Virus record (IMG/VR): IMGVR_UViG_3300027911_000039 | Coordinates: 1-34,748 of that record | Strand: one strand, 5' to 3' | DNA: 34,748 nt | Source of the DNA: a virus | In this document: one piece after another, positions 1 through 34,748 of the stretch | How positions within the stretch are numbered: the first letter of the stretch is position 1 | Layout: every line of letters starts with the position of its first letter | Made by a program: the position numbers and the translations under genes | Notes under the pieces: model-generated | Database searches by the model: none | What the model saw: only the letters and a program-made list of their open reading frames with translations | Told to the model about the DNA's origin: nothing

Positions 1-69
1 TCGTTCGATCCTAGCCTCGTACCGTACCTCATTGTCGAGGGTATGAACATTAGCTATACCGCACATTAG
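1..69 (+). CDS. C-terminal end of a CDS entering from the left
   Basis: Frame 1 is open from the first base to a TAG at 67-69 and encodes 22 residues (SFDPSLVPYLIVEGMNISYTAH). It is probably the tail of a rightward gene that begins outside the window, because the next downstream gene is also rightward and a hairpin follows it at once. The fragment is too short to assign a family, and a chance open frame of this length cannot be excluded. Confidence 0.4.
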   Translation, partial: SFDPSLVPYLIVEGMNISYTAH

Positions 70-88
70 CCATGAAATACACGTGGAG

Positions 89-95
89 ATAAATA
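89..95 (+). promoter_or_regulatory. Possible late promoter -10 element (ATAAATA) inside an inverted repeat
   Basis: GATAAATAAG at 88-97 has the ATAAATA core shared with the gaps before the structural genes. It lies about 40 nt upstream of the start codon at 135. Because it falls in the loop of a perfect 14-bp inverted repeat, it may be a regulated copy or a coincidence. Confidence 0.4.
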
Positions 96-104
96 AGTTA
101 TCGT
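90..104 (+). repeat. 15-bp direct repeat, copy 1
   Basis: TAAATAAGTTATCGT occurs here and again at 34398-34412. Both copies are intergenic, lie upstream of rightward small genes and sit within dyad symmetry. One exact 15-mer pair in 35 kb is close to chance expectation, so the shared context is the only argument for function. Confidence 0.6.
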
Positions 105-134
105 CTCCACGTGTATTGATACATAGGTGGATAA

Positions 135-329
135 ATGAATAAAAGAACCAAACTCATCCGAACTCTTGCGTATATCGCATTACGTGAGGACTATCAACTT
201 GAGTTGAGTCTTAGAACGAGCAGATCAGATATCGAGAACTACTTCAGGGATCATATGAGTGCACTAAAACCGTACACAAAGCAGCTCGTATGGAGGTATA
301 GACGTAAACTTCAGGAGTTACGAAAATGA
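135..329 (+). CDS. Small basic hypothetical protein (64 aa)
   Basis: The ATG follows a good ribosome site (AGGTGG, about 6 nt upstream). The protein is rich in Arg, Lys and Tyr and looks helical, with no motif I recognise. Its stop overlaps the next start codon at 326, so it is translationally coupled to a tiny membrane protein. With the short ORFs that follow it forms the end of an operon closed by the terminator at 515-553. Function unknown. Confidence 0.7.
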   Translation: MNKRTKLIRTLAYIALREDYQLELSLRTSRSDIENYFRDHMSALKPYTKQLVWRYRRKLQELRK

Positions 330-439
330 GTGCACTTCATGATATATTCTGCACGTTGATTATTGGCGCGATAGATGTTATAATATTGTTATGGGTGTAC
401 GATTTGTGGAAGAAGTTCAAGAACTCATTACACAGATGA
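326..439 (+). CDS. Single-span membrane micro-protein (37 aa)
   Basis: This short ORF begins with an ATG overlapping the upstream stop (AAATGA) and reads MSALHDIFCT onward. A hydrophobic stretch near residues 8-25 (LIIGAIDVIILLWV) is followed by a basic tail (KKFKNSLHR), which predicts one membrane helix with a cytoplasmic positive end. A holin-like, antiholin-like or host-inhibitor role is possible. Nothing beyond topology supports a function, but the overlap with the upstream gene argues that it is translated. Confidence 0.55.
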   Translation: MSALHDIFCTLIIGAIDVIILLWVYDLWKKFKNSLHR

Positions 440-483
440 AAGTTATCCGCGAGTTGGATAAATACAATATCGGCGTGATATAG
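436..483 (+). CDS. Possible 15-aa micro-ORF
   Basis: An ATG overlaps the preceding stop (AGATGA) and is followed by 15 codons (MKVIRELDKYNIGVI) to a TAG. The coupling mimics the two ORFs before it. The peptide is too short for family assignment and may simply be leader sequence before the terminator. An ATAAATA motif lies inside it. Confidence 0.25.
   Translation: MKVIRELDKYNIGVI
458..464 (+). promoter_or_regulatory. ATAAATA motif inside the micro-ORF, possible late start site
   Basis: GATAAATACA at 457-466 is identical over ten bases to the copies at 16438 and 21642. Transcription from it would meet the terminator at 515-553 within about 80 nt, so any product would be a short RNA. It may be a chance match in coding sequence. 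Confidence 0.3.
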
Positions 484-514
484 AATCCTTAGCACCGCAA
501 TGGTGCGCGTTGTG

Positions 515-553
515 AAGAGAGCCCACTTTCCGCCGATGGTGGGCTCTCTTTTT
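515..553 (+). terminator. Strong intrinsic terminator
   Basis: A perfect stem of at least 10 bp pairs GAGAGCCCAC (517-526) with GTGGGCTCTC (539-548), extended by A-T pairs at the base. A 12-nt loop separates the arms and a T-run follows (549-553). It closes the rightward small-gene operon at the left end. A smaller hairpin, GCACC/GGTGC at 492-506, lies just before it. Confidence 0.92.
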
Positions 554-1142
554 ACAAGGACTTGATGAGCAACAAGCGCTGGACATAGCACGTAAGTGGT
601 GTGGCAGAAAAGTGAAGTGATGCTCCTTTTGTGAAGGGTAGAGATGTGTAGTGGCGACCGGGCGATACATAGCGACACTCCAGGTGGAAGTCGTAGATGT
701 ATAGGTTTTGGCGAGTGCATTACATAACAGTATACCCATAGGTAACTAGAAGCTGCCACATATTATCTGAAGTGTGGAGTAGACAGCAGGCGGGAACACT
801 CTCGTAACAACAGGGTGGTTGCAGATACGAGTACATACCAAGTACGCGTTAGGTTGGGGATCGCCAGTTCACAATCGTAAGAAATCCATTGGGGATTAGG
901 GATAACTTTGTTCCTTTCCCGTAAGTGGACTAGTTCGATGGACCTCGAATGCGCCAGCAGATGAGAGGTCCAGTGAACGCCGCTGAGTGCAACGAAGCGG
1001 TACATCAAGTACAACGCATACATAACCTACACTGCGCACATGTGAATAATAGATGTACAAGATGTTAAAGTAGACGTGAAACTCGTCAGCTCTTCCTCCG
1101 TGCATCGAATGTCCGCACATCCCTACCTGCGCACCTCGTTGG
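554..1142. other. 589-bp stretch without a convincing gene; possible structured RNA
   Basis: This stretch lies between the terminator at 515-553 and the ATAAATA element at 1144. Rightward open frames are at most 35 codons (such as 644-727 and 961-1068) and lack ribosome sites. Leftward frames lack convincing ribosome sites and give atypical protein composition. Several local dyads are visible: CCACA/TGTGG within 755-776, CTCGTA/TACGAG near 802-831, an 8-bp TGGACCTC/GAGGTCCA near 938-972, and CCGCT/AGCGG near 980-1000. Stems of 5-6 bp are expected by chance at this length; the 8-bp one is marginal. No tRNA fold was found. Confidence 0.45.
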
Positions 1143-1143
1143 T

Positions 1144-1150
1144 ATAAATA
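1144..1150 (+). promoter_or_regulatory. Late promoter -10 element, TATAAATA
   Basis: TATAAATA at 1143-1150 is an exact match to the T4 late promoter consensus. It lies 16 nt before the ATG at 1167, leaving room for a very short leader that contains the ribosome site AGGAGG. It would drive the operon that includes the gp55-like sigma gene, making the factor self-activating. Confidence 0.75.
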
Positions 1151-1166
1151 GGGGACAGGAGGTAAT

Positions 1167-1535
1167 ATGCCGCGTACAAAACTACAATATCTGCAATGGC
1201 TTCAAATACCCGGTAATAGGGAGAAAGCTAACGCTATGGCTAAGAAAGCACGTGATAAGTACAGGAAGTTACATGGACATGGCTACTTACCAAAGAAAGC
1301 TACTACACGTGCACAAAAGTGGTCCACCTCTATCCAGTTAGCTAAGTCACGTAAGCGATTGGAGGTACACGTTGATGTTCGACGTGATATCGCGTATACT
1401 GAATGGAGAGATAAACTTATTAACTGGGAGTACTTGAGATGTGTATACCAAAATCACCCATATGCGTTGTACCAAGATGGTACGCCGTTGAAGGAACTGC
1501 TTTATGAGCACTACCAAGATCCATTATATAAGTAA
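1167..1535 (+). CDS. Basic hypothetical protein with C-terminal YQDGTPL motif (122 aa)
   Basis: The ATG follows a strong AGGAGG site. The N-terminal half is very basic (KKARDKYRKLHGHGYLPKK), suggesting nucleic-acid binding. Near residues 88-111 it has WEYLRCVYQNHPYALYQDG followed by TPLKEL, nearly the same as the end of the 82-aa protein at 2758-3006, so the two share a domain. Its end overlaps the sigma-factor gene by 32 nt. It is the first gene after the TATAAATA element. A partner or regulator of the sigma factor is conceivable but unproven. Confidence 0.75.
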   Translation: MPRTKLQYLQWLQIPGNREKANAMAKKARDKYRKLHGHGYLPKKATTRAQKWSTSIQLAKSRKRLEVHVDVRRDIAYTEWRDKLINWEYLRCVYQNHPYALYQDGTPLKELLYEHYQDPLYK

Positions 1536-1905
1536 CAAGATACTGGTCCAAGAACTGGTAAGATGTAAGAAGAACGGAGTCATGTCCCGGGAACTAGCAG
1601 AGATGTTCCTACTACTAGTTGAGAGGTTTTCACGTAGAGGTAACTTTAACCAATACAGCTACATCGATGACATGAGAGGTAAGGCGATGTTAGATATCTG
1701 CCAGAAGTGGAAACAATATGATGTAACACGTGCTAACAACAACGCGTTTTCGTATTTCACAGAACTAGTTAAGAATAGCTTTGTATATTTCATTACCGTA
1801 GAGAAGAAACAGACAAGAGCACGTGACGAGATATTAATAGACATGGGTAAGACGCCCAGTTGGGGATATACAGATGAAACTGAAACAACTCATTACGTTG
1901 AGTGA
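1504..1905 (+). CDS. T4 gp55-like late transcription sigma factor (133 aa)
   Basis: The protein resembles the sigma region 2 core of T4 gp55. An N-terminal Y-x-x-NK-x-L-x-Q segment (residues 8-17) is followed by a helix LAEMFLLLVERFSRR (31-45), then Y-x-DDMRGKAMLDIC (53-66), a Y-D segment (72-73), and NNAFSYFTELVKNSFVYFI (79-97) ending in basic EKKQTRAR. T4 gp55 shows the same order, with RFNF-GY, EMI-DGI, NFD, NPHAYITQACFNAFVQRI and KKERK. At 133 aa it is shorter than gp55 (185 aa), and no clear equivalent of the gp55 C-terminal clamp-binding motif is seen. It should direct host RNA polymerase core to ATAAATA promoters. It overlaps genes on both sides by 32 nt. Confidence 0.82.
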   Translation: MSTTKIHYISNKILVQELVRCKKNGVMSRELAEMFLLLVERFSRRGNFNQYSYIDDMRGKAMLDICQKWKQYDVTRANNNAFSYFTELVKNSFVYFITVEKKQTRARDEILIDMGKTPSWGYTDETETTHYVE

Positions 1906-2080
1906 TAACGAGTCACTTGACCCACACCTTATAGCATTATGGATCGGCCTTATTAGTTACATCGGCTTGACCATCTATCACAACTCATTCGATCTCGTCA
2001 ACTTCGCCACCGGATATGGTATCATATGCGGTGTGGGCGGACTAGTGAACAAATGCAAAGACTGGGAGGCAGGTAAATGA
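1874..2080 (+). CDS. Holin-like small membrane protein (68 aa)
   Basis: Two hydrophobic segments are visible, near residues 18-36 (LIALWIGLISYIGLTIYH) and 41-58 (VNFATGYGIICGVGGLV), with a short charged tail (KCKDWEAGK). This is the size and topology of small phage holins, which form membrane lesions that release endolysin. The ATG of the lysozyme-like gene overlaps its stop (ATGA at 2077-2080), giving a holin-endolysin pair. It also overlaps the end of the sigma gene by 32 nt, so lysis and late transcription genes are coupled. Function is inferred from topology and position. Confidence 0.72.
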   Translation: MKLKQLITLSDNESLDPHLIALWIGLISYIGLTIYHNSFDLVNFATGYGIICGVGGLVNKCKDWEAGK

Positions 2081-2541
2081 AACCACAAGATTTACGTACG
2101 ATTATTCAACAGGCATTGCAACCGATTAGCTTATGGACACCAGATGTGGAAGAGCTACTATTGTTTACATCTGCTAACGAGAGCCATCTTGGTCAGTACA
2201 GACATCAGATTAATGGTCCAGCATTAGGTATCTACCAGATGGAACCGAACACTATTACTGACATCTGGAACAACTATCTCCGTTATCACCAGTATATCGT
2301 AAATGGCATTCACTTATATTGTGATGAGGGTGGTGTGATGGATGTGGAAACCAACGACCACTATGCTACTATTCTAGCACGCGTGCAATATCTTCGTGCA
2401 CCCGAAGCCATTCCCAGTAAAGATGACCTGGAAGGTATCTGGAGTATTTACAAACTGAGGTATAACACCCCATTAGGTGGAGCCACACGAGATGTAGCGA
2501 TGGAATGCTATAAGAAATATGTACTAGATCTGGAGACGTAA
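2077..2541 (+). CDS. Endolysin, lytic transglycosylase or lysozyme-like (154 aa)
   Basis: The segment ANESHLGQYRHQINGPALGI followed by YQMEP (residues 33-57) fits lysozyme-like phage endolysins, in which an E-S pair begins the catalytic helix. Glu35 is the candidate acid. A later stretch, ARVQYLRAPEAIP (101-113) and WSIYKLRYNTPLG (122-134), matches the C-terminal half of the same phage proteins. There is no signal peptide, so it needs the holin encoded just upstream, whose stop overlaps this start. It would cleave host peptidoglycan at the end of infection. The exact glycosidase class cannot be decided by eye. Confidence 0.82.
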   Translation: MKPQDLRTIIQQALQPISLWTPDVEELLLFTSANESHLGQYRHQINGPALGIYQMEPNTITDIWNNYLRYHQYIVNGIHLYCDEGGVMDVETNDHYATILARVQYLRAPEAIPSKDDLEGIWSIYKLRYNTPLGGATRDVAMECYKKYVLDLET

Positions 2542-2542
2542 T

Positions 2543-2761
2543 ATGTACCGAACAACAGATATCATACTTGCAAGTTACCTTCGTTGTGAGGGATTTGCGT
2601 TGATTGGCATAGAGAAGAATGACACGAAGAAGTGCACATTCGTCTTTCCTGATGATGTCCACGACAGGGTAAGTGAGTTCGATCTAGGAACAGCACAGGT
2701 TGAACCCGTCGAGTTCAACAACTACGTGAAACAACTTACGACATCAGCGAGAAGGGCATGA
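2543..2761 (+). CDS. DUF5659-like small protein (72 aa)
   Basis: The protein opens with TTDIILASYLRCEGFALIGI, then KNDTKKCTFVFPDDVHDRV and a C-terminal segment ending NYVKQL. This resembles the DUF5659 pattern (T-D-x-x-L-A-x-x-L, a glycine turn, F-x-F strand, terminal helix), a domain of unknown function common in phages and often near virion genes. The ATG is preceded by GGAG. Its stop overlaps the next ATG at 2758. Family call is moderate; function unknown. Confidence 0.65.
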   Translation: MYRTTDIILASYLRCEGFALIGIEKNDTKKCTFVFPDDVHDRVSEFDLGTAQVEPVEFNNYVKQLTTSARRA

Positions 2762-3006
2762 AACCACTTAGCTGGGATGTACAAAAGCGACTCGTACTGC
2801 GTGAGATGAAGAGAAAGCTGTCTGAGACACTTGATGTGCGTAGGGTGATAAAACTGAACGGGTTTACCTTCATCATCACAACTGGAGCCCCAGAAGGAGA
2901 TACGGTGTATAACTGGGATACACTTAGAGAGATTTACCGGTACTACCCATATGCAGTGTACCAAGATGGAACACCATTGGAAGATATAAGGAGAATGTAT
3001 GCCTAA
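2758..3006 (+). CDS. Hypothetical protein sharing a YQDGTPL module with the protein at 1167 (82 aa)
   Basis: The N-terminus is basic (KRLVLREMKRKLSE). The last 29 residues, WDTLREIYRYYPYAVYQDG then TPLEDI, parallel WEYLRCVYQNHPYALYQDG then TPLKEL in the 122-aa protein at 1167-1535. At DNA level taccaagatgg is also shared. The two genes flank the sigma and lysis genes, which suggests duplication of a small module. The start overlaps the upstream stop. No known function. Confidence 0.72.
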   Translation: MKPLSWDVQKRLVLREMKRKLSETLDVRRVIKLNGFTFIITTGAPEGDTVYNWDTLREIYRYYPYAVYQDGTPLEDIRRMYA

Positions 3007-3214
3007 CCTGACAGAGCCTATTGTAACAATACAGGTAGCAATAGCACAAGCACAGAAAGGTGAACTTACACGTAGTGAGTTCGATGAGATACTAGCCGAT
3101 ATACAGACGCAGTATACGATTGCACAAGAAGCTGGTGAGTTGTACCAGAAAGAGGAACTAGTTCGCCTATTGACACTTATTACACAAGCCGCAGGCGTAT
3201 TGAGCTCACTATGA
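2999..3214 (+). CDS. Small acidic helical hypothetical protein (71 aa)
   Basis: The ATG follows an AAGGAG site. The sequence is Glu/Gln-rich and predicted helical throughout (such as FDEILADIQTQYTIAQEAGE), with no recognised motif. It overlaps the preceding gene by 8 nt and its stop overlaps the next start (ATGA at 3211-3214), so it belongs to the same translationally coupled series. Confidence 0.68.
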   Translation: MPNLTEPIVTIQVAIAQAQKGELTRSEFDEILADIQTQYTIAQEAGELYQKEELVRLLTLITQAAGVLSSL

Positions 3215-3624
3215 CCTATTGTACATATAAGACAACACATCCTAGTGGATTGTATTACCTCGGAAAGGGAATAACCGAGAAGGTACGATCTGGTGAATAC
3301 ATCGGCAGCGGAGTGCGATTGAAGCTTGCACTTACGAGAGATGAGTACGCACGTGATACATGGAAGACGAAGGTACTAGATGAATACAAGACCGAAGATG
3401 AGGCATATGAGGCTGAACAACGACTAGTACCCCATCATCTGCTATCTGACCCCATGTGTATGAACATGCATGAAGGTGGTAGGAAGGGTAGGTATAAGAC
3501 ACATGGTGCGTTATTGAAGAGTATTCACGCAAGTATTAGGAAAGAGAAAGCTATTCTTAGGAAAGCGAAACAGAAGTTGAAAGAGAAGAAGTTGAAAGAG
3601 AAGATAAAGGAGTTAAGGAAGTGA
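3211..3624 (+). CDS. GIY-YIG-like endonuclease with basic C-terminal tail (137 aa)
   Basis: Residues 3-7 (YCTYK) and 15-20 (YYLGKG) fit degenerate GIY and YIG strands, followed by YIGSGVRLKLAL (30-41). A conserved acidic position is suggested in YEAEQRLV (Glu69), and MNMHEGG (84-90) matches the usual Asn-Gly-Gly end of the domain. From about residue 100 the protein is a Lys-rich coiled tail that may bind nucleic acid. Such proteins are often free-standing phage homing endonucleases; alternatives are a repair or host-DNA-degrading nuclease. Overlaps both neighbours. Confidence 0.7.
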   Translation: MTYCTYKTTHPSGLYYLGKGITEKVRSGEYIGSGVRLKLALTRDEYARDTWKTKVLDEYKTEDEAYEAEQRLVPHHLLSDPMCMNMHEGGRKGRYKTHGALLKSIHASIRKEKAILRKAKQKLKEKKLKEKIKELRK

Positions 3625-4070
3625 CACTTCCACCATCCACGATGGGTAACGCTAACGCTACCCATATCCGTTCACTAACAATACAAGCACCAACAATAAA
3701 TGTGCAAAGTTGGTACACACTATTTTCTCAGATGATGAACCATCAACCAGAACCTATCTGTATGGCTGATGACTTACCTCTTGAGAAGCAACGTAAGCTT
3801 ATCGGTCATTGGAAGTCAATACATCGCCAGATTAGATCAAATCTAATATGTCCAGAACATCTACAGGAGAGATGGGATTGGATCAACATGTACGTCACTG
3901 TTGAAGGTACACAGACGTATCAAAACTGGCAGAAGGAGAAAATACGTAACCAAAATCTTGAACTTAAGAGGCAACGTAGAGAACTTAAACGTGCATTGAA
4001 TATGAAAGAGGTATACGTACCACATACACACGGTCCGGTACAGTCACCTAATGCAAGGAAAAAGTGGTAG
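3621..4070 (+). CDS. Hypothetical protein with basic coiled C-terminus (149 aa)
   Basis: GTG is the likely start because it overlaps the upstream stop (GTGA) and follows AAGGAG/AAGGA; an in-frame ATG at 3642 is an alternative. The protein has an aromatic middle part (WYTLFSQMMNH, RWDWINMYV) and a strongly basic helical end (LELKRQRRELKRALNMKE). It is the last gene before the terminase operon and its promoter at 4078. No family recognised. Confidence 0.65.
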   Translation: MTLPPSTMGNANATHIRSLTIQAPTINVQSWYTLFSQMMNHQPEPICMADDLPLEKQRKLIGHWKSIHRQIRSNLICPEHLQERWDWINMYVTVEGTQTYQNWQKEKIRNQNLELKRQRRELKRALNMKEVYVPHTHGPVQSPNARKKW

Positions 4071-4077
4071 AGATATC

Positions 4078-4084
4078 ATAAATA
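4078..4084 (+). promoter_or_regulatory. Late promoter -10 element before the terminase genes
   Basis: CATAAATACATCA (4077-4089) is identical over 13 bases to the element at 11296. It lies in a 54-bp gap immediately after the stop at 4070 and about 40 nt before the terminase small-subunit ATG. Confidence 0.75.
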
Positions 4085-4124
4085 CATCACATAGTTAAAT
4101 AGTTCAATAACTCGGAGCACTATT

Positions 4125-4484
4125 ATGGCAGGTGGAAGACCAAAAGGAAGTACTAGTGGTAAGTATGTAACATCATTGTTACAGTTGCGTACCATTGAGG
4201 CAGTATGTAAGAAGCCCATGCATGAGTTGACTGCAGAGGCACTGTTGAAGTTACGTGAACGTTTTCTTGACAATGATGATCCACGCGGACAGTATCCCAA
4301 GTTTTTATCCACATTGAACAATAAGTTGATGGAAGGTGTACCTACAGTTGTACAGCAGACAGATGAGAATGAGACATTGTCGGTGGAAGAGTTGGAACAG
4401 AAGCGTTTCGACATGATCAAGTCTTATATGAGTACATTGACAGCTGAACAAAAGTTGAAACTATTAGGTGAAGATAGTGAGTGA
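4125..4484 (+). CDS. terS: Terminase small subunit (119 aa)
   Basis: It precedes and overlaps the large terminase gene, the usual place for terS, and its size fits. The N-terminus MAGGRPKGSTSGK has the GRPKG pattern common at the start of phage small terminases and likely to touch DNA. A helical middle and acidic C-terminus (LSVEELEQKRFDMI, LTAEQKLKLLGEDSE) could mediate oligomerisation and contact with TerL. It would recognise the packaging start. The call rests mostly on context. Confidence 0.75.
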   Translation: MAGGRPKGSTSGKYVTSLLQLRTIEAVCKKPMHELTAEALLKLRERFLDNDDPRGQYPKFLSTLNNKLMEGVPTVVQQTDENETLSVEELEQKRFDMIKSYMSTLTAEQKLKLLGEDSE

Positions 4485-5982
4485 CATCGATGAACTGTTC
4501 GCTATCACAGAGATACTTGAACGTAAGAAACGGTATAACCACATCGATACGATCTTTCCAGAAGATGGCCCGCTCCGTCGTGCATTGTATAAGAACCATA
4601 TGGCGTTCTTCGAAGCCGGGCAGACCCATTGGGTACGATTGATTCAAGCCTCGAACCAAACAGGTAAATCCCAAGATTGTTGCTATGAGCTCTCCTGCCA
4701 TCTTACCGGTATTTACCCACCATGGTGGAAAGGTAAGAGATTATCACGTGCATGTGACTGGCTAATCGTAGGGGAAACATATGACCTATTACGTAAGTCT
4801 ATCATACAGACATTATTAGGTCCAGTAGGTGACTTTGGTACCGGTATGATACGCGGTGATACATTAGACCATGCTACTATGAAACAGGTAGAACGTACAG
4901 GAACTAACATTGGTAGCTTTCGTGTCAAGCACATATCTGGTAAGTTTTGTAACGTATACATCAACACGTATAGTATGAGACGTGAAGACTTCCAGGCATT
5001 TAAGGCAAATGTGCTATTCGACGAGGAACCACCTCCAGGGTTGTTTAACGAAGCTATTACACGTACGTTAACGATGGGTGATGACCGCCTAGTAATGATC
5101 AACTTCACCCCGATGAACGGTATGACAGACTTCCTTAAGAACTTTATGGAAGGTAAGCCATCTGTAACTGGACCAATAAGTGAAGATAAACATCTCACAC
5201 GGTTGAGATGGGATCTAGACGATCCAGCTAACGATGATGCACCTCACCTTACACGTGGTGCTAAGGAGGCCTTACTCCGATTATGGCCGGCATATATGCG
5301 TGCTACGCGTTCAAGAGGTGATGCACTAGTTGGAGAAGGATTGATCTACCCTTGCGCACCTGAGAAGATATTTGTACCTCGCTTTAAGATACCAGACCAT
5401 TATAAGCGAGTGTTCTCACTTGACTTTGGATGGAACCCAGATCCTACCGCTATTGCATGGGTAGCTATTGATCCTGATACCGGCGTACATTACCAATATT
5501 GGGAGTATTATCGTACTGAGGCACCATTGTCACAAAATGCAGCTGCTATCTGGGACCAGAATAAGATTGCTGGTTATGATATTCCTGGTATATGTGACCC
5601 ATCTGGCGGTAAGATTGATATCAACGACGGTGGTAGACATGAGATGGAACAATATCGTACACAGTTTCGTATCGATCTACATGGTGCAAAGAACGCGTTA
5701 CGTGGTGGACATGCTGTAGTTTACCAGCTGATACTAGATGACAAATGGAAGGTATTCGACGATCTTCCACAGACACGTTCAGAATGGTCCGGTTATGCCA
5801 TCAAAGACGGTAAGATCAAAGGTGCTGATCACTTGATGGATAACTGGCGCTATATCGCATTGACTGGCCATGATCATGCTAAGAGTAAACATGATATTGA
5901 GAAGGAACGTGAAGTGCAAGATCTTAAGGAACTTCAGGATTATTCCGGGGATTCACGTGAAGACAGCTGGATGATGCAGTAG
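4477..5982 (+). CDS. terL: Terminase large subunit (501 aa)
   Basis: This is the packaging ATPase and nuclease. The N-terminal ATPase has a Walker A variant SNQTGKS near residues 59-65 and a Walker B VLFDEE near 178-184. The nuclease domain begins at FSLDFGWNPDPTAIAWVA (Asp near 316), with a second acidic site in GICDPSGG (Asp near 374). GTG at 4477 is preferred because AGGTGA lies 5 nt upstream and the codon overlaps the terS stop; GTG at 4468 would add three residues with no ribosome site. It should dock on the portal and pump DNA into the prohead. Confidence 0.95.
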   Translation: MSDIDELFAITEILERKKRYNHIDTIFPEDGPLRRALYKNHMAFFEAGQTHWVRLIQASNQTGKSQDCCYELSCHLTGIYPPWWKGKRLSRACDWLIVGETYDLLRKSIIQTLLGPVGDFGTGMIRGDTLDHATMKQVERTGTNIGSFRVKHISGKFCNVYINTYSMRREDFQAFKANVLFDEEPPPGLFNEAITRTLTMGDDRLVMINFTPMNGMTDFLKNFMEGKPSVTGPISEDKHLTRLRWDLDDPANDDAPHLTRGAKEALLRLWPAYMRATRSRGDALVGEGLIYPCAPEKIFVPRFKIPDHYKRVFSLDFGWNPDPTAIAWVAIDPDTGVHYQYWEYYRTEAPLSQNAAAIWDQNKIAGYDIPGICDPSGGKIDINDGGRHEMEQYRTQFRIDLHGAKNALRGGHAVVYQLILDDKWKVFDDLPQTRSEWSGYAIKDGKIKGADHLMDNWRYIALTGHDHAKSKHDIEKEREVQDLKELQDYSGDSREDSWMMQ

Positions 5983-5988
5983 AAAATG

Positions 5989-5995
5989 ATAAATA
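5989..5995 (+). promoter_or_regulatory. Late promoter -10 element before the portal gene
   Basis: GATAAATATTCC (5988-5999) occupies the 33-bp gap between the large terminase stop and the portal ATG at 6016. A ribosome site (AAGGA) lies between it and the start. Confidence 0.7.
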
Positions 5996-6015
5996 TTCCA
6001 TTATAAGGAAATAAC

Positions 6016-8226
6016 ATGTCAACATTACAAAACGTCGATCTCAACAACCTACAAAATGACCCAGATGGCAAGTATAAGGATATGATGAAGCGTCGTGATG
6101 ATGCTAAGGAACTATTCGTCACTGCCGTTGGAGTATGGAAAGAGATCCGCAAGCTACAGCTAGATGATCTTCGCTTCTATCGCGGTAAGCAGTGGGATAG
6201 TGCCTACAAGACTATCGGGCGCTTGAAGAAAGAACCTACTATTGAAGTTAACATGTTACCTAACTTTGTCATGCAGGTACAAAATGCACTCTGGCAGATG
6301 GATATCAGCATGAGTGTACATGAGTTAGACGAATATGCTAGTAAAGAAGTAGCTAAGATTTATGATGGTTTCATGCGCCATATTGAAGCGCGTAGCCATG
6401 CTAAGAGTCACTACATTCACGTGGTGGGTGAGAATGGTGCACTAGTGCCAGGTTTCGGTTTTCTTAAAGTTGAGATCGATTATCCTGATCCTGAGTCATT
6501 CGATGAAGAGATCACTATCACTTCTGCATATGATCCCTTCCATATCATCCCAGATCCAAGTGCTATTGAACCTGACATGCGTGATGCTAACTATTGGTTC
6601 GAGATCTTCGACTACACCTACGCTGAGTATAAGCGCATGTTCCCACGTTCTACCATGTCAAGTGTTGACCTTAGTGCACCTGGCATGGAACTAGCAGATT
6701 GGACACAAAATAAACAGATTCGCGTATGTCGTTATTGGTACTACGACTGTGTCGATTACATCAAATATCTATGCAGCGATGGTAGTGTTGTAAGTGAACT
6801 AGAAGGTTACACTCCTGAAACGGAAGTTACACCTGAAGACACTGATGACAATGATCGTATTGTAGGTAAGCATGGTGATGTCAAGATTGTTAGCCGTAAA
6901 CGTTCATGTGTCAAGAAGACAGTCAAGTGGATGGACTTTAATGGTATTGAGATACTCTCTGAGGGTACCTGGAGAGGTGCATGGTTACCATTTAGTGCCG
7001 TTATCGGTCCACAAAGTATTGTAGATGGAAAACGCGATATGCGGGGCATTATCCGTTTCGCTAAAGATACACAAAAGATGCTCAACTATGCTGCAAGTTC
7101 ACTAGCACGTCGCGTTGGTAGTAGTAATAAAGCACCATGGGTAGCTGATATGAACAGTATTAAGCCATATAAAGCTGCATGGCAAACGAGCAATACAGAG
7201 AACTGGAGTATCCTTCCCTATGATGCGTATAGGAAAGAGAAGGATAAAGATGGAGTGCCATTACAAAATCCAGTACCTCAACGTGCCGACCAAACGGCAC
7301 AGATTCAAGATCTTCTCTCCTGGTGTCAGAAGCTAGAAGATGACCTAAAGCGCGTTATTGGTATCTTCGATGCTGGTTTAGGTGCAACACCTAATGAACA
7401 AAGCGGGGTTGCTATCAAGACACTAGCTCAACAAGGCCAAGAAAGTAACATGCACTTTAGTCATAACATGGTGCGCGGTATTGAGCACTTGGGGGAAATC
7501 ATCATCGACCTTATTCCTAAGGTGTATGATCAGCCTCGTGCTATTCGTATTGTTAACCCTGATAGTACACAGGAAATCGTACTGATTAACCAGATATTTA
7601 CTGACAAAAAGACGGGTAAACAGAAGAACCATCAGCTTGGAGTAGGTAAGTATGGTGTAGTTGTTAACACTGGCCCAGCGTACGCTACTAAGAACCAGCA
7701 GGCTATTGAGCAGATGTTGGAGTATATGCGCATTGATCCTAGCGTCTCTCCAGTACTACGTGATATTCTCGTTGGTAGAATGAGCTTCCCGGGCAGTGAG
7801 ATTGTTCAGGAACGTCTAGTCAAGTTGTTCAACATGTTGTACCCACAGATTGCCTCTGACAGTGATCAACAGATGCCTATTCCACCACAAGCTCAAGCAC
7901 AGATGCAAGCTCTTCATACACTAGTACAGCAACTTACCCAAGAGATGACATTGTTGCAACAAGAGTATGACAAGGAACGTCTATTGAACAAGACTGATGC
8001 TATCAAGACACAGGGTAAGATACAGGTTGAGAATGTAACCTATCAACATGAGAAGGAGCTAGAGCTTCTACGTGCAAAACGTGACGAAACTGTTGCACGT
8101 ATTGAACAACGTACAGAACTAGTGAAAGATCACGTTGAACATATCGAGAAGATGTTCCATGAGCTTCTCCCACACCTTACTAAACAACAAGGAGATGACA
8201 ATGCCACTGATCAAAAGCCAGTCTAA
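6016..8226 (+). CDS. Portal protein, P22-like (736 aa)
   Basis: Length matches the P22 gp1 portal (725 aa). Recognisable segments include RFYRGKQWDS (residues 54-63), the aromatic and acidic SAYDPFHIIPDPSAIEPDMRD region (near 170-190), and a late IFDAGLGATPNEQSGVAIKT segment typical of P22-type portals. The last ~110 residues are Gln/Glu-rich and coiled-coil forming (LVQQLTQEMTLLQQEYDKE onward), suggesting a helical barrel inside the capsid. It would form the 12-mer at the DNA-entry vertex and bind TerL and the gp4-like adaptor. It has its own late promoter. Confidence 0.93.
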   Translation: MSTLQNVDLNNLQNDPDGKYKDMMKRRDDAKELFVTAVGVWKEIRKLQLDDLRFYRGKQWDSAYKTIGRLKKEPTIEVNMLPNFVMQVQNALWQMDISMSVHELDEYASKEVAKIYDGFMRHIEARSHAKSHYIHVVGENGALVPGFGFLKVEIDYPDPESFDEEITITSAYDPFHIIPDPSAIEPDMRDANYWFEIFDYTYAEYKRMFPRSTMSSVDLSAPGMELADWTQNKQIRVCRYWYYDCVDYIKYLCSDGSVVSELEGYTPETEVTPEDTDDNDRIVGKHGDVKIVSRKRSCVKKTVKWMDFNGIEILSEGTWRGAWLPFSAVIGPQSIVDGKRDMRGIIRFAKDTQKMLNYAASSLARRVGSSNKAPWVADMNSIKPYKAAWQTSNTENWSILPYDAYRKEKDKDGVPLQNPVPQRADQTAQIQDLLSWCQKLEDDLKRVIGIFDAGLGATPNEQSGVAIKTLAQQGQESNMHFSHNMVRGIEHLGEIIIDLIPKVYDQPRAIRIVNPDSTQEIVLINQIFTDKKTGKQKNHQLGVGKYGVVVNTGPAYATKNQQAIEQMLEYMRIDPSVSPVLRDILVGRMSFPGSEIVQERLVKLFNMLYPQIASDSDQQMPIPPQAQAQMQALHTLVQQLTQEMTLLQQEYDKERLLNKTDAIKTQGKIQVENVTYQHEKELELLRAKRDETVARIEQRTELVKDHVEHIEKMFHELLPHLTKQQGDDNATDQKPV

Positions 8227-8344
8227 GAAGGCAATGAGTAAGAATATTGCTACAGAAGTGAAAGCAGGTAAACCGGTGAAACAAGCGGTTGCTATTGGTT
8301 ACGCTGTAGCTAAGGAAGCCATGAAGACGAAGGAGAAGAAATGA
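8201..8344 (+). CDS. Small conserved phage protein after the portal gene (47 aa)
   Basis: The ATG follows AAGGAGATGACA and overlaps the end of the portal gene by 26 nt. The sequence MPLIKSQSKKAMSKNI followed by ATEVKAGKPVKQAVAIGYAV is the familiar short phage protein with an SKK...SKNI...GKP-KQAVAI pattern, often found among head genes. Its function is not established. It is very Lys-rich, consistent with DNA or RNA contact. Confidence 0.8.
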   Translation: MPLIKSQSKKAMSKNIATEVKAGKPVKQAVAIGYAVAKEAMKTKEKK

Positions 8345-8544
8345 GCCAGACGTATGAAGAGTGGAGAGAACAAGAAGAGAAGGTAACCGCTCTTGTTCAG
8401 GAGCTTACACCTGCATTACATCATATGGTTAGTTCTTTCCTATACGGTACACCTGAATATGAGGTAGCGTTCGGCTTTAAGCATGGTGGGAAAGCTGTCA
8501 TTTATAAACTTAAACTGGAGAGAAGCGATGAGTCAACCACCTAA
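8341..8544 (+). CDS. Hypothetical protein (67 aa)
   Basis: ATGA overlap with the preceding gene and an AAGGAGAAGAA ribosome site support translation. The N-terminus is charged and helical (YEEWREQEEKVTALVQEL), followed by a likely beta-hairpin (EYEVAFGFKHGGKAVIYKLKL). It overlaps the next gene by 17 nt. No family recognised. Its position between portal and scaffold suggests a minor virion or assembly role. Confidence 0.68.
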   Translation: MSQTYEEWREQEEKVTALVQELTPALHHMVSSFLYGTPEYEVAFGFKHGGKAVIYKLKLERSDESTT

Positions 8545-8701
8545 GAGAAACCTACTTACACCGATGGGTAACATTGACCCGCTATGGCAAGAATGGTTCA
8601 AACAGATGCACGTATTACATGAAAAGGTTGATGCAGACCGTGACGAACTCTACAAGCGCTTGGAAGCTATAGAAGCTAGACTGGATAAACTGAAGAAATA
8701 A
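8528..8701 (+). CDS. Small coiled-coil hypothetical protein (57 aa)
   Basis: The ATG at 8528 is preceded by GGAGAGAAGCG. The N-terminus MSQPPKRNLLTPMGNIDPLW leads to a WFKQMHVLH segment and a C-terminal heptad-like helix (ELYKRLEAIEARLDKLKK). The short proline-rich start followed by a W-x-x-W-F motif resembles the N-terminus of the 767-aa fibre at 14132 (EWYRWFDNLQ), so it may be a small structural protein. Function unknown. Confidence 0.65.
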   Translation: MSQPPKRNLLTPMGNIDPLWQEWFKQMHVLHEKVDADRDELYKRLEAIEARLDKLKK

Positions 8702-8702
8702 C

Positions 8703-8849
8703 ATGTATCAGGAACAGCTGGACTCACTGGAAGCGTGGCAAGAACAGCAGCTATACATTCTCAGTCAGCCTGAGCTATCCCTCCTGCAGTATTATGAAGA
8801 TACTGACCATTTTATCGCATTGAACCTCCCCGTACTGTTCTTACATTAG
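8703..8849 (+). CDS. Short hypothetical ORF (48 aa)
   Basis: It starts one base after the preceding stop and reads MYQEQLDSLEAWQEQQLYIL onward, ending VLFLH. Glu/Gln-rich and probably helical. The ribosome site is weak (GAAG). It fills the space before the late promoter at 8874, and its tight packing with the neighbour supports it. No family recognised. Confidence 0.5.
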   Translation: MYQEQLDSLEAWQEQQLYILSQPELSLLQYYEDTDHFIALNLPVLFLH

Positions 8850-8873
8850 AGATTTTTCCGTGCACAAGTAGGC

Positions 8874-8880
8874 ATAAATA
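8874..8880 (+). promoter_or_regulatory. Late promoter -10 element before the scaffold and coat genes
   Basis: GGCATAAATATG lies about 100 nt upstream of the scaffold ATG at 8976. Unlike the other copies it has a long leader, which includes the dyad GAGTAA/TTACTC near 8937-8956 and a possible 18-codon ORF. It should drive the highly expressed scaffold and coat genes. Confidence 0.7.
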
Positions 8881-8910
8881 TGTAGTGAATAGAAATATTC
8901 ACCGTCAACT

Positions 8911-8967
8911 ATGAGTGACGTTAAAGGCTCATCCGTGAGTAATCTCGGTTACTCCCTCACATTATAG
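8911..8967 (+). CDS. Possible 18-aa leader ORF upstream of scaffold
   Basis: ATG at 8911 opens a frame reading MSDVKGSSVSNLGYSLTL that ends at TAG 8 nt before the scaffold ATG. A hairpin with a 6-bp stem (GAGTAA/TTACTC) lies within it. No clear ribosome site precedes it. It may be a leader peptide or a chance frame in a long untranslated leader. Confidence 0.25.
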   Translation: MSDVKGSSVSNLGYSLTL

Positions 8968-8975
8968 GATTAATA

Positions 8976-9932
8976 ATGACACAAAGTGAAAACGAAGTAC
9001 AGTCCGTAGATCTTAGCGATCCTGTTGTCGCTGCAATGGTGCTAGGAGATGTGGAACTGAGAAAGATTCCGGTCAACTCGGAAGAGTTCCAAACCGTGGT
9101 GAACGAAAAGCTCGCCGAAAAAGATGCAGAGGCCTCGGAAGCCACTGAAGTTGACAAGAATGATGTAGTTGAAGAGAATGCTAAAGAAGCTCCACTTTCT
9201 AAGTCGAAGTTTAGGGCTAGACTAGATGAGCTGCAAAAAGAGCGTGATACCGAACGTGCACAACGTGAGGCATTAGAAGCTAAGATTGCAGAGTTCGAGA
9301 AACGTCCTGTTGAAACGAAGAAAGAAGAGACTAAGGTTGAAGATAAGCAACCACAGTTGGATCTAAATCGTAAGTTCGAGGAACAAGTTCCTAAACCTAA
9401 GATGAGCGATTTCAACAGTATGGAAGCCTATACTGAAGCCATGGTAACGTGGGGTGAACAACGTGTTGAGTTTAAGCAAGCGGTTAAAGAACAAGATGCT
9501 GCTCGTTCTACTGAAGTGCAGACAGTTGCCAATAAGTGGAATGAGAATGCGAAGGTTGCAGCAGAAAAGTACACGGACTATGAGTCTGTTGTAAACATTA
9601 AAGCTTGGGAGGCATTGAAGATGTCACCTGAAGCAGCTGCAGTATTAGCTCGCACAGATCTTGGACCTGAGATTGCTTATAATCTGTTGAAGGATCCAGA
9701 GGTAGCAAAGAAGTTTGCATCCAGTGATCCAATCGATCAGGTTGTTACTGCTACGAGAACTCTCACGCGTATCGAAGGCACATTGACACCAGCTACTCCA
9801 GCGACAAAGAAAGCCGGAGACGTTCCGCCTAAGTTAGCTCCGCGTCTTACACGTGTAACGACGCCAGATCTTAACGAGATTAATGATTTCGAAACTTATG
9901 CGAAGGTTCGTAAGGCACAAAGAGCAAAATAA
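8976..9932 (+). CDS. Scaffolding protein (318 aa)
   Basis: It lies directly before the coat gene, as in P22. It is highly charged and helical, with a Glu/Lys-rich coiled coil (residues ~75-110: RARLDELQKERDTERAQRE), low in aromatic residues and with a basic C-terminus (YAKVRKAQRAK), the part of P22-type scaffolds that binds coat. A central segment with EAYTEAMVTWGEQRVEFKQA is typical of scaffold-like proteins of podoviruses. It should guide coat assembly into proheads and leave during maturation. Confidence 0.85.
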   Translation: MTQSENEVQSVDLSDPVVAAMVLGDVELRKIPVNSEEFQTVVNEKLAEKDAEASEATEVDKNDVVEENAKEAPLSKSKFRARLDELQKERDTERAQREALEAKIAEFEKRPVETKKEETKVEDKQPQLDLNRKFEEQVPKPKMSDFNSMEAYTEAMVTWGEQRVEFKQAVKEQDAARSTEVQTVANKWNENAKVAAEKYTDYESVVNIKAWEALKMSPEAAAVLARTDLGPEIAYNLLKDPEVAKKFASSDPIDQVVTATRTLTRIEGTLTPATPATKKAGDVPPKLAPRLTRVTTPDLNEINDFETYAKVRKAQRAK

Positions 9933-9990
9933 TCGCCTGATTGGCCCCGGAAGGTCATGATGGCTTTAACCTTTTCATGGAGTGATCATT

Positions 9991-11247
9991 ATGACCGCAA
10001 CAAATACACTATTAACGAACAATGTCATTACAAATGAAGCATTGATCGTTTTCCGCAATACATTTACACTAGTTCCACGTGCTATGCGCCCAATCGACTC
10101 ATTGTTTGGACGTGTTGGTTACAAGAACGGTTCAACAGTTAACATTCGTATTCCAGTTCGTTACGAATCAGCTATCGGTGGTGGTATCAATCTGAACAAC
10201 AGTATTGAAACAGAAACATCATTGACAGTTGTACAACGTAACATTGGTATGAACTTCACAACAAAAGACTTGACATTGAGTATTGACATGTTCCGTCAGC
10301 GTTTCATTGAGCCAGCAGTTGCACAGTTGGCATCAGACATTGATGAAGATGGATATGCTGCATTGTTCAACGCCGTTGTTGGTACGCCAGGCGGTGCCGC
10401 AGGTGCTTACAATCTTGTAACACCAGGCGCATACGTTGGTGGTGTTCCAGCTGCATTCACAGGGGCAGATGTATCAACACTACGTCCATTCCTAGATGCT
10501 AAGGCACGTCTTGAAGAACAAGCTGCACCAAAGGGTGAGCGTTATGCTGCACTTACACCAGGTGCTGAAGCTGCTCTAGTTGATAGCTTGAAGGGATTGT
10601 TCCAGTCAGCTACAGAGATTGCAGAACAGTACAAGAAGGGCTTGATGGGTCTTGCTGCTGGACTAGAGTTCGTTGAGTCCAACACAATGCCAACATTCAC
10701 GACTGGTACACGTTCAGCAACGGGTTCAACATATACATCCGGCACATCAACAATGGTTATCTCTGGTACAACTGGTCAAACAGTTACCGTCGGTGATCAG
10801 TTCGTTATCGCTGGTGTCTATGCAATCAACCCATTGACACGTAGCGCAACAAGCAAACTACAAGTATTTACAGTTACTGCCGCTGCTACAGCTGCATCAT
10901 CTGCATACAGCTTGTCAGTATTGCCAGTTCCATCAGTTACAGCACCAGATGAGACAGTTTCAGCAATGCCAGTAGCATCAGCAGCTGTTACATTCATCGG
11001 TGGACCATCTGTAACAACAGACGTTAACCTCGTCTGGCAAAAGAACGCCGTTGTCTGCGCATTCTGTGACCTAGACGACGATCTACCAGGCGCTGAAGCA
11101 TACGTCGCACGTGATCCAGAAACTGGTATTGCATTGCGTTTCGTACGCCAGTACTTGTCCACACCTGACGTTGTACAAAATCGTCTTGACGTATTGTACG
11201 GTTGGAAGTGGGTACGTCCACAAATCGCTTGCCGTGTTCAGGGTTAA
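9991..11247 (+). CDS. Major capsid protein, P22 coat-like (418 aa)
   Basis: ATG at 9991 is preceded by GGAG 8 nt upstream; an in-frame GTG at 9982 would add three residues but lacks a site. The N-terminus MTATNTLLTNNVITNEALIV and the PRAMRPIDSLFGRVGYKNGS region match P22-type coat proteins, and the length is close to P22 gp5 (430 aa). Residues ~228-340 are Thr/Ser-rich and contain VGDQFVIAGVYAINPLTRSA, matching the inserted I-domain of this fold. It forms the icosahedral shell and is followed by a strong terminator. Confidence 0.93.
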   Translation: MTATNTLLTNNVITNEALIVFRNTFTLVPRAMRPIDSLFGRVGYKNGSTVNIRIPVRYESAIGGGINLNNSIETETSLTVVQRNIGMNFTTKDLTLSIDMFRQRFIEPAVAQLASDIDEDGYAALFNAVVGTPGGAAGAYNLVTPGAYVGGVPAAFTGADVSTLRPFLDAKARLEEQAAPKGERYAALTPGAEAALVDSLKGLFQSATEIAEQYKKGLMGLAAGLEFVESNTMPTFTTGTRSATGSTYTSGTSTMVISGTTGQTVTVGDQFVIAGVYAINPLTRSATSKLQVFTVTAAATAASSAYSLSVLPVPSVTAPDETVSAMPVASAAVTFIGGPSVTTDVNLVWQKNAVVCAFCDLDDDLPGAEAYVARDPETGIALRFVRQYLSTPDVVQNRLDVLYGWKWVRPQIACRVQG

Positions 11248-11270
11248 CCTGCACTCCTAGTAATAAGATT

Positions 11271-11295
11271 AGAGGGGCTTCGGCCCCTCTTTTTT
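11271..11295 (+). terminator. Intrinsic terminator after the coat gene
   Basis: AGAGGGGC (11271-11278) pairs perfectly with GCCCCTCT (11283-11290) around a TTCG tetraloop, followed by a run of T to 11295. The next late promoter element begins two bases later, so coat transcription is insulated from the tail genes. Confidence 0.96.
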
Positions 11296-11296
11296 C

Positions 11297-11303
11297 ATAA
11301 ATA
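11297..11303 (+). promoter_or_regulatory. Late promoter -10 element directly after the terminator
   Basis: CATAAATACATCA (11296-11308) repeats the 13 bases of the element at 4077. It follows the T-run of the coat terminator and lies 19 nt before the ATG at 11322, with AGGAG between. The terminator-promoter arrangement is strong support for a real promoter. Confidence 0.82.
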
Positions 11304-11321
11304 CATCATTAGGAGACAAAC

Positions 11322-12083
11322 ATGTCAGTACCATACACATTCGGTAATGCAGTGCAAGAGGCTTATGAACTATCTGGAGTACTTGGTACTGGTAAGGCAT
11401 TCAATCCAGCCCAAGGACAAAGTGCTATCAACTCAGGTCAAGCTTGGGTAGATCAGCAAAATAGTGATGATACGTTCATCTATACCATTCAACCATATAT
11501 TGTCACTAATCTAACTGGACATACAGACTTCTGGGGATACTACCTAAACGTAGGTCCAACGGGAGATGTTGTAGTCAACCAACGTCCAGCTATGTTATGT
11601 GATAGTTCTTTCCGACAACTTACAACACCACCATATAATGATATTCCACTTATTCCTACGTTGAGCATGAGTGACTGGAATAACATTCGTGGTAAGGGTA
11701 TTACTAGTAACATCGCATTTTGGGGATACTATGATCAAAACTGGCCAACAGCTAAGTTATATATATGGCCTGAACCAACAGCAGGTGGTGGTCAACTTAT
11801 TGTCAACCTGCAACAACTATTACCAACAAACTTCACGTTAGCAACTACATTTAACCTACCACCTGCGTATCGTGATGCATTCATTTACAATCTAGCTGTA
11901 CGTCTTGCACAGAAGAATGGTATTGAACCACCTCCTGGAGTTAATGAGACAGCTGTTAACAGTCTTATGATGTTGAAACGTAACAACGGCCAGATACTAC
12001 AACGTATGGACTATGATCCATCTGTACTAGGTGGTCAAGGTGGAGTATATTCAAGCACTAGTGATACATTTTTCGGGTTCTAA
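11322..12083 (+). CDS. Head-to-tail adaptor, P22 gp4-like (253 aa)
   Basis: The protein begins SVPYTFGNAVQEAYELSGVL and later has YYDQNWPTAKLYIWPEPTAG (near residues 137-156), followed by LPPAYRDAFIYNLAVRLAQ. This order matches P22 gp4 and related tail accessory factors, which form the first ring below the portal and close the DNA-filled head. It is followed directly by a gp10-like gene, as in P22. P22 gp4 has been linked to cell-wall hydrolysis, but I see no catalytic signature here. Confidence 0.8.
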   Translation: MSVPYTFGNAVQEAYELSGVLGTGKAFNPAQGQSAINSGQAWVDQQNSDDTFIYTIQPYIVTNLTGHTDFWGYYLNVGPTGDVVVNQRPAMLCDSSFRQLTTPPYNDIPLIPTLSMSDWNNIRGKGITSNIAFWGYYDQNWPTAKLYIWPEPTAGGGQLIVNLQQLLPTNFTLATTFNLPPAYRDAFIYNLAVRLAQKNGIEPPPGVNETAVNSLMMLKRNNGQILQRMDYDPSVLGGQGGVYSSTSDTFFGF

Positions 12084-12095
12084 TCGGAGCTTATT

Positions 12096-14132
12096 ATGGC
12101 AGTTGAAATCCAAAAGTTTAAGGGCTTCGTTGGTCCATCTTATACACTTAAGAACTATTACTACGATTGTCAAGAGACTATCGGTCGCTTTCCTGAGTAT
12201 AACGAAGCAGGTAGAGGTAAAGACGGTGAAGCTGCCCAGCTGACATGTGATAGTGGGTTGACATTGTTAGCCAGTACTGGAGGTCTTGGACCATCACGCG
12301 ATGGTTATGTAGCCACCATTGGAAGTACCGGAAAGACACAGACATATTGGGTATTCGGTACCACTTTGTACCTGGTAAACGGTGTAGACGGTAGTACTAG
12401 TGGTTGGTCTATGACACCTATAGGTACCATTGGTAGTACAGGCAGCGGGTTCGCTGCTACAATACTAGCTACATCTGGCGCTGGTATTACCTCCTTTGGT
12501 ACACTTACAGCTGGTACCGGTTATACTAACGGTAGTTACTACAATGTCCCTCTTATTGGTGGCAGTGGAAGCGGAGCTACAGCTCTCATCTCGGTGGGTG
12601 GTGGAGGCGTTAACTCTATTTCCATTGTCAACCAAGGACAAGGTTATCTAGCAACAGATGTATTGACTGCTAACAACAGCTACTTAGGTGGTGCAGGCAG
12701 TAACTTCAGTGTATTGGTAGGTGCGTTGACTCCATTCACATTTACACTTAACATTACAAATGCAGGCAGTGGTTATGCAAACGGTGTACACCTAGGTGTA
12801 CCATTAGTTGGCGGTTCCGGTCAAGGTGCAACTGCAAATATTACCGTAACTTCAGGTAGTGTAGCTACCGTAGATGGCATTATTGGTAATGTTGGTTACG
12901 TTGCTGGTGATACATTATCAGTTGTTCCAGGTACATCTTTCGTCATCAGCGGTAGTCAAAATGTACAATATTCAACAGATGGAACCACATTGTTTATTGT
13001 TGCCGGTGATATTGGCACAGTATATGGCTTACATCTAGCAACAAATCAGTTACAGGTTATGGGTCCATCTCAAGGTGATGGATGGCAACCAGCTTCAAGT
13101 ACCACATATATTGATAGCTACTGCGTGTTTACACAACGTAATAGTAACCAGTTCTTCTGGACAGACTCCTATAGTACTAATGCAGAAGGATTGAACTTCG
13201 CAACCATGGAGACTAACGCTAACATTGCTGTTGCATGCCTTAGCAACAACGAAGACTTGTGGTTATTTGGTCAAAATGTTATCGAAATCTGGTATAACGC
13301 AGGAGGTGGTACAACAGGTAATGTCACATTCTCACGTCGTCAAGGTATTCTTATTGAAACAGGATGTGCAAGTGCATATACTGTTAAAAAGTTGAACAAC
13401 ACCATCATGTGGCTAGCTACAGATCAACGCGGTGGGCCAATCGTCATGCTTGCAAATGGATACATTCCAACACGTGTAAGTTCATTTGCTATCGAACAGA
13501 TGTTAGCTAAGTGCACAGATGCCAACATACATGCTGCAACTGCTGAAGCATATCAAGATAAAGGTCACTATTTCTACAAGCTAGATGTTGTTGGCTTGAA
13601 CACCAGCCTTATCTTCGATGTTACGACATATCTTCAGACACAGAATGCAAGTCAAGGATGGCATAAGAGACAATATAGTGCAGGTATTAAGGCAACACGT
13701 AGTATTGCTCAAGGACATGCATATTACCTCAATAAACACCTTACTGGTGATATGAGTACAGGTAATCTATACTGCTATGATGACACAAATGCAACGGATA
13801 ATGGCATGCCTATCACACGTATTCGCACATCTCCTCACGTGAGTAATGCTATAACACGTAACAGATATGCTGCACTGCAGGTTGACTATACACCAGCACC
13901 AGGTACTAGTCAGGTGGTTATTCCACAATATCAGATAGAGTTTTCTGACGACGGTGGTAAGACATATGGTGATCCACGCGTAGGTAGTCTAGGCGCAGTA
14001 GGTGAATATCAAAACTATGTACAAGAGTTTGGGTTTGGTATTGCAAGAAATGCTGTATTTCGTGTAACTGATACAGGAACATTAGCTGATATTAGCGGTG
14101 CAAGTCTCTGGTTCGACTTTGGGAAGAACTAA
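12096..14132 (+). CDS. Packaged-DNA stabilisation protein, P22 gp10-like, with inserted repeats (678 aa)
   Basis: The N-terminus (FVGPSYTLKNYYYDCQETIG, then RFPEYNEAG) and the region after about residue 290 (LWLFGQNVIEIWYN, GILIETGCASAYTVKKLNN, MLANGYIPTRVSSFAIEQML, KGHYFYKLDV) fit the P22 gp10 beta-propeller-like family. P22 gp10 has 472 aa; the excess is mostly an insertion at residues ~120-285. That insert holds two tandem modules, each with G-x-GY-x-NG, VPL-x-GGSG-x-GA and a late GY or VGY turn. It should extend the tail tube below the gp4-like ring. The next gene overlaps by one base. Confidence 0.83.
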   Translation: MAVEIQKFKGFVGPSYTLKNYYYDCQETIGRFPEYNEAGRGKDGEAAQLTCDSGLTLLASTGGLGPSRDGYVATIGSTGKTQTYWVFGTTLYLVNGVDGSTSGWSMTPIGTIGSTGSGFAATILATSGAGITSFGTLTAGTGYTNGSYYNVPLIGGSGSGATALISVGGGGVNSISIVNQGQGYLATDVLTANNSYLGGAGSNFSVLVGALTPFTFTLNITNAGSGYANGVHLGVPLVGGSGQGATANITVTSGSVATVDGIIGNVGYVAGDTLSVVPGTSFVISGSQNVQYSTDGTTLFIVAGDIGTVYGLHLATNQLQVMGPSQGDGWQPASSTTYIDSYCVFTQRNSNQFFWTDSYSTNAEGLNFATMETNANIAVACLSNNEDLWLFGQNVIEIWYNAGGGTTGNVTFSRRQGILIETGCASAYTVKKLNNTIMWLATDQRGGPIVMLANGYIPTRVSSFAIEQMLAKCTDANIHAATAEAYQDKGHYFYKLDVVGLNTSLIFDVTTYLQTQNASQGWHKRQYSAGIKATRSIAQGHAYYLNKHLTGDMSTGNLYCYDDTNATDNGMPITRIRTSPHVSNAITRNRYAALQVDYTPAPGTSQVVIPQYQIEFSDDGGKTYGDPRVGSLGAVGEYQNYVQEFGFGIARNAVFRVTDTGTLADISGASLWFDFGKN

Positions 14133-16435
14133 TGGCACAGAATCTACCACCACCACCGTTCAAGACTAAGATGTACCCGGAAATCTCCGTAATGAATACG
14201 GAGTGGTACCGTTGGTTCGACAATCTTCAGGTCTTGGTAAATGCAAACACTGTAAGTAGTGGAGGCGGTGGTGGCACACCTGCAGGTCCTAACTATAGCG
14301 TACAGTTCGATAACGGTGGCGCATTTGGTGGAGATGGGTTGAACTTCTGGTACAACCCAGGATCCCACACGTTAAACATTGTTACTATGAATGTATCTGA
14401 CCAGATCACATTCAGTAACCCAAATACAACGTTGAACAATCTATTACCTGGAAGCACTGCTGCTCAAGCAGGTCAAGCACTACTAACAACAGGTTTAGGT
14501 ACATATTATTGGGGTTCGTTAAAGACATTAGCTGCAGGTGCTCAAGGTGCAATACAATATTCAGATGGTAATGGTAACTTTATTAGTACTCCTACATTTT
14601 GGTATGATGCACCTAATCAGACATTATATGTCGATAACGAAATCGTTGTAGATCACCTAACGGCTGGTTCATTTACCATCTCTGGGTTGACCCCAAGTGC
14701 ATTTATTTACACCAACAGTGTTGGTAATGTAGTTAGCTCTGCAACAACGTCAGACGGTCAGTTGTTGATAGGTAATAGTGCAGGACTGCCAGTAGCTGCA
14801 AACCTATCATATGGTGCTGGTATTGCTGTTATTAACGGAAACGGTACTATCGAGATCGATAACACCGGTGTATTGTCATTCCAAACAACGTTGCAAGGGT
14901 TATCACCTAGTGCAGCTACAAATGGCGCAGTTACATTATCCGGTGTACTAGGTCCAATATCCGGTGGTACGGGTATTAATACATATAATACTGGTGATAC
15001 GATATACGCAAGTGCAAGTAATGTATTATCCGCACTACCTATAGGTGTAACAAATCAGGCACTAGTTGTAACTAGTGGTGTTCCTGCATGGAGTGACATT
15101 GTTAATAGCTGGAGTGGTGGTACAACTGGATTGTTACCATCTACCGCGACGACTGGTAATGTTGTACTATCAGGTACATTAATAGCTGCCAATGGTGGTA
15201 CAGGATATAACACATATACAGTTGGTGACATGTTGTATGCAGATAGTACACTGACATTCCATCGGTTGGGTATTGGTGCAAGTTATCAAGTTATAACATC
15301 TGAGGGCGGTGTGCCTGTGTGGGATTATCCAACAGTATCAGTAACAGATGTAACAAATAACCAATGGTATTATCCAACGTTTACATCAGCTACAACCGGC
15401 CGTATTGGTACATTAGACGTAAGTCAGGAGACGCTACAGTTTAATCCCGGGTTAGATACATTACGTATTGGTAATGCAGCTTCTGGTGTTACTGCTGGAG
15501 CTGGTATTATAGAGTCTCAAGCTGACTCATATCTTGTCATACAAGCTGGACAACCAGGAGCCGGATATGGAACAGGTACAGGTAATCTTACATTAGCTTC
15601 AGGCGCAGCTGGGGTGCCATATATGGGTGCACCTTATAGAGGGCTATATGGTAATGTTGATATCAAAGCCGGCACGCCATCGATGGCTAACACCGGTGAG
15701 ATAACATTCTCAACAAATAATATATTACGCGCTAGTATTAACCAATATGGTGCATTAGGTTTCGATTATACACAGAATACTGGTGTAGGCGGTCAAGTGC
15801 TGATGTCGACCGGTCCATATTCTGTACCAAAGTGGGCTAGTGGTGCAACAGGTCCATTAGAATGGGCTATCATTACCGCTACTGGAAGCTGGACGTACAC
15901 AGCAGCAGATACAACATCAATATTGAACTTATATATTGAGAATGCAGGTACAACTGGCACCGTGTATTTACCAAATAACCCATTCATAGGTCAGAAGTTT
16001 ACAATAATGACATATGGAAACGCATTCAATGTCACCGTTATCGGTACAACTCCTCTGGGTGGTCCTAGCGTAACACCAAGTGCTCCATTACCGCCACCAT
16101 TTTATCAAGCCTTACATCTAGATAACGGTAGAAGTGCATCGTTTGTATATAATAACTCTGACTATTTCTACACGTATTGGTATCCTGTTGACGTAGAAAA
16201 TACATTCTCCACAGTACAGTCTGGTATTGTGAGTGCACCGGGTATCTCAACACCAACAACCAACTATTTACAAGCAGATGGTACATGGGCTGATCCAAAT
16301 CTACTAGTTTCTGCATCGTTTTCTGGTGATCTAGATTGTGGGTTGATCACAGATACGGTAATATTCGCAGTATTGGACATGAAATCTATCACAAATACAT
16401 CTAACGTACAACTGAACATGGGAACGGCACCGTAA
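14132..16435 (+). CDS. Tail fibre or tail-associated structural protein (767 aa)
   Basis: The N-terminus has a PPPPF stretch, then NTEWYRWFDNLQVLV (residues 21-35), a type of short anchoring segment common in phage fibre proteins, and a Gly-rich linker (43-48). The body is Thr/Gly/Ser-rich with repeats such as SGGTGINTYNTGDTIYA and NGGTGYNTYTVGDMLYA, each followed by a GVPAW or GVPVW turn: the usual fibre repeat. It is coupled to the gp10-like gene and precedes the collagen-like fibre. It is probably a fibre or fibre-connecting subunit at the tail; the exact position is unknown. Confidence 0.75.
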   Translation: MAQNLPPPPFKTKMYPEISVMNTEWYRWFDNLQVLVNANTVSSGGGGGTPAGPNYSVQFDNGGAFGGDGLNFWYNPGSHTLNIVTMNVSDQITFSNPNTTLNNLLPGSTAAQAGQALLTTGLGTYYWGSLKTLAAGAQGAIQYSDGNGNFISTPTFWYDAPNQTLYVDNEIVVDHLTAGSFTISGLTPSAFIYTNSVGNVVSSATTSDGQLLIGNSAGLPVAANLSYGAGIAVINGNGTIEIDNTGVLSFQTTLQGLSPSAATNGAVTLSGVLGPISGGTGINTYNTGDTIYASASNVLSALPIGVTNQALVVTSGVPAWSDIVNSWSGGTTGLLPSTATTGNVVLSGTLIAANGGTGYNTYTVGDMLYADSTLTFHRLGIGASYQVITSEGGVPVWDYPTVSVTDVTNNQWYYPTFTSATTGRIGTLDVSQETLQFNPGLDTLRIGNAASGVTAGAGIIESQADSYLVIQAGQPGAGYGTGTGNLTLASGAAGVPYMGAPYRGLYGNVDIKAGTPSMANTGEITFSTNNILRASINQYGALGFDYTQNTGVGGQVLMSTGPYSVPKWASGATGPLEWAIITATGSWTYTAADTTSILNLYIENAGTTGTVYLPNNPFIGQKFTIMTYGNAFNVTVIGTTPLGGPSVTPSAPLPPPFYQALHLDNGRSASFVYNNSDYFYTYWYPVDVENTFSTVQSGIVSAPGISTPTTNYLQADGTWADPNLLVSASFSGDLDCGLITDTVIFAVLDMKSITNTSNVQLNMGTAP

Positions 16436-16438
16436 GTG

Positions 16439-16445
16439 ATAAATA
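16439..16445 (+). promoter_or_regulatory. Late promoter -10 element before the collagen-like fibre gene
   Basis: GATAAATACACTA lies in the 28-bp gap between the stop at 16435 and the ATG at 16464. Its GATAAATACA core is identical to that at 21642. Confidence 0.75.
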
Positions 16446-16463
16446 CACTATTAGGGACAAAAT

Positions 16464-19400
16464 ATGAGCACAACATTACAAATCCGTAGGGGACATCCTG
16501 TAACTAGTTTCATCGGCGCGCCAGGTGAACTAGTTGTTGACACTAATACGTGGCAGGTTTATGTTCAGGACGGAACAACAGCTGGTGGACACCTTATTGG
16601 TGGTGGTTCTGGAAGTGTATCGTCTGTTGCACTGGCAGATGCAAGTTCAACAGCTATTTACACTGTTTCAGGTAGTCCAGTTACAACAGCTGGTACACTT
16701 ACACTGACACTCAATACTCAGTCAGCTAACAAGGTATTTGCTGGTCCAAGTTCAGGAAGTGCTGCACAACCACAGTTTCGATCACTAGTTACAGCAGACC
16801 TACCAAGTGGTACAGGAACTGTCACTTCTGTAGGGTTGACAAGCTCAGGTACATATGCAGCTGCATTGACAATGGGTTCAGCAGTAACAACAAGTGGTAA
16901 TATTTCCGTAACTCCAAATGTGTTTACAAGCACTACTGCTGGTGTTGTACCTGCGTCTGGTGGTGGAACAACAAACTTCTTACGTGCAGATGGAACATGG
17001 ACAACAACACCTGGTACGGTGACATCAGTATCTGGTAGTGGTTCAGGCATTAGCGTATCTCCAACAACAGGAGCCGTAGTTGTAAGTAATACCGGTGTTG
17101 TTTCATTTAACACACGTACAGGTGCAGTTACATTATCTTCATCTGATGTTACAACAGCATTAGGATTTACTCCTATTAGCGGTAACCAAACGATCACATT
17201 AAGCGGTGATGTTACAGGAAGCGGTACAACAGCTATTACCACAACATTAGCAAATACAGCCGTTACATCAGGTACATATGGTGATGCAACACATACAGTA
17301 ACGTTTACAGTAGATGGTAAGGGAAGACTTACCGCTGCAAGTTCTAATGCTATTACGTATCCTGTCACGAGCGTATTTGGTAGAACAGGTGCTGTTGTAG
17401 CTAATACAGGTGACTATACTGCAGCACAAGTTGGACTCGGTAATGTAACAAATGATGCACAAGTAAAGCTTAGCTCATTTACAGCTAAGGGTGATCTGAT
17501 TGTTGGTACAGGAAGTAGTACAGACACTACATTAAACGTTGGTACAGATGGTACCGTGTTGATGGCTGATCATACGACAACATCTGGTGTAAAGTGGGCA
17601 GCTATTGGTAGTAGCACAGTAGCTGGAAGTAATACACAGATTCAGTATAACAATGCAGGTAACTTCGGTGCAAGCAGTAACTTTACGTGGACAGATAGTT
17701 CAAGTACATTAGCACTAGGTGGGACCGGTCCAAATATTACCATCAATGATGCTACGACGGGTGGTGGAGGTATTTACACGGGTGGTAGCCTAGGCCTAGG
17801 TAACAACATTATTGGTATGGCAGGTAACGGTGGAGTGGCGTTACTGGCATCCTCCGTTGATAAGGGGTTATTGGTTAACCAATATGGTGCGTTTTCAACC
17901 GACTTTGCTGTACCTGTATATGGTACTGTCGGTCAAGTGTTGACATCCAATGGCAGTGCTCAAGCACCAACATGGACAAATAGTATTCAGGGAACAACAG
18001 GCGCTCAAGGTATACAAGGTACAACTGGAAGTCAAGGAACTACCGGTATCCAGGGTGCATTGGGAACGCAAGGTGCCACTGGCGCCGGTACTCAAGGTGT
18101 TCAGGGTACATCTGGTACAAATGGTTCTCAAGGAACTACAGGTATTCAAGGAAGTACAGGTGTACAGGGAACTACCGGCAGCCAGGGTACAACAGGAGCA
18201 GGAACACAGGGAGTACAAGGAACTACAGGTATTCAAGGAAGTACTGGAAGTCAAGGCGTTCAGGGTACAACTGGTGCTGTAGCTACCGTTACAGACGTTG
18301 GTGGTACAAATACAAACTATAATGTTGTATTTACCACGTTAGATAGTGGTACGTTGACCGCTGTAGATGTTGCACAAAGCTATCTTCAGTACAATCCAGC
18401 TGGTAACACACTCACATTATCGCCATCTGCATCACATTCTGCATCAATCACAACAGGTAGTGTGAGCTCTGGTACTGCACCATCTCTTACAATCTCAGCT
18501 GGTGCATCTACTGACACATCAAGCAGTATCTCTGGAGCGCCTGTAAGTGTCTACGCAGGTAATAGCAAGTCTAATCTTGCTGCTGGTACTATAACACTAG
18601 CCGGCGGCGCCAACCTAGGCAGCGGCAATGGCGGTGATATAAGCTTTTACAATGGTCTATCGACAAGCGCAACCGGTGGTAAGATTACGTTCTATGTTGG
18701 TGATACTACATCGCACACATTAGCTTTCGCTATCAATAGTACTGGTGCATTTGGATTAGGCACTACCCCATCATATGGTACAGCTGGTCAGGTATTGACA
18801 ACACAGGGTACAACAGGTACACCGTATTGGTCTTCATCTATTCAAGGTACAACAGGTGCACAGGGCGCTGCTGGTTCTGCTGGATCACAGGGCACTGCAG
18901 GTACTCAAGGTGCAACTGGTATTCAGGGATCTACAGGAAGTGCTGGAGCACAAGGAACGACTGGTGCATCAGGTACACAGGGTGTTCAGGGCACTACAGG
19001 TATACAGGGAAGTGCTGGTGCAGTTGGAGCTCAAGGAGCGACTGGTAGTACTGGAGCTCAAGGCCTTACAGGTAGCCAGGGTACAACAGGAACACAGGGT
19101 GCAACAGGCTCTAGTGGTGCTCAAGGAACTATAGGTGCAACAGGATCACAGGGTACGACTGGTACTACGGGAAGTCAAGGTGCTACGGGTTCACAGGGTA
19201 CTACTGGTACCACTGGTGCTCAAGGAACATCTGGAACTAATGGAGCCAACGGTTCACAAGGTACGACTGGAACACAAGGTATTCAAGGCGTACAAGGTAC
19301 GACAGGTGCTGGTACTCAAGGAACTTCTGGTTCTAATGGAGCACAGGGTGTACAGGGATTGCAGGGTGTTCAAGGTACTACTGGAACTGGTACTCAAGGT

Positions 19401-20519
19401 GCACAGGGAACTTCTGGCGCTGGATTAACATGGGCAACGTATACAGGTAGTCAGTCTGCTCCAACAGTTACTGCATCTTCTAATGTACTTGCCTTGAACT
19501 TTGGTGGAACTGTAAACTCTATTACTGAGACAGGAACGCCATATGGTGCTTTGTATGCCGGTGCTGGTAATACCGTGACCGGTGCAAGTGATAGAAATAT
19601 TATGATTTGGGGTGGTGTTGATTTAAGTGGTACCTCCACTGTTAGAACATTAACAACGTCTGCAAAAACAGACAGTGTTTGTATCGTTCCATCAACAAAT
19701 AGTAATACAACTGCATACAACTACGGCGTGGTCATTGGTTCTAACATTACCTGGGGTGGATCGGGTGCCATAGCTATTGGATACAGCGCCAACGCAGGAC
19801 AACAATCAACATGTATCGGTTATAACTCTACGACTAGCGGTGCGTCTAACGCTGTTGCTCTTGGATCTTCTGCCTCTGCTGCTTCCTCAAGTGGAATCGC
19901 AATCGGTAACAGCGCAAATGCCTCAGCAACTACAACGTGTATGGCTGTCGGCGTTGCAGCAGCCGCTTCTGCTAACTATACTATTGCTCTTGGCTGGAAT
20001 GCGACGACAGCCAATGCAGCATCTATTGCAATCGGCTCTTATGCAGTTACTGATTTCCTTGGTGAGATCAACATCACAAACGCACGATTTGCAACCGCAG
20101 GTGACATTCATACATCTAACTTTCCATACTATGCATACACAACATCTAATACGGCAACAGAACTCCAGACTACGGGTGGAGCTGCATCTACTGCACCTGG
20201 AAACTACATAGTGCTTTCTAACAACGCTGCTTATTCATTTAACCTTGACCTTGTCGCCCAGGTTAAGGGTGGTGGAAACACAATGATGTGGAACATTCAG
20301 TTCTGTATCAAACGTGGTGCAGCAGCTGCTAATACGGCACTAGTTGGTACACCTATTGTTAACGTTATTGGTGCTGACAGCGGTGCTGTGTCGGGTGGTT
20401 GGACAGTAGCAGTAACAGCAGATACAACAAACGGTCGTCCAGCAATCAAGGTAACTGGACAAGCAAGTACAAACATTTCTTGGGTCGCAAACGTACGTAT
20501 GACAAAGGTAGGATACTAA
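16464..20519 (+). CDS. Large tail fibre with collagen-like and YadA-like repeats (1351 aa)
   Basis: The N-terminus [20 protein letters not shown], then [16 protein letters not shown], is a typical phage fibre start (RRG, GEL, DGTT). Fibre repeats follow, then two Gly-X-Y blocks (near residues 507-605 and 793-987) made almost only of Gly, Gln, Thr, Ser, Ala, Ile and Val with no proline. After them comes an IAIGYSANA / VALGSSASA / IAIGNSANA series like trimeric autotransporter head repeats (~1090-1190), and a C-terminal jelly-roll-like tip ending [12 protein letters not shown]. It is probably a trimeric receptor-binding fibre. The segment before each collagen block is duplicated (YGT-GQVLT...[10 protein letters not shown]). 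Confidence 0.88.
17984..18279 (+). repeat. Collagen-like coding repeat block 1
   Basis: About 33 Gly-X-Y triplets, mostly variants of CAAGG(T/A)ACNAC(A/T)GG, encode runs such as [13 protein letters not shown] four-residue irregularity (GAG before TQG) breaks the phase twice. There are no proline codons. The near-identical 9-nt units could allow slippage or recombination with block 2. Confidence 0.92.
18840..19424 (+). repeat. Collagen-like coding repeat block 2
   Basis: About 65 Gly-X-Y triplets with the same QGTTG/QGATG composition as block 1, again without proline and with GAG/GTG interruptions near the end. Other reading frames through it are open only because of the repeat. Confidence 0.92.
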
Positions 20520-20520
20520 A

Positions 20521-20730
20521 ATGACAACACTAACACAACAATGGTCTATTACAATCAATCTAAATGGCACTAACTATACATTCACAGATCCACATCCTAT
20601 TACGGACTTGATGGATCAACTGAATGCAGAACAGTCATCTCTTGCATTATGGCAGCAACGTGCAGCTGATAGTCAAGCAAGGATTGATGAACTAACAGCA
20701 CAAATAACAGCATTGTGTACCGGAGCATAA
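20521..20730 (+). CDS. Small protein after the fibre gene (69 aa)
   Basis: It starts one base after the fibre stop. It has a beta-like first half (QWSITINLNGTNYTFTDPHP) and a coiled second half (LNAEQSSLALWQQRAADSQA onward). Small proteins in this position are often fibre-assembly chaperones or attachment proteins, but nothing specific is seen. Downstream gene begins two bases after its stop, so the three genes are probably co-translated. Confidence 0.65.
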   Translation: MTTLTQQWSITINLNGTNYTFTDPHPITDLMDQLNAEQSSLALWQQRAADSQARIDELTAQITALCTGA

Positions 20731-20731
20731 G

Positions 20732-21322
20732 ATGAGTATTCCACTAAACCATAACACAGATACGATTGTTCCTAGTTCTGGAACATTAGCTATTACTGGA
20801 AACTTAACTGTCTCTGGTACCGCACCTGCTCCTAACGTCATTGGTACCGTGTCCACGACAACTATCAGTACAGCAACAGAAACGTATGTAACTCCTACGT
20901 ATCTTATTGCCGCTAATACATTAGTTGCTGGTCAAGCTTACAAACTAACCATTAGTGGTTATTACAGCTTATCAGCTAATCAAACAACGGCGTTTAATCT
21001 ACGTCTTGGAACAGCTGGAACAACTGCTGATACACTAATCGCAGGACTAACTGGCTCAACCACTAATGTAGGTACTGTTGGATTTGTGATTCAATGTCAA
21101 CTTACAGTACGTACAATCGGTTCTTCTGGTTCTGCTATAGGTATCGTATCTGTAGTGGGTGGTGGTTCTGGTATCTACGGAACAGGTGCCAATGCAATCT
21201 ATGCAGGTAACAGTGCCGTAACAGTAAACACTACAGGCGCGCTTTATCTCGGGTTGAGTATTTCTGCTGGTGGTACGAGCAATACCTTCTACGTATGTCA
21301 AGCAACTGTCTCACCTGCTTAA
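20732..21322 (+). CDS. Putative jelly-roll structural protein (196 aa)
   Basis: The N-terminal part (NTDTIVPSSGTLAITGNLTV) is fibre-like. The rest has alternating hydrophobic strands (AYKLTISGYYSLSA, FNLRLGTAGTTADTL, GALYLGLSISAGGTSNTFYV) that fit a TNF/C1q-like or related jelly-roll tip. Composition matches the C-terminus of the large fibre, which it follows closely. It is probably a tail-tip or accessory fibre subunit; sequence alone does not place it. Confidence 0.65.
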   Translation: MSIPLNHNTDTIVPSSGTLAITGNLTVSGTAPAPNVIGTVSTTTISTATETYVTPTYLIAANTLVAGQAYKLTISGYYSLSANQTTAFNLRLGTAGTTADTLIAGLTGSTTNVGTVGFVIQCQLTVRTIGSSGSAIGIVSVVGGGSGIYGTGANAIYAGNSAVTVNTTGALYLGLSISAGGTSNTFYVCQATVSPA

Positions 21323-21352
21323 AGATTAATAACATTTCTGGGGACGGAGATT

Positions 21353-21631
21353 ATGGATACAACATGGGTGCACTATGTCGCCGAGCTTATTCTACTGGTA
21401 TTCAGTGGATGGTTTGTATGGCGTTTGCAGACAAGGGAGCAGAAGATGGAGAATCTTAGTAAAGATATAAGTGATCTTCAACACGAGATGTACAAAGATT
21501 ATGTCACTAAAGATGAACATAAGCAAGATGTCTCTCGTTTAGAGACTATTATTAAAGAAGGTTTCCGTGATGTGAAAGAGGATTTTCGTTCAGTAATGGA
21601 AGAACTAAAGCTAAAAGTCAATAAAGACTAG
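21353..21631 (+). CDS. Membrane-anchored coiled-coil protein, holin- or spanin-like (92 aa)
   Basis: A single hydrophobic helix at residues ~7-24 (YVAELILLVFSGWFVWRL) is followed by a charged coiled coil (ENLSKDISDLQHEMYKD and DVSRLETIIKEGFRDVKED). The ribosome site is GGACGGAG. This topology fits small holin-like proteins and also inner-membrane spanins. It lies among virion genes, far from the holin-endolysin pair at 1874-2541, so it may be a second lysis component or a membrane factor in DNA entry. Confidence 0.65.
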   Translation: MDTTWVHYVAELILLVFSGWFVWRLQTREQKMENLSKDISDLQHEMYKDYVTKDEHKQDVSRLETIIKEGFRDVKEDFRSVMEELKLKVNKD

Positions 21632-21642
21632 TGCTAGAAGTG

Positions 21643-21649
21643 ATAAATA
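21643..21649 (+). promoter_or_regulatory. Late promoter -10 element before the ejection-protein genes
   Basis: GATAAATACAAGA lies in the 37-bp gap before the ATG at 21669, with AAGGAG between. It should drive the three ejection-type genes and the spike gene. Confidence 0.75.
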
Positions 21650-21668
21650 CAAGATATAAGGAGTGAAC

Positions 21669-22694
21669 ATGAGCGTTGCACCAACAAGTTTGTTATCAAG
21701 TGGAACCGCTAGCGGTATCGGCGGTATTGGCGGAGCTGTTGGGGGCTTGATTAGTGGCCTGGCAACAGCGAAGGGATATGATCAGACAGCTGCTGGTATT
21801 AACCAAGGTATTGGTACAGCTGGTCAGTATAATACTGAGGCACAAAGTAAACTGGACCCATATGCTGCACTTGGTGTTCCTGCTGCTAACAATATGTCCA
21901 ACAATGTGGCTACTGCTGCCGGTGGTATTGGTACAGGAGTTGATGCACTATCTCGCATCGCTAATGGATCTGGTCCAAATATCAGCGCTTTCTATGACCC
22001 TAGTATGGCGTTTACAGCTAACCAAGCTACACAAGCGTTACAACGTTCAGCTAGTGCACGAGGAGGTGTCATTAGTGGTGGTGGAATGAAGGATATTGCT
22101 GAGTACATCAATGGACTAGCTACAACAAACTTCAATAATGCCGCAGGTATGGCGTTGAACGAACAGGGACAACAGATAAATGCAGCTGGTAACTTGCTAA
22201 GTGGTGGTGTTACAGCCAACGGTCAACTAAGTACATTGGTAAATGCTGGCGCAAATGCAGCAAGTACAGGTGCACAACTGCAAGAGCAAACAGGTCAGTT
22301 TATTGGTAGTGGTCAAGCTGCTGCAGGTGCTGCAAATGGTGCTGCTACCGCTGCACAAGGTAGTGCTATTGGAAGTGCTATCTCCGGTGTGGTTGGTGGT
22401 ATTGCTAGTATCTTCAGTGATAAGAATGTGAAGGAAAATGTCAAGGATGGTGACATCGATGTCAATAAGGCATTGGATAAGATCTCTGCTAAGTCATTTA
22501 CATACAACCAAGAAGTGCAAGATAAAGGTGCACCAAAAGGTAAGATATTAGGTGTGATGGCACAAGATATGCCAAAGGAACTAACAACAAAAGATGAAGA
22601 TGGTGTATTGAAGCTAGATGGTCCAAAGACTATCAGTTTTATGTTAGCTGCACTAGCTAGTACCAATAAGCGACTAAACGCTGCAGGAGTATAA
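21669..22694 (+). CDS. DNA ejection protein with C-terminal S74 chaperone-like domain (341 aa)
   Basis: ATG at 21669 has AAGGAG 5 nt upstream. The Gly/Ala-rich N-terminal part and the segment TANQATQALQRSASARGGVI followed by SGGGMKDIAEYINGLATTNF are typical of podovirus DNA-transfer proteins in this genome position. The last ~92 residues begin SDKNVKENV and continue KALDKISAKSFTYN and GVMAQDMP, matching the S74 intramolecular chaperone that trims itself from fibres; the Ser and Lys expected for self-cleavage are present. A chaperone domain on an ejection protein suggests it trimerises or is processed. Confidence 0.8.
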   Translation: MSVAPTSLLSSGTASGIGGIGGAVGGLISGLATAKGYDQTAAGINQGIGTAGQYNTEAQSKLDPYAALGVPAANNMSNNVATAAGGIGTGVDALSRIANGSGPNISAFYDPSMAFTANQATQALQRSASARGGVISGGGMKDIAEYINGLATTNFNNAAGMALNEQGQQINAAGNLLSGGVTANGQLSTLVNAGANAASTGAQLQEQTGQFIGSGQAAAGAANGAATAAQGSAIGSAISGVVGGIASIFSDKNVKENVKDGDIDVNKALDKISAKSFTYNQEVQDKGAPKGKILGVMAQDMPKELTTKDEDGVLKLDGPKTISFMLAALASTNKRLNAAGV

Positions 22695-22695
22695 T

Positions 22696-24441
22696 ATGAC
22701 AGCTTTCTCATATCAAGCGCCACCAGATCTAGCGCACGTTGCACAAGAAGTGCAGCAAACTACTGCAGGTGATGTATCGTTAGGTGCTGGTGCACCTGAA
22801 GCAGCAGTGAACAATACTAATGCACAGACGCAGGGCATGCAGCTAGATAACCAGCTTAAACAAATAAACTTGCAAAGCCTTAATGCCTACCGCACAGCTA
22901 TGCAAAATGTTTTTTCTCCCCAGGGATCCCAAGGCTCTCCTAGTGGTTCTCAAGGTGGACAGCCAGCTGCCGCAGGAAATGGTGCACCAGCTCCAGGAGG
23001 AACGTCAGCAGCTCCACAATCTACAGCACCAGTGAGCGATTCTGGTGCACAAAGCTTTCCTGTTGGACCTCCAGGTACTCCAGGAAGACAACCAGCTCCT
23101 AATCTTATTGAGACAAAACCAGGTGAACCATTACCACCACAGGGACAGCAACCACAAAGTGCACAGGCTCCTGCACAAGGTCAACCATCTACGGTTGCTG
23201 CACCAAGTGCACAAGGTGGTACCATTCCTGCAGGCGCTGCGCAAAGTGCACAACATGCTTCAGATATTGTTGAACATGCTAATCAGTTCCCTGATGGAAC
23301 ACCAAACTTTCTCAGTACAGATAACATTCAGAAGGTAGCCCAACAATGGCTAGCTGGTGGCGGTAATCCAAATGATGTGATGAAGTATGTCATCGATAGT
23401 ACAAAAACACAGTCCGAACTAAAGAAGCAAGCTGCAGATACATATGCCGCTACGCAAAAGGGTGGATTGGATGCTGTTGAGGCACAGGGTAAGTTCCTTG
23501 ATTATCAGAAGAACCAGGCATTTAGTGCACTACAAAAGATGCAAGCTGGTGACTTTGCAGGTGCAGAAGCTACAGCTAACCAGGTATTACACCAGACATT
23601 GACGACTCCAGAGGGGTTGAAAGCGGTTCAAGGTCTTGCTAACAGTGCACCAGATAACTTGAAGTTCCAGGAACAAGCTCGTAAGAACCTAGATACATCT
23701 AGTGAGGTTGTATTCCGCAATAATCAAAATCGTATTGCACAGCAAAATGCTAACACACAAGCCGGTGAACTAGCTGTCAAACAAGGTAACCTATCTAGAG
23801 AGTATCGTGATCAAGCTGCTGAAATGATGGGTAAGGCTGCCGTAAATGATGCAAATGTAAGTCGTGCTGGTCAACTACAAGACGATCTTAGCACGTTGAA
23901 GACGTTAGTTGATAAGGGTGCTATTAGTCGTGGTTCAAATAATGCATGGGTTATTAGCAAAGACCAACTAGATTCTGGCACGTTGGCAGCATTGGCTAAG
24001 TATCCAGGTATTACGTTAGCTTCTGATGGTACATTACAAGCTGATAACCTAATGAGTCGTATTGGAAGTGGTATTACAGAGATCAAGCTACAGTCTATGG
24101 CTGCAGGCGGTTCACGTGGAGCTGCTGGTAGTGACAAGAGAATGGATCTCCTACACGATTCAGTAACAGGAAATGGTATGCAAGTTGGTGCACCAACACC
24201 AGTATTGTTGGATAGTATCTCGTACGCACGTAATGTAGCTAACCAAGAACTAATGCGTAGTTACAACATGCGTGATAGCTATAATGCGGCTGTTCAACAG
24301 ATTCCAGGCGCAGCAGGTACATTCAAGCCTATTATTAACAACTATCAACATATTGCACCACCACAAGTTGGTGATTTCGTAGATGGACATGTATATATTG
24401 GTGGACCTCCAGGCCAACCAGGTAGTTGGAGACAACCATGA
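22696..24441 (+). CDS. Ejection/internal virion protein, Pro/Gln/Ala-rich (581 aa)
   Basis: The second gene of the ejection group, with AGGAG 7 nt before the ATG. Residues ~75-190 are low complexity, rich in Pro, Gln, Ala, Gly and Ser, and probably disordered. From ~200 the protein is helical with Gln/Asn-rich coiled segments (RNNQNRIAQQNANTQAGELA), ending in a Gly/Pro-rich segment. P22 encodes three ejection proteins (gp7, gp20, gp16) at this place; this is a positional equivalent. It would leave the head with the DNA. The next ATG overlaps its stop. Confidence 0.72.
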   Translation: MTAFSYQAPPDLAHVAQEVQQTTAGDVSLGAGAPEAAVNNTNAQTQGMQLDNQLKQINLQSLNAYRTAMQNVFSPQGSQGSPSGSQGGQPAAAGNGAPAPGGTSAAPQSTAPVSDSGAQSFPVGPPGTPGRQPAPNLIETKPGEPLPPQGQQPQSAQAPAQGQPSTVAAPSAQGGTIPAGAAQSAQHASDIVEHANQFPDGTPNFLSTDNIQKVAQQWLAGGGNPNDVMKYVIDSTKTQSELKKQAADTYAATQKGGLDAVEAQGKFLDYQKNQAFSALQKMQAGDFAGAEATANQVLHQTLTTPEGLKAVQGLANSAPDNLKFQEQARKNLDTSSEVVFRNNQNRIAQQNANTQAGELAVKQGNLSREYRDQAAEMMGKAAVNDANVSRAGQLQDDLSTLKTLVDKGAISRGSNNAWVISKDQLDSGTLAALAKYPGITLASDGTLQADNLMSRIGSGITEIKLQSMAAGGSRGAAGSDKRMDLLHDSVTGNGMQVGAPTPVLLDSISYARNVANQELMRSYNMRDSYNAAVQQIPGAAGTFKPIINNYQHIAPPQVGDFVDGHVYIGGPPGQPGSWRQP

Positions 24442-25889
24442 CAGCAGTAGCTGGACAGCCATGGACACAGTTTCAGAGCCTACCAGGCCAGACACCCGCT
24501 GATCTAACACCTGAAGAGGTTAGTGCAGCAAAGGGTGGTCCTGCGGCTGCTCCTATGATGCAACAACAGGGTACGCCTCCAGTTGCACAAACAAGTCAAG
24601 TTGTCAACGGTCAACCATGGACACAGTTCCAGAATACGCCAGAACAACCTGCAACAGCTGGTACACAAGATGTACAAAAGCCTTCTCTAGGTGGAGATAG
24701 TGGATTGTTACATTATTTGGGGTATATACCCGGTGCAGCTGAAGCTGGTGTACACATGGGTGCTAGTTTAGTTGGTACTGCATTAGCTGATGTATCCTCA
24801 TTGACCGAGAAGGCTATGGGTGTAAGTGATGCAGATACAATGGCTGATAGAGCAAAGGTTATTGACTATGTTGCTAACAATCCATTGTTTAACACAGAAA
24901 CACAACAAGGACAGGATATTGAGGCTGGTGTAGGTAAGTTATTCTCACCGGTAACTGACATGGTTCACGAGTTTGTGGGAAATAAGGTAGCAAATAGTAC
25001 TGGTAGTCAAGTGTATGGACAGACTGCAGAAGATTTAGCTAACTTTGCTATTGCTAAGAAAGCGGCTGATATTGCACCGGTTGTAGGTAGAAAGGTATCT
25101 GACGCTACATTAGCTGGTGTCAAAGCTGCTACAGATAACCCATTGAGTGCAGCTGCTGCTACAGCAGGAGCAGCTGGTGGGCTCGTACATGGTGGTCCAT
25201 TAGGTGCTATTATTGGTGAAGCGTTAGTTGCACCTGCTGCAAAGCCGTTCTTCGATTCGTTGAAGACAGAGTATGCTAAGCAACAAGCTAAACCAAACTG
25301 GTGGAGTAATCCAGATAGACCTGCTGCGGTAACGCCACCTCCTGTTGTTCCTACGGCACCAGTTGGACGTGTTGAACCTACGATGAATCTCGGTGAACCA
25401 CCTACATCTACTGCGCCAGCACCTAAGAGTGTTGCTGAGAGTGTTGCTAATGCGACACCAGAAGATGCCATGCATATGAGTACCAATCCGATGGATATTG
25501 GTACATCGGAGGAACCAAGTAGTGTTGGTGAAGCTGTTGCCCAACAAGCTACTGGTAGGTTGAGCCCGTATGAGAGGATAAATGGTGAGATGTTATCCTT
25601 GCTAAAGACAGCTCCTGAGCTTAAGGGGTTTGTTGGACAAGGTGAACTAAGCGCAGAGAGCGCAACCACGTTGCTAGAGAGTGTCAAGGGTATGGACTTT
25701 ATCAAGCAACATCTGTCACCCGAAGCTTATGATAGATATACGTGGTTAAAAGATGCTCGAGATGCCGCACGCGAATCTGCCATGTCACAAATGCAGAATA
25801 CACCGAACTTTAGAGGTTCTGCACGCGACTACGTACAAGGAATAACAAACGGTATGACACGTTCACAGATAATGAACAAAGGAAGATAA
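24438..25889 (+). CDS. Ejection/internal virion protein (483 aa)
   Basis: ATG at 24438 overlaps the upstream stop (ATGA) and follows GGAG; an in-frame TTG at 24426 would add four residues. The N-terminus carries two copies of GQPWTQFQ (residues ~5-12 and again near 58), a short duplicated motif. The middle has an Ala/Gly-rich, moderately hydrophobic segment (AAAATAGAAGGLVHGGPLGA) that could contact membrane. The rest is helical and Ala-rich. As the third gene of the ejection group it is a positional match for a P22-type ejection protein. Confidence 0.7.
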   Translation: MTAVAGQPWTQFQSLPGQTPADLTPEEVSAAKGGPAAAPMMQQQGTPPVAQTSQVVNGQPWTQFQNTPEQPATAGTQDVQKPSLGGDSGLLHYLGYIPGAAEAGVHMGASLVGTALADVSSLTEKAMGVSDADTMADRAKVIDYVANNPLFNTETQQGQDIEAGVGKLFSPVTDMVHEFVGNKVANSTGSQVYGQTAEDLANFAIAKKAADIAPVVGRKVSDATLAGVKAATDNPLSAAAATAGAAGGLVHGGPLGAIIGEALVAPAAKPFFDSLKTEYAKQQAKPNWWSNPDRPAAVTPPPVVPTAPVGRVEPTMNLGEPPTSTAPAPKSVAESVANATPEDAMHMSTNPMDIGTSEEPSSVGEAVAQQATGRLSPYERINGEMLSLLKTAPELKGFVGQGELSAESATTLLESVKGMDFIKQHLSPEAYDRYTWLKDARDAARESAMSQMQNTPNFRGSARDYVQGITNGMTRSQIMNKGR

Positions 25890-25890
25890 C

Positions 25891-27066
25891 ATGACAACAG
25901 TAACATTAGCCCCAATGATTAGACAGCAGTTTTTCGATACTACGGTAACAGGTGTGGCCGTGCCTGCAGCTAATGGGTTCGTTTATACCTATCAAGCTGG
26001 TACATTGACACCACAAGCTACTTATAGTGATAATCTAAGTACTCCTACACTAAACGCTAACCCAATACCATTAGATAGTAATGGTATGTGTAATATGTAC
26101 CTAGATGTTACGTTGACTTATAAGTTTATCGTAAAGAACAGCGCTGGTGTACAGATTGATTACCAGGATAACGTACCTGGTGCAAGTTCAGCTGGAACCG
26201 CCACATATGCAACGACAGCTGGTACAGCAACGAGTGCAACAACTGCTACAACAGCTACGAATGCAACTATCGTATTAAATAGCTCTAACAATCCATACGC
26301 ATTGATCTTTGCTGGTGCTAGCCCATCAGGTGCTGGTAGTCAACAACTACAGTTGAACCAGTATATTACTGTAAACCCAAGTAATGGTAACCTAAGTCTA
26401 CCATCTGGTGCTAACGTAAGTGCAGGAACATTTACCAGCAATGCAAGCTCTGGTACACCACCATTTACAGTTACAAGTCCAACGCAAGTAAACAACCTAC
26501 GTGCACAATATGCAACAGGCGTATATGGTGGCAGTAATGGTCAACTATTGGTAAGTACAGGTGCAAATACAACTGGTTTCCTGTCAACAGGTACTACAGG
26601 TCAAGTGTTGGTTAGTGCAGGTTCAGGTAACCCACCAGTGTGGGGAGCTAATGGTGCTGTTGCTTATTGGAGCTTCACAAATCCAGCAAGTCAGAATAAT
26701 GGTGTTGTTAGCTGGCAGAGCACGAATATATCGTCTGGTATCACACCAACGTCAGGTACGGTAAGTACTGTTACTATACAAACTGCTGGTGTATATGTGT
26801 TATATGCATCTGTTACATTTACAGATGTTCCAGGTAGCTCACCTGTACCACAGCTCATTATGAAGAAGAATGGTAGCGCGATGGGTACACAACAGGCTGA
26901 GTTGTATTCATCTGGTGGAAACCCAGGAGGTCAGGTTCCAGTTGGTGGTGTGAGTGCTATCACACACTGTGCTATTGGGGATACTATTACCGTATATTGG
27001 GGTAGTGCTAGTGGTGGGTCATTGACGACTGGATTAGGTACGTTTACAGGCTTCCAGATAGCCTAA
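25891..27066 (+). CDS. Tail spike or short fibre with C1q-like tip (391 aa)
   Basis: The N-terminus is a common head-binding module: GFVYTYQAGTLTPQATYSDN, then LNANPIPLDSNGMCNMYLD and YKFIVKNSAGVQIDYQDN. A Thr/Ala/Ser-rich shaft follows. The C-terminal ~110 residues have VSTVTIQTAGVYVLYASVTF, LIMKKNGSAMG and a final GTFTGFQIA, matching a C1q/TNF-like jelly roll. It is probably a trimeric receptor-binding protein and the last gene of the rightward late region. Its stop lies two bases from the end of the converging operon. Confidence 0.8.
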   Translation: MTTVTLAPMIRQQFFDTTVTGVAVPAANGFVYTYQAGTLTPQATYSDNLSTPTLNANPIPLDSNGMCNMYLDVTLTYKFIVKNSAGVQIDYQDNVPGASSAGTATYATTAGTATSATTATTATNATIVLNSSNNPYALIFAGASPSGAGSQQLQLNQYITVNPSNGNLSLPSGANVSAGTFTSNASSGTPPFTVTSPTQVNNLRAQYATGVYGGSNGQLLVSTGANTTGFLSTGTTGQVLVSAGSGNPPVWGANGAVAYWSFTNPASQNNGVVSWQSTNISSGITPTSGTVSTVTIQTAGVYVLYASVTFTDVPGSSPVPQLIMKKNGSAMGTQQAELYSSGGNPGGQVPVGGVSAITHCAIGDTITVYWGSASGGSLTTGLGTFTGFQIA

Positions 27067-27068
27067 TC

Positions 27069-27257
27069 TCACTCTCCTTTATAATACTGGTAATGCTCAA
27101 TCAACTCTTCATTTGCTGTGGGTGCCGTCCAACCACCACCTAACATAAACGGTATTCCCGCGGGCCGTCCTTTATTGCTCTCTATAACAACATAGCCCTG
27201 CTGTCTTGTTGTTCCGTATCTATGCTTGGCTGTCATTTCATAATAGTATGTCTTCAT
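27069..27257 (-). CDS. Small hypothetical protein (62 aa)
   Basis: ATG at 27257 is preferred because AAGGAG lies 7 nt upstream; an ATG two codons earlier leaves only 2 nt spacing. The protein reads MKTYYYEMTAKHRYGTTRQQ, then GYVVIESNKGRPAG and GGGWTAPTANEELIEHYQYY. It has a likely small beta fold with no recognised family. It is the last gene of the leftward operon and is preceded by an 87-nt GC-rich structured spacer. Confidence 0.65.
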   Translation of the reverse strand: MKTYYYEMTAKHRYGTTRQQGYVVIESNKGRPAGIPFMLGGGWTAPTANEELIEHYQYYKGE

Positions 27258-27283
27258 AATCATTCTCCTTATTGTTGTTCTTG

Positions 27284-27341
27284 CTGGGACTTTCCCACCA
27301 CCTGTCCCAGCGTGGGTGTCGGAGCCGCTGGCACGAGCGGC
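27284..27341. other. GC-rich intergenic element with a possible H-type pseudoknot and a hairpin
   Basis: CTGGGAC (27284-27290) pairs with GTCCCAG (27304-27310). Its loop contains CCCAC (27294-27298), which can pair with GTGGG (27312-27316) just beyond the stem, a pseudoknot topology on either strand. A second hairpin GCCGCT/AGCGGC follows (27324-27341). GC content is far above the surroundings. No T-run follows on either strand, so it is not a standard terminator. It lies in the 93-nt gap between leftward genes. Confidence 0.6.
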
Positions 27342-27350
27342 GGCGTGGGA

Positions 27351-27638
27351 TTACTCTCCTTTACACCAACTCATGTACGTTGGTTCACGAAAAGCTAGGA
27401 ACTTAACATGTGTCCTATCTGTATTACTATCATATTGGTTAACAATACCATACGACTTGACATCATTAAGTTTCTTAACTACTAGTTGAGCTCCTGGATA
27501 GTCTTCCAACTCTGGGGCGAATGTCTGGAATGGTAATGCAAGTACCTTCACCTCGAAATGCTTCAACCGTTCTTCATAATCGGTCACATCTTCTAGGTTG
27601 AACGATACACCAGCACCTAATGGTTGTAGTTCACTCAT
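27351..27638 (-). CDS. Hypothetical protein (95 aa)
   Basis: The ATG follows GGAGG 6 nt upstream and overlaps the stop of the upstream gene (ATGA). The protein starts MSELQPLGAGVSFNLEDVTD and has a likely mixed alpha-beta fold (FEVKVLALPFQTF, AQLVVKKLNDVK). It carries no signature I recognise. It belongs to the distal part of the modification operon, where host-takeover or accessory genes are common. Confidence 0.65.
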   Translation of the reverse strand: MSELQPLGAGVSFNLEDVTDYEERLKHFEVKVLALPFQTFAPELEDYPGAQLVVKKLNDVKSYGIVNQYDSNTDRTHVKFLAFREPTYMSWCKGE

Positions 27639-28237
27639 TGTAGTTCCTCCGGTTCATCCATCATACTAGCATTTGCAGCAGCTTCATTCATTGCCTTACG
27701 AACCTTAGCATCTGGGTCATACACAACACCAGCAGCTTCTGGGTTCTCTGTCATAAACTGTTCCTCGAGTGCCTTTGCCATACGAATATACTCATCATGT
27801 ATTGGCTTTGTTTCTTCTGTAAACGCATCTTCTACCTCTTTAACGAAGTTATCGAATGCTTCCTTATCTTCAGCAATGGTAAGGTCATACTTCTCCTTCT
27901 CCTTCACTGTCTTCTCGTTAAACTCAGCTTGAATCTTATCTTGCCATGCAACAAAGTCAGCGATTGCACGGTTTGTCTTAACACGTGCCTTAATGACAAT
28001 ATCCTTGCACACTTTGTCAAGCTTTTCCTTCTTTGGTTCAATCTGTTTCTTAGCCCATTCGAATGCAGGTAGTGTCTCTTCTTTGTAAACATTATGCGGT
28101 CCCTCGATGGTCTTTTCGAACTCAGCCTGTCTAGCTCTTACTTTCTCATCAGCTAGTCGACGCGGTTCCTCCATCGCTTCACGCATAAACTCATACAACT
28201 CATCCTGCTTCTTCTTATACTCGTCACGTGTCATCAT
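27635..28237 (-). CDS. Long coiled-coil hypothetical protein (200 aa)
   Basis: It is almost wholly charged and helical, with Lys/Glu-rich heptad-like stretches (EYKKKQDELYEFMREAMEEP; KEKEKYDLTIAEDKEAFDNF). AGGAGA lies before the ATG. Starts and stops overlap both neighbours by 4 nt. The composition suggests an oligomeric or DNA-associated structural role, but no family is recognised. Confidence 0.68.
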   Translation of the reverse strand: MMTRDEYKKKQDELYEFMREAMEEPRRLADEKVRARQAEFEKTIEGPHNVYKEETLPAFEWAKKQIEPKKEKLDKVCKDIVIKARVKTNRAIADFVAWQDKIQAEFNEKTVKEKEKYDLTIAEDKEAFDNFVKEVEDAFTEETKPIHDEYIRMAKALEEQFMTENPEAAGVVYDPDAKVRKAMNEAAANASMMDEPEELQ

Positions 28238-28596
28238 TTCTGTTCTCCTTTTTTAGCCAGATATGCCTGCTTCTTTTCTTCCTTACGAATCGCGTTATTA
28301 GCAACCCATTGTTTAAATGGACCGTGGTCTACATTATTTAGCACGCGGTTGATAGCTGTACCGCCAATAACACTATAACCTCTCATCTGAACCAGTGGAC
28401 GACTGCGACTGGTAGTACCTGTAATACGTCGTTCTTTTCGGTTAAATCCAGTAAACTCGATAGAAGTGAAATCAGGATATAACATGCGTCCATCTCTCAA
28501 TAGCTTGGTCTTTTGTTCTGCACTATTACATTGGAAGTTTACTTGACTACCATCTGGCATCTTAAACGTTACTACGTGAATGTCTTTCTTATCCAT
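28234..28596 (-). CDS. Basic hypothetical protein (120 aa)
   Basis: The first half looks like a small beta domain (HVVTFKMPDGSQVNFQCN), followed by FTGFNRKERRITGTTSRSRP and a basic helical tail (KEEKKQAYLAKKGEQK). Nucleic-acid binding is plausible from charge alone. Ribosome site AAAGG. No family recognised. Confidence 0.65.
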   Translation of the reverse strand: MDKKDIHVVTFKMPDGSQVNFQCNSAEQKTKLLRDGRMLYPDFTSIEFTGFNRKERRITGTTSRSRPLVQMRGYSVIGGTAINRVLNNVDHGPFKQWVANNAIRKEEKKQAYLAKKGEQK

Positions 28597-28597
28597 G

Positions 28598-28918
28598 TTA
28601 TACCTTTCTCTTCCATTTTGGAATCTGCTTCATATTATCACCCATTGACTTTATCAGTTTGTCATTCAACTCTTTCAACTTCTTATTTTCTGAACGAAGT
28701 GAATGTACTTCCTTTGCATCATCTCGCATTCTACCGAGTTGATAAAGGAACTCTCTACCAATAGTATTAGCTGTTAGGAGGTCGTTTCTACCAAATACAT
28801 TGTATATTTCGTTACATACATCAAGCTGGTCTAGTGAACCCTTCATGTCACCTGGTGTAACTTTTATCATCACATCCAGTGAATGAGTAGCGGCGTTATA
28901 TTGTGCGTACATTTTCAT
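28598..28918 (-). CDS. Hypothetical protein with C-terminal coiled coil (106 aa)
   Basis: An N-terminal alpha-beta part (MYAQYNAATHSLDVMIKV, then NEIYNVFGRNDLLTANTI) leads to a coiled coil (RSENKKLKELNDKLIKSM) and a basic end (WKRKV). GGAG lies 8 nt upstream of the ATG, which is inside the acetyltransferase gene (23-nt overlap). No family recognised. Confidence 0.65.
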   Translation of the reverse strand: MKMYAQYNAATHSLDVMIKVTPGDMKGSLDQLDVCNEIYNVFGRNDLLTANTIGREFLYQLGRMRDDAKEVHSLRSENKKLKELNDKLIKSMGDNMKQIPKWKRKV

Positions 28919-29405
28919 ATGATTTCTCCATTAGTATTTCATCTTCTACTTCTTGTCCCGCCAACTTGGTACACCCAGTACGTCTCCCAGTAACCTGAAA
29001 TCCGAACCTCTGATACAAAGCGATGGCTGATGTGTTTCGTTCCCTGACCCAAAGCTCAATACGAACGAGACCTGCTGCCTGCGCTTTACTGACGACAGAC
29101 GCCAAGAGGCGTTTGCCAATACCTTGTCCTCTGTATCCATCTTGTACTCCCATTATTAATGTACCCCAATGGTCTCTCCCTTCGCCAGTCTCAGGAACGA
29201 CACTTGCGAAGCCTACTACCTTGTCGTCTTCTGCTGCTATGACGATCGGCCAACCTTTCATACGAAAGCGCATGATCCAGCTACTTATCTGGCCACGTGT
29301 GTAGGAACTAGTGATAGCAAAGTGTATACGTTCCTTTGCAATACTATCCATACATTCGTAGAAAGAATCTACATGTTTTACATCTGGTGTGAATATGTCT
29401 ATCAT
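28896..29405 (-). CDS. GNAT-family N-acetyltransferase (169 aa)
   Basis: The acetyl-CoA binding loop is clear: GVQDGYRGQGIGKRLLASVV (residues 86-105, with the R/Q-x-x-G-x-G core), preceded by the strand VVGFASVVPETG (63-74). Conserved ELWVRERNTSAIALYQRFGF (117-136) gives motif B. Length is typical. The substrate cannot be told from sequence. Within a DNA-modification operon it could acetylate a modified base, a host protein or a small molecule such as an antibiotic; a housekeeping-type cargo gene is also possible. Confidence 0.9.
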   Translation of the reverse strand: MIDIFTPDVKHVDSFYECMDSIAKERIHFAITSSYTRGQISSWIMRFRMKGWPIVIAAEDDKVVGFASVVPETGEGRDHWGTLIMGVQDGYRGQGIGKRLLASVVSKAQAAGLVRIELWVRERNTSAIALYQRFGFQVTGRRTGCTKLAGQEVEDEILMEKSYENVRTI

Positions 29406-29818
29406 GAGAAGAAGTCCTTCAAGTTAGGTGTATCCAGTTTAATGTGCTTGAAGAAGTTACCACATTTGTAGTAGCTGCTGGTATCCTTACCGGTACAATA
29501 ACGTGTGCTGTTATCTTTACTCACGAATGCACCTTCACATTCGATGTTAATAGTGCGGTCATCGTTTACACTTACAAATGTCAACTTACGTACGTTAAAC
29601 CAGTAGTCTTTATCATTCACGATGAAGTAACGATTATGTTTCCCCTGAAACATCTCAGGAAGTGCGTTATTCATCTTAAGTGTACTATCTTTCGTACCCA
29701 TAATACGACTGATGGAATATTCGATATTCTTCCACTCACGAATATCGAATGCAATACTCTCACTTACTGGTATCTCTTTAATAATACCAACGGTATCTGG
29801 ATGGATGTGAATGATCAT
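29402..29818 (-). CDS. Hypothetical protein next to queF (138 aa)
   Basis: It reads MIIHIHPDTVGIIKEIPVSE, with a probable beta-rich core (RYFIVNDKDYWFNVRKLTFV, then SVNDDRTINIECEG) and two cysteines near the C-terminus (YCTGKDTSSYYKCGN). GAGGAGA precedes the ATG. It follows queF by 9 nt and overlaps the acetyltransferase gene by 4 nt. I do not recognise a family; the position makes it a candidate accessory factor of the modification pathway. Confidence 0.68.
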   Translation of the reverse strand: MIIHIHPDTVGIIKEIPVSESIAFDIREWKNIEYSISRIMGTKDSTLKMNNALPEMFQGKHNRYFIVNDKDYWFNVRKLTFVSVNDDRTINIECEGAFVSKDNSTRYCTGKDTSSYYKCGNFFKHIKLDTPNLKDFFS

Positions 29819-29827
29819 GTTGTCTCC

Positions 29828-30562
29828 TCACCCGCGAAAGGTTTTGTTAGTTAAGATGTCCATACGAAGGAACTCTGGTCTTGTCATGATAAGCCCCTTA
29901 CTACGATATGGCCAGATATCAATGCCACCTCTACGTGTATATTTAGCAAACACTTCTAGTGCGTTATCTGGATGGCTTGCACTTGCTAGTCGATCGAAGA
30001 TCAACTCAACACACTCTTCGTGGAAGTGGTTCTCATGAGCTAGCTCATCAAGTCGTGCAAAATCACTAACGATACGAGTATCAGCATACGTATACAGATC
30101 ACCAAAGTCTGGTTGCCCTGTTACCTTGCAGTTACTACGAAGATGTGGGTTGCAAGAATACCCGCTAACATCGTCATATACGACTGTGGTTCCGACTGGA
30201 AAGAAGTTTACCACTACATCTGGACCTGTTACGTTCACCAAGTCACATCGCACCTGCCAACAGAAGGCATCTTCTGTCACATACATTGTATCTGCGTGAC
30301 TGAACATGTACAACTTCAACGACTTGCTCTCTACTAGGTTTGGGTTCTTTAGCACATTAAACCTAATCTTTGTAATACCGCTAACACGTGAACCACCCAT
30401 TCCGTCATTTACGAGAAATGTTGTCTCGTAGCAATGCCAGACGTCATATCCTGTGTCGAACTTATCCGTAATCTGTTGCCTTGCTTCACCAACTAGTAGT
30501 GATGCATCTCGCTCCTTTGTCTGATACGTGCTCGTCTTACCTAGGTATTTATCGATACTCAT
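29828..30562 (-). CDS. queF: QueF, preQ0 reductase, bimodular type (244 aa)
   Basis: The whole protein tracks E. coli QueF (282 aa): LGKTSTYQTKERDASLL at 7-23, NLVESKSLKLYMFS at 75-88, LRSNCKVTGQPDFGD at 141-155 and HFHEECVELIFD at 179-190, then YTRRGGIDIWPYRS at 208-221. The thioimide Cys is Cys145, the proton donor Asp152, and the substrate-binding pair is His181-Glu182. The ESKSLK segment, part of the QueF signature tied to NADPH use, is intact. It should reduce preQ0 nitrile to preQ1. QueF-like amidinotransferases of archaea are the main alternative. AAGGAGAT precedes the ATG. Confidence 0.92.
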   Translation of the reverse strand: MSIDKYLGKTSTYQTKERDASLLVGEARQQITDKFDTGYDVWHCYETTFLVNDGMGGSRVSGITKIRFNVLKNPNLVESKSLKLYMFSHADTMYVTEDAFCWQVRCDLVNVTGPDVVVNFFPVGTTVVYDDVSGYSCNPHLRSNCKVTGQPDFGDLYTYADTRIVSDFARLDELAHENHFHEECVELIFDRLASASHPDNALEVFAKYTRRGGIDIWPYRSKGLIMTRPEFLRMDILTNKTFRG

Positions 30563-31073
30563 TTATGATCTCCTTTAGTTGTCTTACCCTCTCTACTACA
30601 CTTGTATACCTACCCAATACCGTATAAGGTATATTTAGCTCTACTACCTTATTATATATCCATGCATCAATATATTGTGCACTTTTTTCATCTGTCCAAC
30701 GAACTCCATCATCCTTCACTTGCTTGAACGGTTCGAATAACACCACGTGTGTCAGTTTAGTCAACTCTGGTTCTAGTTTCTTTGCTAACCAACATGAACT
30801 AGTAACAAAGGTGGTATTCTTCGTCTCATTCAAGTAGTATGTGTAAGCTAGTCCATCTAAGAGACAACGATCCATGATGATGTTATCATCTTGTAACTGA
30901 ACGGCTTCACGCATAAGTACATACTTCTGTATATCATCTGGATCTAACCAGTTACGCTTTGCAATGGCTAGTATCTCACGTGTGCAACTAGGCACCTTCG
31001 TGAGATCTGTATCTAGTGCAGCAAGTAATGTACTCTTACCTGTACCGTGTGAGCCCGAAAGTGCTATTCGCAT
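30549..31073 (-). CDS. P-loop kinase-like ATPase, AAA_28/NadR-type (174 aa)
   Basis: Walker A GSHGTGKST is at residues 7-15, with a later IIMDRCLLDGLAYTYYLN segment (65-82) and a predicted core strand THVVLFEP (108-115). The layout resembles the P-loop kinase fold of NadR-type ribosylnicotinamide kinases and related phage nucleotide kinases. Its start overlaps the upstream gene by 10 nt and its end overlaps queF by 14 nt. A role in phosphorylating a nucleoside, a modified-base precursor or NAD intermediate is possible. The substrate is unknown. Confidence 0.8.
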   Translation of the reverse strand: MRIALSGSHGTGKSTLLAALDTDLTKVPSCTREILAIAKRNWLDPDDIQKYVLMREAVQLQDDNIIMDRCLLDGLAYTYYLNETKNTTFVTSSCWLAKKLEPELTKLTHVVLFEPFKQVKDDGVRWTDEKSAQYIDAWIYNKVVELNIPYTVLGRYTSVVERVRQLKEIINEYR

Positions 31074-31519
31074 AGGAACTTACTCCACATAGCTACTGCA
31101 AGTAGACGACTAATATCTTCAGATTGCTTCACATCTGCACCGTAGAATGGACGATGCATCATAACTTCACCACTGTCTAGTTCACCTGTTGCACGATGGA
31201 TGATGTTAGCTTGTGGTTCCATCTGTGTATACAACTGGAAGTGACGTTCGATTGGATCCTTACCCTTCAGTTGTGGATGTCGTACGATATCACCTGGGTG
31301 TAAGTTATACACATCATGCTGTAGGCAGATATCTTCAGGAATGATAACCATACATCCCATCAGACAGATGGTAAACTTTGCTTCACGTTCACGAATGTAT
31401 TGAAACCATACATCCTTATTCTTGTGGTCGATCTTGATCAACTGTGCTGGATGTACAGCTGATACTGCCATAGCCACTTGACCTGTTCTACTATATAAGA
31501 ACATCCTCTGTTTAGACAT
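31064..31519 (-). CDS. Hypothetical protein inside the 7-deazaguanine cassette (151 aa)
   Basis: The ATG follows GGGGA. It contains ICLMGCMVIIPEDICLQHDV (residues ~51-70), then YNLHPGDIVRHPQLKGKDPI and a His/Gln-rich middle. No family is recognised. It lies directly downstream of dpdA with an 8-nt overlap, so it is co-translated with the transglycosylase. This makes it a good candidate for a missing function in DNA modification. Confidence 0.7.
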   Translation of the reverse strand: MSKQRMFLYSRTGQVAMAVSAVHPAQLIKIDHKNKDVWFQYIREREAKFTICLMGCMVIIPEDICLQHDVYNLHPGDIVRHPQLKGKDPIERHFQLYTQMEPQANIIHRATGELDSGEVMMHRPFYGADVKQSEDISRLLAVAMWSKFLCE

Positions 31520-32336
31520 TTATATTCCCCTTCACTGCGTTACGAAATATCATCACATTGTTGTAAAGACTAAGCTCTTGTCTCTCGTTCAATACAAGAT
31601 CGAGATTCTCAGCTAGCTTATGTGGTGACTTATAGTATACTAGATGTTGTGCTTGACATAACATATGTCCGTCATCTGGATAGTTCACTCCATCAATAGC
31701 TGCCATTATTGGTAAACTAGTATCTACACTTATTACATTACCTGGATATCTCTTGTACACAAACTCAGCATACGACTGACATCCTAGTAGGTGAATCCAC
31801 ATCTGCGGATTATGTGCCAACAATGCATCCACTACTTCACCTCTTTGTTGTATGCGTTTGGTTGGATCTTTGCTGAAGAAAGCGTAGTTGTAACCAACAC
31901 CTACAACACTGACAAATGAACGAATACGCTCATAGTGATCGATTAGTTGTTCAATGCTTTTACCTTGTAGTGCTTGACAACGTAATACTTTCTTGTCAAT
32001 CTTATGGTCATGCTTATCCATCCACTTATTGGCAAGGTCGATAGTGCAGCGATAACTGTCAACTACATCTGGAATAAAGAATAGATATGGATCCATCTTC
32101 TGAATAAGCTCACAATATGGAGCTGCAGGTACACTTCTACCAAGTTCGAATGCACTGTTATCTAGATAGATCTTCCTGTCATTCGGACGTGACATGTAGA
32201 AGTTGTAATAGGCTTCCAGATTAGACCATCCTTGTTGATGTCGTAACATCAGATGTGCTAGACAATAGTCATAGTCGTTGAAATGTGTACTCTTATCCAG
32301 AAACTGGATAGGTACTTCGTGTGATATCTTCATCAT
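31512..32336 (-). CDS. dpdA: DpdA-like DNA-guanine transglycosylase (274 aa)
   Basis: The start is ATG at 32336, one base after the stop of the amidotransferase gene, with AAGG upstream. Motifs fit the phage DpdA branch of the tRNA-guanine transglycosylase fold: IYLDNSAFELG (residues 56-66, Asp59), FFIPDVVDS (86-94, Asp90), WIHLLGCQSYAEF (180-192) and ISVDTS (202-207, Asp205 as likely nucleophile). It is shorter than host TGT (about 375 aa), as phage DpdA proteins are. It should swap guanine in DNA for a preQ0-derived base. Neighbouring queC and queF supply that base. Confidence 0.87.
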   Translation of the reverse strand: MMKISHEVPIQFLDKSTHFNDYDYCLAHLMLRHQQGWSNLEAYYNFYMSRPNDRKIYLDNSAFELGRSVPAAPYCELIQKMDPYLFFIPDVVDSYRCTIDLANKWMDKHDHKIDKKVLRCQALQGKSIEQLIDHYERIRSFVSVVGVGYNYAFFSKDPTKRIQQRGEVVDALLAHNPQMWIHLLGCQSYAEFVYKRYPGNVISVDTSLPIMAAIDGVNYPDDGHMLCQAQHLVYYKSPHKLAENLDLVLNERQELSLYNNVMIFRNAVKGNINV

Positions 32337-32337
32337 C

Positions 32338-32907
32338 TTATACCTTATAGGTAACATCGTTATCTCTAAACGTTTCGCCATCAATCCACAGCTTGCCGCG
32401 AAGTGAATAGATAACGCCTGCTCTTGTCATTGTGCTGCCTGGAAATCTTACCGAACTAATAGTACTACCTAGCATGTACATTGGTGCACTAGAGTTACGA
32501 AACATGTACACTTTACGTTCTCTCGTGCTATAAAGTACGCAACTAAACGAACCGTTAATATCAGATAGTACACCTAATCCATCTCTTACAATAGCATCTA
32601 GTAGATATTGTGTATCCCAACCACTAACATCTCTTAGTATACCATTGTGATACAGGTGATAGATTCCGTTGCTAGCGGGATGTATGTACTTATTACCATC
32701 TGTAGTGGTTGGTGTCTGCACATGTCCGAGGTAATATGGGTTTATCTTACTACCAGTTACATCTGGCATTTCACCAGGTCCAGCCTGTGTCAATACACCA
32801 TCCTGACCAATCTCTGTGAACGACCACGCATGCTTACCTCTTGCTTGGTTTAGTTGTGCTAGTTTCTTGAACTCGTCTAGTTTATAGCTTCCGAATATCG
32901 AGCACAT
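32338..32907 (-). CDS. Class II glutamine amidotransferase domain (189 aa), partner of QueC
   Basis: ATG at 32907 is chosen because AAGGAG lies 5 nt upstream and it puts Cys at position 2 (MCSIFG), the N-terminal nucleophile exposed after Met removal. An alternative GTG two codons upstream would bury it. Further signature segments are RGKHAWSF (23-30), LGHVQTPTTTDG (60-71), HNGILRD (87-93) and NGSFSCVLYS (118-127). It should release ammonia from glutamine. Only the glutaminase is present, with no synthetase domain, and it begins 2 nt after queC. It resembles an unfused half of Gat-QueC proteins linked to archaeosine. Confidence 0.88.
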   Translation of the reverse strand: MCSIFGSYKLDEFKKLAQLNQARGKHAWSFTEIGQDGVLTQAGPGEMPDVTGSKINPYYLGHVQTPTTTDGNKYIHPASNGIYHLYHNGILRDVSGWDTQYLLDAIVRDGLGVLSDINGSFSCVLYSTRERKVYMFRNSSAPMYMLGSTISSVRFPGSTMTRAGVIYSLRGKLWIDGETFRDNDVTYKV

Positions 32908-32909
32908 AC

Positions 32910-33635
32910 TCACTCCTTATATTCTACTGGATCAACAATATTACATAGTTCGAAGTTCTTCAGCCGTTCTGCACATGCACCACACTTACCACATGCCACT
33001 TGCTTCTTTGGCTTCATTCCATGTACCTGTACTGCACCTGTGTCTGTATTTACCCATTGTGGGTTATAACATGTCCAAGTGTCCTCGAAAGGTACACCTA
33101 GCTCAGTACCTAGCTGGATCTCTTTGGCTTTATTCCAATCGATGAAAGGAGCTATAACCTTAATCTTATGCTCACGATTAAGGTCAAATACACCATTTAC
33201 ACGTGATAGGAACTCAGGAGTAGTATCCCAATATCCATACAAGTCGTGACATTGCAGTCCGATGTATACTTCTTCAGCACCAATAGCTTCAGCAATAGTA
33301 ACTGACATGTTGAGCATAAGTGCATTACGGTTTGGTACGTACGTGACTGGTTGTGGGTGACCAAGGATATCCTCTACATCAGGAACATCAATGGTGCTTC
33401 CCTTTAAGTTACTACATACCTTAGCAAGTAATGGTTGTAGGAATCCTAGACTGATAACATGATGTTGAATACCTAGCTTGTCACATGTTGTACGTGCACA
33501 TGATAGCTCAACACTTTGTCTCTGTCCATAGTCAAAACTTATAGCGGTAACATCACGGTGAAGCTTATTACGTACATAATAAGTCAACACCGTGCTATCT
33601 AGGCCACCGCTAAGGATGACGACGGCCTTACTCAT
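32910..33635 (-). CDS. queC: QueC, 7-cyano-7-deazaguanine (preQ0) synthase (241 aa)
   Basis: ATG at 33635 is preferred over an upstream in-frame start because AGGTGA lies 5 nt before it and the protein then begins MSKAVVILSGGLDSTVL as QueC does. The PP-loop SGGLDST is at 9-15, FDYGQRQ at 34-40, VPNRN at 100-104, and the zinc cysteines are Cys189, Cys215, Cys218 and Cys221. The usual substrate-loop DYSGYPDCRPEF reads DLYGYWDTTPEF here, so the Cys-Arg pair is replaced. It should convert CDG to preQ0 with ATP and ammonia. The glutaminase gene follows 2 nt downstream. Confidence 0.96.
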   Translation of the reverse strand: MSKAVVILSGGLDSTVLTYYVRNKLHRDVTAISFDYGQRQSVELSCARTTCDKLGIQHHVISLGFLQPLLAKVCSNLKGSTIDVPDVEDILGHPQPVTYVPNRNALMLNMSVTIAEAIGAEEVYIGLQCHDLYGYWDTTPEFLSRVNGVFDLNREHKIKVIAPFIDWNKAKEIQLGTELGVPFEDTWTCYNPQWVNTDTGAVQVHGMKPKKQVACGKCGACAERLKNFELCNIVDPVEYKE

Positions 33636-34044
33636 TCGTGTCACCTGACAATGCTTCGTTTTGGTTACGTGCCTTGACATCTTGGACTAACTTCTTGATG
33701 ATGGCAGCAGCTTGTGCGTCAACTTCCTTACCAGACAATGTCTTGACACCCTTCGGTGGCTTGGTTGCCTTCACGCGTGGCTTGTTGGCTGATTCAGGTG
33801 GATTCTCACTATCGATAACTACCTGCTTTACCCTCGGCTTATCTGTAGGATAGTCACGCACCTTTACCTTGATCTTAGATACCTTGATGTTGTATGTTTC
33901 GATGAGGTTGGTGGCACGTTCTTCGGCACTAGTTTCTGTATCGTTCAATACCTCTACTAGTTGACGAACAAGTTCTTCGGTTTGCTTCACACGCTTACGT
34001 TCTAGATATTCGACCATGTAGGCCTTCTGTGCTTCAGTTTGCAT
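33628..34044 (-). CDS. Hypothetical charged protein at the start of the cassette (138 aa)
   Basis: AAGGAGA precedes the ATG. The N-terminus is helical and charged (AYMVEYLERKRVKQTEELVR). The middle (KVSKIKVKVRDYP) and a Lys/Pro-rich linker (NKPRVKATKPPKGVKTL) lead to another helix. It overlaps queC by 8 nt. It is basic in the middle, which fits DNA binding. No family recognised. Confidence 0.7.
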   Translation of the reverse strand: MQTEAQKAYMVEYLERKRVKQTEELVRQLVEVLNDTETSAEERATNLIETYNIKVSKIKVKVRDYPTDKPRVKQVVIDSENPPESANKPRVKATKPPKGVKTLSGKEVDAQAAAIIKKLVQDVKARNQNEALSGDTNE

Positions 34045-34240
34045 TATATGTCTCCTTAATATGTATATCCTGCTTGGTTATGTTCATTGATGCTAATGTT
34101 GATAGTAGTTTTGTTGCTTCACCGGACACCTCTATCTGCGATGGACCAGTGTATACTGCTTGAAACTCTGGCTCTAGACAATCCTTCAACCACATTGCTG
34201 CCATTGGTTGCTGGCAGTCTACTTCTATAGTAATGTTCAT
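34034..34240 (-). CDS. Small hypothetical protein, first gene of the leftward operon (68 aa)
   Basis: ATG at 34240 follows a near-perfect AAGGAGG; an in-frame codon 16 residues upstream lacks a site and lies before the likely transcription start. The protein reads MNITIEVDCQQPMAAMWLKD onward, with a likely alpha-beta-alpha pattern (IEVSGEATKLLSTLASMNIT). It is the promoter-proximal gene of the modification operon, so a regulatory role is possible. No family recognised. Confidence 0.7.
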   Translation of the reverse strand: MNITIEVDCQQPMAAMWLKDCLEPEFQAVYTGPSQIEVSGEATKLLSTLASMNITKQDIHIKETYNAN

Positions 34241-34259
34241 TGTATTACCTCCTTGATAC

Positions 34260-34288
34260 ATTATATATGCGTTCGAGATGGAAATCAA
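34260..34288 (-). promoter_or_regulatory. Sigma70-type promoter for the leftward modification operon
   Basis: Reading leftward, TTGATT (34283-34288) and TATAAT (34260-34265) are separated by exactly 17 nt. The -10 is a perfect consensus and the -35 matches four of six bases. The start codon at 34240 lies 20 nt downstream with AAGGAGG between. It uses host polymerase, so the operon is probably expressed early, before the gp55-like sigma factor acts. Confidence 0.82.
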
Positions 34289-34306
34289 GTGAAAAGTGAA
34301 CTATTT

Positions 34307-34324
34307 TAGTACACTAGTGTACTA
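34307..34324. promoter_or_regulatory. Perfect 18-bp palindrome, candidate operator
   Basis: TAGTACACTAGTGTACTA is fully self-complementary. It lies 19 bp upstream of the -35 box of the leftward promoter. Length and symmetry fit a dimeric regulator site. The binding protein is unknown. Confidence 0.75.
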
Positions 34325-34350
34325 GAAGTAGAAACTTTATAGCTCAGAAT

Positions 34351-34390
34351 AAGAATGATTCGTATTCGGTGATTCTTAAGATATCTTAAG
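34351..34390. promoter_or_regulatory. Two adjoining dyads in the divergent control region
   Basis: CTTAAGATATCTTAAG (34375-34390) is a perfect 16-bp palindrome. Overlapping it on the left, AAGAAT (34351-34356) and ATTCTT (34372-34377) form a 6-bp dyad with a 15-bp gap. The spacing fits further operators or a looped regulatory complex between the divergent operons. Confidence 0.65.
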
Positions 34391-34397
34391 GTTCATT

Positions 34398-34419
34398 TAA
34401 ATAAGTTATCGTTCGATAA
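34398..34419 (+). repeat. 15-bp direct repeat copy 2 with overlapping dyad
   Basis: TAAATAAGTTATCGT (34398-34412) repeats 90-104. It overlaps the dyad TTATCG-TT-CGATAA (34406-34419) and is flanked by CATTTA/TAAATG (34394-34399 and 34416-34421). This copy lacks the full ATAAATA core (TTAAATA instead). Confidence 0.6.
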
Positions 34420-34446
34420 ATGTTTTAAATAAAGTGCAAAAAACAG

Positions 34447-34475
34447 TTGCACTTTGGTGCGTTTTAGTATATACT
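34447..34475 (+). promoter_or_regulatory. Possible sigma70-type promoter for the rightward operon
   Basis: TTGCAC (34447-34452) and TATACT (34470-34475) are separated by 17 nt. The -10 matches five of six bases; the -35 is weaker. It lies about 40 nt before the ATG at 34515 and diverges from the promoter at 34260-34288. Confidence 0.6.
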
Positions 34476-34514
34476 GTAGGTGTAGTAAATGGTAAACAAC
34501 ATAGGAGATACGAC

Positions 34515-34697
34515 ATGAAGATTAGTAAAAGTGAACGAGACGATGCAATAGAGAGCCTCAACTTTATCATCGAGCAGTTGCAGTTCTTCGCGCACGACCT
34601 GGAGACGAGCAAGGTAAAGGATCTAGATGTGGACGATATCGCTGAACAGTGTCGTCAGCTTGGTTTCGATCTTGCAAACATATTCGAGGAGCAATAA
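34515..34697 (+). CDS. Small hypothetical protein, first gene of the rightward operon (60 aa)
   Basis: ATG at 34515 follows AGGAGA; the same frame is open further upstream but runs through the promoter. The protein is acidic and helical (MKISKSERDDAIESLNFIIE, then FFAHDLETSKVKDLDVDDIA). No family recognised. It starts the operon divergent from the modification genes and is followed without gap by another ORF. Confidence 0.7.
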   Translation: MKISKSERDDAIESLNFIIEQLQFFAHDLETSKVKDLDVDDIAEQCRQLGFDLANIFEEQ

Positions 34698-34748
34698 ATG
34701 AAACAACATATCGTAACGGTAATGAATGGTGACGAGAACTTTGCTAAG
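34698..34748 (+). CDS. N-terminal end of a CDS leaving the window
   Basis: ATG starts right after the preceding TAA, with GGAGCAATAA upstream, and the frame is open to the last base (MKQHIVTVMNGDENFAK). Only 17 codons are visible, so no family can be assigned. Confidence 0.6.
   Translation, partial: MKQHIVTVMNGDENFAK

Follow-up and report, generated by a model that had tools for sequence, protein, structure and literature searches.

QueF, a standalone glutaminase and a candidate DpdN formyltransferase in a probable tailed-phage cassette for 7-deazaguanine DNA modification

Organization of the locus

The stretch of DNA analysed, hereafter called the window, spans the 34,748 bases of the IMG/VR record IMGVR_UViG_3300027911_000039, which is classed as linear and carries terminase, P22-like portal, scaffold and major head genes. 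A late sigma factor-like protein (phrog_234, 1e-22) is encoded on the plus strand at 1504-1905; its occurrence alongside a P22-like portal is uncommon.

Overlapping minus-strand genes form a tight run from 34.0 to 28.9 kb. In order of transcription are found queC, a glutaminase gene, a DpdA-type transglycosylase gene, ORF 31064-31519, a P-loop kinase gene and queF. The minus-strand operon between 33.6 and 29.8 kb is most likely a tailed-phage cassette that modifies DNA with 7-deazaguanine. It is preceded by an ORF (33628-34044, minus strand) which overlaps queC and has no significant family match. A second ORF (29402-29818, minus strand), similarly devoid of family matches, follows queF after a gap of 9 bases; a relative was sought in 168 other loci surveyed, and none was found. 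The gene run is closed by a GNAT acetyltransferase gene (28896-29405, minus strand; Acetyltransf_1, 7e-19). A sigma-70-like site located upstream of the operon does not exceed the chance level (19 found, 21.1 expected).

Proteins encoded by the cassette

The transglycosylase (31512-32336, minus strand) has no Pfam match. Its AF2 model (pLDDT 93.2) has a compact TGT fold, aligning to tRNA-guanine transglycosylase over 232 residues with a VIA Z of 17.6, and the top six Foldseek matches of the model are all TGTs. The sole PDB profile match, a weak one (E 0.85), is the DNA-guanine transglycosylase 7ui4. The protein is homologous to the DpdA of phages CP220 (31% identity, E 3e-19) and immuto (27%, E 5e-19). 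The motifs D59-N-S and D205-T-S are invariant, D59 and D205 being found in 51/51 family members. The label DpdA3, used here for the compact DpdA of the window, of Campylobacter phages and of immuto, follows the naming of Cui 2023.

Taken alone, the window protein encoded by ORF 31064-31519 (minus strand) has only weak formyltransferase matches in Pfam and PHROGs, the Pfam score being below the gathering cut-off, and scanning viral contigs with this single sequence gave no match, alignments being required. The profile of the family, built from the window protein and 68 relatives, matches PurN at 1e-16. In the AF2 model (pLDDT 95.5), 144 of 151 residues align to PurN, with a VIA Z of 17.3 and an rmsd of 2.2. 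The catalytic Asn-His-Asp residues (N72, H74, D115) are present in 69/69 family members. At other positions the window protein deviates from its relatives: it has Met in place of His54 and Ile in place of Gln90 (both conserved in 67/69), Cys in place of Thr52 (66/69), and YNL in place of YNG, and is about 20 residues shorter than the family. Assignment of the ORF to QueD, or to another enzyme of the pathway, was considered and discarded, as profile and fold resolve a formyltransferase instead. Its anatomy is as expected of DpdN, which we take, after Cui 2023, to be the dPreQ1 formyltransferase. The ORF encodes a formyltransferase and is a candidate DpdN, the plausible acceptor being preQ1 or dPreQ1. 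The divergence of the window protein could reflect a different acceptor or a weakened activity.

The kinase (30549-31073, minus strand) is a P-loop nucleotide kinase of the AAA_28 family (Pfam 9.5e-18), similar to thymidylate kinase, NadR and dNK. Among PDB entries, the family profile matches thymidylate kinase (5e-6).

The queF gene (29828-30562, minus strand) starts with ATG and encodes 244 amino acids. The QueF (1e-13, 51.7 bits) and QueF_N (1.8e-11, 44.8 bits) domains both score above the Pfam gathering scores, which are 27.3 and 25.6, respectively. The closest solved structure, according to a PDB search, is V. cholerae QueF (3bp1, E 1e-20). When the protein was aligned to 79 QueFs from related viral loci, residues E78, S79, K80, S81, K83, C145, D152, H181 and E182 turned out to be invariant in 80/80 viral QueFs, and their conservation is therefore not due to chance. 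The preliminary description had placed Cys145, Asp152, His181-Glu182 and the ESKSLK segment (E78-K83) correctly. The window QueF is short, the median length being 308 amino acids: about 60 are missing, as both N-terminus and linker are shortened. It also misses the NCBIfam equivalog cut-offs (TIGR03138, 123 vs 293.45 bits; TIGR03139, 55.7 vs 86.9 bits). The protein being short and divergent, we infer its reductase activity from residues and context. These support an intact QueF of the bimodular type, provided with the NADPH-site motif; its predicted reaction is the NADPH-dependent reduction of preQ0 to preQ1. To this extent, and in placing the gene in an operon for insertion of 7-deazaguanine into DNA, the earlier reading holds.

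The queC gene (32910-33635, minus strand) encodes a preQ0 synthase (Pfam QueC, 3e-56; TIGR00364, 174 bits against a cut-off of 150.3), in which SGGLDS and CxxCxxC motifs are present. The adjacent glutaminase gene (32338-32907, minus strand) begins with ATG-TGC, encoding Met-Cys, and its product is a standalone class II (Ntn) glutaminase. The Pfam score is below the cut-off; the class II motifs are conserved, with C2, N88-G89 and D98 invariant in the glutaminase alignment, and the glutaminase already recognized in the operon is thus real. Glutaminase and queC are separate genes, queC coming first, and do not form a Gat-QueC fusion. It may be added that trimmed proteins recur in the cassette, since QueF, formyltransferase and glutaminase are all shortened.

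Conserved gene neighbourhood

Viral contigs were scanned with the DpdA3 and formyltransferase alignments, and 113 non-redundant loci were obtained. Frequencies given below refer to the 43 loci from the DpdA3 scan having 4 kb downstream, or to the 38 loci from the formyltransferase scan having room on both sides. The order DpdA3-formyltransferase-kinase-QueF is the rule, and is kept in about 90 environmental viral loci. DpdA3, kinase and QueF are all present in 37/38 formyltransferase-scan loci. Among the 43 DpdA3-scan loci, formyltransferase was found in 33, kinase in 31, QueF in 32 and glutaminase in 20. Formyltransferase and QueF occur together in 31 of them, are both absent in 9 and are split in 3 (p 9e-7, uncorrected for kinship). 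The formyl-capped preQ1 cassette therefore appears widespread in environmental viruses, while a single cultured phage species carries it in the collection searched.

This species is Flavobacterium phage vB_FspM_immuto (NC_055915), in which DpdA, formyltransferase, kinase and QueF are arranged as in the window, save for one small ORF after DpdA. Formyltransferase and QueF of the two phages are 31-33% identical. FolE, QueD, QueE and a PRA-PH/MazG-type pyrophosphohydrolase are encoded upstream in immuto, whose cassette has no neighbouring glutaminase; in the window, DpdA is preceded by QueC and a glutaminase, and QueF, formyltransferase and glutaminase are all shorter. In the FolE-DpdA2-QueF-QueC-glutaminase cluster of Vibrio phages of the KVP40/6E35.1a type, QueF, QueC and standalone glutaminase are adjacent as in the window, but the transglycosylase is DpdA2 and not DpdA3, and formyltransferase and kinase are missing. 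Campylobacter phages CP220 and CC_R7 share with the window a DpdA3-type transglycosylase followed by a kinase of the same family. They differ because no formyltransferase was found in these clusters, and no QueF in CP220. The product reported for the DpdA3 clusters of CP220 and CC_R7 is dADG.

A family of phosphoribosyltransferase-looking proteins is encoded about 2 kb upstream of DpdA3 in L040 (1880-2380) and in 24 other DpdA3 loci, and the family member neighbouring the immuto cassette matches Pribosyltran. These proteins possibly salvage the guanine freed by base exchange. A QueF match in the record CAKLQH020000036.1 (L004), denominated 'Acinetobacter phage MD-2021a', was set aside, because it sits among ordinary bacterial chromosomal genes (rodA, mltB, rlpA, tsf); the record is likely mislabelled or contaminated.

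Role of the glutaminase

The association of QueF with a glutaminase had been regarded as an unusual pairing. With QueC, the two make up instead a common phage trio: QueF, QueC and a free-standing glutaminase are found together in KVP40-like Vibrio phages, in pf16 and 2.275.O, and in 20/43 DpdA3 loci. The glutaminase is also present in 37/40 QueF-bearing phage records, among the matches listed. In DpdA3 loci the glutaminase never replaces QueF, as all the 20 loci that host it also have QueC, QueF and formyltransferase. It adjoins queC in 16 of these, and lies at most 650 bases away in the other four.

The glutaminase had also been taken as a pointer to an amidino base such as archaeosine, a view that does not agree with what is known of two Vibrio phages and of archaeal QueF-like enzymes. 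Phage 6E35.1a encodes FolE, DpdA2, QueF, QueC and a glutaminase of the same family, and 15% of dG in its DNA is dPreQ1 (PMC12028318). Phage nt-1 has QueC and glutaminase, and QueF is found nowhere in its genome; the modification of its DNA is mostly dPreQ0, at 0.1%, with dG+ only in trace (PMC6884629, Table 2), and an ArcS homologue has been attributed to this phage (PMC6884629). As 6E35.1a makes dPreQ1, and nt-1 makes dPreQ0 with traces of dG+, the glutaminase most likely serves QueC. It would feed ammonia to QueC, upstream of QueF, and would not decide the final base. The apparent paradox is thus gone, since a glutaminase adjacent to QueF need not mean archaeosine. For free-standing phage glutaminases encoded next to queC, the fitting annotation is probable QueC partner, and not marker of dG+.

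The formation of dG+ (2'-deoxyarchaeosine) in the window phage, either by glutaminase and QueC working as a split Gat-QueC, or by QueF working as an archaeal QueF-like amidinotransferase, is accordingly very improbable. Enterobacteria phage 9g, which makes dG+ (PMC6884629), resembles the window in that glutaminase and QueC are linked and a DNA-guanine transglycosylase is encoded. Its Gat and QueC are fused, however, its transglycosylase is DpdA1, and QueF, formyltransferase and kinase are all missing; moreover, the 9g Gat domain is matched only marginally (E 1e-3) by the profile of the window glutaminase family. The split Gat-QueC route to archaeosine was rejected on the precedent of 6E35.1a and nt-1 and on gene context. 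Archaeosine synthases of the QueF-like type have no NADPH site, the preQ0 thioimide being attacked by ammonium within the nucleic acid. Archaeal QueF-like is a homologue of QueF, but its substrate is free ammonium and not glutamine (PMC5485725). The NADPH-site motif ESKS-K, retained in 80/80 viral QueFs, and the adjacent formyltransferase, which requires an amine as acceptor, both argue against the window QueF being of this type.

End product of the pathway

Only two possible end products, dPreQ1 and an archaeosine-like base, had been contemplated in the preliminary description, in which the formyltransferase gene present in the same operon was overlooked. This gene points to a third one. We consider 2'-deoxy-7-(formylamino)methyl-7-deazaguanine (fdPreQ1, N-formyl-dPreQ1), and not archaeosine, the probable end product, with a likelihood of roughly 65%. 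If the cassette is active, CDG would be supplied by FolE, QueD and QueE, encoded outside the fragment or by the host. QueC, with ammonia from the standalone glutaminase, would convert CDG to preQ0, and QueF, with NADPH, would convert preQ0 to preQ1. The formyltransferase would then cap the aminomethyl group using formyl-THF, acting either on the base or on DNA, and therefore before or after insertion. DpdA3 would put the 7-deazaguanine in the place of guanine, the kinase serving as accessory.

The fdPreQ1 DNA modification and DpdN are said to have been reported already by Cui 2023. The cassette described here is probably a further case of this modification.

Second in rank comes dPreQ1, a rather unlikely outcome in which QueF is functional and the divergent formyltransferase has a weak activity or a different substrate. 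The formyltransferase of the window is indeed shortened, and is off at four otherwise near-invariant positions; in addition, QueF and glutaminase give dPreQ1 in 6E35.1a, where formyltransferase is missing (PMC12028318). Against this, the enzyme retains Asn-His-Asp and a confident fold, its gene is still in frame inside a tightly overlapping operon, and formyltransferase and QueF strongly co-occur.

Unmodified DNA, or DNA with dPreQ0 or a mixture, is improbable; it would result from an incomplete pathway in the phage or from a host devoid of precursors. FolE, QueD and QueE are indeed absent among the genes examined in the 34.7-kb linear fragment, and dPreQ0 is as low as 0.1% in nt-1 (PMC6884629). 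IMG/VR records classed as linear are often fragments, however, and FolE, QueD and QueE adjoin the cassette in the loci of relatives; furthermore, all the catalytic residues checked in QueF, DpdA3 and formyltransferase are intact. On the whole, N-formyl-dPreQ1 is the most likely product, dPreQ1 comes next, and archaeosine is unlikely. Nucleoside masses, as computed from formulae, are 295.13 for dPreQ1, 323.12 for fdPreQ1 and 308.12 for dG+.

The GNAT gene 28896-29405 overlaps the ORF located after queF, and PDB matches of its product include phosphinothricin acetyltransferases, which are amine acetylators. No such gene adjoined the cassette in the loci of relatives surveyed. As a putative tailoring enzyme, the GNAT protein might acetylate the aminomethyl group. 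The chief doubt about fdPreQ1 is thus peculiar to this phage, and concerns both its shortened, divergent formyltransferase and the GNAT gene that comes later in the run.

The kinase as a DpdA3 partner

The kinase is a conserved partner of DpdA3. It was detected in 31/43 DpdA3 loci, and in none of the 63 DpdA1 (at least 11 kb) and 4 DpdA2 loci scanned as controls; QueC was detected in 61/63 DpdA1 loci. In Campylobacter phages CP220 and CC_R7 the kinase adjoins DpdA3 in the absence of both QueF and formyltransferase. In Bacillus phage BSTP8, again without QueF and formyltransferase, the DpdA3-adjacent kinase matches the family profile weakly (E 5e-5). In about 10 of the 43 DpdA3 loci with room, both the kinase and any other Walker-A protein are missing nearby. 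In the stretch read around kinase relatives of Streptomyces phages, no deazaguanine cluster was found.

Two further types of neighbours were noticed. A PRA-PH/MazG-type NTP pyrophosphohydrolase gene is present in 23 loci (among which L002:7209-7733, L106, L115, L120 and L132); in most it lies upstream of DpdA3, usually no more than about 200 bases away. In both CC_R7 and BSTP8, DpdA3 and kinase are followed by a gene for a DNA polymerase.

Full replacement of guanine is reported for DpdA3 phages, in contrast to DpdA1, which is post-replicative. DpdA3 cassettes, including that of the window, might conceivably modify guanine before replication, at the nucleotide level, an idea put forward here tentatively and with less than even confidence. 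The pyrophosphohydrolase, where present, would make dGMP, a mononucleotide on which the compact DpdA3 would exchange the base; phosphorylation by the dedicated kinase would then give the dNTP, to be incorporated by the DNA polymerase encoded nearby. The set of DpdA3, hydrolase and kinase resembles the hydrolase-modifier-kinase logic of phages making modified dNTPs. Against the pre-replicative route stand the accepted view that DpdA enzymes work on polynucleotides, and the roughly 10 loci in which both kinase and Walker-A substitute are missing nearby. If true, the route would explain why guanine is fully replaced in DpdA3 phages, compared with DpdA1 phages. The link of the kinase to DpdA3 in any case frames a testable question, whether guanine is fully replaced already in the nucleotides or only in the DNA. 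A modified-dNTP route has been proposed earlier for Campylobacter phages (PMC6884629).

Contiguous genes for thymidylate-kinase-like, DpdA3-like and DNA polymerase proteins are found in two cultured phages that are unrelated to each other, BSTP8 (L264) and CC_R7 (L265). In Cellulophaga phage phiST (L263), a distant DpdA3-like gene is immediately preceded by genes for a MazG-like pyrophosphatase and for a P-loop protein that contains a GKDT motif, the latter protein being a possible non-orthologous kinase.
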